Source of the DNA: Desulfitobacterium metallireducens DSM 15288
Lineage (GTDB): Bacteria > Bacillota > Desulfitobacteriia > Desulfitobacteriales > Desulfitobacteriaceae
Direction: 5' to 3'
DNA: 64,000 bases
Assembly: GCF_000231405.2 (NCBI RefSeq)
Contig: NZ_CP007032.1
Location: 1,860,001 to 1,924,000 of the forward strand
Translations under genes and position numbers: made by a program
Notes under the pieces: model-generated
Seen by the model: the letters and a program-made list of their open reading frames with translations, nothing else
What the model was told of the DNA's origin: nothing
The model's database searches: none
Shown here: positions 1 through 64,000 of the stretch, in pieces
Layout: every line of letters begins with the position of its first letter
How positions within the stretch are numbered: position 1 is the stretch's first letter

Positions 1-63
1 TAAATAAGCAATAATCATGAGGTAAAACATAGCCACTTCAAGGTTGTTTAAGGTCTCGTTCAT
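1..63 (-). CDS. resC: Cytochrome c biogenesis protein CcsA/ResC, N-terminal fragment
   Basis: Only the first 21 codons lie in the window; the gene continues beyond the left edge. The ATG at 63 follows a GGGGAGAG Shine-Dalgarno. The peptide begins MNETLNNLEVAMFYLMIIAYL, a short amphipathic start followed by the first membrane segment, as in CcsA/CcsB (ResC) haem-handling proteins. It lies 27 bp downstream of resB on the same strand, the usual partner, and both would form the System II haem lyase at the membrane. The call rests mostly on this context. Confidence 0.6.
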   Translation of the reverse strand, partial: MNETLNNLEVAMFYLMIIAYL

Positions 64-90
64 GTTACACTCTCCCCTTATTCACGAATT

Positions 91-1419
91 TCATCGGGTA
101 ACTGCTGATGAATCAGCCGTAAGTCGCTCCTTTATATCGGCCTCAATCCGCTTAAACTCATCTTGTGTTCCCACTGCAAGTTTCCCTCGGACTGCCCCCA
201 TAAGTAAGCCGGATTCCTTTTTCATTTCGAGAATACCTGTAACAGTGTACGGTCTCCAATAAAAGGAGAGAACAAGCCCCAGCATTAAAAACGCGCATCC
301 TAACCAAACCCAATTTACCCCAGGATCCTTTTTCACTTGAAGGCCGGTAAAGCTCGTTAACCCATCAAACGTTAACGAAACCGTGTCATTAACTTTACTC
401 GATTGGCCTAAATTCATTTGACCCATCGCTACAGGCTGTGAAGAATATCCTTGATAGGCTTGATAAAGGACAACCGGTGCTTTGGGATCAGCCTTCATTG
501 CAGCAAGGATAAAATAAAGATTTGTCCCAGGAACCTCAAAATAATTTCCACCTTGGTTCTGAAGGACAAAAGGAACCTTTTGACCATTCACATCTGCGGT
601 AAATTTACCTCCTTGGGCAAAGCTTGATTGATAAAATGTAACTCCTTTGTAGGAAAATGGATGGTTAACAGATAGTGTCTGGCGGGCAACCTCTTGGCCC
701 GATTCAAGAATACTCAAATCGGTGTACCAATTATCTCTATCTCCATTAGCAAGGAGTCGATCCTCAGCAGAATTGATCTGAACGCTAAAGTTCTCTTTAA
801 CATTTCCTTTGCTCACTTGGATTTGCTGAATTGATAAAGTCTCCCCTTCTCCTGCCATAAAGAACCCTTTAAAACCGATCATTGATCCTAGGAGGGCACC
901 TAAAATAAGTAAAATAAAAGCAATATGTGTGATTAATGAGCCCCAATTACCCCATTTATGTTTTTGTGCTATAAAACTCCATTGTCCTTCTTGCTCATTC
1001 GTCGTCAGATGATACCCTTTACGGTTAAGTACATCGGTCACAGCTTCACGCAATTCTTTTTCATTTCCCAAGATTCTGGTTTGGATTTTTTGAGGTATAC
1101 CTTTTGACGATTGCGGTGGCATAGATTTAAACGTTATACGATAAATTCCGCCGATACGTTGAATACTGCAAACGAGAAGATTTACACAAAGTAGTCCAAG
1201 TATAAGTCGAAACCAGATCGTTGAGTACAGATGCGTAAAGCCAAGCGTTTTCCATATCGTGTTGACTTGCTTCACTCCCGACGGATCCAATGCTTCTTGC
1301 GGAATTAAAGTACCTATACCGGATACGATAGCAATAACGCCTAAGAGAATTAATCCCGTCTTCATTGAACTGAAAACATTCCAAACCTTGTCCATTACGC
1401 TTTCAGACTGATCACTCAT
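91..1419 (-). CDS. resB: ResB-family cytochrome c biogenesis protein
   Basis: 442 residues. ResB works with ResC/CcsA in System II to deliver haem and attach it to apocytochromes c outside the membrane. Predicted membrane segments lie near residues 20-40, 68-88, 160-180 and 370-392, with a long extracytoplasmic domain between the third and fourth, the standard ResB topology. Family motifs include the N-terminal SMKTGLILLG and the SLITHIAFILLILGALLG segment. The ATG follows GGAGGTATTTC, a good SD. resC follows after 27 bp, so the two are probably one operon. Supports cytochrome c-dependent anaerobic respiration. Confidence 0.93.
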   Translation of the reverse strand: MSDQSESVMDKVWNVFSSMKTGLILLGVIAIVSGIGTLIPQEALDPSGVKQVNTIWKTLGFTHLYSTIWFRLILGLLCVNLLVCSIQRIGGIYRITFKSMPPQSSKGIPQKIQTRILGNEKELREAVTDVLNRKGYHLTTNEQEGQWSFIAQKHKWGNWGSLITHIAFILLILGALLGSMIGFKGFFMAGEGETLSIQQIQVSKGNVKENFSVQINSAEDRLLANGDRDNWYTDLSILESGQEVARQTLSVNHPFSYKGVTFYQSSFAQGGKFTADVNGQKVPFVLQNQGGNYFEVPGTNLYFILAAMKADPKAPVVLYQAYQGYSSQPVAMGQMNLGQSSKVNDTVSLTFDGLTSFTGLQVKKDPGVNWVWLGCAFLMLGLVLSFYWRPYTVTGILEMKKESGLLMGAVRGKLAVGTQDEFKRIEADIKERLTADSSAVTR

Positions 1420-1604
1420 GAAATACCTCCACTCCCCTTAATCTTGTACATTGGTTTGCACGAATATAATTTTACTATATATATTCCATTTCTCCTACTG
1501 ATAAAAGTAACTTCTTTTCAGACAGATTTCATTCTCATACCTCTTTTTTCACGTTCAATTTCTTAATTATATAAAGTTTGTCTTCACTTTCACTAAATTT
1601 TGAT

Positions 1605-1668
1605 AAAAAAAGAGCAAAGCTTTTTTTCATGTTACAGGTAATGATACATGAAATAATAAGCTTTGCTT
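1605..1668 (-). terminator. Rho-independent terminator of the FeS/NrfD operon
   Basis: AGCAAAGCTT and AAGCTTTGCT form an inverted repeat, followed on the minus strand by a run of T. It lies just after the NrfD stop. Confidence 0.7.
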
Positions 1669-1695
1669 TTATATTTAATAAATTTATCTTTTAGC

Positions 1696-2655
1696 TTACT
1701 TCAAAACGCCATTCCATAGGGGGAGCGCTGCAAAGATAACGACGAATCTTAAAATAAATCCTCCGATAATAACCCCAGTATCAACGGTTAATAAGGAGCG
1801 TGAACAATCGATTTCTTCAACATGTGCTCCTGAATGTTCTGCTTGACTTGATGCTGTAGCAACTTCAAATTTAACAGGTACTTTAACTTTAAATTTTGAT
1901 AACTTTTTATAATTCATCATAAAGACCGCGAGGGGAATAACTAAGCCGACACCCACGAGTAAAATCCAAAAAGGCAAAGCGAGTGACCCTGCAAGAATCA
2001 TCTTTGCAGATTCGATTCCTACTGCCCCATGGCGACCCGAAAGCATCGTGGCAAAGATAGCGAGAAGAAGAACAACTTCAGCTCCAACTAAACCGATATG
2101 GATTTTACATATTCTCCGTTCATCCGTTTTTTGACCCTTTTCCAACACATAACTTAAAATTGAGGTTATCGACATTCCCGTAGATAGTGCCGATACCACG
2201 AATAGAACAGGCATAAGGTAGGTATTCCAGAATGGTACTGCTGTAATAACAGCGACCAGTAACCCTGTGTAAGTTCCTGTTGCCAACGCGAGGAATGCCC
2301 CAGCATAAATGAAACCTTTCGGAACGACTTTTTTCTTCCAAGTTAAAAAACCAACGACTAATGCAACAACAATAAAGCAGGCTAAAATATATACACCCCA
2401 AGTCATCACAGAGCGTGGATTCGCAAGTAAGCCAATTAATAACCAGGGTTTTTTCAGTCCTTGACCCAAGTCAAAAACCAAAAGTATCGTTCCTAGAGCA
2501 ACAATTGGTCCTGAAATAAAATAGCCTATGCGCTGAAGTGCAGGAGAATTTCCGATCCACCCTCTTCCTGCGGCAAAAGAGGTAAGAAAAGCTCCCGCTC
2601 CTAAACCTCCCATAAAAAGATAAATAACAATTAACCATCCCCAAATTTCTTCCAT
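1696..2655 (-). CDS. NrfD/PsrC-family membrane quinone-interacting subunit
   Basis: 319 residues and eight or nine hydrophobic helices with few charges, typical of NrfD/PsrC, which anchors molybdoenzyme or cytochrome complexes and exchanges electrons with quinones. The ATG at 2655 is chosen because GGAGGAAGCGCTC lies directly upstream; a GTG at 2670 would put the SD inside the gene. It follows the Tat-signal ferredoxin gene (87 bp beyond its stop) and is closed by a terminator, so the two form a unit. No catalytic subunit is nearby, so substrate and direction of electron flow are unknown. Confidence 0.88.
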   Translation of the reverse strand: MEEIWGWLIVIYLFMGGLGAGAFLTSFAAGRGWIGNSPALQRIGYFISGPIVALGTILLVFDLGQGLKKPWLLIGLLANPRSVMTWGVYILACFIVVALVVGFLTWKKKVVPKGFIYAGAFLALATGTYTGLLVAVITAVPFWNTYLMPVLFVVSALSTGMSITSILSYVLEKGQKTDERRICKIHIGLVGAEVVLLLAIFATMLSGRHGAVGIESAKMILAGSLALPFWILLVGVGLVIPLAVFMMNYKKLSKFKVKVPVKFEVATASSQAEHSGAHVEEIDCSRSLLTVDTGVIIGGFILRFVVIFAALPLWNGVLK

Positions 2656-2740
2656 GAGCGCTTCCTCCACATCATTATTCTTATTTTCTTGACCCCAAAT
2701 AATTTTGCTATACTCAGAATTTCTTTAAATTTTTAAGAAA

Positions 2741-3415
2741 TCATGGCTTGGGAATAATATAAAAGGAAGGTTGGGTTATTTCAGGTGAAGGTAAATTTGC
2801 AATTTGTGTAACAGCTCCCGCTAATTTCTTAAGGTCGACTACATCGCCATATTGAAGGGCTTTCGTTGGACATGCCTCAACACAAGCTGGTTTTTGTCCC
2901 TCATCGATTCTCTGATAACACATACTACATTTGGAAATTGCACCACTCGTTTCTCCAAATTGTGGGGCATGATAAGGACAGGCGTACATACAATACTTAC
3001 AGCCTACGCATCGAGCAGAGTTATGTACGACAATTCCATCTTTCTCACGTTTTGTATAAGCGCCAACAGGACAAACCTTGAGACAAGCAGGGTCTGCACA
3101 ATGATTACAACTCATTGATAAAAAGACAGGCTTTTTATCAGTCGCTATTACATGAACTTTTCTCCATTCAACTCCAGCTTCCCATTTGTTCACTTTTTTA
3201 CAAGTATATGCGCACTGCTTGCATCCAATGCACTTCTTCTGGTCATAGGAGAAACCGAGTTGCTTTGAGCTACTTCCGGTATTATCTGCAGCGAGTGCAC
3301 TGCTTACCTGAAATTTTTGAAATGGCGAGACTCCAATAACAAGTGTTGCAGTTGTTAATACTCCAATTTTTATTGCGGCTCGACGGGTTAAGTTAATCTT
3401 AGAACGAATTGTCAT
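2741..3415 (-). CDS. Tat-exported four-cluster ferredoxin-like subunit (NrfC/DmsB type)
   Basis: 224 residues from the ATG at 3415 (SD AAAGGGG). The N-terminus has a twin-arginine motif (LTRRAAIKIG) and a hydrophobic stretch, so the protein should be exported folded by Tat. Cys motifs run CIGCKQCAYTC, CNHCADPACLKVC, CVGCKYCMYAC and CSMC...CVEAC: sixteen cysteines for four [4Fe-4S] clusters, as in NrfC, DmsB and PsrB. It would relay electrons between the adjacent NrfD quinone subunit and an extracytoplasmic enzyme not encoded here. Tat genes lie about 1.3 kb upstream. Confidence 0.9.
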   Translation of the reverse strand: MTIRSKINLTRRAAIKIGVLTTATLVIGVSPFQKFQVSSALAADNTGSSSKQLGFSYDQKKCIGCKQCAYTCKKVNKWEAGVEWRKVHVIATDKKPVFLSMSCNHCADPACLKVCPVGAYTKREKDGIVVHNSARCVGCKYCMYACPYHAPQFGETSGAISKCSMCYQRIDEGQKPACVEACPTKALQYGDVVDLKKLAGAVTQIANLPSPEITQPSFYIIPKP

Positions 3416-3645
3416 AATGTATCTAACCCCTTTCTTTATATTTGCCCGAACTTTCACAACGTATTTGGCAAATATTCATGAGCTTCCTCTTGAATTTTAG
3501 CACATCCAAAATAGAAATAAAAATCTATATTCGGTTAATTTTGGTATTATATCTCTCTTACCCTCTTAATATTTCGTTTTTTTACGAGATACTTCTAAAT
3601 TACGTCGCCCGAAAGTAAAGGAATGTTCATTCTTAGATTAATTAA

Positions 3646-3689
3646 AAGCATCCCTCATTTGAAACATAACATTTCATTGAGAGATGCTT
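3646..3689 (-). terminator. Terminator of the Tat/prenyl synthase operon
   Basis: AAGCATCCCTCA pairs with TGAGAGATGCTT (one mismatch), followed on the minus strand by TTTTAATT, immediately after the prenyl synthase stop. Confidence 0.75.
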
Positions 3690-3694
3690 TTTGT

Positions 3695-4696
3695 TTAGAA
3701 TTTCCGATCACGAATAAATTGTGCCAAATCAGCTAACGCTTTTCGCGTTGGCACATTCGGCAATTCTTGAAGATAACTTTTCGCTTTACGGATATACAGA
3801 TCAACACATCGCATAGACTCATCAATTGCACCAGAATCTTTGATCAATTGAATTGCCTCTCTAACCTCTAGCTCAGTTTTATCCTCTTTACCCAGTAAAT
3901 AAGAGAGTCGTTCCTTCTGAGAAGAACGTTGAAGTGCGATAATCATCGGCATGGTCATAATTCCCTGAGATAAATCTCCACCAACTGGTTTCCCCAATTG
4001 AGACGCTTCTGCCGTAACATCTAAGACATCATCTACAATTTGGAAGGCCATTCCGATAGCATGACCATACCCTCCAAGTGCCCACACCTGACGTCTGGGA
4101 GCATCAGAAACAATGGCACCTAATTTACAACTTGCTTCAATAAGAAGTGCAGTTTTCCGTTTAATTCGATAATAGTATTGCTTTAAATTCTGTTTAACAT
4201 CAAAGGAAGCCTTAATCTGCTGAATTTCACCCCGACTCATTTCGACACTGACTTCAGCGAGGATAAGTGATACTTTGGGATGATTAATCTTTGCTATGAG
4301 ATCAAGCGAGCGAGCCAGAAGATAATCCCCTGTCGCAACAGAAACGACATTACCCCATTTCGCTTTGACCGTAGGCCTACCACGACGTGTTTTAGAATCA
4401 TCGACTACATCATCATGAACTAATGTAGCCATATGAATAAGTTCTAAAGACATTGCAACTGGAAGTAACTTTTCTAGAGGATAGCCATAAAATTTTCCTG
4501 CGAGAAGAGCAAATGCGGGACGTAATCGCTTCCCTCCAGCGTCTAATAAATGAACTGCTGATTCCTCAAGTACCGGAAAATCTGTTTCGACGAACCGATG
4601 AAGTTCTTTCTCTACGCGTTGAAGGTCCGAGTTGATCTGATTAAACAACCACAATTGTTTCAAAACCGGTTCACCTGCTTGCACCCTTATTTTCAA
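3695..4696 (-). CDS. hepT: Polyprenyl (heptaprenyl) diphosphate synthase, catalytic subunit
   Basis: 333 residues. Trans-prenyltransferases extend farnesyl diphosphate with isopentenyl diphosphate, here probably for the menaquinone side chain. The first aspartate-rich motif is HDDVVDD at 94-100 and the second QIVDDVLD near 222; GKPVGGDLSQG follows as expected. The start is TTG, overlapping the TatA stop as TTGA, which implies translational coupling. A second prenyl synthase-like protein lacking these motifs is encoded beyond tatC, so the enzyme may be a heterodimer like HepS/HepT. Product chain length cannot be read from sequence alone. Confidence 0.9.
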   Translation of the reverse strand: MKIRVQAGEPVLKQLWLFNQINSDLQRVEKELHRFVETDFPVLEESAVHLLDAGGKRLRPAFALLAGKFYGYPLEKLLPVAMSLELIHMATLVHDDVVDDSKTRRGRPTVKAKWGNVVSVATGDYLLARSLDLIAKINHPKVSLILAEVSVEMSRGEIQQIKASFDVKQNLKQYYYRIKRKTALLIEASCKLGAIVSDAPRRQVWALGGYGHAIGMAFQIVDDVLDVTAEASQLGKPVGGDLSQGIMTMPMIIALQRSSQKERLSYLLGKEDKTELEVREAIQLIKDSGAIDESMRCVDLYIRKAKSYLQELPNVPTRKALADLAQFIRDRKF

Positions 4697-5136
4697 CTTT
4701 TATATGATACCATATCTTCTGGAAGCTCGGCTAGTGGGTCTAGACCCTTATCCTGATCTTTGGACTGCGGTTTAGAGGAAGAATTATCCACTTCATCATA
4801 GGTAAGAAGCTCTTCCTCTGCTTCCTTACTTACTTGTGACTCGCCATTTTGCTTTTTAGAGCCTGTACTATTCATATCCAGAACAGGTTTTACTGATTCA
4901 TCAATTGTTTTATTGATAATATTAGATGGCGTTTCGATAACGTCTTTAATATTCTTGCTCACATCTGTAAAATCTTGGGTTACATCCTTCAAATCCTTTG
5001 TTGCATCATTAAATATTTTCTTCATTTCATAAACGAATTTTCCGACAGTCCGTGCAATATCTGGCAAATCTTCAGGTCCAAAAATAATTACACCGATCAC
5101 CATCAGAATGAGGAGTTCTGACATTGAAAAGCCCAT
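4693..5136 (-). CDS. tatA: Twin-arginine translocase TatA/TatB-type subunit
   Basis: 147 residues: a single N-terminal helix (about 4-20), the FGPEDLPDIAR hinge, then an amphipathic helix and a long acidic, Lys/Asp-rich tail. FGPEDLP and the long tail resemble TatB-type proteins, although most Firmicutes use one bifunctional TatA. Strong SD GGAGGGG before the ATG, 13 bp after the tatC stop. It overlaps the downstream prenyl synthase by four bases. Forms the Tat pore with TatC; one likely client, the RR-signal ferredoxin, is encoded nearby. Confidence 0.9.
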   Translation of the reverse strand: MGFSMSELLILMVIGVIIFGPEDLPDIARTVGKFVYEMKKIFNDATKDLKDVTQDFTDVSKNIKDVIETPSNIINKTIDESVKPVLDMNSTGSKKQNGESQVSKEAEEELLTYDEVDNSSSKPQSKDQDKGLDPLAELPEDMVSYKS

Positions 5137-5149
5137 AGTATTTCCCCTC

Positions 5150-5905
5150 CTATGACGCGTTCAGAGCCTTTTCTCGTTTTTTAACGACTAAATACCCCAA
5201 CCAAATACTGATTTCATAAAGTAAATACATCGGACCGGCCATTAATAATTGGGTCGGTATATCCGGTGTTGGTGAGACGAGCATCGTTAAGGCAACAATC
5301 CCAAAAAATGCCCATTTTCGCTTTTTAGCAAGTGTTTGGGGGGTTACGATTCCGATACGGATCAAGAGTAGCAGAACAATGGGAAGCTGAAAAACGATCC
5401 CAAAGGTCAAGATAAACGTGATTAAAAAGCTTAGATAAGAGCTTTGCGTCACCAAAGTGGTCGATTGAATTGACCCGCCTGTGAATAATAAAAATTTTAT
5501 TCCAAGTGGAATAACCAAGTAAAAGCTAAATGCATCACCCAGAAGAAAAAGGAATATAGAACTGGGCACAATCATATACAAATACTTGCGCTCTGTTTGT
5601 TTAAGAGCAGGTAAAATAAAAGACCAGATCTGCCATATGAGAATAGGTAAGGCAACAACAACTCCAGTCACGATCGAAACTTTAAGTTTGACCATCATCG
5701 GTTCCATTGGAGTTGTCGTAATAAAAGACACGCCAGCTAGCTCAAGAACTGGACGCGCCAAGTATGCAAAAATCATATCACTAAAAGCCCATCCCAGCAC
5801 AGTCCCTAATGCGATACCATAGGCTGAAATAACAAGGACTTTTCGTAAGGCGCGGATATGTTCCATAAGCGGCATGTTTTCATCATTACGTTTCCGCCTG
5901 CGCAT
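5150..5905 (-). CDS. tatC: Sec-independent protein translocase TatC
   Basis: 251 residues with six hydrophobic helices. It opens with the conserved pattern MPLMEHIRALRKVL (family E/D-H-L/I-x-E/A-L-R) and contains FxFYLVIPLGIKFLL. TatC recognises the twin-arginine signal peptide and recruits TatA/B. First gene of the tatC-tatA-hepT run; the TatA start follows 13 bp after its stop. Confidence 0.94.
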   Translation of the reverse strand: MRRRKRNDENMPLMEHIRALRKVLVISAYGIALGTVLGWAFSDMIFAYLARPVLELAGVSFITTTPMEPMMVKLKVSIVTGVVVALPILIWQIWSFILPALKQTERKYLYMIVPSSIFLFLLGDAFSFYLVIPLGIKFLLFTGGSIQSTTLVTQSSYLSFLITFILTFGIVFQLPIVLLLLIRIGIVTPQTLAKKRKWAFFGIVALTMLVSPTPDIPTQLLMAGPMYLLYEISIWLGYLVVKKREKALNAS

Positions 5906-6000
5906 TCCTACACATCCTTCCCATAGACCATTAACTGCACATAATCCAAAGTCTTCTCAATTTTAGCATGTAATTCTTCACCTGACAAAACATATTATGT

Positions 6001-6744
6001 TTATACTGCCTCCGCCAAACTCTTTTCCATATAGTCATAAAGTTCGTAAAGAGGTTTGACTTCTGCCTCAGGCAATTCCTGAAGAATCGCTTTTGCACGA
6101 GACAGGGATTGTTGAACGACTCGCATTTCCATTTTATCCTGCCAAGCACCCCAGGCAAGTCCTAATTCCCAACCCAATGCTTCACACCTATTCTGTATCT
6201 TCTCTGAGCAGCCTGTGATTTCAGCACTTAGCCTGGCTGCTACTCCAGTTATAGTTGCACGCTCCATTTCCAGTATTTCGAGTCGTTTGCTTTCGTTGCC
6301 ACTTTCACGCAGGGTTTGCCAACGTGAAATAGCCCCCTCATTCATAGTCGCAATAACTTGAGCTAAAGGCGCTAATAAGTGGAGCAGTTTATTTTTGCAT
6401 AACCCTAAAAAGAATTTTCCATAGAGAAAATCCCCAACCAATACTGGAAACTGCCGTTCATCTTCATCTAAATCCGGCTTATCATTCATAAGACGATGAA
6501 CTTGATCTGCCATAAAAATATATTGTACGATCGTGGCGAGTGCAACCGCTGGACGGGCATTCCCTCCGAAGGAACGATTCACAGCCAACACAATCAAGGG
6601 ACAGGCATTCTCATCTAAATCATTTGAAGAAAGTTCAACTAGTTCCTCAAATTCAGCCGCTTTAAATCGTATTTCACGTTCCAGTGTTTCTTTTATCTCT
6701 TCAAGTTCTCTTGTAAAATTTTCTTTGAGTGGAAACAAGGCCAT
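6001..6744 (-). CDS. Prenyl synthase-like protein lacking the aspartate-rich motifs
   Basis: 247 mostly helical residues. The segment ARPAVALATIVQYIFMADQ (63-81) lines up with the RPA...ELIH...LHDD region of polyprenyl synthases, but the metal-binding DDxxD is replaced by ADQVHRLMND and the second DDxxD is absent. It therefore looks like a non-catalytic paralogue or regulatory subunit, as HepS is to HepT in Bacillus. It lies upstream of tatC on the same strand, 95 bp away, in the same neighbourhood as the catalytic synthase. The similarity is judged by eye; a diverged uncharacterised helical protein is the alternative. Confidence 0.6.
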   Translation of the reverse strand: MALFPLKENFTRELEEIKETLEREIRFKAAEFEELVELSSNDLDENACPLIVLAVNRSFGGNARPAVALATIVQYIFMADQVHRLMNDKPDLDEDERQFPVLVGDFLYGKFFLGLCKNKLLHLLAPLAQVIATMNEGAISRWQTLRESGNESKRLEILEMERATITGVAARLSAEITGCSEKIQNRCEALGWELGLAWGAWQDKMEMRVVQQSLSRAKAILQELPEAEVKPLYELYDYMEKSLAEAV

Positions 6745-6874
6745 CTCTCCTTAACTTTTTGAAGCCTAACCTAAATATTATTCTATAATAAACCTAAAAT
6801 TCCTGCTAAGTGAAAACTCACCGGAGATTTTATGATTATATTTTCTGCAAGAGTAAGGACTTATATCCTAAATT

Positions 6875-6910
6875 AATAGACCTTGCAACAAACCTGTCAC
6901 AAGGCCTATT
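6875..6910 (-). terminator. Possible terminator after speD
   Basis: AATAGACCTTG and CAAGGCCTATT form an imperfect hairpin with an A/T-rich 3' flank on the minus strand. Confidence 0.45.
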
Positions 6911-6952
6911 AGTCAGCCGACATCCTAGTCTGGAATAAAATAAATATCCCTC

Positions 6953-7330
6953 CTAAAGATTTACCGCTTCCTTTGGATTCTCAAAAATCCCGCGTTTCAT
7001 TTCGGTAGCAGTCATATGACCCGCCTTAAATTGTTCCGTTACATAATTACAGGCATCCCAGGGATTGACACGATCCCCGCACGTGAAGACGTCTACGGCT
7101 GCATAGCCAAGTTCCGGCCATGTATGAATGGCTAAATGCGATTCCGAAATAACAACAACGCCGCTGACTCCTTGTGGGCTGAACTTGTGAAATACAACCT
7201 CACGTACTTCTGCTCCTGCTTCCAGGGCTGCGTTGACCATGATCGTTTCGACCTTTTCTCGGTCATTAAGAATATCGAAACTACAACCATAGATCTCAGC
7301 CAACACATGACGTCCCAGAGAATTACTCAT
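6953..7330 (-). CDS. speD: S-adenosylmethionine decarboxylase proenzyme (prokaryotic SpeD)
   Basis: 125 residues from the ATG at 7330, which gives the usual length of class 1B SpeD; the frame is open further upstream but that part resembles nothing. The self-cleavage site is in SESHLAIHTWPE: Glu63-Ser64, where Ser64 becomes the pyruvoyl group; His69 and Cys84 (FTCG) are the conserved processing and catalytic residues. It makes decarboxylated SAM for spermidine synthesis. SD AAAGGGGG lies upstream. A tiny overlapping ATG ORF (Met-Thr-Arg-stop) begins 8 bases before the start and could affect initiation. Confidence 0.95.
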   Translation of the reverse strand: MSNSLGRHVLAEIYGCSFDILNDREKVETIMVNAALEAGAEVREVVFHKFSPQGVSGVVVISESHLAIHTWPELGYAAVDVFTCGDRVNPWDACNYVTEQFKAGHMTATEMKRGIFENPKEAVNL

Positions 7331-7653
7331 CTTGTCATCGTTGCCCCCTTTTCTTTTACAAAATAGGAAGGAATCCGAGCCGAACATTTGTCCGATTACC
7401 CAAATTCTCATCGAGAACAATTTTAGCATAAAGTAACAGGTTGTCAATAAAAAAAATTAGAATACCCCATTTAACCTATGATCATACCGAAAAACTTCAA
7501 AATTGCTCATTATATATCCGTTTTTCTCCGAATTTCTCCTCTATGCATTTTATCTTAACCATCAATCATTATGTCAGCAATTTCATTTCTGGTGTAATAC
7601 ATCCTTTCTAGTTCCTTTAGTATTAATATGAAGGAAAATCTATTCTGTTATTC

Positions 7654-7697
7654 AAAAAAACTTAAGGCTATGCTCAACTTATGGTCATAGCCTTAAG
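7654..7697 (-). terminator. Strong terminator after the 23-residue peptide gene
   Basis: A perfect 12-bp stem, CTTAAGGCTATG with CATAGCCTTAAG, followed on the minus strand by seven T. It ends the short transcript encoding the small membrane peptide. Confidence 0.85.
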
Positions 7698-7719
7698 GGG
7701 CTCCTCCACTAATTATTAC

Positions 7720-7791
7720 TTAGAAGACTATCCCCAATGCAATTAGAATTAAGATAGCAATACTAATAATGGCTGTGCCAACTAAAAACAT
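7720..7791 (-). CDS. 23-residue single-pass membrane peptide
   Basis: ATG at 7791 preceded by a near-perfect AAGGAGGGATTTTG SD; 23 codons to TAA. The peptide reads MFLVGTAIISIAILILIALG then IVF, almost entirely hydrophobic, one transmembrane helix with no charged residue. It is bounded by terminators on both sides (7841-7885 upstream, 7654-7697 downstream), so it looks like an independent transcript rather than chance. Function unknown; small regulatory membrane proteins and YjcZ-type peptides are comparable. Expression is not proven. Confidence 0.65.
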   Translation of the reverse strand: MFLVGTAIISIAILILIALGIVF

Positions 7792-7840
7792 CAAAATCCC
7801 TCCTTAGTTGGTATATATTGGGTACACTTTATTATATTAA

Positions 7841-7890
7841 AATAAGCGAGCAACTGCTAAATTAAATAGCGGTTGCTCGCTTATTTTTTT
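7841..7890. terminator. Bidirectional terminator after the asparaginase gene
   Basis: AATAAGCGAGCAACTGCTA pairs with TAGCGGTTGCTCGCTTATT (one mismatch); T runs flank it on both strands. It ends the minus-strand asparaginase gene. Confidence 0.85.
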
Positions 7891-7922
7891 GAAGACTTAT
7901 AGCTGTTCTTAGCCAAACATGA

Positions 7923-8912
7923 TTACTGGACGCCACCACGGGCCAAAACTTTTTTCAGCTCTAGTGGTTCAATACCTTTCCCCAAGGCGATACTCATAAG
8001 TAACCGGACTTTTTCTGTTGAAAGATCTGAGGCGAACCAAACCCCGGAACGTTCTAGGTCTGCACCTCCACCGGGATACCCGTACGCGGGTGCGGTTCTA
8101 CCAAATAAGCAGCGTGAGGTTACCACGACTGGGATTTTCCGTGCAATAAACTCTTGAATTATTGGCATTAGTTCTGGTGGTAAGTTTCCTCTGCCAAAAG
8201 CTTCTATGACCAAACCCTCGATTTTCTCATTCAGAAAGCATTCGAGGATAAAGGGTGACATCCCTGTAAATACCTTACAGATTATTACATTCGCTAAACG
8301 TTGAGGGAGTCCAAAATTAACTGAAGGTTCAGGCTTACGATGCCAAATGACATCCTCATTATCGATTCCCCCTAAAGCACCGCTTTCTCCAGAATTAAAA
8401 GCATCAACATGACTCGTGTGAAGTTTACGAACATCGCGTGCAGCATGAATTTCTTCATTGAGTGCAATCACGACTCCTCGTCCAACTGCCTGTTCATTTT
8501 TCGCAATTAACATCGCATTACGTAGATTTCTCGGTCCATCCGAGTCCTGCTCAGATGCATCCCGTTGAGATGCCGTGAGAATAATCGGACGCGTATCGCG
8601 AATCGTGAGATCTAAGAAATAAGCGGTCTCCTCCAAGGTGTCCGTTCCATGGGTTATTATGACCCCCTTGATACTGGAATTATGGAAGTTATTTTCAACG
8701 ATCCGCGCGAGTTCTAACATCTTCTCGGGTGACATATTACAACTGGCCACATTACTAAAATCAACGATTTCCCATTGGGTTTCTTTCCGAAGATTAGGAA
8801 GACTCTCTAACAGATCAAAACCGCTCACAGCGGGGACTGCCTTGCCATAGCCATCCTTGCGCATAGCAATTGTTCCCCCTGTTGCGATTAAAAGAACTTT
8901 TTCCAACTTCAT
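7923..8912 (-). CDS. ansA: L-asparaginase, type I
   Basis: 329 residues. It hydrolyses asparagine to aspartate and ammonia in the cytoplasm. The first catalytic threonine is in the N-terminal VLLIATGGTIAM and the second catalytic set in ITHGTDTLEETAYFL (family HGTDT); PGGGAD appears near the C-terminus. No signal peptide. The ATG at 8912 fits the family start; a GTG three codons upstream is an alternative. Monocistronic, with a strong terminator behind it. Confidence 0.92.
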   Translation of the reverse strand: MKLEKVLLIATGGTIAMRKDGYGKAVPAVSGFDLLESLPNLRKETQWEIVDFSNVASCNMSPEKMLELARIVENNFHNSSIKGVIITHGTDTLEETAYFLDLTIRDTRPIILTASQRDASEQDSDGPRNLRNAMLIAKNEQAVGRGVVIALNEEIHAARDVRKLHTSHVDAFNSGESGALGGIDNEDVIWHRKPEPSVNFGLPQRLANVIICKVFTGMSPFILECFLNEKIEGLVIEAFGRGNLPPELMPIIQEFIARKIPVVVTSRCLFGRTAPAYGYPGGGADLERSGVWFASDLSTEKVRLLMSIALGKGIEPLELKKVLARGGVQ

Positions 8913-9031
8913 TACCCCCACTACATTTCAAGACCATATATGTTCCTACGCCATTTTAATTCGAAGACGAGATTGTTTCAAGCCTTGACTTGATTAGACT
9001 GTTCTGCTATATGTTAACAGGGGTATTACCT

Positions 9032-9823
9032 TTATTTAAAATAGGAACATCTAGATTCTCTGCATCCATGAGGGTGACGTGAACTGTGAGTACAAATAAT
9101 TGTTTTACTTGGTGAAGGCAAGAAAACAGTAAAATACCTTTCAACGAATAAAATAGCCTCACTTAAAGCCGTTCTTACAAAGTTTTTACAGCAACAAGGA
9201 CCCGTTTCGTCGCTAATCTTATCCACGATTCTCGCGACTACTTTCATAGTCATCGCTGTTTCTTGATCTTTCGAACAAGCCGCACCTAAAAGGACACTAA
9301 AGCAGGAACCAATGGCTGGGGCAATTCCGCATACTCCTGTGAGTCCACAATATCCTCCAATGGCTTGTCTCTTTGTTCTATTCAGTACTTCAACAATCTG
9401 ATCATCCGTAACCTTGAGTGTTCCTTCATTCTTGATTGCTGCCATCAAAGCGCCTGCTGCTATCCACGCATTTTCGCAACCGAGCATAGGAATATTGTTC
9501 TGGTCCATTAGATATTCGGCAATTTCAAAAGGATTTGCCGATTTACTGCTTAAAACGTATTCTTTTACCGTATCGAAAAGACCTTTCCCATGACATTCAT
9601 CGCAGACATAGTGTCCATTGGGACAAGAAATATTGCCAATTTCTCTTTTCCCACATTGAACGCAAATCAATTCTCTTCCTAAATCGAAGTATTCTAATTT
9701 TCCCCCACAGATTTGGCAGTTCTCAGTATTAGATTCATTGTGCTGACCAGCACTCGAAATCGTTCCTCAACAACTCGATGTCGCGGTGTTTTTATTTTTA
9801 TCCTGATTCTGAAGTAGGTCCAT
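9032..9823 (-). CDS. DUF5714 protein, predicted selenoprotein (UGA at codon 19)
   Basis: Conventional ORF calling begins at a TTG at 9670, but the same frame continues upstream through one UGA (9769-9767) to an ATG at 9823 preceded by AGGAGG. The extension encodes a Ser-Ser-Cys-UGA-Gly motif and then NCQICGGKLEYF, which completes the zinc-ribbon pairs (CxxC, CVQCGK, C...CDECH) of DUF5714 proteins. Later signatures are GGYCGLTGVCG, GPCCCKNF and the C-terminal HGCRESRCSYF. A hairpin with a GGUC loop begins 18 bases after the UGA up to its loop (see SECIS). Read through, the product has 263 residues. The redox or metal role is unknown. It is divergent from another UGA-containing gene. If the UGA is a true stop, the remaining protein would lack the N-terminal Cys motif and a good SD. 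Confidence 0.8.
9732..9761 (-). promoter_or_regulatory. Bacterial SECIS-like hairpin for the DUF5714 UGA codon
   Basis: Minus strand, directly after the UGA: outer pairing GATT/AATC and a perfect inner stem GTGCT/AGCAC (9753-9740) closed by loop GGTC (9748-9745). The loop begins 18 bases after the UGA. From memory, the E. coli fdhF SECIS has the same GGUC loop core at about the same spacing. The structure sits within the coding sequence, as bacterial SECIS elements do. Confidence 0.75.
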
Positions 9824-9952
9824 CAACCCCAGGCCTCCTATTCTCTTTACTTAATAGTCACTGTATTCTTCTCTCCCTTCATAGAATAGATAAACGTGAT
9901 AGTTGTCCAGTCATTGAAAACTTGCAGGAATGAAAGGAAGGTTTGTTCCATT

Positions 9953-10414
9953 ATGCTTAAGTTATCCGGAGACTCTAATATAATCTCAACCTGCCCTATA
10001 TGTAACGGGATGGGTCAGAAAGTACGTATGGAAACGGTTGAACATCAAATACAACCTAGTATTGAAATTGAAGCGGAACAGTTTTTTCTCTGTAGAACTC
10101 CTGAATGTGAAGTTGCTTACTATACTCAGGATGGCCATAAAACCATATTTCAAGACGAATTGATCAATAAGATCTGGTTTAAAAATATTTCATCGCCGAT
10201 TACGATTTGTTATTGTGCAAATGTTACAGAGGAGGAAATCTTACATCATGTAGCCGTAGCTCAATGTTGCTCTACCTTAGACGATATAAAGAAACATACA
10301 GGAGCGAATACCGGATGTGATTGTCTCACGAAAAACCCTGCTGGTCTCTGATGTTCAGCTGTGGTGCAATCGGTGATTGCCAAAGGTCTGGCTATGAGAA
10401 AAATGGAGAAGTAA
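9953..10414 (+). CDS. CopZ N-terminal-like [2Fe-2S] protein, predicted selenoprotein (UGA at codon 133)
   Basis: ATG at 9953 with SD AGGAAGG. Residues 1-132 contain a CPICNGMG zinc-binding pair, a middle CRTPEC pair and a BFD-like C-terminal module, ICYCANVTEEEI and a terminal CDC, as in the N-terminal domain of Archaeoglobus CopZ, which binds zinc and a [2Fe-2S] cluster. Family members as I recall them end NPxGxCC followed by a short helix. Here NPAGL is followed by UGA (10349-10351), then Cys-Ser-Ala-Val-Val-Gln-Ser-Val-Ile, and the frame closes at TAA 10414 just before a terminator. Sec would replace the first Cys of the CC pair. A hairpin with a GGU-containing loop lies 20 bases after the UGA. 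Without readthrough the protein would lose its normal tail. Confidence 0.78.
10364..10381 (+). promoter_or_regulatory. Bacterial SECIS-like hairpin for the CopZ-like UGA codon
   Basis: Stem GCAAT/ATTGC with loop CGGTG (10371-10375), extended by one G-C pair across a bulged T (10365). The loop GGU begins 20 bases after the UGA. The GU in the loop and a bulged U in the lower stem are the features recognised by SelB in E. coli (recalled). Confidence 0.65.
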
Positions 10415-10429
10415 AAGCTCTACAGAGAA

Positions 10430-10470
10430 ATGGCGGTCAAGGTTAAAGTTACCTTGGCCGTCATTTTTTT
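10430..10470 (+). terminator. Terminator after the CopZ-like selenoprotein gene
   Basis: ATGGCGGTCAAGGT pairs with ACCTTGGCCGTCAT and is followed by seven T. It lies 16 bases beyond the TAA that would end the readthrough product, so the transcript does cover the extension. Confidence 0.85.
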
Positions 10471-10498
10471 CAAGTTACGGTTCCACCTGCTCTTCTTC

Positions 10499-10846
10499 TT
10501 ATTTATCTCCTTCTTCTGGGACAATACAAATAAAGGCGAAAGGTTCTGAGCTTATATTCTGAAACTGATGAATTTGATCTCCTGGCACATAAGCAAAAGA
10601 TCCTGCTTCAACCGGATAGTCTTTACCGTCAAGGTGAAGAATTCCCTTGCCTCCTAAAATATAATTGATATGAGGCCAAGCATGTTGGTGCTTAGGCGTA
10701 TGACCGTAAGGGCCAATTTCAAATGAACGCATAACATAGCCGCCCCAACCCTCATTGGGAGAAATCAAGACTTTTTTTAGCACGTTTTCAGCATCAGCAC
10801 TGCTCATACGCGTTCCAAGGACATCTCGTTGATGGGCAACAATCAT
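10499..10846 (-). CDS. Small cupin-domain protein
   Basis: 115 residues forming one cupin barrel. Motif 1 is GPYGHTPKHQHAWPHINYIL (three His plus others for metal), motif 2 PGDQIHQFQN. SD GAGGGAATGAA before the ATG. Substrate unknown; such single-domain cupins are often metal-dependent isomerases, dioxygenases or sugar-binding regulators. Monocistronic. Confidence 0.85.
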   Translation of the reverse strand: MIVAHQRDVLGTRMSSADAENVLKKVLISPNEGWGGYVMRSFEIGPYGHTPKHQHAWPHINYILGGKGILHLDGKDYPVEAGSFAYVPGDQIHQFQNISSEPFAFICIVPEEGDK

Positions 10847-11018
10847 TTCATTCCCTCGCTTTCGTAATCTATAGGAGATAGATATCTATCAATTCACCTT
10901 TTCATTCTACATTATCCTCTATTATACCATGATCGCTCATTTACTACCCTGTTCTTCCACTTTACCTTTACCTTTTGCTGAGAATATCCCCGCTATTAAT
11001 TAATATATTCCGCTACGT

Positions 11019-11059
11019 TTCAATAAATATTTATCGTAATTCAATAAATATTTATTGAA
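11019..11059. promoter_or_regulatory. Twin palindrome operator candidate upstream of the DUF2975-XRE-DUF4173 operon
   Basis: TTCAATAAATATTTATTGAA (11040-11059) is a perfect 20-bp palindrome; an incomplete copy, TTCAATAAATATTTATCG, begins at 11019, exactly 21 bp or two helical turns upstream. It lies 66 bp before the first gene start. The XRE regulator of the operon is the obvious candidate ligand (inference). Confidence 0.5.
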
Positions 11060-11124
11060 TTTTAGTAAACAAAGACTTAAACTGATTTTGTAAGAATTAA
11101 TTACAAGGAGGGCTCGGAACAATC

Positions 11125-11586
11125 ATGTTAATCTTGGGCGAAAAAAGCTTATCTGTTTTAGTAAAATGGATTCTGGATTTGGTTTTCCTGGGCGGACTAG
11201 CAATCACAATCACCCTACCCTATGGATTGAGATGGTATTTGAATACGCTACATTCTACGAGCAGCGAAAATTATTCTTTTATGCTTGGATTCCTCTATTT
11301 TACCGGAATCGTATGTCTTGCGTTAGTGAATGAGATTCGAAAGATCTTTAAAACCCTCAATCGAAGAAATCCTTTCATGATGGATAATGTGAAAAGTTTG
11401 AACCGAGTAGGATGGGCTTGCTTTATCATTGCAGCCGCTTATATTCTGAAAATCTTTTTCTACAACTCTGTTCTTACCACAATTATTACCATGATTTTTA
11501 TCATTGCTGGACTTTTTTCCATCGTTCTGGCTGAAGTCTTCCGTCAGGCCATCGAGGTTAAAGAAGAAAATGATTTAACGATATAG
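11125..11586 (+). CDS. DUF2975 membrane protein
   Basis: 153 residues and four predicted helices (about 12-35, 53-70, 93-113, 117-140). The central NRRNPFMMDNVKSLNRVGW pattern (family RKIFKTLNxxNPF) identifies DUF2975. SD AAGGAGGGC. It is followed after 16 bp by a small XRE regulator, the usual pairing in Firmicutes. Function unknown; the pair often behaves as membrane protein plus regulator. Confidence 0.85.
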   Translation: MLILGEKSLSVLVKWILDLVFLGGLAITITLPYGLRWYLNTLHSTSSENYSFMLGFLYFTGIVCLALVNEIRKIFKTLNRRNPFMMDNVKSLNRVGWACFIIAAAYILKIFFYNSVLTTIITMIFIIAGLFSIVLAEVFRQAIEVKEENDLTI

Positions 11587-11602
11587 AGAAAGGATGCAGG
11601 AA

Positions 11603-11809
11603 ATGGGAATCGTCGTAAATTTAGACGTCATGATGGCTAAAAGAAAAATGAGCCTGTCAGAATTAGCCGCCAAAGTGGATATTACCTTGGCAAACTTATC
11701 GATCTTAAAAAACAATAAAGCAAAGGCCATTCGGCTTACGACTCTGGAGGCTATTTGCCAATCATTGGACTGCCAGCCAGGGGATATTTTAGAGTACAGG
11801 CCGGACTAA
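11603..11809 (+). CDS. Small XRE (Cro/CI) family regulator
   Basis: 68 residues from ATG 11603, three codons inside the longest frame; this choice gives the SD AGAAAGG a workable spacing. The helix-turn-helix is MSLSELAAKVDITLANLSILKNNK; the C-terminal TLEAICQSLDCQPGDILEYRPD is typical of YozG-type regulators. It lies between DUF2975 and DUF4173 genes and probably controls the operon through the upstream palindromes. Confidence 0.88.
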   Translation: MGIVVNLDVMMAKRKMSLSELAAKVDITLANLSILKNNKAKAIRLTTLEAICQSLDCQPGDILEYRPD

Positions 11810-11826
11810 TCATGGAGGTGTTTTCG

Positions 11827-13353
11827 ATGGAGCAAACCCGTATTCAACTCACAGAAAACCAGATTGAAGGTCTCACAAATAAGAAGGGGATCACTCTTTT
11901 ATTGGGTTCTCTTGTCCTTGGTCTCTTGTTTAATTTTTTATTCTATAGGAAATCTCTAGGGTTGTCCTATCCTCTATACATAACTGCACTGTATACTTTT
12001 TTATTCTGGAGTATAAAAAAGAAACCTAAACTAAAATTAGATTTTATTGGACTGCTGGGAATATCGATCATCGCGCTTTCATTTACTTATTTCTTTTTCT
12101 CAAGTCCATTCTTTCACGTCCTCAATTTTCTTCTCATCCCCATTTTGGTCGTCGCCCATACCCTTCTTCTCACCTCAAACAGTCGGTTTAAATGGTTTGA
12201 AGCGTCATTTTTCCTGGATATGCTTAATGGGATCTTCATTCGTCCTCTGGAAAACTGCCTCAAGCCTTTTTCATTGATAATTTCAAATACAAAAAGGATA
12301 ACGATTTTAGAGAAATCGACGGTTATGCTAAAGGTTCTGATGGGTTTAATCCTTACGATCCCTTTGTTAATCATCATCGTTCCCCTTCTAGCATCCGCCG
12401 ATGATGTCTTCCATCATTTTATTGATCAGATTCCGAATCTATTTCAAGCCATCAACCTCAGTTATTTTATTCCCCAATTTCTTATTGTTACGGTGGTAAC
12501 CTGCCTCGTTTTTAGTTATATTTGGAGCCTCTTTTATTCAAAGCCTAAATTCGGAAAGGGAATTTCCAACCTAGAAATTCTCTCTCCTGGCAAGTTTCTC
12601 GATCCCATTACGGTCACAACTCTATTGATCGTGATAGACGCTCTTTATGTCTTTTTTATCGCCATTCAATTTTCCTATCTCTTTGGGAGTCTAACTGACA
12701 GCCTGCCTCATGATTTCACATTCGCCCAATATGCACGCAAAGGATTCTTCGAACTGGTTGATGTGACTCTCATCAATCTTGTTCTTCTGATCGGAAACAT
12801 GTACTTTGTTAAAGCCTCTGGGAAAAAGTTGGACAGTGTTGTGAGAATATTAAATACAATCCTGGTGATGAGCACGTTCATTATGTTGTTATCGGCTCAC
12901 TTCAGAATGTCATTGTACGAAGATGCCTATGGCTTTACCTATCTGAGAGTCTTAACCCATGCTTTTATGGGGTACCTTTTTGTCTTGTTTGTCGTATCTT
13001 TTATTAAAATATGGCGTCAATCCATACCCTTATTCAAATCTTTTGTTGTCATTTCGATTGTTGCCTATACGCTGCTGAACTATATTAGTGTAGATAAAAT
13101 AATTGTGAAGGAAAATATCACGCGCTACACCGAGGGAAAGCCCATAGACGTCTACTATTTAACAACACTTTCTTATGATGCAATTCCGCCGCTTGTAGAA
13201 TTTATGGATCAAACTCACGACTTGAGTTTGATCACATCGTTCAATAATGGTCTTAACAATAAAAAAACAATGCTCAATCAAGAAACACCTTGGCAGTCTT
13301 TCAATCTTTCTAAGTACAGAGCACAGGAAAGTCTTAAAGAAAGTTTTAAATGA
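11827..13353 (+). CDS. DUF4173/DUF4153 multi-pass membrane protein
   Basis: 508 residues from ATG 11827 (SD GGAGGTG), with roughly a dozen predicted helices. The segment LLIVIDALYVFFIAIQFSYLFG and the following F..YAR.GFFEL (FAQYARKGFFELVDVTLINL) are hallmarks of DUF4173. Third gene of the DUF2975-XRE operon, 17 bp after the regulator. A short soluble C-terminal tail follows the last helix. Function unknown. Confidence 0.85.
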   Translation: MEQTRIQLTENQIEGLTNKKGITLLLGSLVLGLLFNFLFYRKSLGLSYPLYITALYTFLFWSIKKKPKLKLDFIGLLGISIIALSFTYFFFSSPFFHVLNFLLIPILVVAHTLLLTSNSRFKWFEASFFLDMLNGIFIRPLENCLKPFSLIISNTKRITILEKSTVMLKVLMGLILTIPLLIIIVPLLASADDVFHHFIDQIPNLFQAINLSYFIPQFLIVTVVTCLVFSYIWSLFYSKPKFGKGISNLEILSPGKFLDPITVTTLLIVIDALYVFFIAIQFSYLFGSLTDSLPHDFTFAQYARKGFFELVDVTLINLVLLIGNMYFVKASGKKLDSVVRILNTILVMSTFIMLLSAHFRMSLYEDAYGFTYLRVLTHAFMGYLFVLFVVSFIKIWRQSIPLFKSFVVISIVAYTLLNYISVDKIIVKENITRYTEGKPIDVYYLTTLSYDAIPPLVEFMDQTHDLSLITSFNNGLNNKKTMLNQETPWQSFNLSKYRAQESLKESFK

Positions 13354-13411
13354 TCCGCACGTCAAAACCCTTAGACTTTGGAAACTCTATTATCGAAAAA
13401 TATGAAGAACT

Positions 13412-14101
13412 TTATATACCGTGGTAAACCAGTTCGGAGGAGTTCGACTCGTTGTATAATTCATACTTAAAGGTGTCCCAGTACCAGTGAGTATCCATTA
13501 TCTTTTCTCCATTAGTCCCTTCTTCTAATGGAACGGTAATCTTTTTCGTGATGTTTAAAATTTGGCGGTTGCCAAAAGTTTGGTACGATTCATCGAATTC
13601 GAGAAAGTCTGCTTGAACGTATTCCTTTAATGACTCAGGCAAATACATTCTCACTTTGAAATTGCTATCATTTCTGCCGTAGTCTGTTAGTGACAAACTA
13701 ATACTGAGGGTTGCTTGGTGTTCATTTATATCTGAGAATGAGAGGTTCGAATCCTTTATATCAATTGACTTAAGTTCAACCTTCATTGCCTGGAAATAGG
13801 CATTTTTAGCGAGGTCTAAGGAGCCCTTCATGAGAGGAATTACCATTAAGAGCACAATGATAACGATGGCTATTTTGTTCTGTATACCTATGGGTTCTGT
13901 TTTAAACAGCCCTTTTATGGCAACGATGAATAAAGCTAATGGAACTATTGCTGATATGAAAAGGACTGAATTCTCAAATCGTATGGGTTTGATGATATAT
14001 TGCATAATGGAATACGAGTCACGGGGGAGCTTGTAGGTTAAGAGAACCGATATGAAAATTAGACCTAAATACTTCATCAATTCTTTGATATCTTTAGTCA
14101 T
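13412..14101 (-). CDS. Hypothetical membrane protein with extracytoplasmic domain
   Basis: 229 residues. Three hydrophobic stretches (about 8-24, 42-62, 76-95), then a 130-residue soluble region rich in charged and aromatic residues, which would lie outside. Good SD, AAGGAGG. I do not recognise the family. It is convergent with DUF4173 and stands alone. Confidence 0.6.
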   Translation of the reverse strand: MTKDIKELMKYLGLIFISVLLTYKLPRDSYSIMQYIIKPIRFENSVLFISAIVPLALFIVAIKGLFKTEPIGIQNKIAIVIIVLLMVIPLMKGSLDLAKNAYFQAMKVELKSIDIKDSNLSFSDINEHQATLSISLSLTDYGRNDSNFKVRMYLPESLKEYVQADFLEFDESYQTFGNRQILNITKKITVPLEEGTNGEKIMDTHWYWDTFKYELYNESNSSELVYHGI

Positions 14102-14130
14102 ATCAGATCCTCCTTAACTCTGTTCAACCA

Positions 14131-14195
14131 AATCACCTATTTTATATCCTAATTCTATAATTCTTGGAAATTACCTTTAGAAATCAACATTCAAG
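14131..14195. repeat. Dispersed intergenic repeat, copy 1
   Basis: About 65 bp centred on TTGGAAATTACCTTTAGAAA. A second copy of similar length and roughly 80% identity by eye occurs at 58804-58870. Nothing in either copy is coding. Confidence 0.6.
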
Positions 14196-14210
14196 CTGTC
14201 ACTAGCGCCT

Positions 14211-15476
14211 TTACCGTTGCCGAATCAAACGTCCGATTTGTCGCCAGGAGACTTTTCCATTGAGAAGAATGCAGACTCGGTAAAGCTTCCCGCCTATCCA
14301 GATAAAGAGAATTGTAGAGATGATGAGATCTAAAATTCCAAGGAGGACATAGAACGTAGGAATTGATGTTAACACGATGCGAGCAAACAAGACCATCGGA
14401 GTAAAAAACGGAACATAAGATAGCCCGGCAATCCACGGGTTATTCGGGCTGGTCAAGGTAAACATGGCAAGCAAAAAACCGATAATAACTAAAAAGGTCA
14501 TCGGACCCACAGCCTGTTGAAGGTCCTCAGTACGGCTAACCGTTGCCCCGATTCCAGCATACATAGCCGCATATAAGAGAAATCCTAGGATAAAGAAAAC
14601 CCCGAAATAGACCAAATAAAGCGGTTCAATCGTGTTTATTTGAAGGCTCATTCCTGGGACCAATGCTATACCTTTCCCTTTTAAAGCGAGAAGGCCAAGT
14701 CCCGTCCCAATCCAAAGAAAATACTGGGTTAACCCTACAGCACCGATCCCGATAATTTTGCTGGCCATCAACGTCATGGGTCTAACGCTAGCAACCATCA
14801 TTTCCATAACTCGACTGCTTTTTTCCTCAACTACGCCATTAGCTACGTACGTCCCATAAACGATTAACGAAAAGTAAAGCATAAAAAGGAGAAAATAGAC
14901 CAGGGTCATATTTTGAGTTTGTTGTTCTTGAGTTGCTGCTCTAAGCCCCTCCGCTTGTGTTTCAAAAGGAATCGGGGTCAAAATTTCAGTAAGCTGGGTT
15001 GAAGAAAGGCCACTCTGTTGAATGCGCTCCTGAGTCACCATCTGCTGTAGAACGGTTTTTACCTTAGTAGATGCTCCTCCCATTTCAATTTTTTTTGAGT
15101 GCCAAATTACTTTACCCGGTGCTTCTGGTGAAGAAAATTCAACAACAGCTGAAATTTTACCTGTTAAGAGTTGGTCTATTGCTTCTCTTTTCTTCGTTGA
15201 CCAATTGGAATCATCAGCATTCATGATTTGGAAAGAAAATTCCGGTTCACCGCTAGGCAGTTTATCCTGAAGGTTTTTCTCTAAAAAAGGAGTAACCCGT
15301 CCGCTCGTTTCAAGAACAATAATTTGCTGTTTATCTGCAGACTTAATCTTATCCATGATGGCGGGGGCAAAGGATAACCCCAAAATAACAACTAACCCTA
15401 AGAGCGTGGAGAGAATAAATGTTTTGCTGCAAACTTTCTCACGATATTCTCTCTGAAATAAAATCCAGAATTCCAT
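14211..15476 (-). CDS. ABC-2 type transporter permease (NatB-like)
   Basis: 421 residues from ATG 15476 (SD GGAGGGG). One N-terminal helix, a large extracytoplasmic region of about 130 residues, then five or six helices including YGTYVANGVVEEKSSRVMEM, the conserved cytoplasmic motif of NatB/ABC-2 permeases. It overlaps the ATPase stop by one base (TGATG). With the ATPase it forms an exporter, perhaps for sodium or a toxic compound; substrate cannot be read. Confidence 0.88.
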   Translation of the reverse strand: MEFWILFQREYREKVCSKTFILSTLLGLVVILGLSFAPAIMDKIKSADKQQIIVLETSGRVTPFLEKNLQDKLPSGEPEFSFQIMNADDSNWSTKKREAIDQLLTGKISAVVEFSSPEAPGKVIWHSKKIEMGGASTKVKTVLQQMVTQERIQQSGLSSTQLTEILTPIPFETQAEGLRAATQEQQTQNMTLVYFLLFMLYFSLIVYGTYVANGVVEEKSSRVMEMMVASVRPMTLMASKIIGIGAVGLTQYFLWIGTGLGLLALKGKGIALVPGMSLQINTIEPLYLVYFGVFFILGFLLYAAMYAGIGATVSRTEDLQQAVGPMTFLVIIGFLLAMFTLTSPNNPWIAGLSYVPFFTPMVLFARIVLTSIPTFYVLLGILDLIISTILFIWIGGKLYRVCILLNGKVSWRQIGRLIRQR

Positions 15477-16408
15477 CAAATATCCCCTCCTACTAAACGA
15501 ATAAAGGTTTCATTCAAGGATGGATAGCCGATCTCAAAGTGTTGAACTTGTCCTTGCTCTAGAGCGCCTCTTAAAATTACTTGGGGATCTACCCCTTGTG
15601 GAAGTTCAAATTCGATGTCATTTAAGGTGTGAGAAGATCCATCTTCCGATTTATTGTTTCGTATGAAAGGTTTTTCTGGTTTAATCGGAAAAGCCTTGAG
15701 AAAATCCAATGAGCCTTTGTATTTTAAGTGAACCATTTGACGGCCCGATAGCTTTTTAATGTTCTCTACAGAACCATGAGCTAAGACCTGCCCTGCCTTA
15801 ATAATACAAAGGGATTGGCAGAGTTCTTCAATATGTTCCATCCGATGGCTCGAGAAGAGAATTGTTCGTTTTTCTGCTGCAAGGTCTCGAAAAGCTTCTT
15901 TGAGGAGTTCGACGTTGACCGGATCAAGCCCAGAGAAGGGTTCATCAAGAATTAGGAGTTTCGGTTGATGCAAAATAGCAATAATAAATTGGACTTTTTG
16001 CTGATTCCCTTTGGAAAGTTCGTTCGTCCTCTTCTTCAGTAGATCTTCCAACTGAAACCGATTAGACCAGTAAAGAATACGTTTTTCGGCCACAGAAGAA
16101 GATAATCCTCGAAGACGAGCAAAAAAGCGCATTTGGTCATGAACATTCATTTTGGGATATAACCCCCGCTCTTCAGGAAGATATCCAAAAGTTCGGGTCG
16201 TCTCCAATCGGACCTCTTTTCCGCTCCAAGTCACACTACCCTGATCGGGTTTAATAATATCCATGATCATGCGCATTGTCGTTGTTTTGCCTGCACCGTT
16301 AGGGCCAAGGAAACCAAAAACCTCTCCTTCAGGAATGGATAGATTAAGATTATCGATAACTCGATTTTGACCGAAAGATTTATGGACAGCAATTAAATCA
16401 AGAGACAT
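15476..16408 (-). CDS. ABC transporter ATP-binding protein (NatA-like)
   Basis: 310 residues. Walker A GPNGAGKTT, signature ELSKGNQQKVQ, Walker B LLILDEPFSGLDP and the switch His in FSSHRMEHIEE are all present. The C-terminal 90 residues are an extra domain typical of NatA/DrrA exporters. ATG ATG gives two adjacent starts; the second fits the SD spacing better. Operon with the permease. Confidence 0.92.
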   Translation of the reverse strand: MSLDLIAVHKSFGQNRVIDNLNLSIPEGEVFGFLGPNGAGKTTTMRMIMDIIKPDQGSVTWSGKEVRLETTRTFGYLPEERGLYPKMNVHDQMRFFARLRGLSSSVAEKRILYWSNRFQLEDLLKKRTNELSKGNQQKVQFIIAILHQPKLLILDEPFSGLDPVNVELLKEAFRDLAAEKRTILFSSHRMEHIEELCQSLCIIKAGQVLAHGSVENIKKLSGRQMVHLKYKGSLDFLKAFPIKPEKPFIRNNKSEDGSSHTLNDIEFELPQGVDPQVILRGALEQGQVQHFEIGYPSLNETFIRLVGGDI

Positions 16409-16581
16409 CATTCACCCTACTTTCTGTACACCTAAGATTTAGATATACACAAAAACTATATAGACTTAGCCTATAAATCATACCAATCTCTATAATGTCT
16501 TTCGGCAAATCCTCACGCATTTCCTCTAATTTCCATATGTTCTTTCAATTGGGACGATTACAGGCATGGTGAATGCTGAAA

Positions 16582-16609
16582 CACCGCTCTGGTATCTACA
16601 GGAGCGGTG
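16582..16609. terminator. Hairpin between the divergent ABC operon and carboxypeptidase gene
   Basis: CACCGCTC pairs with GAGCGGTG, 12-base loop. There is a TTTATTT flank on the plus strand. No gene obviously ends into it, so it may be an attenuator or a relic. The rest of 16412-16871 shows no gene. Confidence 0.4.
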
Positions 16610-16871
16610 CTATTTATTTGAGTTTTTTGCTGTTCAGAAGCGATCTGCTGTATCTCTGTTCCGCATTCATTTAGTTTTTAATAATTTTTGTATAATATAG
16701 TTAAAGTAAAGGTTTATGAACTTTGGAAGTTGTGCTAAAGTGGCTCGATGATCGACGTCCTTATCCAAAATATGGACGCAGCTAAATTCGGCAAATGCGT
16801 TGTCGAATTGTGCATTATCAATTAGAATTGTACATGTACCATTAAACATTATTAGCATAGGAGGTCTTCTT

Positions 16872-18119
16872 ATGACTCAGTCTCCCTCGACCCCACCCAC
16901 TACGAAACGGCCTCAAATGCCGCCCCTTCCGATCAAAGGAATTCTCGTTTCACTTCTGGTCGTATTGCTTGTCGTAGGGGGATCTATTCAAATTACTCGC
17001 CCCGTCCCTCCAGTTGACGCCAAAGCTACCACCCAATCCATCACCTTGCCAGGTCAGCTTTCGGTATCGTTTCCGGATCAAGGCGAATCTGCCGTCGGTA
17101 CAGAGAATTTGGGGGTCATTGCTTCCACTTCGGATCAATCTCCAGTTGCGATTGCCAGTGTAACTAAAATCATGACCGCTTATCTTGTCTTAAAAGCACA
17201 CCCCCTAAAACCGGGTGAAGAAGGCCCCACCTTAACGATGAGTGCTCAGGATTTTGCCGGTTATCAAGAGGGAGCAAATAATGGGCATTCTGTCTTAAAG
17301 ATTGCTGAAGGAGAACAACTCACCGAAAAGCAAATGCTCGAAGGATTGATGCTTCCATCCGGTGATAACATCGCTGATACCTTAGGCCGATGGGTTGCCG
17401 GTTCGGATCAGGCCTTTGTGGACAAAATGAACGAAACAGCAAAAGCCCTCGGTATGACGCAAACTCATTATGCGGATGCCAGCGGGGTTAATCCAGCAAC
17501 GGTCAGCAATGCCGTCGATCAGATCAAAATTGCTCAAGCTGCCATGTCAGACCCTATCTTTCGTGAAATCGTGGCCATGCCGCAAGCAACGCTACCTGTT
17601 GCAGGAACGGTTTATAATGTGAACTCCATGCTTGGCAAGCATGGAATCGTCGGGATTAAAACGGGTTCCATGACAGTCGCCGGCGGTAATTTTGTGTCGG
17701 CAACACCTGTAAAAGTCGGCAGTCAAACTCATTATATTATTGGAGCGGTCTTAGGGCAAAAAACACTGCAATCCCTTCAAAGCGCTCTCGATGCCAATGC
17801 TAAAATCCTTGACCAGGTCCGACCTCAATTTAAACTCTATCCCTTAACCGAACCGGCTGAAGGATTTGGACAAATCACCACGGCTTGGCACAGCAGCAGC
17901 CCTTTAAAAGCAACGGAACCGGTCCAAATCTTTGGTTATCCGGGGATGAAGCTTACGTACTCCATCAATATGACTCAAAACCCATTACCGATCAAAGCTA
18001 ATCAAGCAATTGGAACATTAGAAATCGAACAAGCAGGACAGACCGTTCTCGAAGTCCCTCTAGAAAATTCACAGCCCATCAACGCGCCCGGATACTTCTG
18101 GCGGCTGATTCGTTTTTAA
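16872..18119 (+). CDS. D-alanyl-D-alanine carboxypeptidase (peptidase S11)
   Basis: 415 residues from ATG 16872 (SD AGGAGG). A cytoplasmic Pro-rich start and one signal anchor (about 22-40) put the enzyme outside. Catalytic motifs: SVTK with Ser96 and Lys99, SGDN (SxN) in LPSGDNIAD, and KTG in GIKTGSMTVAGG. It trims the terminal D-Ala of peptidoglycan pentapeptides. A beta-rich C-terminal domain follows. Possible role in sporulation or vegetative growth cannot be separated. Followed by a terminator. Confidence 0.93.
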   Translation: MTQSPSTPPTTKRPQMPPLPIKGILVSLLVVLLVVGGSIQITRPVPPVDAKATTQSITLPGQLSVSFPDQGESAVGTENLGVIASTSDQSPVAIASVTKIMTAYLVLKAHPLKPGEEGPTLTMSAQDFAGYQEGANNGHSVLKIAEGEQLTEKQMLEGLMLPSGDNIADTLGRWVAGSDQAFVDKMNETAKALGMTQTHYADASGVNPATVSNAVDQIKIAQAAMSDPIFREIVAMPQATLPVAGTVYNVNSMLGKHGIVGIKTGSMTVAGGNFVSATPVKVGSQTHYIIGAVLGQKTLQSLQSALDANAKILDQVRPQFKLYPLTEPAEGFGQITTAWHSSSPLKATEPVQIFGYPGMKLTYSINMTQNPLPIKANQAIGTLEIEQAGQTVLEVPLENSQPINAPGYFWRLIRF

Positions 18120-18131
18120 TAATTTATGCAG

Positions 18132-18169
18132 CCTGACATCGTATTTCATACGGTGTCAGGTTTGTTTTT
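18132..18169 (+). terminator. Terminator of the carboxypeptidase gene
   Basis: CCTGACA and TGTCAGG with an inner GTAT/ATAC pairing, followed by TTTGTTTTT. Confidence 0.8.
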
Positions 18170-18289
18170 AGTTGGATTCATATACTCGACGTAAGGCCTT
18201 TTATCTTTGATTTTCATTTCTTAGCGGTTCTAAATGACATATCCTCATTTTAATTTGCTTACCAAATCACTTTTGAAAGGCAAAACATT

Positions 18290-18321
18290 GGAAGGGCTTG
18301 GGATTAAACCCAGGCCCTTCC
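18290..18321 (-). terminator. Hairpin after the PAS-domain gene
   Basis: GGAAGGGCTTGGG pairs with CCCAGGCCCTTCC. A near-copy of the same hairpin is at 52901-52930, downstream of the winged-helix gene. The T tract is poor. Confidence 0.5.
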
Positions 18322-18342
18322 ATCTATTTGTGTTACTTTATT

Positions 18343-18687
18343 TCACTTTGGATAATGAGCAGTCTCCTTCGCATCCGCTCCCTCGGGCAAATAAATCCGG
18401 GTTCGAACCATTCCGGCAAACTCCCCGTCCTTAAAATAGCTACTATAGGTAATGACCATCCCAAAGGCTATCTTTGTAAAGGATTTTAATTCCCCGCTTC
18501 TAAACCGGGCTACAAAGTCGGCAATCTTTTGGCGATTTTCTTCCTTATGACACTCAACAGACCACAACCCCATCACGGGTTTTCCATAAAAATCTTCCTC
18601 GAAGGTATTGGCCCAGACCACATTAAAATCTGCATCGGTAACCAAAATTCCCGCTGAAATATCCTTGAAGACTTCACCAAAATCCAT
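18343..18687 (-). CDS. Stand-alone PAS domain protein
   Basis: 114 residues covering one PAS fold: the opening GILVTDADFNVVWANTFEEDFYG is the classic PAS start, followed by helices and a beta hairpin ending in MVRTRIYLPEG. No output domain is attached. It may act as a sensor partner by protein contact; ligand unknown. The gene sits inside the decayed duplication and thus may have been inserted or retained there. Confidence 0.8.
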   Translation of the reverse strand: MDFGEVFKDISAGILVTDADFNVVWANTFEEDFYGKPVMGLWSVECHKEENRQKIADFVARFRSGELKSFTKIAFGMVITYSSYFKDGEFAGMVRTRIYLPEGADAKETAHYPK

Positions 18688-18754
18688 TCATATACCTCTC
18701 CAGTTCTCAATCAATTTCGCTAATCTTACTAAGAAAACACCAGCACCTAACAAC

Positions 18755-18929
18755 TCAAGGAGTTAAATACTCTGCATAGGCAAAGGTAAAAGGCTCCGTA
18801 CCCATACACCGATAGGTCTTGATGACTTATAGTTTTCTAGCGCATCTACAGCACGGTTTACTCTAGCCACGATTAACCCGGTCATTTTTCGCACCATTTC
18901 ATTCCCGTGTAGCAGCTTCCTCAATCATC
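18755..18929 (-). pseudogene. Remnant of a paralogue of the tandem-repeat protein at 52984-53514
   Basis: The minus strand still reads VARVNRAVDALENYK-like sequence matching the intact protein, but a short deletion after ENYK shifts the frame and the N-terminal two thirds are missing or scrambled. The nucleotide match to 52980-53160 is close over about 125 bp. Confidence 0.75.
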
Positions 18930-18986
18930 ACTCTGAACCGTTTTGCTCAAGTTTCCTCGCGTTTGCCGCGTGTTATTCTGCCGATG

Positions 18987-19514
18987 TCAGCACTTCAAGT
19001 CAATTTTTGCCGGGTTCGGCTCATCATCAACGGCTACGGCACGGAGTGCATCAAGCATACGCCCGCATTCAACGGCGACACATTGCTCTAGCTGCTCCCA
19101 CGGAACCTTGGTTCCGAGAGTGTCATATGAAACTGCTATCGCACCATAGAGCGCGAGTCCGATACAGTGCCGTGCTGAATGAATCGTCGACGCACACTGA
19201 CCGATCGCCCTTGCGGCGGCTTGCGCAGCAGGCTTCCCATCGGCTTCGCGGGCAGCCGCGTGGCACTCGAGGATTTGCTTCTTAGCCTCTGGTAGTTTGA
19301 TTTTCCCGGCAAGCCATTCCCGAGCGGCATTTAGCGCATTTTGCGGACGCATATCGTCTGGGTAGTGCTTGCTCCACAGCGGCAATATAACTCCCTCGGC
19401 ATAATCAACCGCCCAATGCGCTAGTGTTGACTTGCTCTGCGTTTTAATCAATTTCACAAGCGACTGAATATACGGCGCGTTCCAGTCACTTAACATTTTT
19501 CGTGTTTTTGGCAT
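18987..19514 (-). CDS. Putative immunity protein family member
   Basis: 175 helical residues from ATG 19514 (SD GGGAGG). The sequence pattern MPKTRKMLSDWNAPYIQSL, ILPLWSKHYPDDMRPQNALN, ILECHAAAREADGKPAAQAA and ARHCIGLALYGAIAV matches a family annotated as putative immunity proteins (recalled). Such proteins usually neutralise a polymorphic toxin, but no toxin gene is beside it. Its GC content is visibly higher than the neighbours, which suggests transfer. Confidence 0.72.
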   Translation of the reverse strand: MPKTRKMLSDWNAPYIQSLVKLIKTQSKSTLAHWAVDYAEGVILPLWSKHYPDDMRPQNALNAAREWLAGKIKLPEAKKQILECHAAAREADGKPAAQAAARAIGQCASTIHSARHCIGLALYGAIAVSYDTLGTKVPWEQLEQCVAVECGRMLDALRAVAVDDEPNPAKIDLKC

Positions 19515-19720
19515 ATTCATCCTCCCATCAGGGGTGATTCCCCGGTCCATAGTGCCATTACTTCCTAATTTCGCTCCCGAGCAGTGCTTTCCCTTTATTG
19601 CTTATTTAAACATCTATGTTAAAGCGATTGAAGGGTGACCTAAATCATAATAGGATATGCTTCCCTATCAAGAAAAAAAGGAACACAATATTTGCGTTCC
19701 ACATCAAAATAGAAAGTATT

Positions 19721-19880
19721 TTACACGTAATTTGCCGTAATTGACTCCTTGCAGTTTCTCAAGTCACCCGGTGTTCCTTTAAAAAGAATCTGACCGCCTC
19801 TGCTACCGCCCTCAGGACCCACGTCAATAATCCAATCGGCATGACGAATGACATCGAGTATGGCTACTAAAATTTCATGC
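19721..19880 (-). pseudogene. C-terminal fragment of a UvrA-type protein
   Basis: The minus strand encodes a degraded helix then [38 protein letters not shown] and TANYV-stop, which is the extreme C-terminus of UvrA/UvrA2 excinuclease ATPases. Everything upstream has been replaced by the YkvA-like gene, whose stop overlaps this segment. About 50 residues remain of more than 800. Confidence 0.8.
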
Positions 19881-20270
19881 ATTCTTCCATTGTTCATATT
19901 TTCGTAAATCTGACCTTACTTGTCTTATGGCTATCGAAAGTACAAAAACATCATCAATTAAACCGACTCCAGGAATTACATCTGGGATCAGATCAACTGG
20001 TGATATAAAATAAAGCAATGCTCCAATAATAGCCGCGATAGATCCAACAGGTACTTCTCTGTAATTCCCTTTTACCCAATCACCTGCTATTCCAAACATA
20101 AGCTGAAGATCATGCCATATTTCATCAAGTGGGCCTCTACTTTCTTTAGCCTTTTCCAAGGCCTTTTTTATGGTTTCTTCAACCTTGCTTGGATTCTTTA
20201 AAATATCTTCGCCCTTACTAACATAGCCAGAGAACATATTGATTGCGGCACTTTCATCAAACTTTTTCAT
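19875..20270 (-). CDS. YkvA-like DUF1232 protein
   Basis: 131 residues from ATG 20270 (SD GGAGG); a longer frame upstream is ignored. The DUF1232 core [23 protein letters not shown] is at about 82-104. DUF1232 proteins are small, membrane-associated and of unknown function. The last codons run into the UvrA remnant. Monocistronic. Confidence 0.85.
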
Positions 20271-20405
20271 TATCCTACCTCCACTTTTATTTAGTGGAGT
20301 ATAATTTCGACAAAAGCATCTATTTTCCTTGCCAAATTGTAAAAAACCATGTATCAAATCTTGGAAATAAAATACACTATTTACTAAATCGAATTTTACA
20401 GGATA

Positions 20406-20435
20406 TTGCCAAGTTATGAAGAATATTAATATTAA
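20406..20435 (+). promoter_or_regulatory. Possible sigma-A promoter for the riboswitch-NlpC transcript
   Basis: TTGCCA (20406-20411) and TATTAA (20430-20435) with an 18-base spacer, about 25 bp upstream of the riboswitch. Confidence 0.35.
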
Positions 20436-20459
20436 ATACATAAAGAAAGGAAGAATAGA

Positions 20460-20569
20460 AGCTGAATCTGGTTTTTCCAGAACGGGGGATCTCGTACTGG
20501 GGTGTATCGTGCCGTTAGGTGCGTAGGGCTACACCTGTGCCCAAACCCGTCAACTAACCTCGTAAGCTC
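20460..20569 (+). ncRNA. c-di-AMP riboswitch (ydaO/yuaA type)
   Basis: Conserved blocks in order: GCTGAATC, GAACGGGGGA, CTGGGGTG, AGGGCTAC, then CCCGTCAACTAACCTCGTAA and GC at the 3' end, as recalled for the ydaO class. In this class c-di-AMP binding turns expression of wall hydrolases and ion transporters off. Here the 3' strand ends only a few bases before the SD (AAAGGTGG) of the NlpC/P60 gene and no terminator hairpin lies between, so control of translation start is possible. Confidence 0.85.
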
Positions 20570-20581
20570 AAAAGGTGGCAA

Positions 20582-21889
20582 ATGTTTAAATTTAGTAATC
20601 AGAGCTTCAAACGTGTAATCGTGTTTCTCAGTCGTTTCTCACTCAAAGGTATTTCCTTTAAGAAGATTTCTCTGAAAAAGATATCTCTCAAAGACGTCTC
20701 TTTCAAACGTATTCCGTGGAAGTCTCCTCAGTTTATCGGCGGAGCCTTGATTGTCACAATCGTATTGGTGGGATCATCCCTCGCTTTTGCCCATCCCCCT
20801 GCCTATGCCTTATTGGTTGATTCCAATCAAAAAACCACTGAAGCAGCAACCCAACACGCAGTTGCCCTGAAAATTGATGGCACTACGGTTGCTATTTTAG
20901 CAAATGAAGATGAGGCAAACACCTTGCTCCAACAATACAAGGACAGTTTTGCCGATCCGAGTTCCGAAAATAAAATCGACTCGGTGAGTTTTGTTGAAAA
21001 GGTGACGATTGAGACGATGGACGCTTCTCCCTCGGAAATTCAACCCCTCGATAAGACCTTGCAACTTCTGATCGATGGCCATCTCACCACCAAGGAGTAT
21101 ACGGTTCAAAAAAATGACTCTTGGTGGTTGGTTGCTCGTAAGAATGATATGTTAACTAAAGATGTCCTCGCAGGAAACCCGGGGATGACCGAGAGTAGTC
21201 CGTTAAAACCCGGTCAAGTGATTAAATTGGTGGATACAACACCGTATCTCACTGTGATCAGCAAAGGCACATACACCGAAACCCAAGACATACCTTATAA
21301 TACCGAAACCAAAACGGATTCGAGTTTGCGAAGCGGCCAAACGAAAGTCATCACTCCAGGGAGCAATGGATCAAAAGTAGTTACTTATGCCTATGAACAA
21401 AGAAATGGTCATGATGTCCAACGCAGTGTAACGAGTGAGCAAGTTACAAAACAACCCGTTACACAAGTCGTCCTTCAAGGACCGAAAACTTCAGGGGCTA
21501 CGAACGTTAGTGTTTCTCGTGGATCTAATGGTTCATCACTTATCAATCACGCTATGAGCTTGATCGGAACGCCTTATGTGTGGGGTGGAACGACCCAAAG
21601 CGGGTTTGACTGTTCAGGCTTTACACAATACGTTTATCGTGGGTCGGGAATTTCAATACCCCGTACCTCCTATGCCCAATTTGCTTCTGGGACTTCCGTG
21701 AGCCGGAATAACTTATCCCCTGGTGACTTGGTATTTTTCAACACCGATGGACCTGGAGCTTCCCATGTGGGAATCTATATCGGTGGAGGGAGTTTCGTTC
21801 ATGCCGCTAACCCCCGCCGTGGTGTGACTACAAATAGCTTGAACGAAAGTTATTACGCATCACATTATCTGGGTGCCCGTCGCTATTAA
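20582..21889 (+). CDS. Exported peptidoglycan hydrolase: LysM, G5 and NlpC/P60 domains
   Basis: 435 residues. An unusual basic N-terminus (about 9-46) made of a pentad pattern, then a membrane anchor (about 52-72), a LysM-like part (EYTVQKNDSWWLVARKN near 170), a G5 domain (about 225-300) and a C-terminal NlpC/P60 endopeptidase. The catalytic Cys is in FDCSGFTQYVYRG, the His in SHVGIYIGGG, with VHAA after it. It cleaves peptide stems of peptidoglycan outside the cell. It lies directly under a c-di-AMP riboswitch and ends in a perfect terminator. Confidence 0.93.
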   Translation: MFKFSNQSFKRVIVFLSRFSLKGISFKKISLKKISLKDVSFKRIPWKSPQFIGGALIVTIVLVGSSLAFAHPPAYALLVDSNQKTTEAATQHAVALKIDGTTVAILANEDEANTLLQQYKDSFADPSSENKIDSVSFVEKVTIETMDASPSEIQPLDKTLQLLIDGHLTTKEYTVQKNDSWWLVARKNDMLTKDVLAGNPGMTESSPLKPGQVIKLVDTTPYLTVISKGTYTETQDIPYNTETKTDSSLRSGQTKVITPGSNGSKVVTYAYEQRNGHDVQRSVTSEQVTKQPVTQVVLQGPKTSGATNVSVSRGSNGSSLINHAMSLIGTPYVWGGTTQSGFDCSGFTQYVYRGSGISIPRTSYAQFASGTSVSRNNLSPGDLVFFNTDGPGASHVGIYIGGGSFVHAANPRRGVTTNSLNESYYASHYLGARRY

Positions 21890-21895
21890 ACGATA

Positions 21896-21935
21896 AAAGG
21901 ACGTACGAAATCCTGAATTTCGTACGTCCTTTTTA
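21896..21935 (+). terminator. Terminator of the NlpC/P60 gene
   Basis: Perfect 16-bp stem AAAGGACGTACGAAAT / ATTTCGTACGTCCTTT followed by T. Confidence 0.9.
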
Positions 21936-22101
21936 GGTGGAGCCTTTGTTAGCTCTGTTTTTCAAAGCCTCCGTAATATCTTGCATTTCATTTAGATATG
22001 CTTGAGGGAATGTAACTTTTATCAAATTCTATTTAGCTCTAAATGTTCAAATACTTCTGACTAAAATTCTTATCATAATAGTCGTGTGACATATTATACC
22101 A

Positions 22102-22132
22102 CAATAAACCTCCTTTTTTAGGAGGTTTATTG
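22102..22132. terminator. Hairpin between NlpC/P60 and YolD genes
   Basis: CAATAAACCTCC and GGAGGTTTATTG with a T-rich loop. It can act on either strand; nothing else was seen in 21936-22226. Confidence 0.6.
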
Positions 22133-22226
22133 TATGAGTATTTATCACTTAAACCTGAGATGTAGCACTGAATAAATAGGTGTTATTAGCCACTAAACCG
22201 ACTTATGAATTGTAACCTTGGTCACA

Positions 22227-22658
22227 TCATAAAACTCCATGCCGCGAATCTTCTTCAGCTGTTTCTTCCATTGAAATGTCCAGAATGTCATCAAATGTAA
22301 TTTTCGTATCAGCGATGCGCAAGATGCGGTTAACCACATTGAAAAGTAATACCTCACCGCTTATGGAACGATACTCACCATCACAGAAATAGGTAACAGT
22401 CGCAATACTGCCTTTTTGCAGCAAGGCAAGCTTCGCGTTAAGTTCGTCCGCCATCTCCTCGGACAGCTCCGTTTTCTGGACAATGCCAAGATCACGCTCT
22501 TTCTTCGCCAGAGCCTCATTGAGACCTCTTACGGCAGCAAAGGGCATAAACTGCTTTGCCCGCTCGGATACGGGCATTTTAGCTCTCGGTCTACTTGCTG
22601 CCACTCTTATGCCCTCCAATCTGATGGTTCCGCTCACGCGTGGTGGCAGCTTCTTCAA
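22227..22658 (-). CDS. YolD-like protein
   Basis: 143 residues. The core motif RAKQFMPFAAVRGLNEAL (about 33-50) and a C-terminal beta-rich Sm-like domain mark the YolD-like family, which accompanies Y-family polymerases. The best start is a TTG at 22658 (SD AAAGGA), giving an N-terminal KLPPRVSGTIRLEG that matches the LPHHVS of relatives; the gene then overlaps the polymerase by 68 bases. Expected in an SOS or damage-tolerance operon. Confidence 0.82.
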   Translation of the reverse strand: MKKLPPRVSGTIRLEGIRVAASRPRAKMPVSERAKQFMPFAAVRGLNEALAKKERDLGIVQKTELSEEMADELNAKLALLQKGSIATVTYFCDGEYRSISGEVLLFNVVNRILRIADTKITFDDILDISMEETAEEDSRHGVL

Positions 22659-23865
22659 AGTTCATTCCTTTCAGAACAGCATCTTTGCCACATCTCTTCT
22701 TGATGCTGAGAACGGCCTTTTGAACCTTATGATTGCGTTCCACTGCTTCGTCCTGCGTATCAAAGAGGCTGAGCTGATGGTATCCCGTTTCAGCTGCCAC
22801 ATTATTGCAGGAGATGTTAATGCGCCGGACGGGTTTACTCTTATCAACGATTCGCTCATAGAGTTCAACAACCGCAGGAATCAGCACCCTATCGGCGCTG
22901 GATGGGGTTGCAAGCGATGCCGTTCCTTTTGCCGGGTCAGCACGGAGCGCGTTAGAGTAACCGACTTGTAAGGACACGGAGGCCGTCACAAGCTCTTTCT
23001 CTACCAGATCAAGGCAGAGCAAGTCCATCATTTCCCGCACAATCAGTTTGCCCTCATCGAAGGTATAATCCCGCATGAGAACCTGCCCGCTGGTAAGGCA
23101 GTTTGTTTTCGGCTTAAAGGCTTTTATATCCGCAATGGTCGTCGGCTCACGTCCCCAAGCATGGTCTATCAGTAGCTCGGCATCAATGCCAAATATCTTA
23201 TAAAACATATCCTCATCAGCATGAGCGACCTGTCCCATTGTTGTGATACCGCGTTGCCCCAAGCGTCGTGCCGTTCCAGCACCGACGCGCCAGAAATCGG
23301 TGATGGGTTTATGGTCCCAAAGCGTCTTTTGGTAGGACTCTTCGTCAAGAATACCGATGAAATCCGGCGAGTGTTTCGCCGTTATATCAAGAGCGATTTT
23401 GGCGAGGTAAAGATTTGTACCGATACCACAGGTCGCTCTGATGCCGGTCTTTCTAAGAACCTCTGCCATGAGTTTTAACGCCATCTCCTTGGCAGTCAGT
23501 CCATAATGTGAAAGGTAACTGGTAACATCAAGAAAAGCCTCGTCGATGGAATACACATGGATATCGTCTTTTGAGATGTATTGCAAGTAGATACCGTAAA
23601 TCTCGGCGGCGTAGTCAATATACTTCTGCATTCGCGGCTCGACCATGATATATTTTATGTTCTTCGGTATCTCAAATACCCGACAGCGATTGTGGATGCC
23701 TAGTGCTTTCATCGTCGGAGTAATAGCAAGGCATATGGTCTTATCCGACCGTTCAGGATCAGCGACAACCAGATTCGTGGTCATAGGGTCGAGACCCCGT
23801 TCCACGCATTCGACCGAAGCATAGAATGACTTTAGGTCTATACAAAGATATGAGCGATTTGTCAT
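22591..23865 (-). CDS. Y-family DNA polymerase (UvrX/DinB/UmuC-like)
   Basis: 424 residues. Catalytic acidic residues are in YLCIDLKSFYASVE near the start and YSIDEAFLDVTSYL near 105; a little-finger domain occupies 250-350. The pairing with YolD is typical of the UvrX/YqjW branch of translesion polymerases in Firmicutes mobile and SOS loci. Good SD AGGAGG. Codon use is GC-richer than its neighbours, which may reflect transfer. No LexA box was recognised. Confidence 0.92.
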   Translation of the reverse strand: MTNRSYLCIDLKSFYASVECVERGLDPMTTNLVVADPERSDKTICLAITPTMKALGIHNRCRVFEIPKNIKYIMVEPRMQKYIDYAAEIYGIYLQYISKDDIHVYSIDEAFLDVTSYLSHYGLTAKEMALKLMAEVLRKTGIRATCGIGTNLYLAKIALDITAKHSPDFIGILDEESYQKTLWDHKPITDFWRVGAGTARRLGQRGITTMGQVAHADEDMFYKIFGIDAELLIDHAWGREPTTIADIKAFKPKTNCLTSGQVLMRDYTFDEGKLIVREMMDLLCLDLVEKELVTASVSLQVGYSNALRADPAKGTASLATPSSADRVLIPAVVELYERIVDKSKPVRRINISCNNVAAETGYHQLSLFDTQDEAVERNHKVQKAVLSIKKRCGKDAVLKGMNFEEAATTRERNHQIGGHKSGSK

Positions 23866-23870
23866 TCTGT

Positions 23871-24022
23871 TTAATCCTCCTGTCTGCGGGCTATTCTTTG
23901 CATTCTTATTGTGAAGGTGTAAAAAGAGACGGAATTGTTACTGAACCAACTCTCGTCTCTTTTAGAATCTACTTGATAATTGCCTCTTTCATCGGGAATT
24001 TGGGCAAGCAATTCTTTTAAAT
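23871..24022 (-). other. Small open frame upstream of the polymerase
   Basis: The minus strand is open for about 50 codons, including DLKELLAQIPDERGNYQ and ending TIRMQRIARRQED-stop, with the polymerase SD inside the last codons as in coupled genes. There is no convincing start or SD, so this may be a remnant or a TTG-initiated small protein. Confidence 0.3.
23922..23963 (-). terminator. Possible attenuator hairpin upstream of the polymerase gene
   Basis: AAAAGAGACG and CGTCTCTTTT separated by 22 bases; the minus strand then has TTTTTAC. It overlaps the small open frame. Confidence 0.4.
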
Positions 24023-24545
24023 CATATTTTCACCATGCTATTTCCCCATTTACGGATATTTGCCTACATTGTATCGCATCTTCCTTTTTGTCTTGTATAC
24101 AAAGTATAAATAACCTTTTGTTATTTATCAAATTAATGTCTAACTCCTTATAAAGAGATGGATTAACACGCTATTTAAATAATCCTCATGATTAATCGTA
24201 GCTCATTTTTTTCTCAAAATTGTCCAATCTTATCTGATTCATCTCGTATCATTAATATGTTGTAATGTAAATTTTTTGAGCAATTAAATGTTACTTTCTT
24301 GCAGGAAGTCTTTTTTAAATGTAGAAGCACTAATTATCTCATTGGAGGACTTAAGGAATATACCAATCAACAATAGGATATGCAGGTGATTGGGGGTGCA
24401 TATCATGAAAACTATGACCAGAGTCGAGTAAGAAAAGTAAACGGCGCGAAATCTAACCATTATGTGATTGTGGGAACATTGACATTCGGATCATTTCTTT
24501 AGCATATCTTTAATCTTGACCAAGGAAAAAAGACCAGCCCGGTGT

Positions 24546-24684
24546 TTATGGTGGTTGCAGATTCATCAAACGGTGAACTCGGTTCTTACTACATTTAATT
24601 TTGTGTTTTCGAAGATCCTTAGTAATCCGTCTAAAACCGTATAATTCTTTAGATTTCTTGTGGATTCTTTTGATTTTCTTTTTG
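24546..24684 (-). pseudogene. IS3-family OrfB transposase remnant
   Basis: The minus strand reads IHKKSKELYGFRRITKDL then RKHKIKCSKNRVHRLMNL, the N-terminal region of IS3 OrfB transposases before the integrase core. It then stops; the DDE core is missing. The longer upstream part of this frame is only antisense to the RseC-like gene. No other gene is seen in 23866-24710. Confidence 0.75.
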
Positions 24685-24710
24685 TCAATGTGAAAAAGGA
24701 GTCTGAACAA

Positions 24711-25118
24711 ATGAGTGAGATGCTTGAAGGAATAGTTGTGGAACTTAAAGGTGAAAATGCCACGGTGAGAATCAGCAGGCATAGTGAATGCATCGGTTGT
24801 GGTGCTTGTCCAGGAGACAGCGCGATGATTCTCGAAGCTACCGATACCCTTGGCACAAAAATTGGTCAACATGTTTTAATTGAGAATAAGAAAAACAATA
24901 TGATTTTTGCCTTCTTTATGGTATTCATTATGCCCTTACTAGCGGTAGCACTGGGAATATACCTTGGCTATTATTTTTCTTTAAAATTCATGATTTCAAC
25001 AGCTTTAATGATGATCTTGGGAGGGGTGCTCTTTGCTCTGTTAGCGATAATTGGAGTCAAACACTTTGATTCATCGCTACAATCAGAGAAGCCTATTATT
25101 ATAAGAGTCATTCAATGA
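24711..25118 (+). CDS. RseC/RsxC-associated SoxR-reducing protein family
   Basis: 135 residues from ATG 24711 (SD AAGGAG). The Cys motif ECIGCGACPGDSAM (about 25-38) is followed by two membrane helices (about 62-82 and 87-110), the RseC architecture. In E. coli RseC belongs to the Rsx/Rnf system that reduces SoxR. Here it heads the rnf operon, 10 bp before rnfC, so a role in Rnf assembly, cluster insertion or electron transfer is likely. Confidence 0.85.
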   Translation: MSEMLEGIVVELKGENATVRISRHSECIGCGACPGDSAMILEATDTLGTKIGQHVLIENKKNNMIFAFFMVFIMPLLAVALGIYLGYYFSLKFMISTALMMILGGVLFALLAIIGVKHFDSSLQSEKPIIIRVIQ

Positions 25119-25137
25119 AGAGAAAGGAGTGGTAAAG

Positions 25138-26457
25138 TTGTTTGGAAAAATCAAGTGGGGTATTCATCCTGATACCCACAAAACAGCAACAGAAAGAAAA
25201 GCTATTGAAATCCCTGAGCTGCCAAAGAAAGTGATTCTCCCAGTTCGTCAACATATAGGCGCACCTTGTACGCCTATTGTGAAAAAGGGGGATACTGTGA
25301 AAAAAGGGCAGCTTATTGCCTCTGCGGGCGGTGCCGTTTCAAGCAATGTTCATGCGACTATTTCAGGCACTGTTGTGGAAATTTCTGATCAACCTCATCC
25401 AAGCCTAGGGAAATGTCTTGCTATTATCATTGAAAATGATGGTCTGGATCAGTGGGCAGAAGGTGTTCCAACTAAACGCGAATGGGAAAACCTAAATCAT
25501 GATGAACTTATTGATATTATTAAAGATGCAGGTATTGTTGGATTAGGCGGTGCTACCTTTCCCGTTCACATTAAACTTACTCCTCCCAAGGATAGTGTTA
25601 TCGATACATTGATCATTAATGCTGCAGAATGTGAACCTTATTTAACTGCAGATCATCGTATTATGCTTGAATATACGGAGCGTGTGGTTACAGGCGTAGC
25701 TATCCTCAAAAAAATCCTAGCGGTTAACCATGTGATCATTGGCATCGAAAATAATAAATTAGATGCCGTAAAAACTTTAGGAGACGCTTTTAACGACCCA
25801 CAGGTCGATGTTGTAGCGGTTCCCACCAAATACCCACACGGTTCAGAAAAGATGTTGATCAAAACACTACTGAATCGTGAAGTACCATCGGGGAAACTAC
25901 CGTTAAGCGTCGGAGTCGTAGTCCAGAATGTGGGTACCGCTGTCGCTGTTTGTGATGCGGTCCGAAATGGGATTCCTTTGATTGAAAGAATTGTTACGGT
26001 AAGTGGCAGCGCGATCAAGGAACCTAAAAACCTGCTTTTGAGAATTGGAACTCTATTTTCTGATGCTATAGCCCACTGTGGTGGATTCAAATTTGCACCT
26101 GATAAAATTATTATGGGTGGCCCTTTTATGGGAATGGCTCAGTATTCAATCGATGTCCCTGTGATTAAAGGAACAAATGGAATCCTTGCTTTAAGCAAAA
26201 ATGAAGTCAACTCTGGCCCGCAATCACCTTGTATTCGTTGTGGACGATGTGTCGAGGGATGTCCGATGGGTCTAAATCCGAGTATGCTCAGTATTCTCAG
26301 TGAAAAAGGATTTTTTGATGAAGCTCTTGATACGTATCATTTGCTTGATTGTATGGAATGCGGCTGTTGCAGCTATGTTTGTCCAGCAAAACGGAAAATT
26401 GTCCATTTTATTCGGTATGCAAAAAAGATGTCTGCGCTGAAGGGGGCAAAAAAATGA
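25138..26457 (+). CDS. rnfC: Electron transport complex subunit RnfC
   Basis: About 440 residues. N-terminal HPDTHK..T segment with a biotinyl-like domain, then an NADH/FMN-binding Rossmann region with GGATFPVHIKL and ECEPYLTADHR, and C-terminal [4Fe-4S] motifs CIRCGRCVEGCPM and CMECGCCSYVCP. It is the peripheral subunit exchanging electrons with NAD. A TTG at 25138 is spaced correctly from AAGGAG; the GTG at 25129 would overlap the SD. The stop overlaps rnfD as ATGA. Confidence 0.93.
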   Translation: MFGKIKWGIHPDTHKTATERKAIEIPELPKKVILPVRQHIGAPCTPIVKKGDTVKKGQLIASAGGAVSSNVHATISGTVVEISDQPHPSLGKCLAIIIENDGLDQWAEGVPTKREWENLNHDELIDIIKDAGIVGLGGATFPVHIKLTPPKDSVIDTLIINAAECEPYLTADHRIMLEYTERVVTGVAILKKILAVNHVIIGIENNKLDAVKTLGDAFNDPQVDVVAVPTKYPHGSEKMLIKTLLNREVPSGKLPLSVGVVVQNVGTAVAVCDAVRNGIPLIERIVTVSGSAIKEPKNLLLRIGTLFSDAIAHCGGFKFAPDKIIMGGPFMGMAQYSIDVPVIKGTNGILALSKNEVNSGPQSPCIRCGRCVEGCPMGLNPSMLSILSEKGFFDEALDTYHLLDCMECGCCSYVCPAKRKIVHFIRYAKKMSALKGAKK

Positions 26458-27449
26458 GCACTGAGATCGTTATTGATGAGCAATCGAAGAAAATGATTGT
26501 TTCTTCGTCGCCGCATATATTTGATAACACCTCAATTTCAAAGATTATGTGGACGGTTACTCTCACTTTATTGCCAGCCGTAATTTTTGCCATCTTCCAT
26601 TTTGGCATGTCGGCATTCGTGACCTTAGCTGTTGGGAGTCTATCCGCTGTGCTTTTTGAGGCAATCACCCAAAAAATATTGAAAAAGAAAATTACGGTAA
26701 GCGACGGCAGTGCCTTCTTATGCGGATTGCTTCTGGCTATGTGCTTACCGCCGGGAGTACCTGTTTTCGTTCCCATTGTTGGGTCATTTGTGGCGATCGT
26801 CATCGCTAAGCACTCAATGGGTGGATTGGGTTTTAATATTTTTAATCCCGCCCATATTGGGAGAGCTGTTTTAATGGCTTCGTGGCCTGTATTGATGACA
26901 ACATGGACTAATATGGGTCCCAAAGTGGATGTAATCACGGGTGCTACGCCCTTGAACATATTGAAACAGGATGGTTACGGTGCACTGATCCAAGTTTTCG
27001 GAAACCAAACGGAAATGTATAAATCTATGTTTTTGGGGTTTAGAAATGGAAGTATTGGCGAGACGTCAGTTGTCCTACTTGTTCTTGGCGGGCTTTTCCT
27101 TATTTATAAACGTTATATCGATTGGACAGTCCCAGTTGTGATGATTGCTACCGTCGGAGCGCTTACCTGGATATTCGGCCCGCAAGGTCTTTTTACAGGG
27201 GACCCGCTTTTTCATATGATGGCCGGTGGCCTTATTATCGGTGCCTTTTTCATGGCCACGGATATGGTTACGACGCCAATTACGAGAAAAGGAAAGCTTA
27301 TCTTTGCTGCAGGGGCAGGTGCGCTCACAGTTTTGATTAGGCTCGTCGGAGGATACCCAGAAGGTGTTTGTTATTCAATCCTCCTCATGAACTGTGTTAC
27401 CCCATTAATCGATCGTTATATCCAACCTGCTCAATATGGAAGGAAGTGA
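26454..27449 (+). CDS. rnfD: Electron transport complex subunit RnfD
   Basis: 331 residues from ATG 26454 (SD AGGGGG), not the longer frame. Eight to ten helices. The covalent FMN site threonine lies in ATDMVTTPITRKGK; the partner motif GGLGFNIFNPAHIGRA is also present. It moves electrons across the membrane domain and takes part in ion translocation with RnfE and RnfA. Confidence 0.94.
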   Translation: MSTEIVIDEQSKKMIVSSSPHIFDNTSISKIMWTVTLTLLPAVIFAIFHFGMSAFVTLAVGSLSAVLFEAITQKILKKKITVSDGSAFLCGLLLAMCLPPGVPVFVPIVGSFVAIVIAKHSMGGLGFNIFNPAHIGRAVLMASWPVLMTTWTNMGPKVDVITGATPLNILKQDGYGALIQVFGNQTEMYKSMFLGFRNGSIGETSVVLLVLGGLFLIYKRYIDWTVPVVMIATVGALTWIFGPQGLFTGDPLFHMMAGGLIIGAFFMATDMVTTPITRKGKLIFAAGAGALTVLIRLVGGYPEGVCYSILLMNCVTPLIDRYIQPAQYGRK

Positions 27450-27457
27450 GATAGTTA

Positions 27458-28027
27458 ATGACTTCAGAATATGCTGAAAAAAATAGGAATAGTATCTTGA
27501 AGATTGCCCTTAATTTGACAGCAGCTTGTGTGATATCAGGGCTTATTATAGGTATAGTTTATTTTTTTACTAAAGATATTGCTATTCAAAAACAAATTGA
27601 ATTAAAAAATCTAGCGCTTCAAAGTCTGGTGGCAGAAGCGGATCAATACACTCGTATTCCAGATAAAACAGATTGGTATACCGCATCTAAAAATGGTCAA
27701 GTCATTGCCTATATAGTTCCGACAGAAAGTAAAGGCTATGGCGGCCCTATTAAGATGTTGGTCGCGATTGACAAAAATAATAAGATCATTAAATATACTA
27801 TCCTCGAGAGTAAAGAAACTCCAGGGTTGGGAGATAAGGCATCCAAACCGCTCTTCGCCGATCAATTTGTAGGAAAAAGTGTTAATAACCTTCAAGTAAC
27901 GAAGAATCAAAGCGACAAAGAATCAATTCAGGCCATCAGTGGTGCTACGATATCCTCAAAGGCGGTGACCTTAGCTGTGAAAAATGCTATGGATGAAGTT
28001 GCTAATTTTGCGAAGGGGGTGAATTAA
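27458..28027 (+). CDS. rnfG: Electron transport complex subunit RnfG
   Basis: 189 residues with one N-terminal membrane anchor (about 18-40) and an extracytoplasmic FMN-binding domain. The flavinylation motif is AISGATISSKAV (family S-G-A-T), where Thr carries FMN through a phosphoester bond. 8 bp after rnfD. Confidence 0.93.
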   Translation: MTSEYAEKNRNSILKIALNLTAACVISGLIIGIVYFFTKDIAIQKQIELKNLALQSLVAEADQYTRIPDKTDWYTASKNGQVIAYIVPTESKGYGGPIKMLVAIDKNNKIIKYTILESKETPGLGDKASKPLFADQFVGKSVNNLQVTKNQSDKESIQAISGATISSKAVTLAVKNAMDEVANFAKGVN

Positions 28028-28028
28028 G

Positions 28029-28652
28029 ATGTCATTGTGGAAGAACTTTTCAAAAGGTCTCATCGTGGAAAATCCGATCTTTGTCCTAGCTCTGAGTCTT
28101 TGCCCTGCCCTTGCAGTCACTAGTTCAGTTGCAACTGCGTTAGCTATGGGGCTATCCGTTACCTTTGTTATGTCAATGAACAATCTTATCGTTTCATTAA
28201 TACGTAAAGTGGTTAATGAAAAAGTACGGGTACCCATTTATATTACTTCAATTGCCACAATTGTTACTGTTGTTGAATTAATACTAAAGGCATTTTTGCC
28301 TTTGCTTTATAAAGATTTAGGAATTTATCTAGACCTAATTGTAGTATTTGCGATTATCTTAGCACGGGCAGAGGTTTTTGCCTCAAAGAATCCCCCTCTT
28401 CCATCCTTCGTTGATGGTCTGGGTATGGGAGTTGGCTTTACATTAGCCATGGTCATTATCGGAACTATCCGGGAGATCATCGGGAATGGAAGTATTCTGG
28501 GGTTTGACTTGTTTGGGCCAACCTATCAACCCGCATTAATTATGATTCTAGCGCCAGGTGCATTTATACTCATTGGCTACTGCGTAGCCGCTTTTAAAAT
28601 TCTTAATCAACATATTGAAAAACGCCATAAAGAGAGAGGTGAGATCGCATGA
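28029..28652 (+). CDS. rnfE: Electron transport complex subunit RnfE
   Basis: 207 residues, six helices, starting with the family pattern LWKNFSKGLIVENPIFVLALG-like sequence. Together with RnfA it forms the membrane core and an intramembrane iron-sulfur site. Starts 1 bp after the rnfG stop and overlaps rnfA by four bases. Confidence 0.94.
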   Translation: MSLWKNFSKGLIVENPIFVLALSLCPALAVTSSVATALAMGLSVTFVMSMNNLIVSLIRKVVNEKVRVPIYITSIATIVTVVELILKAFLPLLYKDLGIYLDLIVVFAIILARAEVFASKNPPLPSFVDGLGMGVGFTLAMVIIGTIREIIGNGSILGFDLFGPTYQPALIMILAPGAFILIGYCVAAFKILNQHIEKRHKERGEIA

Positions 28653-29227
28653 ATGATTATTTACTCCTTTTTATTGGGGCGGTTGTCGTTAATAACTTCG
28701 TACTAACACGGTTCCTTGGCTTGTGCATTTTCTTTGGCGTTTCCAATAGCCTTAATGCTTCAGTCGGAATGGGTATGGCTGTAACATCGGTTATTACCTT
28801 GAGTTCAATGTTCGCCTGGGGAGTATATAATTTTATCTTAGTACCCTTAAATGTCACATTTTTAACAACAATCGTGTTTGTTCTACTCATCGCGAGTTTT
28901 GTCCAATTGCTCGAAATGGTGATCAAAAAATATGCGCCAGGTCTATATAAGATGTGGGGGATTTATCTACTTTTGGTTGCGACTAACTGTGTTGTGCTTG
29001 GTGTTCCGTTGATCAATGTTGAATCGAATTACACGTTTTTGAAAAGTGTCGTCAATTCGGTGGGATCTGGTGTGGGGTTTGCTTTAGCAATTACCCTAAT
29101 GGCCAGCTGTCGAGAGAAATTACGCCTAGCTGATGTGCCGAAATCCTTGCAAGGATTGGGAATTGCATTTATTATCGCAGGATGTTTGTCCTTATCATTC
29201 TTTGGTTTCTCCGGAATGATAAAATAG
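28649..29227 (+). CDS. rnfA: Electron transport complex subunit RnfA
   Basis: 192 residues, six helices. VVNNFVLTRFLGLCIFFGVS and YLLLVATNCVVLGVPL include the conserved cysteines of RnfA that, with those of RnfE, bind a membrane [2Fe-2S] cluster in recent structures (recalled). Shares the ATGA overlap with rnfE. Confidence 0.94.
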   Translation: MNDYLLLFIGAVVVNNFVLTRFLGLCIFFGVSNSLNASVGMGMAVTSVITLSSMFAWGVYNFILVPLNVTFLTTIVFVLLIASFVQLLEMVIKKYAPGLYKMWGIYLLLVATNCVVLGVPLINVESNYTFLKSVVNSVGSGVGFALAITLMASCREKLRLADVPKSLQGLGIAFIIAGCLSLSFFGFSGMIK

Positions 29228-29242
29228 CGGAAAGGGAGGGAT

Positions 29243-30082
29243 ATGAGCATGCAGATTATTATAACGATTGTTGCAGTAATGGGTCTTGTGGGATTGTTCT
29301 TTGGACTAGTTCTAGCTTTTGCTAATAAAAAACTGGCAATTGAACTGGATCCATTGATCCATAAGGTTGAAGATATTTTACCTAAAGGACAATGTGGTTC
29401 TTGCGGTTTTGCGGGTTGTTCAGCTTATGCTGAAGCCGTCGTTATGAATGAGGATGTGCCCCCGAATCTTTGTGTACCGGGAAAAAAGGCAGTTGCGGAT
29501 AAAGTGGCTGAATTAACCGGAAAAGCAGCGGCAGAGGTTGAGTCAAAATTTGCCTTTGTAAAGTGTACCAATCCTATTAGTATTGCAGAAAAGAAATATG
29601 AGTATTCAGGGCTTGATGATTGCGTTGCTGCCAATATATTATTGTCTGGTCCAAAAGCATGTGAATATGGGTGTATTGGCTTAGGAAGTTGTGTCAAGAA
29701 ATGTGTGTTTGGTGCTCTTTCGCTCAACGATCAAGGATTGCCAGTTGTAGATAAAGAACTATGTACTGGTTGTGGTCAATGTGCAGCAATTTGTCCGAAA
29801 AAGGTCATAGAAATGATTCCAATTGATGCTCATGTTACAGTTGCATGTAATTCGCACGATAAAGGTGCAATAGCTCGCAAATATTGTCCAACAGCTTGTA
29901 TCGGTTGTGGTTTGTGCAAAAAGCAATGCCCATATGAAGCCATTCAGATCAAAAATAACCTAGCGGTGGTCGATTCGAACATCTGCATCGGAAAATGCAA
30001 TCAACGAGTTTGCTTGGAAAAGTGTCCCACGAAAGCGATCGAGGAGTGCCTAATTTCTTCTTTGAGAATGAGAGCTGTTTAA
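29243..30082 (+). CDS. rnfB: Electron transport complex subunit RnfB
   Basis: 279 residues. One N-terminal helix (about 4-26), then the Fe4S motif CGSCGFAGCSAYAEAV...C, and further ferredoxin-type clusters CIGLGSCVKKC, CTGCGQCAAICP, CIGCGLCKKQCP and a last CIGKCNQRVCLEKCP. RnfB accepts electrons from reduced ferredoxin. Last gene of the operon; SD GGGAGGG. The RnfB order C-D-G-E-A-B is typical of clostridial Rnf complexes. Confidence 0.94.
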   Translation: MSMQIIITIVAVMGLVGLFFGLVLAFANKKLAIELDPLIHKVEDILPKGQCGSCGFAGCSAYAEAVVMNEDVPPNLCVPGKKAVADKVAELTGKAAAEVESKFAFVKCTNPISIAEKKYEYSGLDDCVAANILLSGPKACEYGCIGLGSCVKKCVFGALSLNDQGLPVVDKELCTGCGQCAAICPKKVIEMIPIDAHVTVACNSHDKGAIARKYCPTACIGCGLCKKQCPYEAIQIKNNLAVVDSNICIGKCNQRVCLEKCPTKAIEECLISSLRMRAV

Positions 30083-30108
30083 TAACTAATCTACACACTC
30101 TTAATTAC

Positions 30109-30142
30109 AGACCCCGCAAGCGATTGCGAGGTCTATGTTTTT
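30109..30142 (+). terminator. Terminator of the rnf operon
   Basis: AGACCCCGCAA and TTGCGAGGTCT (one mismatch), then TATGTTTTT. Confidence 0.8.
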
Positions 30143-30308
30143 GAAGTAAATTTTAAAATAATTATTGGATACCCGCATTCCCGATAATTTATAACGAGTA
30201 TAGCGGCTTAACTCCAAGGCTTCCTGCATAACTGTGACCTTCGTCCCCTCGCACAAGTATCATATTAATATACCAGACTTTGAAAGCTAATATGACCCCT
30301 TAATCCGC

Positions 30309-32407
30309 TCAATCCTTCTCAAACCTCTTATAATACTCCTCTAACTTTTCATCACAATGGCTAATAATCCATTCCTTCTCTTCCATAGATAACTTCTTGA
30401 AAATATGCCGATTAAACTCCACATACTCGATTTCCCTACACCTATTCATAAAGCGCATATCTTCAAAGCGTTTAAAGGGATTTCTAAAAATATTTCCCTC
30501 TACTTCCTTTCTACTGTACCTGTCCTTACAATAGACACTAGATTTCTTCTCCGCTACTAAGCCCTTCGCTTTTCTTGTCTCGTAAAAGTCGATAAAGTAA
30601 TCAACCATATCTTCAACTAAGACTTTACCCTTCTCATCGACATTGCTAAGCATTGCTTTTAGAAGTACAGGCTTATATGAATAGCTCATATCCATCGTTC
30701 TAACCATTTCCATGAATTTATCCTTCATATTAGCTGGATTGATTAAGTCCCAACCATACTGTGTTGCGTACTTCTTAACTGTTTCTTCTTTAAAATACTT
30801 AAAGGTTCGTTTATCACCAAAAGGAACCTCCAGATCCGCAAGGATTTTCCCCTCACGAATATACTTGTCAATGGTTTCAGATTGTACATCAACCCTTTGT
30901 ACAAACTCCAATTGAGAGATCATATCCTTGACTTCATCCTGCCAGTTGAAGAGATCAATCAGTTCGTAGTCGGCCACATTAATGGGGAAATCCAAGTAAA
31001 CCGAGGGCTTTTCCCCCCGAGCTAACAAATCACGATCTAACTCAAACTTTTTATTTGGAGACAGAACGTAACTTCCAGTCTGGTATTCCTTGATGTTGAA
31101 AAGCCTATGCAGGGAATACGGCATGTTGAAGAGATTCGCATTATCAATAAAGTCAAAGACCATGAGATATTCTTTGCCTGCACTTTTTCGCATCCCTCTT
31201 CCCAATTGCTGAATATAGAGCGTTTTGGAGAGGGTAGGTCTTGCCATGAAGAGCACCTCTGTTTTGGGACTATCCCAGCCTTCGTTCAGAAGGTCACAGG
31301 CACAAAGTACATTAATGTCACCATTTTCGTACTGATCCAAGGTTCGCTTCCTATCCAAAGGTTTCATCAAACCAGATACGGCTTCGGCACGTATCCCGCT
31401 TTCCTTAAATAATTGGGCAATCTCCTGGGCATGGCGCACAGAAGCACAGAATACCACGGTCTTTTTATCCCTTACCCACTCCTGGTAAGTTCCTACAATA
31501 ATCTGGTTTCGTTCCGGAACAAAAAGCTTGCTCTCCAAGTCTTGAGAGTAGTATTTGATACCATTAATACGGACCGTCGAAAGATCAACATTAGTCTTGA
31601 TCCGAATACAGCGGATAGGTACCAGTTCTCCGATCTCTACAGCCGTTTTCAAGTCCAACTTATGGGCTACCTTCTTGAAAACCTCCAGTAGATCCTCTCC
31701 GTCTGTTCTATCCGGTGTAGCTGTAAGTCCTAAGGTGAATTCCGGTGTAAAATACCCCAATATCTTTTTATAGGTATTGGCCGCACCATGATGACATTCA
31801 TCGATGATCACATAGCCGAAATCTTCCGGTCTAAATTCCTCCAGATTACGGGCAACACTTTGAATACTACCACACACCACATAGGCATCTTTATCTTTTG
31901 CTCCGCAACATACATACCCGTGGAGACATCGTCCCAAAGGCTTTGAAAGGTGCTCTTGGCCTGAGCTACCAATTCCTGAGTATGGGCTAAAAAGAGGGTG
32001 CGCCTGCCTAGCTTCCTAGCATCGCTTACTGCCGTTACAGTCTTTCCTGTGCCTGTAGCATGGTAAAGAAGGGCAATACTCTCCCCTTTCAAGCGCATTT
32101 CTTGGAGATTGGATAAAGCAGCGACTTGATGATTCTTAAGCTCAAGGATCTTGCCTTTTTGAGGGGGTAAGTAATCATTCAGCATCTTAAAAACAGGCAT
32201 ATCCCCTAAAAAGATGCGGAATTCATCCTTAACCTTTTCCGGAGTGTGCTTCAACTGATTATAGACCCATCGATAGACTTTCCAGTTATCATGAATAAGG
32301 CTGTTTTGTTTAAGCCCAAAGGTCTCACAAAACAGCTCAATGAACAGATCCTCTGCCAGACTATGCAGCTTGCCGGTTTGCCCATATTCTACAGTTAATT
32401 GCCTCAC
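30309..32407 (-). pseudogene. DEAD/DEAH helicase (restriction type III Res-like), frameshifted
   Basis: Two overlapping frames make one protein of roughly 690 residues. The upstream part (32407-31808) has Walker A in YHATGTGKTVTA and motif Ia in LFLAHTQELVAQ; the downstream part (31937-30309) has motif II DECHHG, motif V/VI region YIQQLGRGMRKS, and a 250-residue C-terminal extension of unknown fold. The break falls around 31880-31890 in an A-rich stretch (the GCAAAAGATAAAGATGCC region): a single-base indel rejoins EQK to KDAYVV. Either a true mutation or a sequencing error. It may belong to a restriction or DNA-repair system; no methylase partner of that type adjoins. Confidence 0.82.
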
Positions 32408-32459
32408 CTCAAATTACAAGCTTTATTCGTAAGCAAAAAAAGAAACTTATCGTTTCTAC

Positions 32460-32485
32460 TAAGCCGTTTGATTTTGGGAGACAAA
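32460..32485 (+). repeat. 26-bp inverted repeat, left copy
   Basis: TAAGCCGTTTGATTTTGGGA followed by GACAAA; its exact reverse complement is at 33558-33583. Both copies are also adjoined by CGTTTCTACTAAG in the same (plus) orientation (32451-32463, 33585-33597). Confidence 0.8.
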
Positions 32486-32589
32486 ACGGTCATTCTCAGC
32501 CCAAATCACACTCCATTATTTATAGGATTTATCGTCTGATTTCACACTATAATTCACATGGCTGGATACAACTGAAATTCCCAGCAAAA

Positions 32590-32620
32590 AAGAAGCACGC
32601 TCAAATAGAGTGTGCTTCTT
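32590..32620. terminator. Hairpin downstream of the 32694-33158 gene
   Basis: AAGAAGCACGCTC pairs with GAGTGTGCTTCTT (one mismatch), A/T-rich flanks; positioned to end the minus-strand gene upstream. Confidence 0.6.
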
Positions 32621-32693
32621 CGTATTGCAGAGTCGCAAAATAAGAAAAATGTGACCTAGCATTAGATTAGTCACGGTTATTAAATTGTTATCT

Positions 32694-33158
32694 TTATTTT
32701 GCACCGTCTGCTTTCATTGGAAAAGCAGTTTTACTTACTAGAAAATTACTGAATTCTGCAATTAATGCTTTATTACCCAGGTTATTTTCTATCTTAGTTA
32801 AATAATCTTTCAACATACTGGTATTATCATTGACCTTCTTATTCGATTCAAGTACCATAAACTTCTTTAAATTAAAAAGCATTTGTCCCAATTCTTTATT
32901 TTCTTTGTATGATGTATACGGATAAATACTTGATAATGATGAGACTATCTCTACGCAATTTTTTATTGCTGTTTCATTTGTTAGTGATACACCTTCAAAT
33001 AAATCAATGCTTTGACTAATTCCACCGAAATCACTTCTAAATTTGGAATCTAAGAAATCCCTATCCTTTTTTAGATTAAGAAATAGGAATAAATTAACCC
33101 CAATCGAGCCTATTAAGAATATCAATAAAACCAATGATGTTATTCTCTGTCTAGTCAT
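32694..33158 (-). CDS. Hypothetical single-pass membrane protein between inverted repeats
   Basis: 154 residues from ATG 33158 (SD GGGGG). One N-terminal anchor (about 7-28), then a helical soluble domain rich in Asn, Lys and Ser, probably coiled coil. No recognisable family. It is the only gene between the 26-bp inverted repeats at 32460 and 33558, so it may be the cargo or passenger of a small element. Confidence 0.6.
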   Translation of the reverse strand: MTRQRITSLVLLIFLIGSIGVNLFLFLNLKKDRDFLDSKFRSDFGGISQSIDLFEGVSLTNETAIKNCVEIVSSLSSIYPYTSYKENKELGQMLFNLKKFMVLESNKKVNDNTSMLKDYLTKIENNLGNKALIAEFSNFLVSKTAFPMKADGAK

Positions 33159-33410
33159 TTCATTCCCCCTCTCTTTGACGGTTGTAACATGTATACTGAT
33201 ACTAAAGCCCAACTGATTTCTTCATTTCTAACACCACTAAAAAGTATATGTGTTGGTGCATAAAATCTTACAAATACGCATTAGAGAATAGTACATAGAT
33301 ATTCCATATTATAACATTGAATACCTCCCCTCGGCTTAACAAAATTCGCCTTGTTATCCACTCAGTTCTTGTATAATTCACATCCCAATTCGCAAGGTAT
33401 TTCACTACCT

Positions 33411-33450
33411 ATTCACATAGTAGTAATAATTTTATTACATAGGTGTGAAT
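33411..33450. promoter_or_regulatory. Palindromic A/T-rich site in the inverted-repeat region
   Basis: ATTCACATAGTAG ... CATAGGTGTGAAT forms a long imperfect palindrome; several further GTGAATT or AATTCAC words lie within 33370-33555. No gene was found in 33159-34145. Could be regulator-binding or replication-type iterons. Confidence 0.35.
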
Positions 33451-33557
33451 TGGCATGTGAATCCAGACTCAATTTTCTCGCAAAGCCTTATTATAATGGG
33501 AAAATCTCAGGTGATTTTGTATGTGAATTCATCTGAGATTTACGTTGTGAATTATGA

Positions 33558-33583
33558 ATTTGTCTCCCAAAATCAAACGGCTT
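33558..33583 (-). repeat. 26-bp inverted repeat, right copy
   Basis: Exact reverse complement of 32460-32485. See the left copy. Confidence 0.8.
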
Positions 33584-33645
33584 ACGTTTCTACTAAGGGG
33601 TTCCATTTTGGAGTTGAAAATCAAAAATAGCATAGGTTTCAGCAC

Positions 33646-33678
33646 AAAATCAGCTGGTGTTTAGCATCTGCTGATTTT
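33646..33678. terminator. Hairpin AAAATCAGC / GCTGATTTT
   Basis: Nine-base stem with 15-base loop in the gene-free stretch 33584-34000. No gene clearly ends into it. Confidence 0.4.
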
Positions 33679-34009
33679 GCTTTATCCCGCTTGTATCAAG
33701 GGGTCTATTTAAAAATAACATAAAATTAGCAGTTTTTTAGCGCTTCTTTAGCAAAGGAAATAATTATTTATCCAGCTAGAATTACGCTGAAAATCTGCTG
33801 TTTTTCTTGCTAAAACAGTGCTGAAATCTTGCTGAAAAGAGGTTAATTCAGGTAAGTTCCCAATAAGGTTCAGGAGGTTTATGATTAGAATGATATTCTT
33901 TATCTCATATAATATGGTTTTTGCGTTATTGTAGGAAAATGCGTAATAAGGATTATTTATATTAGCCTTATCATATTTAGAATACACTTTACTGTTTTAT
34001 TCTATTAAA

Positions 34010-34038
34010 AAAGCCGCCACTATAAAGGTGACGGCTTT
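34010..34038. terminator. Hairpin upstream of the methyltransferase gene
   Basis: AAAGCCGCCAC pairs with GTGACGGCTTT, one mismatch, 7-base loop; A and T runs on both sides. Confidence 0.55.
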
Positions 34039-34145
34039 GTAAATTCTTCATTTTTTCTATCTTTACCATACCACAAAATGGGAAAAAATTCAAGTCTTGT
34101 AGTGTTAGCAGAAAAGTAGTATTAAGTATTAGAGGTGATAATTTT

Positions 34146-35063
34146 ATGGAACAAAAAAGTATGACAGCACTCGTAAGTGCCTTTTCAAGAGCGTATCATT
34201 CAACACAAAATGCGGAGAAAGTATTTGACGATTATTTGGCAAAGGAAATCTTAAGGGAGGATGAATACGAACAATTAGCAAGCAACATGTCGAAAGGAAT
34301 TGGTTTCTTCAATCCATCCTTTGTTGGTACACAGGACGAGGCTTTGCGATGGGTTGTTAATAATCAGTTATCACCATCTCCATTGGGTAGAGCAGTATTT
34401 GCAGAAAAATCACTTGAAAATGCTGTTCAAATAGGTGCGAAGCAGTATTTAATTTTTGCTGCCGGATATGACACATTTGCATATCGCCAGCCTGACTGGG
34501 CATCAAAAATACAAATCTTTGAAATAGACCACCCTGCTACCAGTGCGGACAAGCAAAAACGTATTCAATTAGTAGCAGCGGAAAAGCCCGCCAATTTACA
34601 CTATGTGCCTGTGGATTTCAAAGAAAACAACTGGCAAAGCAATTTACTTGCCTGTACAGAAGAATTTGATGTAAACAAAATCAGCTTCTGTAGCTTGCTT
34701 GGAATAAGCTACTATTTGTCTAAGCAGGTTTTTACAGAAACAATCAACACGATTTCAAGCTTTGTGCCAAAAGGAAGTAGTATTGTTTTTGATTATCCCG
34801 ATGAATATACCTATACCGACAAAGCAACAGAACGTGTTAAAAAGCAAACAGCGATGGCTGGTGCGGCAAAGGAAAAAATGCTTGCAAGCTATTCTTATCT
34901 GGAGTTGGAAAAGCTATTAGTTGATAGTAATTTCTTAATTTATGAACATTTGACACCGAATGAAATAACAGAGCAGTATTTCAAAAAATATAATCAAGCG
35001 AACCCAGAGCGCCCAATGACAGCTTTTGATAATGTGAATTATTGTTTGGCTGTCAGAAAATAA
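34146..35063 (+). CDS. Class I SAM-dependent methyltransferase (leucine carboxymethyltransferase/TcmP family)
   Basis: 305 residues. The family pattern begins SMTALVSAFSRAYHS and continues with R(A)-x-R-ctE-type region SPLGRAVFAEKSLENAV; the SAM-binding motif is YLIFAAGYDTFAYR (family LGAGLDTRAYR), followed by IFEIDHPATSADKQKR. These enzymes O-methylate small molecules or carboxyl groups; the substrate is unknown. Located in the accessory island between the helicase and TIR genes. SD GAGGTGA. Confidence 0.88.
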   Translation: MEQKSMTALVSAFSRAYHSTQNAEKVFDDYLAKEILREDEYEQLASNMSKGIGFFNPSFVGTQDEALRWVVNNQLSPSPLGRAVFAEKSLENAVQIGAKQYLIFAAGYDTFAYRQPDWASKIQIFEIDHPATSADKQKRIQLVAAEKPANLHYVPVDFKENNWQSNLLACTEEFDVNKISFCSLLGISYYLSKQVFTETINTISSFVPKGSSIVFDYPDEYTYTDKATERVKKQTAMAGAAKEKMLASYSYLELEKLLVDSNFLIYEHLTPNEITEQYFKKYNQANPERPMTAFDNVNYCLAVRK

Positions 35064-35336
35064 AAACAAATACTAGAAAATAAGCATAACTCTGTATTTC
35101 CAGTTAAATGCGCATAATTCTTATAATGTGCAGTTCACAAAATAGTTCGGACTGCTGAGTTTGCTTATACTATACTTGTCATTGCCTAGAACGTCCGGCG
35201 GCTTGCACTACCTTTCAAGCGAGCTATAACTTTCAATTTCACACTACCTTTTTTCTTCGGGGTTAGTGCAACCGTTGTGCAAAACCGCTCGTTATCAGCA
35301 GCGCTATTCGTCCATAGAGTTTGATTTTTTTGTCGT

Positions 35337-36032
35337 TTATGTAGTAACCAATTCAGCTATTTTAGCCGCAACATCTGCCATTGATTCTTCAATAGTACTT
35401 AAGCCACTTCGCGAGCCAAGTAACGGACTAACTTCACGTAAATCCTCAAAAGTCGTATTATGTACAATAGGGACAAGCAAATCACGAGCTAGCAAAGCTG
35501 AAAGTTCTTTATCTGCTATTCCTTCTCCCTCAACACGTTTAAGAAATGAAGGCGTAACTAATACAATACCGACACGAGATTTTGCCAACCCTTTATCAAT
35601 TTCACGAAGTAAAGATGAACCTAAAGGAACATCCTTTTCACTAAACCAAATAGTTACACCTTTTGATTCAAGGAGATCGTGTAATTCTTTAGCTGCGCCT
35701 TTACGGTCATCCCAAGCGTGACAAAGAAAAACATCTCGTAAATCTGGTAATTTCGAACGCTTCTCAACATTATCACGCACAGGGGTAAGTGTTCGAATTT
35801 CCGCAGAAGTATATAAAATACTAGAACCAACTAAAGACCAACGTGCTTTCGTCTTAGTTTGTCCGCTAACACTACTACGACTTGTAGAACTGTTTGATGA
35901 TGAAGAATACGGTGAAGAATATGAGGAATAAGAGTTGTAACCTCGATAACTACCTCCACCTCCACATACTGGGCAGCTTGCCCTTCCACTTGCCGTGCGA
36001 TGACCGTAAACTGGTGCTGTACATCTTGCCAT
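35337..36032 (-). CDS. Zinc-ribbon / Ser-Tyr-rich linker / TIR domain protein
   Basis: 231 residues. Residues 1-30 contain C and H pairs (CTAPVYGH, CPVCGGGG) resembling a small zinc ribbon; 31-58 is a low-complexity Ser/Tyr linker; from about 96 to the end is a TIR domain opening with RDVFLCHAWDDR (family DVFISHxxxD), with GVTIWFSEKDVPLGSSL and a likely catalytic Glu in KELSALL. Bacterial TIRs cleave NAD in anti-phage systems. SD AGGGGG. It is 129 bp downstream of a dGTPase gene on the same strand, with a hairpin between them. A defence role is inference. Confidence 0.85.
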   Translation of the reverse strand: MARCTAPVYGHRTASGRASCPVCGGGGSYRGYNSYSSYSSPYSSSSNSSTSRSSVSGQTKTKARWSLVGSSILYTSAEIRTLTPVRDNVEKRSKLPDLRDVFLCHAWDDRKGAAKELHDLLESKGVTIWFSEKDVPLGSSLLREIDKGLAKSRVGIVLVTPSFLKRVEGEGIADKELSALLARDLLVPIVHNTTFEDLREVSPLLGSRSGLSTIEESMADVAAKIAELVTT

Positions 36033-36125
36033 AGTTTTATTCCCCCTATATTTTTTTAAGAAAATTATATCCGTTTGTGTTATTGATAACCCCTAAGTCA
36101 ATTCTTTACATCATGCATCTGTTTG

Positions 36126-36155
36126 AACTTCCCATTATTTACATAATGGGAAGTT
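36126..36155. terminator. Perfect hairpin between the dGTPase and TIR genes
   Basis: AACTTCCCATTAT and ATAATGGGAAGTT, 4-base loop, no clear T tract on the minus strand. Could be an attenuator or operator rather than a terminator. Confidence 0.5.
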
Positions 36156-36160
36156 ATTCT

Positions 36161-37567
36161 CTATACTCGCAATAGATTGATTCCTTCTAACATTTGGTAT
36201 GTCTCCAACGCAAATTCATCTGTCATGCCACTCACATGATCAACAATCAGATGAATTCTCAACCACCATTCATATACCAAAAATTCTTCAGTTACTGTCT
36301 GATCAAGTTTGTCAACAGCGTACCAATATGCTTTTACATATCGTTTACCGAGTCTGTTAAACAATCGCTTTTCAACATCAAAATTGTCCACTTCCTTTTG
36401 CTTCGCGATTTTTTCAAAGATGGAATAAGGTAATTTAAGTATTAGCTCATAATGCCTTAATATTCCAGTTATGACTGCATATCCGGTTAATTCAATACTT
36501 TCGGCTTCAATAGAGGTATACAAAACTTTCTTTGATACTTTCTTTATGGTACTTAAAACACGGCCCATTCCATCATGAGGTATTAACTCTTTAGCGGTTC
36601 CGTTATAGAATTCCTCATGATTATCTATATAATTTTGAATTGCTTCTTGCACAGCTTTTTTGGACCATGGAATGGAGATATCATGATTAAAGTTATCAAT
36701 ATGATCAGGAATTTTGACCGGACAGGTTACTTCACGGTAATCCTGAGTCCAAGATTCTCTAAACTCATTAAGAAAGTCTTGCTCGGTTAGTATTCGTTTT
36801 TCAATACCGTCTGATATATCGCTCAAACAATAAGCTATATCATCTGCAGCCTCCATAATGTATGTTAACGGATATCTGTGATGTAATTCTAAATTAACCT
36901 CGGAGCACATTTTTACCACTAAAGATTTTTCGGTTTGAAAATATCCCGCTTTTTTTAAAATTCCATTATCTCGATCCTCACCTGCCGCTCTGGAATATTT
37001 TAAAGCACAGAGTAAAGTTGCATATGTTAAATTCAAACTAAACTCATCGCGTTCAGTGTGTAGTCTCGTTATTGTACGAAAGCCTTGAGGATTTCCGTCA
37101 AATTCTTCAAAATCACTCATGAGTAGAGAGAATTTAGTGTTCTGAGATATTACTTCTGTAGGTAACTTTGGTAAACTATTTCTTGCCCAGTCCTGAATAG
37201 CTGCCTCACCGAAATGCCCAAATGGAGGATTCCCTATATCATGTATTAAGCAGGCATTTTCAACAATAGCGACTATATAAGGCACAGAACGAATCGAGAT
37301 AATGTTTTTGTTAAATAAGCGTTGAGCAATGCCATTTGATAAAGTTCTTCCCAGATCAGAAACTTCAAGTGAATGAGTCATTCTTGTTCGTACACTTGCA
37401 TTTGGTTCTAAAGAAAAAACTTGAGCCTTTTGCTGAAGTCTCCTAAACGATGAACAATATAGTACACGTGATCTGTCGCTATAAAATTCATCAATTTGAG
37501 CGGATCTTTTTACCGTTGATGAACGCTCTCGGTTAACACTCAATCTATTTTTATAATCATACTTCAT
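36161..37567 (-). CDS. dgt: dGTPase-like deoxynucleoside triphosphate triphosphohydrolase
   Basis: 468 residues. The HD-domain metal ligands are His65 (RTRMTHSLEVSDLGR), His109-Asp110 (CLIHDIGNPPFGHFGE) and a later Asp in AADDIAYCLSDISDGI. The N-terminal YSDRSRVLYCSSFRRLQQK is also diagnostic. The enzyme splits dNTPs to deoxynucleosides and triphosphate; such proteins deplete dNTPs during phage infection or balance pools. SD GAGGGAG. Longer than the smallest Dgt forms and close to E. coli Dgt. Its position beside a TIR gene and a recombinase suggests defence. Confidence 0.93.
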   Translation of the reverse strand: MKYDYKNRLSVNRERSSTVKRSAQIDEFYSDRSRVLYCSSFRRLQQKAQVFSLEPNASVRTRMTHSLEVSDLGRTLSNGIAQRLFNKNIISIRSVPYIVAIVENACLIHDIGNPPFGHFGEAAIQDWARNSLPKLPTEVISQNTKFSLLMSDFEEFDGNPQGFRTITRLHTERDEFSLNLTYATLLCALKYSRAAGEDRDNGILKKAGYFQTEKSLVVKMCSEVNLELHHRYPLTYIMEAADDIAYCLSDISDGIEKRILTEQDFLNEFRESWTQDYREVTCPVKIPDHIDNFNHDISIPWSKKAVQEAIQNYIDNHEEFYNGTAKELIPHDGMGRVLSTIKKVSKKVLYTSIEAESIELTGYAVITGILRHYELILKLPYSIFEKIAKQKEVDNFDVEKRLFNRLGKRYVKAYWYAVDKLDQTVTEEFLVYEWWLRIHLIVDHVSGMTDEFALETYQMLEGINLLRV

Positions 37568-38032
37568 TTCAATACTCCCTCTCGCCTAAAGATATATTAC
37601 TGACCTATCAATTTTTAATAATTTTATAAAAACCAACTGTGCTTCACATTATTGCTAAAAGCCAAGGAAATTTATAATTTAATCACATCAATATTTATTC
37701 TCCTCGAAACTTATCTATAAGCATGTTAACATTATCCTAATGTCGAATACTCGTAAAAATGGTCGATGATAACGCATCGACCAAATGGGCAAACCTACAG
37801 ATGAATGAATAATAATGACTTGTTTAATTACAATTGCCATTTAAATCAGCACCGTACAAAACATACACGAAAGGGAGCACTCTTGCGATCCCCCCGTTTT
37901 TCCAACTTCTGAACTAGACTAGTGCCCTTTCCATCCTACTTCCGCGAATTCTTATAACTCCTGGTTGTTATTGCTAAAATCACTTTATCTCCTGCTAAAT
38001 AGGTCAAGACTATTGGTAAGGAGATGATTACT

Positions 38033-38968
38033 ATGCAATCAAACAAAAGTTGTCCGCTTATCGAGCAGTATCTAGGATATCTTATAGTTATTAGAGGTCG
38101 GTCTGAAAGCACTATAAAAGAATACCGTACAGACTTACTTATGTTCTTTGAGCATGTTCTTAATTCCCGAGGCATTAGCTTAATCAATAGCGACTTCTCA
38201 TTGGTAACCTTGGAATTCATTAAATCGGTATCCGTTAACGAGATGTACGCTTTCATAGCCCATTGTCAAACGAAATTAAAGTCTTCTGCCGGTACAAGGG
38301 CAAGGAAAATAATCGCAATACGACAGTTTTGGAAGTATCTAAAGACAAAAGTTCATCTTATTGATAACAACATTGCCGAAGAGTTGGAAACACCCAAGCT
38401 ACCCAAAAGAATTCCCAAGTATCTTACCTTGGAGGATTCCGTCAGACTGTTGATCCAATGTGAAAAATCGCCGCGCGACCATTGCATTATCACTATATTT
38501 CTTAACTGCGCACTGCGGTTATCCGAATTAGCAAGCCTGGATATAAACCAGATAGATAGTGATGTGCTCAGCGTGATCGGCAAAGGAAACAAGGAACGAA
38601 AAATCTACTTAACCCCTGCCGCCAAGAAGTCGATCAATATATGGTTTCAAATACGAAATAGCCTTGATGTGCAAACCAAAGCTTTGTTTGTTTCACGAAA
38701 CAAACAGCGGTTGACAACCAAGGCTATTCAAAACATTGTTAAAAAAAATGTTATTGCATCAGGGCTTGATCCTCAAACTATCTCGACCCATAAGCTGCGC
38801 CATACGGCCGCGACGTTAATGTATAAGTATGGACGTGTTGATATTCGGTCATTTCAACAAATCCTTGGACACGAGAGCGTGGCCACAACAGAAATTTATA
38901 CCCATATTGATGACCATCAATTGCAGTCTGCTGTGAACTCAAATCCCCTTGCCATGATGTTTAATTAG
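38033..38968 (+). CDS. Tyrosine recombinase (XerC/D-like integrase)
   Basis: 311 residues from ATG 38033 (SD AAGGAG with 9-base spacing). An N-terminal SAM-like core-binding domain (about 5-110) and a catalytic domain with Arg in CALRLSELASL, HKLRHTAATL (His-x-x-Arg), LGHES and the nucleophile Tyr in TTEIYTHI. It could be the integrase of the accessory island or a resident Xer-like enzyme. The 37568-38032 gap upstream has no gene. Confidence 0.92.
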   Translation: MQSNKSCPLIEQYLGYLIVIRGRSESTIKEYRTDLLMFFEHVLNSRGISLINSDFSLVTLEFIKSVSVNEMYAFIAHCQTKLKSSAGTRARKIIAIRQFWKYLKTKVHLIDNNIAEELETPKLPKRIPKYLTLEDSVRLLIQCEKSPRDHCIITIFLNCALRLSELASLDINQIDSDVLSVIGKGNKERKIYLTPAAKKSINIWFQIRNSLDVQTKALFVSRNKQRLTTKAIQNIVKKNVIASGLDPQTISTHKLRHTAATLMYKYGRVDIRSFQQILGHESVATTEIYTHIDDHQLQSAVNSNPLAMMFN

Positions 38969-38985
38969 CTTCTTCAGGATGGCTC

Positions 38986-40530
38986 AAGACGATTTGTAGC
39001 ATTCCTGTAACAAGAAAAAATGAGCTTTGAAAAAAAGATGACCTCACGTTAAGCTTTGAGAGGACACACTGTTGGCCAACAGAATCCAATCAAAAAATAC
39101 CGGAGGTCATCCAGATGAATTTTACACAAAACGAGAAACTAAATCAACTTTCAGAAAGTAGTATTGTCATTGGAGTGGACATCGCAAGCGAACTTCATTA
39201 TGCCAGAGCTTTCGACTGGCGAGGAGTAGAGCTAGGGAAAGTATTCAAGTTTGCAAACACTGCAGAAGGATTCAAAGACTGCTACGCATGGATTGAACGG
39301 CTAAAAAGGCAGACACATAAGGACTCCATAATAGTAGGCGCAGAGCCAACCGGCCATTACTGGTTCAATCTAGCATCATATTTTAAAGAGCAAAGCATTA
39401 AGCTAGTCCTGGTCAATCCATTTCACGTAAAACGTAGTAAAGAACTGGATGACAATCATCCGAGCAAAACGGATGCCAAGGATCCTAAAACAATCGCTAA
39501 GCTGGTGATCGAGGGCAGATTCAATGAGCCTTACATTCCGGAAGGGATCTATGCGGAATTGCGAATAGCTACGGCTTGCAGAATGCGCATACAAAGGATA
39601 TGAATAGCATAAAAATCGCATCCAGCGGTGGCTAAAAATATACTTTCCCGAGCATGAAACGGTGTTTGCTAAATTTGATGCCACAAGTAGCATGCTGGTG
39701 CTGCAAGAAGCCCCTCTACCCAGCGATATTGAAAAACTTGGAGCAGAAGGAATAAACCAAATTTGGAGGGACAACAAACTGAGGGCAGTGGGTATGAAAA
39801 GGGCTAAGAGCCTGTATGAAGCTGCTCAAAAGAGCATTGGTTGCACCGAAGGAGAGTTTTGTTCCCGAATGGAAATCAAGCTATTACTCCAAGACTATCA
39901 TAATAAAACAGCACAATATCAAGCGATCACAGAGGTCATTGATGGTTTGTGCAGTCAAATACCAGAAGTAGCAAAGCTACTTGAAATTAAAGGTGTGGGA
40001 CTGGTTTCAGTAGCTGGTTTTATCTCTGAGGTTGGAGACATTAGACGCTTTAATTCTCCGAAGCAGATTCAAAAACTTGCCGGATTGGCCTTGCGAGAAA
40101 GCAGCTCAGGCAAGCACAAAGGACAGACCACGATCAGCAAACGGGGGCGAGCGCGACTGAGGGCAATTCTATTTCAAGCGGTGATGCCACTAGTCTCTAA
40201 CAACACAGAGTTTGCAGAGATACATAAGTATTACACGACAAGAAACAAGAATCCTCTCAAAAAGAAACAATCGCTAATCGCCTTAAGCTGTAAACTGATT
40301 CGGGTATTCTATGCAATATTAACGAAAGGCATAGACTACGACCCGCAAAAGCTAATTAAAGACATCCATCGTCCCGTTGAGTATTTAGCAGCGTAACAGA
40401 AAGTGCAAATAAGCAGTTCTGTTGGTAGGCGTCACCACAGAATGTACCCAAATCATAGTAATCTAACAAGATAAAAGAGCTGGTAGTCAGTCAACATATT
40501 ATCCATTAGAGCAAAGACTCGGTTTTGTAG
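38986..40530 (+). mobile_element. IS110-family insertion sequence (inactivated); ends tentative
   Basis: Contains the broken IS110 transposase. A direct repeat of about 20-25 bp with the shared core TTTGTAGCATT occurs at 38986-39010 and 40503-40530, flanking the transposase with 100-130 bp of non-coding DNA at each end. IS110 elements carry a bridge RNA in such a non-coding end. True ends are not proven. Confidence 0.55.
39115..40396 (+). pseudogene. IS110-family transposase with two frameshifts
   Basis: N-terminal RuvC-like DEDD part (IVIGVDIASELH, GAEPTGHYW, KTDAKD) and C-terminal transposase_20 part (LLEIKGVGLVSVAGFISEVG, SSGKHKGQTTISKRGRARLR) lie in different frames. Between them, at 39595-39640, the bases still read KDMNSIK and NRIQRWLKIYFPEHE in two frames; one missing A in each of two A runs explains both shifts. 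The protein cannot be made without these repairs. Confidence 0.85.
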
Positions 40531-41141
40531 CATTACTGACACCCAATCATGGATAGGTGGAACGAAGGAATTTAGGGCAGATGTGTTAATCTTGACCCTG
40601 TTAGACATGGGAGGTTTACCACCGTGAGTATAGTGGGTTTACAACGGCCAACATATTAAAAATAGCAGACGTTGGCTTTGCCATACTCAGTTTCTCTGAA
40701 TTATGCATTCTATGCGAATTTTATCCGTGATGAGCTTTTTAGGTAAGTTAGGAATTCTATGAAAACAAGAGAAAATCAAAGTAAATCCCAAGATATTATA
40801 GGGAGGATAATGGGAACAATGTATCGCCAAATGGTTGTTCCGCTACATAAGTACGATGTGCAACCTCGGAAGGAACAATTCTTAACAGTTGTATAATTGA
40901 AGAATCCGAATAATTGGAGAACTATTAAAGGGTCTTGAATAGACATGTCAATCAAAGTTGAACTTAATGATTTCGGGTTAAGCACATGAAAGAAAAATGC
41001 AGATATAATGCACGTTACTAATAATGAAAGAAATTCCAGTAAAATCTAGGCCTTATTGGAGAATTTGAAAGGTTTTTATTCAAATTCGGTTCTATACAAT
41101 CCAATATAAAGGGATTATTATGAGTAGAAGTTGAATAAAGC

Positions 41142-41266
41142 CAGCGCTGAATTCTATGGAAGCGGGGGAACCAAGTCTGGGCTATCAATTAGCCAAATGG
41201 GGTGAATCACTGAATGTGACGGGTTATTCCTTTCAATCCGAATCCGACAGCTAACCTCGTAAGCGT
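41142..41266 (+). ncRNA. c-di-AMP riboswitch (ydaO/yuaA type) upstream of kup
   Basis: CGCTGAATTC, AGCGGGGGAACC, ATGGGGTGAATCACTG, and CGACAGCTAACCTCGTAAGCG at 41245-41265 match the ydaO consensus and share the 3' core with the riboswitch at 20460. The terminal CGCT/AGCG pair closes P1. A terminator hairpin follows (41322), so it likely acts by transcription attenuation on the potassium transporter. Confidence 0.9.
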
Positions 41267-41321
41267 TGAAAGGGGGTTAAAAGCAAACCATACCCTTTGG
41301 TTTGTTATACACTTTGACATT

Positions 41322-41347
41322 AACCCCAAATGGGGTTTTTCTTTTTT
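41322..41347 (+). terminator. Riboswitch expression-platform terminator
   Basis: AACCCCAAATGGGGTT followed by TTTCTTTTTT. A smaller AAACCA/TTGGTTT hairpin (41285-41303) lies between it and the aptamer. The remaining 350 bp to kup contain no gene; 40531-41141 is also without a recognisable gene. Confidence 0.85.
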
Positions 41348-41694
41348 AGGAAGCTAATAGCATGGAATTCATTTTAAAAGTTATAAAAGGAAGAGAATAA
41401 TAAACTTGTGGCTAATCGGGAAAACTTCATGCGCGGACTACTTGAGTAAGACTGCTCAAACGTTGAAGGTCGCTCTGAATGGTTCGCCAATATTTTAAGG
41501 AAGGCATTGCCGGAGTTTAATCTGTCATAGGTAAACCGCACTCTGTATTACCCCCCACACTGTATTTACTAAATACGCTGAAAAAACTCACTTTCAAAAG
41601 TAATACAGCAGCCTAACGGCAACTGCATGAAGATCATTTTGTTTATTCAATAATATCACTGATAAATTGATATGAAGGAATGAAGGACAAAATA

Positions 41695-43701
41695 ATGGAA
41701 AAAGCATTAAATATCTACAAGGAACGGCCATTAACCTTAGCCGGTATGCTCGTAACAATCGGTGTTGTTTATGGTGATATTGGTACATCACCCTTATATG
41801 TTATGCAAGCATTAGTTGAAGGGAATGGTGGATTAAAATCCCTTTCCAATGAGTTTATATACGGTTCCCTTTCCCTTATTTTCTGGACTCTTACCTTACT
41901 TACCACGATTAAGTACGTCCTAATTGCACTCAAAGCAGATAATCATGGAGAAGGTGGCATCCTTGCACTGTATTCATTGATTCGAAAGATGGGTGGCTGG
42001 CTGATTGTTCCAGCTATGATTGGGGGAGCAGCCCTTTTAGCTGACGGTGTTTTAACTCCGGCAGTTACCGTCACAACTGCTGTGGAAGGTTTAAAAGGGA
42101 TTCCGGCCTATGCGAATAGCTTTGGCTCTAGCCAATCCACTGTTATTTTGATTACCATCATTATTCTTTGTGTCCTATTCCTCATACAACGAACGGGAAC
42201 GGAGATCATAGGACGATTATTTGGACCCATTATGATTTTATGGTTTACCATGTTAGGGATTCTAGGTGTTATACATATTTTCGGAAACCTTGATATCTTA
42301 AAATCATTTTCTCCCTACTATGGAGTTAAACTGTTGTTTAGTGACGAAAATAAAGTCGGGTTTGCAATCTTGGGCAGTGTATTCTTGGCTACAACAGGGG
42401 CAGAAGCGTTATATTCGGATCTAGGACATGTAGGACGAAAAAATATTTATGGAACTTGGCCTTTTGTTAAAATTTGCTTGCTGCTCAACTATTTTGGTCA
42501 AGGGGCTTGGTTGTTACAGGTTAAAGATAATCAGGGGCTACAAAATATTATGGACTTTAATCCGTTCTTTGAACTAATGCCCCATAATTTTCGTATCATT
42601 GGTGTTGTCTTTGCTACTTTAGCAGCTATTATTGCTTCCCAAGCCTTAATTTCCGGATCCTTTACCCTTGTCTCAGAGGCCATTAAGTTAGATCTACTGC
42701 CGAGATTAAGAATTAACTATCCAGCGATGTCTAAAGGGCAAATGTACATTCCGATCGTCAATTTCCTCTTAATGATTTCTTGTATCGGAGTGGTCCTATT
42801 CTTTCAAACATCGACACACATGGAATCGGCTTATGGGTTAGCTATTACAATTACGATGCTGATGACCACAATCTTATTGTTCAATTACCTTCTTCAAAAA
42901 AAGGTATCCAGGGTACTCGCACTCCTCATGGTTATCATTTTTGGAGTATTGGAAACTGCTTTTTTCGTCTCAAGTGCCGTAAAGTTCTTTCATGGCGGTT
43001 TTATAACTGTGATTATTGCTTCTCTCATTTTAATTCTGATGTTTTTATGGTTAAAAGCGACACAGCTTGAACAAGTCGTGACGAAAGAAGTTTCACTGGA
43101 AGATTATATTTCTAAGCTTGATAATCTAAGAAAAGATGAACATATTCCAGTATATGCCACGAATTTGGTTTATCTAACCAGCAAATCAAAATCAGGGCAT
43201 ATAGATAATGAAATCATTTATTCGATTTTAGATAAGCGGCCAAAAAGAGCAGAAGTTTATTGGTTTATAAATGTACAGGTAACAGATGAACCAAGGACAA
43301 TGGCCTACACCGTAGAAAACTTTGGAACCGATTATGTTTACAAAATTCAACTGCGCTTAGGATTTAGGGTTGAACAAAAAGTGAGCACGTATCTAAGACA
43401 AGTTGTTACAGATCTAATGGAATCCCACGAACTAAAACAACAACCGCAAATGTATTCTACAAATGTAGTAAATCGTAACGTTGGGGATTTCTGTTTTGTT
43501 TTAGTCCGTGAAGAACTTGCTCATGATACCAACCTTCCTTTATATGAACGATTAATCATGCAATTTAAACTCAGCATAAAGCAAATTACGGTTTCCCCTG
43601 TGAAATGGTTTGGGCTCGAACATACGGATGTTAAAGTTGAACACGTCCCATTGCGTTTAGGAACCACTCGGCCAATCAAACTCAAGCGAGAACTTCTATA
43701 A
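41695..43701 (+). CDS. kup: KUP/HAK/KT-family potassium uptake protein
   Basis: 668 residues from ATG 41695 (SD AAGGA). The N-terminal VYGDIGTSPLYVMQAL and ADGVLTPAVTVTTAVEGL are Kup signatures; about twelve helices to residue 450, then a 220-residue cytoplasmic domain. In Gram-positives Kup (KimA-like) potassium import is shut down by c-di-AMP. Here a c-di-AMP riboswitch lies 430 bp upstream with no gene between, so the same signal probably controls its transcription. Monocistronic. Confidence 0.94.
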   Translation: MEKALNIYKERPLTLAGMLVTIGVVYGDIGTSPLYVMQALVEGNGGLKSLSNEFIYGSLSLIFWTLTLLTTIKYVLIALKADNHGEGGILALYSLIRKMGGWLIVPAMIGGAALLADGVLTPAVTVTTAVEGLKGIPAYANSFGSSQSTVILITIIILCVLFLIQRTGTEIIGRLFGPIMILWFTMLGILGVIHIFGNLDILKSFSPYYGVKLLFSDENKVGFAILGSVFLATTGAEALYSDLGHVGRKNIYGTWPFVKICLLLNYFGQGAWLLQVKDNQGLQNIMDFNPFFELMPHNFRIIGVVFATLAAIIASQALISGSFTLVSEAIKLDLLPRLRINYPAMSKGQMYIPIVNFLLMISCIGVVLFFQTSTHMESAYGLAITITMLMTTILLFNYLLQKKVSRVLALLMVIIFGVLETAFFVSSAVKFFHGGFITVIIASLILILMFLWLKATQLEQVVTKEVSLEDYISKLDNLRKDEHIPVYATNLVYLTSKSKSGHIDNEIIYSILDKRPKRAEVYWFINVQVTDEPRTMAYTVENFGTDYVYKIQLRLGFRVEQKVSTYLRQVVTDLMESHELKQQPQMYSTNVVNRNVGDFCFVLVREELAHDTNLPLYERLIMQFKLSIKQITVSPVKWFGLEHTDVKVEHVPLRLGTTRPIKLKRELL

Positions 43702-43726
43702 AATCAAAGGGTGCTTTGCTTTATGC

Positions 43727-44476
43727 TCAGTTAATAATCTCGCCCTTGTTTTTGGCTAAATTTTCGCGCCATTTGTGTCGCTCGGTCGTTGTCAGTTTCG
43801 TCCACTCTGTTTCTTCACCAATAATTCTTAGAGGTTCTTGTGAGCGATAAGAACGTGTTAAGTTACCCGGAAATTTTTTATCCGTAACATTTGGGTCGTT
43901 TTCAAATTCACCTGTTGGTTCTATTCTATAAACGCGTTCTCTTCCTTCTCCTTTTGCTAATGCTGCTGCAAGTCCTGCGCCATTTGCGTTAGCAGTGAAA
44001 TAAATGTGGTTCATTTTAAGCTCAGGTTTGTAATTTGAATTACCCCCCGCTGTCAGTAAATCACCAACTTGCAATTCTGCCTTTGTTCCATGATAAAATG
44101 GTCCCTTATCAGAAGGCGCACCCTTATAGGAATTTGATAATTCATAATTTCTACTTGCATTATTAGAATCACACAATTCCTCATAACATTTGGCAATGTT
44201 TAAATATAACGTTGAGAATGCACTTTTGACATTTTCATCATTTATATTTAGTGCACACCGTAATGATGTTTCCATCCATTCCAATTTGTCTGTAATACTC
44301 TTTTGTTGACGAGCGAAATGATAAGCTGCAATAAATCTTTCATAGTCGTCTGTTGCTTCGTGCCATGCTTTATTAAACATCGTGGTTGCATCTTCAATGT
44401 TTCCACTATCTTCTAAATTAATCCCCATCATACAGAGTTTAATAACAACATTATTTGGATCAAATTTTATATCCAT
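43727..44476 (-). CDS. arr: TPR-rifampin ADP-ribosyltransferase (Arr) fusion
   Basis: 249 residues. The N-terminal 110 residues are helical repeats resembling TPR (GNIEDATTMFNKAWHEA, LYLNIAKCYEELCDSNNA). From about 123 the Arr domain follows: FYHGTKAELQVGDLLTAGG, HIYFTANANGAGLAAALA, VYRIEPTGEFENDPNVTDKK and PGNLTRSYRSQEPLRI. Arr transfers ADP-ribose from NAD to rifamycins, giving resistance. Stand-alone Arr is about 140 residues, so the N-terminal part is an extra module that may bind partners. Good SD GGGGGG. Natural substrate beyond rifamycins is unknown. Confidence 0.9.
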   Translation of the reverse strand: MDIKFDPNNVVIKLCMMGINLEDSGNIEDATTMFNKAWHEATDDYERFIAAYHFARQQKSITDKLEWMETSLRCALNINDENVKSAFSTLYLNIAKCYEELCDSNNASRNYELSNSYKGAPSDKGPFYHGTKAELQVGDLLTAGGNSNYKPELKMNHIYFTANANGAGLAAALAKGEGRERVYRIEPTGEFENDPNVTDKKFPGNLTRSYRSQEPLRIIGEETEWTKLTTTERHKWRENLAKNKGEIIN

Positions 44477-44497
44477 TTTATTTTCCCCCCTGTAAAG

Positions 44498-44657
44498 TTA
44501 GCTCATCAGATAAGCCATGTTCGTACCATCAATTGCCACCGCTATTGCTAACGGATTGTTTTTGGTCAATTCTACCCTGGGTTTACCATTGAGATAAAGT
44601 TGAACCATTTGATTTTTTAAATTCGTCTGTAAATGATCTTCGTTCCCGCTTGATCAT
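44498..44657 (-). pseudogene. IS3-type OrfA remnant
   Basis: ATG 44657 (SD GAGGAG) begins MIKRERRSFTDEFKK, the typical start of IS3 OrfA, and one frame over QMVQLYLNGKPRVELTKNN continues, so a one-base insertion has broken it. The last part (NPLAIAVAIDGTNMAYLMS) is not typical OrfA and may come from a fusion or deletion. Confidence 0.65.
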
Positions 44658-44817
44658 AGCAATCTCCTCGTCTTTCAATATTGGTTTTAAGTTTACTAGG
44701 CCTCAAGAGAACTGTCCATTTAAGTGTAACCTATCCACATCGAGAAATTCAAACAGTTAAGGTCAATAGCTAAAATAGGGTTATAGAAATATTAGTGATT
44801 GGAGAAAAAAGGAGGAA

Positions 44818-44943
44818 ACTTGCCATAAGCTTTGCGGCGGTGTATCCGTTGGCGATACTGATTTGACAGACTACATTCGGGAACATATACCAGTCGATAA
44901 CCTGTTAGTTTTCGGGGGTGGCCGTGAAGAAGTTGATGAATAA
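44818..44943 (+). other. Unassigned coding-like fragment
   Basis: The plus strand is open for 41 codons, with KLCGGVSVGDTDLTDYIREH and PVDNLLVFGGGREEVDE-stop; there is a GGAGG just before but no start codon in frame. It reads like the tail of a real protein I cannot identify. Confidence 0.3.
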
Positions 44944-44996
44944 CGTGATAACAAACGCGGAGAAATAAGTCAAATTATCCTTCGTTTTTAGCAGAA

Positions 44997-45035
44997 AATC
45001 AGTCACGACTTGGCAAATCCAGATCGTGACTGATT
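44997..45035. terminator. Hairpin AATCAGTCACGA / TCGTGACTGATT
   Basis: A perfect 12-bp stem with a 15-base loop. T run on the minus strand; second stop signal behind the CDGSH gene. Confidence 0.65.
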
Positions 45036-45062
45036 CATTTCCGGAAGGCACTTTATGCATAA

Positions 45063-45096
45063 AAATTGTACTCCAATGAAATTCGGAGTACAATTT
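45063..45096 (-). terminator. Terminator of the CDGSH gene
   Basis: AAATTGTACTCC / GGAGTACAATTT perfect stem, followed on the minus strand by TTTATG. Confidence 0.7.
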
Positions 45097-45111
45097 GCAA
45101 GTTTATATTTA

Positions 45112-45351
45112 TTACAGATTTTGGTGTGAACCATCACAATATGGAGGGTTTTTGGTGTGCTTACAAGCACATAAGTACGCTGTTTCATCTTTCTCAGCAG
45201 TAAATGCCATAGGTGTAAATGAAGTGTCTTGATGGGCTCCGTTACAAAATGGCTGATTATCGCTTTTGCCACATGTGCAATAATAATACGTTTCACCCTT
45301 CTTGAGTTCTACTGGTATAGGCGATTTCCCCGCAACAACAGGTTCATCCAT
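45112..45351 (-). CDS. Double CDGSH iron-sulfur protein
   Basis: 79 residues with two motifs, CTCGKSDNQPFCNGAH and CACKHTKNPPYCDGSH, each a 3Cys-1His ligand set for a [2Fe-2S] cluster, as in the tandem CDGSH proteins related to mitoNEET/MiNT. Likely an electron-transfer or redox-sensing protein; partner unknown. SD AAGGAGAG. The first motif has Asn-Gly-Ala instead of Asp-Gly-Ser before the His ligand. Confidence 0.93.
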   Translation of the reverse strand: MDEPVVAGKSPIPVELKKGETYYYCTCGKSDNQPFCNGAHQDTSFTPMAFTAEKDETAYLCACKHTKNPPYCDGSHQNL

Positions 45352-45558
45352 ACTTGTCTCTCCTTTTTACATTGATTTATTTGTTTCGCTCTATTTTGCG
45401 TCTTAAACTTATAAGTTATACCTTATGCTACTACGTACTTTTTTTGTAAGGTGCTCCTCTAACACCCCTTAAATGTCCAAAATTACTGCCACATAGATAA
45501 GTATGGATTTTAGCAAATAGACCATTCTAATAAAAAACAATAATTCAAAGGAGCCGAA

Positions 45559-46194
45559 ATGCTTAAATTAAAATCTATACCCAAGATTCATCTTTACCTT
45601 CTCCTGATCTTATTAATTATGTTTATATGGTCGGTGATTAAAGCGGATCAACTCGGGATTTGGTTTCTCGAAGTTATTCCTGTTATTTTCGGAACAATTA
45701 TTATTATATATACTTATAACACGTTTCGTCTGACTACACTCGTTTATATCCTTCTTTGTTTAGATGCCATAATCATCTTAATCGGCGGGCATTTTGGGTA
45801 TGGCAAAGTTCCCCTATTTAACTGGTTTAAAGACTATTTTCATACAGGAAGAAATTTCTACGATCGATTTGCTCATCTTATTGGTGGTTTAGCCGGAGCC
45901 ATGACTATCCGGGAAATATTGCTGCGAAAGTTAGATCTTAATAATATGAAATTGACGATAATCTTAGTTCTTGGTTTAGTCCTCGGAGTAAGTGCGAGTT
46001 ACGAGCTCGCTGAGGGATTCGTTGCCTTAGTTGCGGGTGGAGCAGAAGCATTCGTGGGACTCCAGGGGGATATCTGGGATACCCACTGGGATATGTTTAT
46101 CGCTTTAATAGGGGCAATTAGTGGCTTACTCAGTTTGAGCGCAATCCATAACAAGTCATTAGCCCTGATTAGACAGACTACGAAAGAACCTTAA
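45559..46194 (+). CDS. DUF2238 (YjdF-like) membrane protein
   Basis: 211 residues, six predicted helices. GHFGYGKVPLFNWFKDYF and GRNFYDRFAHLIGGLAGAM, then QGDIWDTHWDMFIALIGA, are the conserved blocks of DUF2238. Conserved His, Asp and Arg in membrane positions suggest an enzymatic or transport role, but none is established. SD AAGGAGC. Ends in a terminator. Confidence 0.85.
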   Translation: MLKLKSIPKIHLYLLLILLIMFIWSVIKADQLGIWFLEVIPVIFGTIIIIYTYNTFRLTTLVYILLCLDAIIILIGGHFGYGKVPLFNWFKDYFHTGRNFYDRFAHLIGGLAGAMTIREILLRKLDLNNMKLTIILVLGLVLGVSASYELAEGFVALVAGGAEAFVGLQGDIWDTHWDMFIALIGAISGLLSLSAIHNKSLALIRQTTKEP

Positions 46195-46243
46195 TAGGAA
46201 AATGGTCAATTTATAAGCATCCTGACAATTTTACATTAAAGAA

Positions 46244-46280
46244 AACCGGTTAAAGTGTACACCACTCTAACCGGTTATTT
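46244..46280 (+). terminator. Terminator of the DUF2238 gene
   Basis: AACCGGTTA / TAACCGGTT stem with inner AGTG/CACT pairing, then TATTT. Confidence 0.75.
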
Positions 46281-46368
46281 ATTCACCCCATGTTTTTAAC
46301 CTTCTGTTCAGGCCTTGCTCCAGCAATACTCTGCTAGTTCAAATTCACTAAGTTTGGCTGTTTTTACA

Positions 46369-46560
46369 TTAAACAATTGAAACCCTGTAATGATCGCGTA
46401 TCCCTTGAAGAATTTTTTCAAGTCTTTTTTGAGAGAACCATCTTCCCTGAAGCATCACCCCTAATTGGGTCGTCATATTATCAATGTTCTCCAAAGGATT
46501 TAGCTCAAGAAGAATGAGATCTGCTCGTTTTCCTATGGATATCGTCCATAGGGACAACAT
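46369..46560 (-). pseudogene. C-terminal fragment of an imidazolonepropionase-like amidohydrolase
   Basis: ISIGKRADLILLELNPLENI then VMLQGRWFSQKRLEKIL is the terminal beta-sandwich of amidohydrolases (GKxADLVLLDxNPL...). The catalytic barrel is absent. The surrounding 46561-46830 contains nothing recognisable. Confidence 0.7.
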
Positions 46561-46830
46561 TTACATGTTTTAGTACGATGAGTGATTCTAGACGATTAAC
46601 TAATGCGCTTGCAGGAGTAAGATAGGTCAACTCTTTTCACACTCCATAATGAAGCAAAAACTCTCTTCATGATCTCATATGCATATTATTCGCTTTCATT
46701 CTTAAGCTTATAGTATTTCACGTTTAGCAGGTTATATTAAAAAAAATACGTTCTTTTAATAGAATTCATGTACTTATTGTCGTTTAGATTCTGAAGGTTG
46801 GCTAAAAGAAATGTCAAAATATCTGAAAAG

Positions 46831-47006
46831 CTACTTATCGATATCATTGCTATCCAATTTGCGTTCAATTGCCTTAACTGACTCAATCAATTCTGGTGTG
46901 CCTCTGCAATACCGTTCTTAACCGCAGTTTTAATGATGAAGTAAAAAACGACTAAGCCAATGGCCCAAAGAAGAATGGGGAATAAAGCAACGCCAACCAA
47001 TCTCAT
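46831..47006 (-). pseudogene. Small membrane protein with frameshift
   Basis: ATG 47006 begins a 39-codon frame: one transmembrane helix (LFPILLWAIGLVVFYFIIK) then TAVKNGIAEA. One base later the other frame continues PELIESVKAIERKLDSNDIDK-stop, so the natural product was probably about 58 residues with a helix and an acidic tail. Small proteins with this helix + KNGIxEA pattern are common in Firmicutes and unassigned. Confidence 0.55.
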
Positions 47007-47105
47007 CACCTCATCTCTAATATTATAAATCTGCTTAGTTATCTTATATTCTCTATTCCAATTTCATATTTAAATTCCTCCCAATAAGATGAAAATAGCC
47101 CCCTG

Positions 47106-49100
47106 CTAACTCACAATCTTATAATACGTTCTCGCCGTTATGGCGTAGACCAGCGCATAAAATGCGGCAAAGACAAGGAGCGTTATTCCCGTCCAGAGTG
47201 CAAAGAGAGGGATATTCGTCAGATTAAAGACAGAAAGTAAGCGTGTAATCAACTTAAAAGCAAACCCGATATGAATGGCTGCCGTGACTAAGGGCAAGAA
47301 GAACACGGTCAAAACCTGATTTCGAATCGACTTTTTTACTTCGTCAAGACTCATACCGACCTTTTGCATGATCTCATAGCGCCCCTTGTCATCGTAACCC
47401 TCAGCAATCTGCTTATAGTAGATAATGAGCACCGTCGCCATGATGAACAATATCCCTAAGAAAAGACCCAGGAAGAACAGGCCCCCATAAACTGCGTAGA
47501 AGCTCGCCCGTGAACTTTCGGCTCCATTAACATATCCTTTGATTCCCATCGTTTGGAGTTCCTTTTGTAAAGATCTCGTCAACGCGATTTGGGTGTCTTT
47601 GTCGCCATTTACATCGAAGCCATAATTATAGGATAGCATTCCTTGATCAGATGGGTCTTTACTATACCCCTCGTTTCCGGTTAAGGCGAGTGAAACCTGA
47701 TTTATTGTCTCAATATCTTTAACCACGATGTAATAACTGTTCGCAAGCACTGCTGTGTCCTCACCCTCATAAAACATGGAGTTAAGGCGCTCTTTAAGGG
47801 TAAGCTCGTAACCGTTGATGTTCATCCGATCACTTGGAATATTCCCTCGTAGCGAATAGACAAGGACTTGATCCTTTGCAAGTTCTACAGATTTATTCTC
47901 CATATGGTTATAGTCCTCAAGAGGGATAAAAACGAGCATCGCGAAACGGTTTGAAGAATATGAAGTAGAATTCGCTGGCGTAAAATGATTCCCCTCTTGA
48001 CTGCAGGTGAATTCCTTCGAACGATAATGAACGACATTCTTCGGTGGAACATTGGCCATTGCCGTTTGCTGTTCGATGGTTTGATTCAGAGCCATAACTT
48101 GCTCATCGGAAACAAACTGAGCATTCATCGAGATATTGCGTGGGAACCGCGTTCGGAGAGCATCCTCCACACCGACATACAGGGAAATGGTCGTGGAGAG
48201 CATCACAATGACGGCCGTTGATAAAATACAGATATTTGCAAGCCCCACCGCGTTTTGCTTCATTCGGTACATCATTCCCGAAACCGAGATGAAGTGTTCA
48301 AGCTTATAATAGTAGCTTTTATTTTTACGGAGCATTTTTAATAAGGCGATACTTCCCGCCGTAAACAGGTTATACGTTCCGACCATGACTAAGACCACCG
48401 CCACGAAAAAAAGGGTAAGTGCCTGAAGGGGCGATTCGGTCGTCAACGCGATATAATACCCGGCTCCTAAAGAGAGTACACCCACTCCGGTCATGATCCA
48501 CCGTGTTTTCGGCTCTTTTTCGCCGACGTTCCCCCCTTTGAGCAATTCGATGGGCTTAGATAAATGGACCTGGAAAACGTTATAGAGGAGATTCACAAGA
48601 AAAATCCCGCTAAATAAGGCGAGAGTCATCAGAATCGCCGAAGGAGGTATTTCAAAGCCAAAGGTCACTTTGAAGGAGATGATTTTAAAGAGCAGGAGAA
48701 TCATGAGTTTACTAAACAAGATTCCGGCGGGTATTCCGACTCCGAGACTGATTAGTGCGATAAACAGGGTCTCAAAAAGCATAACCTTCGCGATATGCTT
48801 TTTTTCCATCCCTAAAATGTTGAAAAGTCCAAATTCCTTTTTCCGTCGCTTAATGAGAAAGCTGTTCGTATAAAACAGGAAAATCACAGAAAAGATGGCG
48901 ATGACAACCGCACCAAAACCCAATACGCTGCGGAGACTTCTACTATCGCTCAAATCGCCGATATCTTTCACAACGACAAGAAAAATCATGTTATAGAACA
49001 TAAGAATCGTACCGATACACGTGAGCAGATACGGGACATAGGTCTTCGCATTCTTTTGCAAATTCATTAAGGCTAGCTTGGGATAGAAAAAACTATTCAT
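47106..49100 (-). CDS. BceB-type ABC transporter permease (FtsX domains)
   Basis: 664 residues from ATG 49100, overlapping the ATPase stop. Ten predicted helices in two FtsX-like groups separated by a long extracytoplasmic domain of about 200 residues between helices 7 and 8, as in BceB. The cytoplasmic motif GRYEIMQKVGMSLDEVKKS is conserved. Bce permeases sense and release lipid-II-bound peptide antibiotics such as bacitracin. Operon with the ATPase; a kinase-regulator pair is upstream. Confidence 0.92.
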   Translation of the reverse strand: MNSFFYPKLALMNLQKNAKTYVPYLLTCIGTILMFYNMIFLVVVKDIGDLSDSRSLRSVLGFGAVVIAIFSVIFLFYTNSFLIKRRKKEFGLFNILGMEKKHIAKVMLFETLFIALISLGVGIPAGILFSKLMILLLFKIISFKVTFGFEIPPSAILMTLALFSGIFLVNLLYNVFQVHLSKPIELLKGGNVGEKEPKTRWIMTGVGVLSLGAGYYIALTTESPLQALTLFFVAVVLVMVGTYNLFTAGSIALLKMLRKNKSYYYKLEHFISVSGMMYRMKQNAVGLANICILSTAVIVMLSTTISLYVGVEDALRTRFPRNISMNAQFVSDEQVMALNQTIEQQTAMANVPPKNVVHYRSKEFTCSQEGNHFTPANSTSYSSNRFAMLVFIPLEDYNHMENKSVELAKDQVLVYSLRGNIPSDRMNINGYELTLKERLNSMFYEGEDTAVLANSYYIVVKDIETINQVSLALTGNEGYSKDPSDQGMLSYNYGFDVNGDKDTQIALTRSLQKELQTMGIKGYVNGAESSRASFYAVYGGLFFLGLFLGILFIMATVLIIYYKQIAEGYDDKGRYEIMQKVGMSLDEVKKSIRNQVLTVFFLPLVTAAIHIGFAFKLITRLLSVFNLTNIPLFALWTGITLLVFAAFYALVYAITARTYYKIVS

Positions 49101-49860
49101 TCCGTACACCACCCGTTGCAATCAGGGTGAGAGTATCCGAGATTTTTTGGTACATCGCCTCCGTGGACAGGTTGGCTTTGAAAAGCTGGTGGAAAACCTC
49201 CCCGTCCTTGATAAAGAGCACGCGTTTGGCGTGGCTCGCCGCTTTGACGCTGTGAGTCACCATGAGAATCGTTTGGCCTTCTGCATTGATCTCGCTAAAT
49301 AGCTTGAGGAGTCCCTCAGTCGCACGCGAATCGAGCGCACCGGTCGGCTCATCAGCAAGGATAAGCTGGGGCTTGGTAATCAAGGCCCGAGCGACGGCGG
49401 TTCGTTGCTTTTGCCCACCGGAGACCTCATACGGATACTTGCTTAAAATATCATTGATCCCCAACCTTTGAGCCATAGGTTTAAGCTGCCGATCCATTTC
49501 CTCATAGGCCTTCCCTGCCAAAACTAAAGGTAAAAAGATATTGTCCTGAATCGAAAACGTATCCAGCAGATTGAAGTCTTGGAAAACAAAGCCTAAGTTA
49601 TCACGCCGAAAAGCCGAGATTTCCTTTTCCGGAATAGTTACGATATTTTTTTCATTCAAAAGGACCTCCCCACTCGTCGGCTTATCGAGGGCTGAAAGAA
49701 TATTCAAAAGCGTGGTCTTACCTGAGCCGGACTCCCCCATGATCGCGACATATTCTCCTTGCTCAACGGAAAACGTGACATTCGTCAGGGCTTGGACGGG
49801 ATTTCCTCCAAATCGCGTCGTATACACTTTTTTCAAATTATGAACCTCTAAGAGTGGCAT
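49093..49860 (-). CDS. BceA-type ABC transporter ATPase
   Basis: 255 residues. Walker A GESGSGKTTLL, Q-loop LGFVFQDFNLLDTF, signature VSGGQKQR, Walker B LILADEPTGALDS and switch VTHSVKAA are complete; MacB/LolD-like family. With the FtsX permease it energises antimicrobial peptide detoxification. Confidence 0.94.
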   Translation of the reverse strand: MPLLEVHNLKKVYTTRFGGNPVQALTNVTFSVEQGEYVAIMGESGSGKTTLLNILSALDKPTSGEVLLNEKNIVTIPEKEISAFRRDNLGFVFQDFNLLDTFSIQDNIFLPLVLAGKAYEEMDRQLKPMAQRLGINDILSKYPYEVSGGQKQRTAVARALITKPQLILADEPTGALDSRATEGLLKLFSEINAEGQTILMVTHSVKAASHAKRVLFIKDGEVFHQLFKANLSTEAMYQKISDTLTLIATGGVRNE

Positions 49861-49982
49861 CTTCTTTTCCTCCTCTTCAATTATTTCATCCAGAAGTAGG
49901 AACGACTGTAGAATCCTGCTTCTTTGTTAATCCTAAAATTACAGAATGCTTGTGCTTTCCTTGATATGATGATAACAAAAAA

Positions 49983-50019
49983 AGAAAATGTCCTGCCAAT
50001 ATTCTGGCTTACATTTTCT
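49983..50019. terminator. Hairpin between kinase and transporter genes
   Basis: AGAAAATGT / ACATTTTCT with 19-base loop in the 185-bp gap; it separates the regulatory and transport transcripts. Confidence 0.5.
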
Positions 50020-50045
50020 CTTCTAAACTTACATTTTAGTAAGGT

Positions 50046-51053
50046 TCACTCAGGGGCGATATGCATCGTATCCAACCCAATCTTAACACTGGTCCCCTTA
50101 CCCACCTTAGATTCGATCCGAATGGTGTGCGAAAGCTTATTCAGAATTTGCTTACAGAGATAGAGCCCGATACCGGTCGACTTTTTATCGGCCCGCCCAT
50201 TATACCCAGTGAACCCTTTTTCGAAAACGCGCGGCAAATCCTCCGGCTCAATCCCGATCCCGGTATCTTCGATCACCAAAGTCATGGGCAAATCAGGATC
50301 TAAAGTAATCGTGATCTCACCCTTCGGGGTGTATTTTAGAGCGTTGGATAGAATCTGCTCGATAACAAAAACGAGCCACTTTTCATCCGTTAAAACGGTA
50401 CAGTTCAACTCCTGATAATTCAGCTTGACTTTCTGTCGAATAAAGGACTTCGCGTATTTACGAATCACTTGCCTGACGATTTCATCCAAGGAAATCTCTC
50501 GAAAAACCAAATCGTTGCTCAGGCTCTCCATGCGGATATACTGAAGCACCATCTCCACGTATTGCTCGATCTTGAAAAGTTGGTCGAGGAGCTCCTCCTT
50601 TTTACCAGCCTGCTCCACTTGCAGTAGTAAGCGCATCGCGGCAATGGGTGTCTTAATCTGATGGGCCCAGATTGTGTAGTAATCGCGCATCTCCGTGTAG
50701 GCTTTGTCCTTCTGACTGATGATATCGCCTCGGTCCTGGGCAAGGTTTTTCAGAAGTTCCTGGTAGTCCCTTTCAATTAAATCCCTGGTCGAAGGAAACA
50801 CAGGATCCAAAAGCGGGATACTTTCTTGCATTTTTTCAAGGGCTCGATGCTTCTTGAAGAACGCGTGAAAGTTCACCACGCCAAGGATTAAAACAAAAAA
50901 GCCTATCAGCAGTGCCGCGTAGCCTACGGCCTCCAAAGGCAAAGAATAGAGCGAGAAAATTCCTAGAAAGATGCCAAGGATAAGGAAGAGAGTCGCTAGG
51001 ACAGCGAGGTTACGCTTTATGTAGGAAGAAGCGATGCTTCTGAATTCTTTCAT
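50046..51053 (-). CDS. BceS-type sensor histidine kinase
   Basis: 335 residues. Two closely spaced N-terminal helices (about 14-36, 40-62) with a minimal loop: the intramembrane-sensing layout of BceS kinases that sense through the transporter. DHp motif IWAHQIKTPIAAMRLLL with the phosphoryl His; N box EQILSNALKYTPKG, D box IEDTGIGIEPEDLPRVFEKG, G box GIGLYLCKQIL. 39 bp upstream lies the regulator gene, same operon. Confidence 0.93.
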   Translation of the reverse strand: MKEFRSIASSYIKRNLAVLATLFLILGIFLGIFSLYSLPLEAVGYAALLIGFFVLILGVVNFHAFFKKHRALEKMQESIPLLDPVFPSTRDLIERDYQELLKNLAQDRGDIISQKDKAYTEMRDYYTIWAHQIKTPIAAMRLLLQVEQAGKKEELLDQLFKIEQYVEMVLQYIRMESLSNDLVFREISLDEIVRQVIRKYAKSFIRQKVKLNYQELNCTVLTDEKWLVFVIEQILSNALKYTPKGEITITLDPDLPMTLVIEDTGIGIEPEDLPRVFEKGFTGYNGRADKKSTGIGLYLCKQILNKLSHTIRIESKVGKGTSVKIGLDTMHIAPE

Positions 51054-51092
51054 TCTTTACTCCACAATACAAACTGTATTTCAGTCCAAAAC

Positions 51093-51764
51093 CTACTCGA
51101 TTATATATCCAAGACCCTTTTTGGTCGCAATAAAATTCATGAGCCCCCACTCCGTAAGTTTCTTGCGCAAGCGTGCCATGTTGACGGTCAAGGTGTTGTC
51201 ATCGATGAATTGATCGTTTTCCCAGAGGCGCTGCATGATTTCTTCCCGGGAAACCACCCGCCCGATATTCTCCATGAGGAGCTGGAGAATTTTATAGTCG
51301 TTCTTCGTGAGGTCGATTTTTTGGTTTTCAACCGTCAGGGTAGTATCACTGAGATTAAGGACCACGCCCTTATGCTCAATGATGCTTACTTGCCCTTGGA
51401 AAGAGTAGGTCCGGCGCAGAAGGGCCCCTACCTTTGCGGTTAAGACATTTAGGTCGAAGGGCTTGGCGATAAAGTCGTCCCCGCCCATATTCATCGCCAT
51501 CACTATATTCATATTATCGCTGGCCGAGGAGATAAAGATGACCGGAACCTTCGAAATCTTACGGATCTCGCCGCACCAGTAAAAACCATTAAAATACGGA
51601 AGCATTATATCCAATAACACCAGTTGAGGATCCAGGCGAAGGACCTGCTCGGTGATATTGCGAAAATCGGTCACGAGAGTGACCTGATAATCCCATTTTT
51701 CGAGATGATCTTGGAGGGTACGAGCAATCGTGAGATCGTCCTCGACGAGCATGATATTGTACAA
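51093..51764 (-). CDS. BceR-type OmpR-family response regulator
   Basis: 223 residues from TTG 51764, which has SD GGGAGG at good spacing and gives the family start YNIMLVEDD. Receiver domain with acidic pair EDD and phosphorylated Asp in VLLDIMLPYFNGF; C-terminal winged helix ending RLRKKLTEWGLMNFIATKKGLGYII. Would activate the bceAB-like genes downstream. Confidence 0.93.
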   Translation of the reverse strand: MYNIMLVEDDLTIARTLQDHLEKWDYQVTLVTDFRNITEQVLRLDPQLVLLDIMLPYFNGFYWCGEIRKISKVPVIFISSASDNMNIVMAMNMGGDDFIAKPFDLNVLTAKVGALLRRTYSFQGQVSIIEHKGVVLNLSDTTLTVENQKIDLTKNDYKILQLLMENIGRVVSREEIMQRLWENDQFIDDNTLTVNMARLRKKLTEWGLMNFIATKKGLGYIIE

Positions 51765-51948
51765 GAAAGCATTCCTCCCTAACACCTAGCGAGCCGAACG
51801 GACAGCCCAATCCTGTTCCTTTGAGTTCATATATTCCTATTCTATACTTTTATTTATTACTCCTTTATTCACCTAGAAGCACTCTTCTTGACCTAAGGAT
51901 AATCATCTTCCTCCATAATTCGGGAATGACTCATGGGGAAGCATTCTC

Positions 51949-52791
51949 TTATAAAATTTCCTTAAGTTTGGGATAAACCGTAAGCGCATTTCGATAAAAT
52001 ACAGCTTCGTGGTACTCTTCCGGTATAACATGCTTGATAAATTCTACATAAGGTTCAATCGGTACAAGGGGCCAATCCGATCCAAAAAGAACTTTGTTAT
52101 AGCAATTCGATATGACTAAGGATTGTTGAATATACTCGACGTAAAGCCTTTTATCTTTGATTTTCATCACGTGCTCTTTATTTCCTGCAATGAGTCCGGA
52201 TAAGTCTGCGTAAACATTATGATTCTTGGCGGTGACCTCTGCTACATCGATCATCCAGGGGACGCCCATATGACAGATCACAAACGTAACGTCCTCTTGT
52301 TTTACAGCTAACTCATCAATGGTCAACGGATGGGAATATTTTAAAAGTCCTTTTGGGGATTGTGTATCTCCACAATGGATCGCCACAGGAACTTGGTATT
52401 TACGAGCAAGCTCATAGATGGGTTCATAGATCGGATCATACACGTAATAGGGAAAATAACCGGGATAGAGTTTTATCCCTGTCACCTCCCTTTTCTTAAG
52501 CTCTCCTTCAATATAATCGAGTTCTTTGTAATCTTCCTTTAGCTTTTCAGGATTGACCCCGACACAAGAAAGTGAACCTTCTACAGTCCCATCTTCCAAA
52601 ACAAATTCTTCCGGACTACCCGAAGGTTGGTTGGGTTCTCGGCTGGGCGTTGACATGATGATTCCAGCGACCACACCGGCTTGTTCAAACTCTTTTCTTA
52701 GCCCTTGAGCACTGAATTCCACTTGTGATATATGTTTGGCCGTTTCATTAAATCCAAGTCGATTTGAAAAATGAAAATGCGCATCAATATT
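51949..52791 (-). CDS. Amidohydrolase family protein (TIM barrel, PF04909 type), start unclear
   Basis: The conventional start (GTG 52722) leaves out the metal motif. Upstream in frame the DNA encodes IDAHFHFSNRLGFNETAKHI, carrying HxH at the expected N-terminus, back to about 52788, where the frame meets a UGA (52792-52794) without any start codon. An ATG with GGAGG nearby at 52802 is one base out of frame. So either an unusual ATT start or a one-base frameshift exists. Further motifs: TGIKLYPGYFPYYVYD, VAIHCGDT, FVICHMG, FGSDWP. Probably a decarboxylase- or hydrolase-type enzyme of unknown substrate. Confidence 0.78.
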   Translation of the reverse strand, partial: NIDAHFHFSNRLGFNETAKHISQVEFSAQGLRKEFEQAGVVAGIIMSTPSREPNQPSGSPEEFVLEDGTVEGSLSCVGVNPEKLKEDYKELDYIEGELKKREVTGIKLYPGYFPYYVYDPIYEPIYELARKYQVPVAIHCGDTQSPKGLLKYSHPLTIDELAVKQEDVTFVICHMGVPWMIDVAEVTAKNHNVYADLSGLIAGNKEHVMKIKDKRLYVEYIQQSLVISNCYNKVLFGSDWPLVPIEPYVEFIKHVIPEEYHEAVFYRNALTVYPKLKEIL

Positions 52792-52834
52792 TCAAATGAC
52801 ATTCCTCCGTATTTGGTATCCTGACCATGCAAAT

Positions 52835-53160
52835 CAGTTGTCCTCATTATATCCTCATTTTATTCGGCTTACCAAATCACTTTTGAACGGCAAAACATTG
52901 AAAGGGCTTGGATTAACCCCAAGCCCTTCCAGTTCCCAATCAAATTCACCAATCTTACCAAGAAAACTCCAGCACCTAACAACTCAAAGAGCTAAATACT
53001 CTGCATAGGCATAGGCAAAGGTAAAAGGCTCCGTACCCATACACCGATAGGTCTTGATGAATTTATAGTTTTCTAGTGCATCCACGGCACGGTTTACTCT
53101 AGCCACGGTTAACCCGGATTTTTCTTCTAGCTTGCTACCATTTATGTAATTCACTTCTTC
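52835..53160. repeat. Parent copy of the duplication at 18.2-18.9 kb
   Basis: This intergenic part plus the tail of the 52984-53514 gene matches 18237-18321 and 18700-18929. Hence one event copied the 3' end of the amidohydrolase-to-repeat-protein locus. Confidence 0.7.
52901..52930 (-). terminator. Hairpin after the tandem-repeat gene
   Basis: AAGGGCTTGG / CCAAGCCCTT; near-identical to the hairpin at 18290-18321. Confidence 0.55.
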
Positions 53161-53514
53161 AATCACTTTTAGTACCTTTTCAACATCAAGAATAGGATCA
53201 AAGCTTAATTCTTTCTCAAAGATGAAGAAAAGGACGAACGTAGGCATTATATACGCAAATTGAAAGGGTTCTGTTCCAGGCAATCTTTCAAGATTAACAA
53301 GCCCCTCTGCTTCGAGCTCCAGAACCCCCTTGTTAAACTGCTCAAGACTTAAATCACTGAAGCATTCCTGAAAAAGTCCTCTGGCATGAAATTTCTTTTC
53401 CATGCCTTTTTCTTCACCTTCACTCTGTGACATGACCTTTCCAATCTGGTACGCTTCATTGGAAAGTGCTTCTCTATTCATTTTCAGTTGTTTTATTCTT
53501 TCCTTAACATCCAC
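52984..53514 (-). CDS. Protein of unknown family with two internal repeats
   Basis: 176 residues from GTG 53514 (SD AGGGAATGG). Two similar modules are visible: GLVNLERLPGTEPFQFAYI (about 73-91) and KFIKTYRCMGTEPFTFAYAY (about 151-170), each after a helical, winged-helix-like part (LEQFNKGVLELEAEG; VARVNRAVDALENY). It may be a tandem winged-helix DNA- or protein-binding protein. A broken paralogue is at 18755-18929. Confidence 0.65.
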   Translation of the reverse strand: MDVKERIKQLKMNREALSNEAYQIGKVMSQSEGEEKGMEKKFHARGLFQECFSDLSLEQFNKGVLELEAEGLVNLERLPGTEPFQFAYIMPTFVLFFIFEKELSFDPILDVEKVLKVIEEVNYINGSKLEEKSGLTVARVNRAVDALENYKFIKTYRCMGTEPFTFAYAYAEYLAL

Positions 53515-53656
53515 TTAATCCATTCCCTACTTTATAAAGTTTAAATTTCCACAAATTCGAGCATAAGCAAGCCTTTAATTCGTACTTAACTCAATACTGG
53601 GATGGGATACACTGCGATTATAACACAACATTCTACATATTTGGATTCGGGCAATG

Positions 53657-53682
53657 AAAAAGCCACTCTACTGAGCGGCTTA
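53657..53682 (-). terminator. Terminator of the Fic gene
   Basis: AAGCCACTC / GAGCGGCTT (one mismatch), 4-base loop, TTTTTCATT on the minus strand. Confidence 0.7.
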
Positions 53683-53763
53683 AGATACTAAGGATTTGGG
53701 TCTCATTATCAGTTTACAACATCGGCTTGTTGAAACCATTTGATAATAGAGTCACCTAACTTT

Positions 53764-54531
53764 TTAAAGCTTAGGTATATGTATATGCAAAAGGCGCATA
53801 ATTTCTTTTTCTGATTCAATGACTCTTTCAGCTATAAATTCTTCAAAAGGCAACTCATCTCTATGCGCTTTTTCAAGAAGCTGAATGTATTCATGTCTAA
53901 GAATCGGAGGAATCACAGCTAGCATGTATCCATCCTGGATCAATGCTGTATTCATGATTAGCCGAGCAATTCTTCCGTTACCCTCTTTAAAAGGATGAAT
54001 AAAGGCAAATCGTTTATGGAGCTGCGCTGCAAAAACAACCGGATGTAACTTCTCCCTTTCAGCTTCGATCCATTGAAACAACGCATCCATTTCTTTCTGG
54101 ATGCGTTTCGGTTCTGCCACCGGATATTTAGAGCCGGAAATAAACGCATCGATATCACGGTATTTTCCTGCGTACTCACTTTCAATACTCGCATAAAACA
54201 TCCGATGCATTGTGAAAACATCACTTTCCGTAATAGTCCGCTTTTTGAGCAGTGTAAACATGAAATCATAGGCTTTGGCGTGACCAATAGCCTCAAAGGT
54301 ATAGCGTAAAGGTTTTCCTCCAATGGTCAATCCATCCTCAAGCAGCACTTTGGTTTCGCTTTCCGTAAGAGTATTCCCTTCAAGAGCATTTGAAGACCAA
54401 GTAAGGCCAATGCGATAGTAAGCTTGGAGTTGTTTCAGCATCTCTCCCTCGAAGGGTCTGCGCTCATCAATGTTCACTTTGTATAAGTCAAGCAATCGAT
54501 AAATATCCATTGATAGATACACCTTTTTCAT
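53764..54531 (-). CDS. Fic family protein (AMPylase-type)
   Basis: 255 residues. The catalytic motif is FIHPFKEGNGRIARL (family HPFxxGNGR) at about 174-188; the N-terminal inhibitory motif is in SSNALEGNTLT (S/TxxxE-G/N), so it is a class II self-inhibited Fic. Fic enzymes transfer AMP to protein hydroxyls. Target unknown. The first ATG has a weak SD; the seventh-downstream codon (ATG 54510) has AAAGGTG and is an alternative start. Confidence 0.93.
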   Translation of the reverse strand: MKKVYLSMDIYRLLDLYKVNIDERRPFEGEMLKQLQAYYRIGLTWSSNALEGNTLTESETKVLLEDGLTIGGKPLRYTFEAIGHAKAYDFMFTLLKKRTITESDVFTMHRMFYASIESEYAGKYRDIDAFISGSKYPVAEPKRIQKEMDALFQWIEAEREKLHPVVFAAQLHKRFAFIHPFKEGNGRIARLIMNTALIQDGYMLAVIPPILRHEYIQLLEKAHRDELPFEEFIAERVIESEKEIMRLLHIHIPKL

Positions 54532-54734
54532 TATATTTATTCTCTAATTATACCATGAGAGATCAATTATTACCATTTTCTTCCACTGTATATTTACCCC
54601 TACGTTATTTGCAGCTCAGCTCTTAGCGGGCCACCTGGATATCGATCAAAGCATTCTAATATTCCAGTTTATCCAACGCTCATTTAACCGTTTTTGGGGT
54701 TATCCTCTTCTCTATTACGGCTTCACTAAGCCGG

Positions 54735-54988
54735 CATTTTTCTAAGATACGCTCCAACCCTAATTATCGGCTTGGGAAAAATACCGCGATCGCTCTGGCT
54801 TTGGCCCTTGAGCTTAATAAAAAAGAGACCGATCAACTCTTGAGCGCTGCCGGTTACTCCTTGTCCGAAAGTGATACCTTTGATTTGGTTGTTCAATTTT
54901 GTCTTGAGAAAAAATATATAATCTCCAAGATGTCAATCAGGCCTTGGATTATTTCAGCCTGAAGCCGTTAGCCGATGTATTAGAGTGA
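54735..54988 (+). pseudogene. C-terminal part of a helix-turn-helix protein
   Basis: The plus strand reads FSKIRSNPNYRLGKNTAI, ALALALELNKKETDQLLSAA, GYSLSESDTFDLVVQFCLEK, then one base out of frame NLQDVNQALDYFSLKPLADV-stop. This is the recurring C-terminus of a Firmicute HTH family (recalled pattern ALELNLDxTxxLLxxAGYxLS). The N-terminal half and a start are gone. 54532-54734 shows nothing else. Confidence 0.75.
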
Positions 54989-54991
54989 AAA

Positions 54992-55028
54992 GCAGGAAGT
55001 CAATCCTTTTAACCGATTGACTTCCTGC
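54992..55028. terminator. Terminator of DUF2200 gene, shared hairpin
   Basis: GCAGGAAGTCAATC / GATTGACTTCCTGC perfect 14-bp stem with T flanks on the minus strand. Confidence 0.85.
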
Positions 55029-55034
55029 CTTTCT

Positions 55035-55382
55035 TCAACTTCTCAAAATCTTCTCCATTGGCTTGCCTTTGGCCAATTCGTCAACTAGTTTGTCAAGCCA
55101 ACGAATTTTCTGCATAAGCGGGTCTTCAATTTCCTCGACACGAACACCGCAGATTACTCCCGTGATTTTATGGGCGTTTGGGTTGATTTGCGGTGCTTCT
55201 GTAAAAAACGTCTCAAAGTCAACACCTTTAGAGATTTGCGCCTGTAGGCCCTGCTCGTCATATCCTGTCAACCAACAAGTAGCCCTATCGACTTCTTCTT
55301 TTGCGCGACCCTTTTTCTCAGCTTTTTGGACGAGTAATAGGTAGACTTTTGAAAAAGCAGTCGTAAATATTCTCGGTTTCAT
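55035..55382 (-). CDS. DUF2200 protein
   Basis: 115 residues from ATG 55382 (SD GGAGGG). [39 protein letters not shown] and IDFETFF-like [17 protein letters not shown], then [20 protein letters not shown] are the family blocks. Function unknown. Confidence 0.9.
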
Positions 55383-55384
55383 GT

Positions 55385-55590
55385 TTAACCCTCCGCTTGT
55401 TTCACCCTCCACCGCACAATGTCCGTGATGAATTCATAATCTATCGGCTTGCCAAGCGGCAGCTAAATCGCTCCTTTACTGGTCTTATATCCTTCGAGCC
55501 GCCCCGCAAATTCGGACGTAGCTTCGCCGCCGGTGTACAGCCCTATGTATTTTTTGAATGCCGCGAAGTGGATGAGGCGCCCTAGCGATA
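55385..55590 (-). pseudogene. DUF1801 (iron-chaperone-like) remnant
   Basis: The minus strand reads [55 protein letters not shown]. This is the C-terminal half of a DUF1801 (YdhG-like) protein with an internal TAG and a missing N-terminus. Confidence 0.75.
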
Positions 55591-55597
55591 AGCAAAT

Positions 55598-56524
55598 TCA
55601 ATGATGCACAGAGCCCATAATTACTTTTTCCGGTGATAAAGGACCTGTTGGGCTAAGTTTATTGAGAAGCCTTAGAAGATAATAAAAATACTCATTTCTT
55701 TGGGCATCATCCAATTTCTTTAGAAACATTCTTGTTAATTTTCTATCTAGAAATTGCAAATGCTTTACAAAATGCTCATGGCAAAAGTCATTTATATTTT
55801 TATCCTCTAAATATTGTTCAATTGTTTCTAAATAAACTATTTCCTTAGCCTCCTCAGTTGTAAACTTTGCTTTTTTAATGGCATCGTTAATGCATTTCTC
55901 CTGCAATGATATTCTAAGAAGTTTAAAGTGGGAAGATTGAACAACCTTTTTAATGGCATCTACATGCTTTTCAGAAATTTCTTTATAAAAATAGCGTTCT
56001 AGAAGTTTCTTCCTAGTTTTTTCCGAAACCCCTACTAAATAATAAATTTTCCTTAACCCTTTAGTACCTACCTTAACTGAATTTAATCTTTCTTTAAGCT
56101 CTTCAGGAATATCTATTAATTGTTTATAACTTTTTAATGTACTTGGAGACATTCCCGTTACCATAATAATTTCAGAGTCAGAGAAACCATGTATATAAAT
56201 AAGTTCTTTAATCATCTTCTCCTTTTCAAATACAGGTCTTCTTTTTTGTTGAAATTCTGGTATTAATCGCTTTAGTAGTCTAGTTCTTGGGCTCGTTATG
56301 GGTCTAACCTCACATTTTACGAACATTCGCCCCATATTCTTTAAGGCAAAAAATCTTCTATAACCATGAACAAGAATATAATCGTTCTCTGCAGTCGGGC
56401 CTTCCACAATTAAAATTTCTTCCAGTCCATTTCTATCAATACTATTACTTAATCCTAAATCTTCTTCTATCGAACGAAACGTTTCTTCAGTCTTAATGTG
56501 GCTCAACAATATATTTCTTTCCAA
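55598..56524 (-). CDS. ParB N-terminal-like domain protein
   Basis: 308 residues, A/T-rich. The start ILLSHIKTEETFRSIEEDLG and LEEILIVEGPTAENDYILVH then GYRRFFALKNMG correspond to the ParB/Srx nuclease-like fold (family GERRYRAAKELG). A HTH-like part (GFSDSEIIMVTGMSPSTLKSY) follows and the remaining 150 residues are helical. No parA or parS set is nearby, so this is likely an orphan plasmid/phage-type or regulatory ParB-like protein. TTG start with SD GGGGTG. Confidence 0.8.
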   Translation of the reverse strand: MERNILLSHIKTEETFRSIEEDLGLSNSIDRNGLEEILIVEGPTAENDYILVHGYRRFFALKNMGRMFVKCEVRPITSPRTRLLKRLIPEFQQKRRPVFEKEKMIKELIYIHGFSDSEIIMVTGMSPSTLKSYKQLIDIPEELKERLNSVKVGTKGLRKIYYLVGVSEKTRKKLLERYFYKEISEKHVDAIKKVVQSSHFKLLRISLQEKCINDAIKKAKFTTEEAKEIVYLETIEQYLEDKNINDFCHEHFVKHLQFLDRKLTRMFLKKLDDAQRNEYFYYLLRLLNKLSPTGPLSPEKVIMGSVHH

Positions 56525-56704
56525 TTATCAACACCCCACTTCTCTTTAAGAAATGGGTATGCTTCTCATAAATTGTCCAATAACATGAAACATAAAACTG
56601 AACAAGAAGATTTTAGACAAATATAGAATATAAAATGAAGGAAAATCCTAAATATTTCAAGAAGCAATTAACGATCTACCTTCGTTGCAAGCTAGTGACA
56701 AATA

Positions 56705-56850
56705 CTTAGGAGGTCATAGACCCCGGGGGAAAGGTTAAACCTAATTCCCTTGAGCAATTTCGATTTTTGAGTGGGGCGTAACCCGGGGCGAGGCTTTAGC
56801 CAATGCCCGCCGAGCACCCCCTTGACACAATCCTAAAGACCTCCGACATT
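56705..56850. other. GC-rich structured intergenic segment
   Basis: In A/T-rich surroundings this stretch is G/C-rich. Its ends are TTAGGAGGTC and CTAAAGACCTCC, which are nearly complementary, and several runs (CCCCGGGGGAAAGG, AACCCGGGGCGAGG) can pair inside. No ORF is supported. Could be a structured RNA or a small repeat element. No gene was seen in 56525-56853. Confidence 0.4.
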
Positions 56851-56853
56851 CGG

Positions 56854-57290
56854 CTATTTTGCCGACCCATTGTACTTCAAGAGTTCCTCCCTACGTGCTA
56901 ATAAGTGTTTAGTGGCCAACTTCCCCACTGCTTTGGTCGCTGTATAATTCCATATTGAACCAATTCCAATAGATGCAACTGGAACGGCAGAATTCACTAT
57001 GGTCTTCTGGATGATTTTGACAGCAAGCTTCTTCCCGATATCCTGAATGGCTTTCAAGACCTCTTTTTTGACTACTTCTTTTACGGCTTTTCGAGCTATG
57101 TTACCTCCAACTTTCATTCCCGCTTTACCCGCAGCTTCGGCGGCCGCCCCCCCAATGCATAAGCTAAGATCGTCAAAATATCTTCAGGATCATTCGGATT
57201 AAGGGTACACCATATACTTTGGCTAAATTCGCAACAACGGAAGTTGTATTCTTACAAGCATAATAGACTCGGCAGCAACCGCAGTTGCTG
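56854..57290 (-). pseudogene. EcsC-like protein remnant
   Basis: An 87-residue intact frame (ATG 57117) reads KLAVKIIQKTIVNSAVPVAS, IGIGSIWNYTATKAVGKLAT, resembling the C-terminus of EcsC-family proteins (QKxxxxAVPVIGAxGGAxIN). Upstream, frames still show NTTSVVANLAKVYGVPL and ILTILAYALGG separated by shifts, so the gene is degraded. Confidence 0.6.
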
Positions 57291-57955
57291 CTATTGTAAG
57301 GTTAGGTCCTTTAGCGCATCCGCTCGCTCCACAATAAGTTCAGCAGCCGTATGCCCATGTACTGAATAATGGAGTTATTTTGTGCAGTCGCAAAAAACTC
57401 CTTAGTCAATGCGAGGTTTGGATTATAATCGATGGAAAGAGTATAAATCTCCTTAACCTTTTGATAAAAACGTTTTTCTGAGCTCCGAATATCACGAATA
57501 CGCTCTAACAGCTCATCAAAATAATCCGCACCGAACTTCTTCGGATTTTTAAGGCGATCGTCATTCATAGCAAAGCCTTTTTTCATGTATTCAGTAAGGA
57601 CTTCACTAGCCCATCGACGAAATTGGTTTCCTACGTGCGAGCGTACTCTGTAACCAATGGCTAAAATCATTTTAAGATTATAATACTCAACCTCTCTAGA
57701 AACCCCTCGGTTGCCCTCTTTTTGAACTATCCGGAATTTCCGGATAGTTGCCGAGGACACCAATTCTTCATCTTCAAAGATATTTTTAATATGCTCACTA
57801 ATGGTCCTGACATCCTTTTGATAAAGTTGAGCAATTTGCTTTTGGCTAAGCCAGATCGTTTCGTCTTCAAAGAAAACGTCAATTTATGTTTTACCATCCT
57901 CAGTCTGATAGATTAATTACTCGCCTTTCGAAAAGTTATTCAACTGATTACTCAC
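57291..57955 (-). pseudogene. RhuM-family virulence protein, inactivated
   Basis: From GTG 57955 (SD AGGAGA) the frame reads MSNQLNNFSKGE-TAA-LIYQTEDGKT-TAA-IDVFFEDETIWLSQKQIAQL, then SSATIRKFRIVQKEGNRGVS, EYYNLKMILAIGYRVRSHVG, FGADYFDELLERIRDIRSSE and EFFATAQN; a missing A there shifts the tail HYSVHGHTAAELIVERADAL out of frame. Two TAA codons and one shift make it a pseudogene of a RhuM (Fic-DOC-neighbour, phage/pathogenicity-type) protein. Confidence 0.85.
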
Positions 57956-58042
57956 TTAAAATATCTCCTCTCAAATTGACACAAACCTGTTTAATTCGTG
58001 GCATACTAATGCGTCACTTCTCATGAAAGAGTGGTATTTATC

Positions 58043-58657
58043 TTATTTAATTGTTACTGTTTCTTCTAAGGCTACCTCTTGTATCTCAGGTATTTCACGA
58101 AAGGGTTTGATGGTCAAATTAAACACTATCCCAGCCACTTCATCGGGTAAAGGAGGTGTCACGACAAAGGAATGCACCATTCCCTTTTGCTGTCCGTAAC
58201 CCCCATTTTGCCGGCACTGATATTCTGGTGAGATATTTAATTCAAAACGATTGTGACCCAGTCTTGTAAATGGTTCATTCTTATTTACCTCAGTTTCGAT
58301 GTACACCACGCTAGCATTGCGATATTGTTTCATATGGGTTACTGCATATACAACACGGTTTATTTCCACAGATTTTAAGATCGGAACAAACTTCAAAAAA
58401 TCGGAAGGTTCAACGGGTGGCACCCAATTATGCTCACCATACATTAAGGAGAAAATTCTTCTCAGCCAATCCTCATTAAGTCCATACTGTTCGCTCCAGG
58501 AAGAGATCTGATCGAGATGTGGAAATCCTGGATTATCATCAGAAAGCTCTTTACGTTTTACTAGAAGTTCACAAATCTGCCCATCAATTGGTGTTAATTC
58601 TTCACAATAGTAATCTGTTGGGGGATGAAAAGGTAAGCGCGTTAAAGGCGTCTGCAT
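58043..58657 (-). CDS. Hypothetical protein
   Basis: 204 residues from ATG 58657 (SD AAGAAGG). The N-terminal 75 residues (ELTPIDGQICELLVKRKELS, LNEDWLRRIFSLMYG) are helical and loosely recall a chorismate-mutase-type helix; the C-terminal part is beta-rich with an acidic end. No motif identifies it. Confidence 0.6.
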   Translation of the reverse strand: MQTPLTRLPFHPPTDYYCEELTPIDGQICELLVKRKELSDDNPGFPHLDQISSWSEQYGLNEDWLRRIFSLMYGEHNWVPPVEPSDFLKFVPILKSVEINRVVYAVTHMKQYRNASVVYIETEVNKNEPFTRLGHNRFELNISPEYQCRQNGGYGQQKGMVHSFVVTPPLPDEVAGIVFNLTIKPFREIPEIQEVALEETVTIK

Positions 58658-58803
58658 CAAATTAATGACCTTCTTTCATTGAAATATCAATTCCGCTATT
58701 TTCTACAGTTCTATAGGATTCACCCGTTAAAATCCTTAGTTTATATATACTTCTCTGCGTATGTATATCTAAACCGTTTAAGGTTCTTAGCCCCGTTCAT
58801 ACA

Positions 58804-58870
58804 AATGACCTATTTATATCCCATTCTACAATTTTTGGAAATTACCTTTAGAAATCCACCTTTGAATTTG
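58804..58870. repeat. Dispersed intergenic repeat, copy 2
   Basis: Matches 14131-14195 around TTGGAAATTACCTTTAGAAA. It lies in a gap without genes. Confidence 0.6.
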
Positions 58871-58931
58871 CTATTGGAACAAAACAGGCCACACCTAAGC
58901 TCATATCTACTGCTATTATCTTTAAAATTTT

Positions 58932-59726
58932 TTAGCATCGTAAAACGACCCCAGGTAGCTCCTCCGGTTCTTCAGGTAAATCCGCGAAATCCTCAGCCTT
59001 TAAATCGACATAGTTTAAGGCTGTTTCTAAACTCTTTTTAGGGATGAGCTTGTCATGATAATTGGAAATGACCCATTCCAGATATTCAGCAGGTATCTTT
59101 TTAGCTTCCGAGGTTCTAAATAAATCCGAATTACCGTTGATCGCGTTTAATAGTTTTGTCGCGGTTTTTTCTACTTTTTCTAACTTTAACTTATCCAATT
59201 GGGGATTGTTTAAAATGCCGAGTTCTTTCAAGCGAATGAGAGTCATATCATAACTGACATTAAACGCGGTCTGTATCCTTGCGATGTCTAAGCCCTTCCA
59301 CGTATTAACATCCTTATCCTTAAGTTCTAGTCTCACAAAATTATAGACTTTCTCTGTCGGCATTAATAAACAAGCTGCAAAATAGTTAGCCTCAATCTCA
59401 TTTTCATCTCGGTCGTTGAAATCATCATCGCGGATCATTGTACAGCCTTGCTCGGATAGATGTAGTTTTTGATGTCCCATTTCATGAGCTACCGAAAAAA
59501 TTTCCCGTGATAGGATCTGTGAAGAATTTGAAAAGATGATTCGTTCTGTATCCTTAATTAAAGCAAATCCTAAAAATGCTTCACTACCAATAGGGTACCG
59601 AATCACGCGATACTCTGCCTTTTCAGCGGCTTCGAATATATTTTGAAAGCCATAACCCGTTACCTTGCATTCATCTCTCACATTTTCAGCAGTTCTTTCG
59701 ATCTCAAGTTGTCTACTTTTATTCAT
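58932..59726 (-). CDS. ImmA/IrrE-family metallopeptidase
   Basis: 264 residues from ATG 59726 (overlaps the upstream XRE stop). Zinc motif SVAHEMGHQKLH (HExxH) at about 81-92 and an ENEIEANYFAACLLMP helix with the third ligand. These proteases cleave the partner repressor in mobile elements and stress responses (as ImmA cleaves ImmR in ICEBs1). Confidence 0.92.
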   Translation of the reverse strand: MNKSRQLEIERTAENVRDECKVTGYGFQNIFEAAEKAEYRVIRYPIGSEAFLGFALIKDTERIIFSNSSQILSREIFSVAHEMGHQKLHLSEQGCTMIRDDDFNDRDENEIEANYFAACLLMPTEKVYNFVRLELKDKDVNTWKGLDIARIQTAFNVSYDMTLIRLKELGILNNPQLDKLKLEKVEKTATKLLNAINGNSDLFRTSEAKKIPAEYLEWVISNYHDKLIPKKSLETALNYVDLKAEDFADLPEEPEELPGVVLRC

Positions 59727-60069
59727 CAACCTCAACCTGCCTTACACTTTGGTAGAGCTTGCGATGCGCATAAAAAGTATCAAGCATCTTGGTAATATAT
59801 TCGAACTTATCTTCTTCAACTGAGTTATTATTTGCTCTAAACATGGGTTGCTCTTGAAGGACCGCGTTTACTGAAGACGTTATCTCTTCAACAGCGATCC
59901 CCATAACTTGGGAAACTGTAATCAGGCTAGCATAGGAAATATCGATTAACCCCTTCTCAAGCCGAGCATATTTTTGCCTTGAACACTTCATGTTTTCCGC
60001 CATCTGTTCTTGGGTTAAGCCTTTGGACTCTCGCAAGCTTCGGATTCTTGCTCCTAAAATTTCATTCAT
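59719..60069 (-). CDS. XRE-family regulator paired with ImmA
   Basis: 116 residues from ATG 60069 (SD GGGAGGG). HTH IRSLRESKGLTQEQMAENMK, KYARLEKGLIDISYASLITV, then a helical tail. It overlaps the peptidase by 8 bases, the classic repressor-protease pair. A possible operator (ATTATCG ... CGATAAT, 60157-60194) is upstream. Confidence 0.92.
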   Translation of the reverse strand: MNEILGARIRSLRESKGLTQEQMAENMKCSRQKYARLEKGLIDISYASLITVSQVMGIAVEEITSSVNAVLQEQPMFRANNNSVEEDKFEYITKMLDTFYAHRKLYQSVRQVEVDE

Positions 60070-60156
60070 AAGGTTATTCCCTCCCATTGGATTCTATCTG
60101 TACTCTATCCTACTCAAGCGCCAATGTATTGTTACATTTCTATAACATCTATATCT

Positions 60157-60194
60157 ATTATCGCTACCATTATATCCAAATTATACACGATAAT
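60157..60194. promoter_or_regulatory. Operator candidate for the XRE regulator
   Basis: ATTATCG and CGATAAT as inverted half sites 24 bp apart, within an A/T-rich gap, about 90 bp upstream of the XRE start. Confidence 0.35.
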
Positions 60195-60223
60195 GTTATA
60201 AATTCGAACCATAACTTATTGAT

Positions 60224-60397
60224 CTAATAGAAAAGCTTGGATTCATTGATGATAGGGTATGACCTAGGAACATAGCACATAAAAAAACTGGCTTCTTGGG
60301 CATCGCCATATAATAGATAATTGTTTATTGATGCAACTCCACTAGAATTAATTTCATAATTTAGTGACAAACCCGAGGGAAGGCGAAAAATGCTCAT
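60224..60397 (-). CDS. Small hypothetical protein next to the group II intron
   Basis: 57 residues from ATG 60397, preceded by a strong GGGAGGGGG SD. The peptide begins MSIFRLPSGLSLNYEINSSG and is mixed polar/hydrophobic; unassigned. The start lies 30 bp from the intron end, so before insertion it was downstream of the terminator at 62330. Confidence 0.45.
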   Translation of the reverse strand: MSIFRLPSGLSLNYEINSSGVASINNYLLYGDAQEASFFMCYVPRSYPIINESKLFY

Positions 60398-60428
60398 GGA
60401 TCCCCCTCCCGAGCGCCTAGTCACCCAA

Positions 60429-62325
60429 ATCGGGTAGGAGGCTGACCATTATTTGGTCAGCCGACCTCCCACAGCACCGTACGTACCGTTCGGTATACGG
60501 CGCTTCCAAAGTTTACGCGTTACTTCGCAGAATAACTAAAACTGAGATATCCAATCCGTTCGAAACGCTTATTGGATAAGGCTTTTGTCAAAATCGGGCT
60601 ATGGGCAGTACGCCAATAGCCTTTTCTTGTGTTTGCCCACATCCACGCTTGTTCCTCTTGTATACCTACTTTCTTGAGGTTTTCAAATCGCGTTCGGGTT
60701 CTCTTCCATCGCTTCCAGGTAACCATCCGTATGCGACTTCTTAGCCACTCATCCAGTGTCTTAAGTAGATTTCTAGCGTCGGCCAGTTTAAAGTAGTTCG
60801 TCCAGCCTCGCACTATCTGGTTGAGTTTTGTTCTCCGTTCTTCGATTCCCATCCCGTTGCTCCGTCCAGTCACTTCTCGGATTTTATCTTTGAGTTTCTG
60901 GATGCTTTTAGGATGGATTCTCAGTCGCCCAAATCCTCTGTAGATGTAAAAGCTATATCCCAAATACTTTACATAGTTTACGTGCGAGATCTTAGTTTTC
61001 TCCCTGTTTACCTTGAGAAATAACTTCCCTTCGATGAACGGAAGTATATGGTCAAGCGCACGCTTTGCTGCTTTCTTGCTTTTGCAAAAAATCATCATAT
61101 CGTCTGCATAACGCACAAATCTATGCCCTCGCTTTTCCAACTCGTGGTCACATTCATTGAGCATAATGTTTCCAAGTAAGGGACTAAGGGGTCCGCCTTG
61201 CGGTACGCCCTCGGGGCTTTCCTCAAACAAACCATCCACCATAACTCCTGCTCTTAGGAATTTGTGGATGAGTGAGATGACTCGCCCGTCTTTTATTGTC
61301 TCAGACAGAATTTGAATCAGTTTGCTCTGGTTGACCGTATCAAAGTATTTCTCTAAGTCCATGTCTACTACATATTTGTATCCTTCTGTAATATGACCCT
61401 GGCATTTCAACAGTGCATCATGAGCACTGCGGTTCGGTCGGAATCCAAAACTGTTGTTTGAGAACTGCTCTTCAAAGATGGGGCTCAGGACTTGAGTAAT
61501 CGCTTGTTGGATTAACCGGTCTACGACTGTTGGTATTCCCAGTTTTCTAGTCTTTCCGTTCTCTTTGGGTATCTCTACCCTCCGTACGGGTTTTGGACGG
61601 TATTTACCGTCCCAGAGGGATTGCAAAAGTTCATTCTTGTGCTCTTTCAGGAAGGGTAGAAGTTCATCCACCTGCATACCATCGATTCCACCTGCGCCTT
61701 TATTTCTCTTCACCTGTTTGTAAGCTCGGTTTAGGTTTTCGACGCTAAGAATTTGCTTAAGCAAGCCTTCTGTCTGCTTGTTCGTGTTGGTGTTGTCGGT
61801 TTCAGTCATCTTAGGTGGCGCGCACACTTCCGCATACTCTCTCTGTTCCGCAGATACCCTTTGCAGATAGTCTTCGAATCGAAGTTGTCTGTGTTTTGAA
61901 TTACCACTTTCAGTAACTTTCATTGACCCACACCTCCTTTGGTTCAACCCTTCCGTCGGTGTCTAGACCACCTCTGTACTATGGCTTCAGCTGACTCCTC
62001 ACGATAAATCTTGTTTCAACCAGGTTTCTTACTCTGTTTCCACCTGTCCGTGAGGCCTCCCACGGTAAGACGATTCACTTTCGTTCCATGTACCCGCAGC
62101 ATTTACGCTAACGTATCCGTGTAGCTTTTGGGCTTCAGCTTGAATGGCAGCCTTACCCCACGTTTTGCGCCTGATACTGTTCGTGTTCCTCGGGTCGGAG
62201 CTTTGCCGCCGGCTTCCTTCAGATTCCACCTCACGATGGACACCCTTGCCTTAAGCTAATGGTTGGTCGCTACATACCCCCATAACGGACTTTCACCGTC
62301 TAGTTAATCGCCATGCGTGGCGCAC
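60429..62325 (-). mobile_element. Group II intron (IIC-like)
   Basis: 5' boundary GTGCGCC at 62325, directly after a T tract of a terminator; 3' boundary near CCCGAT at 60429. A domain V-like hairpin, GCCGTATACCGAACGGTACG then TACGGTGC, lies at about 60480-60520 and a bulged domain VI hairpin after it. The encoded protein lacks an endonuclease. Insertion behind a terminator and the missing endonuclease both fit bacterial class C introns. Confidence 0.85.
60520..61947 (-). CDS. ltrA: Group II intron reverse transcriptase/maturase
   Basis: 475 residues. Reverse transcriptase block with YADDMMIFCKSK catalytic motif, FGFRPNRSAHDALLKC and PQGGPLSPLLGNIMLNECD; thumb/X (maturase) domain to about residue 420 ends with GYWRTAHSPILTKALSNKRF. 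There is no HNH endonuclease domain. It aids splicing and retrohoming of the intron it lies in. Starts MNQRRCGSMKVTES; ATG at residue 9 is an alternative. Confidence 0.95.
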   Translation of the reverse strand: MNQRRCGSMKVTESGNSKHRQLRFEDYLQRVSAEQREYAEVCAPPKMTETDNTNTNKQTEGLLKQILSVENLNRAYKQVKRNKGAGGIDGMQVDELLPFLKEHKNELLQSLWDGKYRPKPVRRVEIPKENGKTRKLGIPTVVDRLIQQAITQVLSPIFEEQFSNNSFGFRPNRSAHDALLKCQGHITEGYKYVVDMDLEKYFDTVNQSKLIQILSETIKDGRVISLIHKFLRAGVMVDGLFEESPEGVPQGGPLSPLLGNIMLNECDHELEKRGHRFVRYADDMMIFCKSKKAAKRALDHILPFIEGKLFLKVNREKTKISHVNYVKYLGYSFYIYRGFGRLRIHPKSIQKLKDKIREVTGRSNGMGIEERRTKLNQIVRGWTNYFKLADARNLLKTLDEWLRSRIRMVTWKRWKRTRTRFENLKKVGIQEEQAWMWANTRKGYWRTAHSPILTKALSNKRFERIGYLSFSYSAK

Positions 62326-62362
62326 CAAAAAAAACCGCTACTCTTTCTCAAAAGTAACGGCT
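62326..62362 (-). terminator. Terminator of the RpoA-CTD-like gene, intron target
   Basis: AGCCGTTACT / AGTAGCGGTT stem followed by eight T and the intron's first G at 62325. Confidence 0.85.
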
Positions 62363-62396
62363 GCTTAATCCTTGCTTCCCCCTATCATAAGTTTCC

Positions 62397-62774
62397 CTAC
62401 AAAACTTCCTCATACTGCTTCAGTTTCTCTCTCACCTCGAGTACGCTTTTCCTCCCGAATCCTTCGATCACAAGAAGTTCCTCCTCAGAATGCTTCTTCA
62501 AATCACTTACCGTATAAATTTTCGCGCGATAAAGGGCATTAAAAACCCTCGGGCTAAGCTTCAAATTCGTAAGATTGGGAGAATCCACAAAACGCTGACA
62601 CCACTCTTGGCATTTTTCAGCCGCCTCTCTCGTGGAGTACTCCTTTTGGCATAGATCACAAATAAACCGGGTCGCCTTACCTTCAATTACCATCGAACAA
62701 CTCTCCTCCCACTCATTATCTTCTTCCACTAATCCCATCCTTGCTTTAAAACTTAAGGAATAGTGCACCCTCAT
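62397..62774 (-). CDS. Zinc-finger plus RNA polymerase alpha-CTD-like protein
   Basis: 125 residues. N-terminal half has CDLCQKEYSTREAAEKCQEWC, a four-Cys zinc motif; C-terminal half (LTNLKLSPRVFNALYRAKIY, DLKKHSEEELLVIEGFGRKS) is a helix-hairpin-helix domain like the alpha-CTD of RNA polymerase (family L..S.R..N.L....I.T..DL). It could bind DNA or a transcription complex. The role is unknown. Confidence 0.75.
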   Translation of the reverse strand: MRVHYSLSFKARMGLVEEDNEWEESCSMVIEGKATRFICDLCQKEYSTREAAEKCQEWCQRFVDSPNLTNLKLSPRVFNALYRAKIYTVSDLKKHSEEELLVIEGFGRKSVLEVREKLKQYEEVL

Positions 62775-62978
62775 TCTCGGCTTGCCTAATTACCTTCAGC
62801 AATCGTATATATGTTCTATATATTCATTATACTCTTTTATTTTTGTTCGACAATAAAAAACCTCTGATATTCTTCTAATCTATCCTCTAAGCCTAAAATC
62901 CGCCTCTGCTCCTTGATTAGCTATTTGCTAAACCTGTTTTCGTTTACAAACATATGTGTGGTAGTCTAAACTATAACT

Positions 62979-63045
62979 GACCGGAAAATTCTACCGGTCT
63001 TAAATTTAATAGGCGGGCCTCAGCTTACCGGCCAGCGCCCGCCCA
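62979..63045. promoter_or_regulatory. Two hairpins upstream of the DUF1659 gene
   Basis: GACCGGaaaattctaCCGGTC (62979-62998) and GGCGGGC...GCCCGCC (63012-63045) precede the SD by about 20 bp. They might be an attenuator or mRNA-stabilising leader; no terminator T tract is clear. Confidence 0.4.
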
Positions 63046-63072
63046 ACAAACAAAAGATAGGAGGGAAAACAG

Positions 63073-63300
63073 ATGGCAGTATCCAAAACCCCTGTAACAT
63101 CAAGCATTCGACTCAGCTTAGTTACAGGATTAGACACTCAAGGTGCCCCGATCCTCAAGCAAACAAACCTCAGCAACGTCAAATCAAATGCCTTAGATCA
63201 GGATTTGTTTGATGTGGCCAATGCGCTCGTAGGCTTGCAAGAGTACAGCGTGCACAAAATTCAACGACTCGACACGGCTGAATTAATTGAAATGGTCTAA
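63073..63300 (+). CDS. DUF1659 protein
   Basis: 75 residues. TSSIRLSLVTGLDTQGAPIL, NVKSNALDQDLFDVANALVG are family blocks. Small beta-rich protein found with DUF2922 and YvrJ in Clostridia/Bacilli. SD GGAGGG. Function unknown. Confidence 0.88.
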   Translation: MAVSKTPVTSSIRLSLVTGLDTQGAPILKQTNLSNVKSNALDQDLFDVANALVGLQEYSVHKIQRLDTAELIEMV

Positions 63301-63371
63301 TCCAGCCTAAAAACGCGAGTTAGCCCGAACTACAGCTTAAAATCTTTGAGTATTAGAAAGGAGGAATAGCT

Positions 63372-63596
63372 TTGGCTACCACCCAAGTTTTGAAAATGGT
63401 TTTTCTAACCCCGCTCAACAAGCAGGTGACCATCAGCCTGAATAACCCCAAAGATACCCTGACTGCCGCCGAAGTCCAGGGAGTTATGGACACAATGATC
63501 GCTAGAAACATCTTCATGACTACCAACGGCGAGCTTGCCTCGAAAGTAAGCGCCCGGATTATTGACACCACGACGAACGAACTGTTCACTGCCTAA
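63372..63596 (+). CDS. DUF2922 protein
   Basis: 74 residues from a TTG start (SD AAAGGAGG). VLKMVFLTPLNKQVTISLNN, then TAAEVQGVMDTMIARNIF, identify DUF2922. Second gene of the cluster, 71 bp after DUF1659, ended by a terminator. Confidence 0.85.
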   Translation: MATTQVLKMVFLTPLNKQVTISLNNPKDTLTAAEVQGVMDTMIARNIFMTTNGELASKVSARIIDTTTNELFTA

Positions 63597-63613
63597 GGGT
63601 AAAAGAACAGCCG

Positions 63614-63640
63614 GGGAGGATTAAGTCCTCCCCTTTTTTA
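63614..63640 (+). terminator. Terminator after the DUF2922 gene
   Basis: GGGGAGGA / TCCTCCCC with T run; next gene starts 35 bp later. Confidence 0.8.
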
Positions 63641-63674
63641 TAGCTAAAAGCAAGAAGAAAGGAGGTCTTTGCCA

Positions 63675-63869
63675 ATGGAAGAGCTATTGAAGCTAACCGC
63701 CAATTATGGTTTCCCGATGGTTGTCGCCGGATATCTTCTAGTGAGGCTGGAACCGACCATCAAAGAATTGCAAAAAAGCATCACCTCGCTCACAATCGTC
63801 GTAGCCCGTCAGAGCGGGATGGACAAGGATGAGATCTATGACCTTATCAATAACAAAAAAGTAAGCTAA
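63675..63869 (+). CDS. YvrJ family membrane protein
   Basis: 64 residues from ATG 63675 (SD AAGGAGG with 9 bases to the ATG; a TTG at 63669 is too close). One helix, ANYGFPMVVAGYLLVRLEPT, and a short coiled tail, the YvrJ pattern. Function unknown. Confidence 0.88.
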   Translation: MEELLKLTANYGFPMVVAGYLLVRLEPTIKELQKSITSLTIVVARQSGMDKDEIYDLINNKKVS

Positions 63870-63909
63870 CGCGCTTTTAAACAGCACTCGCAAGAAGGGA
63901 TTTAGTCCG

Positions 63910-64000
63910 ATGAAAAAGATAAAAAGACGCGCAGCAGCCCCTCTCCTCACACTTTTCCTTGCAGGATTGCTGGGTCTCGGAAATTATGGGGTTAACGTCA
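63910..64000 (+). CDS. N-terminal fragment of an exported or membrane protein
   Basis: ATG 63910 (SD AAGAAGGG) begins MKKIKRRAAAPLLTLFLAGL then LGLGNYGVNV before the window ends. Positively charged start and hydrophobic core form a signal peptide or anchor. The mature part is outside the window. Confidence 0.6.
   Translation, partial: MKKIKRRAAAPLLTLFLAGLLGLGNYGVNV

Follow-up and report, generated by a model that had tools for sequence, protein, structure and literature searches.

The window analysed here is a stretch of 64,000 nucleotides from Desulfitobacterium metallireducens DSM 15288 (contig NZ_CP007032.1), and it contains on its minus strand a DUF5714 gene with an in-frame UGA near the 5' end (Table 1). 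Along that strand, an AGGAGG is followed by a TTG (9826), an ATG (9823), 18 codons of which the last is TGT, the TGA, and a frame that stays open to the TAA; the initial annotation had described an in-frame UGA between an AGGAGG/ATG start and the DUF5714 protein, and exactly these elements are found. The UGA lies in a Ser-Ser-Cys-UGA-Gly motif upstream of the DUF5714 body, and with the UGA written as U the protein begins MDLLQNQDKNKNTATSSCUGTISSAGQHNESNTENCQICGG. Since the TTG is well spaced from the AGGAGG (7 bases) and several relatives start with LID-, with no ATG at the matching place, the true start may be the TTG rather than the ATG, which leaves the selenoprotein argument unaffected.

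Table 1. Features of the DUF5714 locus, in coordinates of the window
Feature	Position	Strand	Basis or detail
Predicted DUF5714 selenoprotein gene	9032..9823	-	263 residues with UGA19 as Sec, TAA stop
Ribosome-binding site AGGAGG	9834..9839	-	from sequence
In-frame UGA, predicted Sec19, after Cys18	9767..9769	-	UGA in relatives, Cys-Cys in remote homologues
SECIS-like hairpin GTGCT-GGTC-AGCAC	9740..9753	-	covariation, consensus fold, loop Gly codon
Putative zinc-binding region, C36xxC39, C54xxC57, C67xxxH71xxC74xxCH78	9590..9718	-	invariant columns
DUF5714 helical Cys-rich domain, residues 86-262; LGCEN, YCGLTGVCG and GPCCCK motifs	9038..9568	-	PF18978, alignment, model
Stop TAA	9034-9032	-	
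Divergent neighbour, CopZ-N-like gene, UGA at 10349-10351	9953..10414	+	zf_CopZ + Fer2_BFD, frame through UGA

The match to DUF5714 (PF18978; residues 86-262) reached E=3.6e-54 and 183 bits against a gathering cut-off of 26.2. In the AlphaFold model (mean pLDDT 84.5), residues 1-33 are predicted to be disordered, and the remainder consists of a small beta part, which probably binds zinc, followed by the helical domain. A Foldseek search of this model against the PDB gave no match better than E=0.28, and a profile search of PDB sequences returned nothing stronger than weak zinc-finger/RING matches, the best at E=0.004.

Conservation of the UGA and of the hairpin behind it

A TGT or TGC followed by TGA was present at the aligned place in all 31 distinct loci from two collections, for which the search pattern demanded TGA, yet every intact relative of the Sec branch either matched the pattern or had Cys there; a locus of Acetoanaerobium noterae (L143) is the 32nd. 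The Cys-UGA loci span several Bacillota families and one deltaproteobacterial MAG, and the codon after the Cys is always UGA, never UAA or UAG. In a set of 83 genomes from the class, exactly one TGA occurs in each of the 29 full-length matches with at least 62% identity, and none in the five matches with at most 33%. In addition, homologues with Cys at residue 19 do exist, as expected if the UGA replaces a Cys of a Cys-Cys-Gly-like motif: Cys-Cys (ECC) stands at this place in L019 and L021-L024, which are Bacteroidetes, Omnitrophota and Desantisbacteria MAGs. A Sec/Cys pair across homologues is a classic sign of a selenoprotein. Neither a look for homologues without the N-terminal segment nor one for relatives lacking the UGA refuted the selenoprotein reading, the UGA being present in the 32 loci.

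The extra N-terminal codons had been said to restore a CxxC pair, and the alignment bears this out: each of its 37 DUF5714 proteins, the non-Sec relatives among them, has C36 and C39. These two residues weigh heavily on the possibility that UGA19 is a true stop and that the protein starts downstream, at TTG 9670 or at a rare start codon. UGA is ordinarily a stop codon, and an AGGA-like sequence lies upstream of TTG 9670; however, from this earliest ordinary start 3' of the UGA both C36 and C39 would be lost, and no ATG, GTG, TTG or CTG occurs between the UGA and C36 in the window or in 23 of the 31 Sec loci. The codon is also invariably UGA and accompanied by a covarying hairpin (below), and a true stop is thus highly improbable. 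A pseudogene or a sequencing error is more improbable still: a few relatives are broken (L029 is frameshifted and L005 frame-disrupted), but isolates of independent origin, from several families and phyla, share this UGA in an otherwise intact frame, and this conservation already refutes such a reading. L005 was also considered as a loss of the N-terminal extension and rejected, as its frame breaks near the start, probably through an assembly error.

The complete genome (3,176,073 bases) encodes SelB (E=9e-110), SelA (2e-167) and SelD (1e-120), and it contains a tRNA-Sec gene (selC) with anticodon TCA, so all four genes on which the initial annotation had made its proposal depend are present; selD itself has one in-frame TGA. 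Because the invariant C36xxC39 follows the UGA, the UGA is conserved and Sec is exchanged with Cys among homologues, UGA19 is almost certainly read as Sec, and the DUF5714 gene is predicted to encode a selenoprotein.

The hairpin begins 13 bases past the UGA, and its GGUC loop lies at 18 bases, as had been noted from the window's letters. The bSECIS model has G in the first two loop positions and the loop 16-37 nt after the UGA (PMC13188914), and the window agrees with it in both respects. Taken singly, the hairpin has an ordinary stability (z = -0.75; 38 of 200 shuffles fold equally well); its significance comes from the comparison with relatives, not from its own stability. Five of the six stem pairs show changes on both sides, and 90.9% of cells pair across 31 sequences. 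The covariation score was 0.349 vs 0.179 for shuffles (0 of 500 reached 0.349), with slid controls staying at or below 0.127, and RNAalifold recovered the same 5 inner pairs. The stem varies in relatives (GTATT/AATAC, GTGTT/AACAC, GGCCT/AGGCT) with the loop kept. Furthermore, the glycine codon in the loop is GGT in 26 of 26 sequences vs a background of 25% elsewhere in these genes. As the GQH peptide is missing in the Cys-Cys forms, this stretch is best explained as conserved as RNA and not as protein. L143 has a different sequence here, which by inspection could pair as CTGCA-GGGG-TGCAG in roughly the same position, its predicted minimum-energy fold being a different one. An Rfam scan of 9000-10500 gave no meaningful match. 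SelB would bind the GGUC-loop hairpin immediately past the UGA and direct tRNA-Sec to UGA19, and the ribosome would then read on into the DUF5714 body to complete the selenoprotein.

Relation to MbdU and the DUF5714 branches

NCBIfam NF045648, the model for the metal-binding double selenoprotein MbdU, matched residues 16-263 with E=2.7e-123 and 412.3 bits, which is below its curated cut-off of 600 bits. MbdU is listed in a 2026 review with the motif CU and two Sec residues (PMC13188914, citing Haft & Tolstoy 2025). A complete MbdU is present in Desulfosporosinus acididurans (L003; 457 aa, Sec16 and Sec395, 789 bits), and residues 25-263 of the window protein are 84% identical to the corresponding part of its first half. 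A DUF2284 match in the window's genome was rejected as spurious, the translations of that region looking like rRNA, and no genuine DUF2284 was found there. Because the window protein has no DUF2284 half and none was found elsewhere in the genome, we file it as a stand-alone single-Sec variant and not as MbdU; by its sequence, it is very probably both a selenoprotein and a stand-alone variant of the MbdU N-terminal domain. Among the loci examined, DUF2284 fusions occur in L003, L122 and L123 and AhpD/CMD fusions in L011 and L014; the rest are stand-alone, which is the commoner form.

The initial reading thus stands for the selenoprotein, the Cys-Sec-Gly motif and the SECIS-like hairpin, and falls for the proposed novelty of the family: the domain and the CU motif are those of the N-terminal half of MbdU (NF045648; PMC13188914). 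The MbdU domain family is already known, and the window protein is a stand-alone variant of it, not a categorically new system. What is new may be the single-domain, single-Sec architecture, which lies outside the NF045648 cut-off and is not separately listed in PMC13188914. The literature searched contained no mention of DUF5714 and no experiment on the family. Standard annotation would shorten the protein or take the UGA as a stop. Since the only Sec-aware model found, NF045648, requires the two-domain form, a set of single-domain selenoproteins, the commonest form here, has probably been mis-annotated. The A. noterae tblastn match lies in a record almost without annotation and is uninformative on how such genes are annotated.

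In a tree of 82 DUF5714 domains, the 31 Sec rows, the five ECC rows and four others formed one clade (100/100); two of these four have an incomplete N terminus, owing to a contig end or a broken frame. This Sec/Cys-tail branch has LGCE or LGCH where the ordinary branch has HGPEHH. The genome of the window carries a second DUF5714 gene (C1:2470527-2471219), a paralogue with HGPEHH and without the Sec arm, which is separated from selA and selD by some 3 kb. The joint occurrence of the Cys-Sec arm and the LGCE cysteine suggests that the two act together; this is a correlation and not a proof, and, one long branch separating the two DUF5714 branches, the co-occurrence may be a single event. The correlation offers a concrete test of the role of Sec in the MbdU group.

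Gene neighbourhood and possible function

Gene context varies between genomes, and in the window the only hint of metals is the CopZ-type neighbour. CopZ-N genes also lie near DUF5714 in L003, L012 and L014, and those of L003 and L012 have the same in-frame UGA as the window. Across this UGA the neighbour reads NPAGLUCSAVVQSVIAKGL, with a hairpin GCAATC-GGT-GATTGC; it is a probable second selenoprotein, judged by sequence, and apparently the GxUC form of CopZ listed in PMC13188914. Genes for RACo, CobW, the heavy-metal exporter ArsP_2 and URO-D are neighbours in L015; URO-D adjoins in L016, RACo and CobW occur in L114, and MetE-like genes lie near L003, L011, L014 and L132. Fusions of DUF2284 and of AhpD domains are likewise seen with arsenite methyltransferase selenoproteins.

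ArsR genes lie upstream of DUF5714-Sec in six loci. Conserved in-frame UGAs were observed in ArsR-family regulators of L011 (2628-2987), L014, L117, L122, L123, L132 and L137; the L137 gene stands apart, and in the six other loci the regulator gene immediately precedes DUF5714-Sec. The UGA falls in the motif [FY]YU[IL]...IWKII, with a hairpin TGATCT-GGA-AGATCA shortly 3' of it. These regulators show a resemblance to TsoR, scoring below the cut-off of NF045707, with a profile alignment that extends through the UGA. The text of the review PMC13188914 makes no mention of ArsR, and the UGA-bearing regulator, which lies outside the window, is possibly the newest item met. In L011 (2968-4092) and L014 (2968-4089), DUF5714-Sec is joined to an AhpD/CMD domain with CEPU, giving a double-Sec fusion that is absent from the list in PMC13188914.

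From gene context and domains, a metal(loid)-handling role of the DUF5714 selenoprotein has about an even chance of being correct. Residues 1-33 would serve as a flexible arm that uses its Cys18-Sec19 pair to capture a soft metal or metalloid, in concert with C116 of the LGCE motif, which is typical of the Sec/Cys-tail branch, and with the conserved cysteines of CGLTGVCG and CCCK; the wider role would be the handling of metal(loid)s or organometals tied to corrinoid methyl transfer. Between binding and transfer of a soft metal(loid), or of methylated forms of it, and redox exchange, the odds are about even. A rather less probable alternative, which concerns the function only, makes the Cys-Sec pair an oxidoreductase site for thiol-disulfide or peroxide chemistry and not a metal(loid) ligand. 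A weak match to PF09719 (C_GCAxxG_C_C, 'putative redox-active'; residues 154-216, E=0.0015, 19 bits vs a cut-off of 27) and the fusions to AhpD/CMD-type CxxU domains in L011 and L014 favour it, but the zinc-site cysteines, the CopZ, ArsP_2, CobW and ArsR neighbours and the name of MbdU point to metals, with which redox chemistry is still compatible. The stand-alone DUF5714-Sec protein might also belong to a module for metal(loid) handling that depends on selenium and is as yet undescribed. Its other members would include the CopZ-type selenoprotein and, in the relatives, a regulator of the ArsR family with Sec in its sensing region that would control the operon; this is a doubtful proposal.

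Comparison with known systems

Like the SECIS of E. coli fdhF, the window hairpin has a GGUC apical loop a short way behind the UGA; it differs in its shorter stem (5-6 pairs). For the C_GCAxxG_C_C family (PF09719), selenoprotein forms are listed in PMC13188914; the window protein shows only a weak similarity to it, the domain make-up is different, and no N-terminal arrangement of zinc site and arm is shown for that family. The ordinary DUF5714 branch shares the domain and the zinc-site cysteines with the window protein but does not have the N-terminal Cys-Sec arm. The closest system is MbdU, with which the window protein has in common the N-terminal domain, the CU motif and the DUF5714 body; MbdU continues into a DUF2284 half with a second Sec, whereas the window protein ends at the TAA after residue 263.
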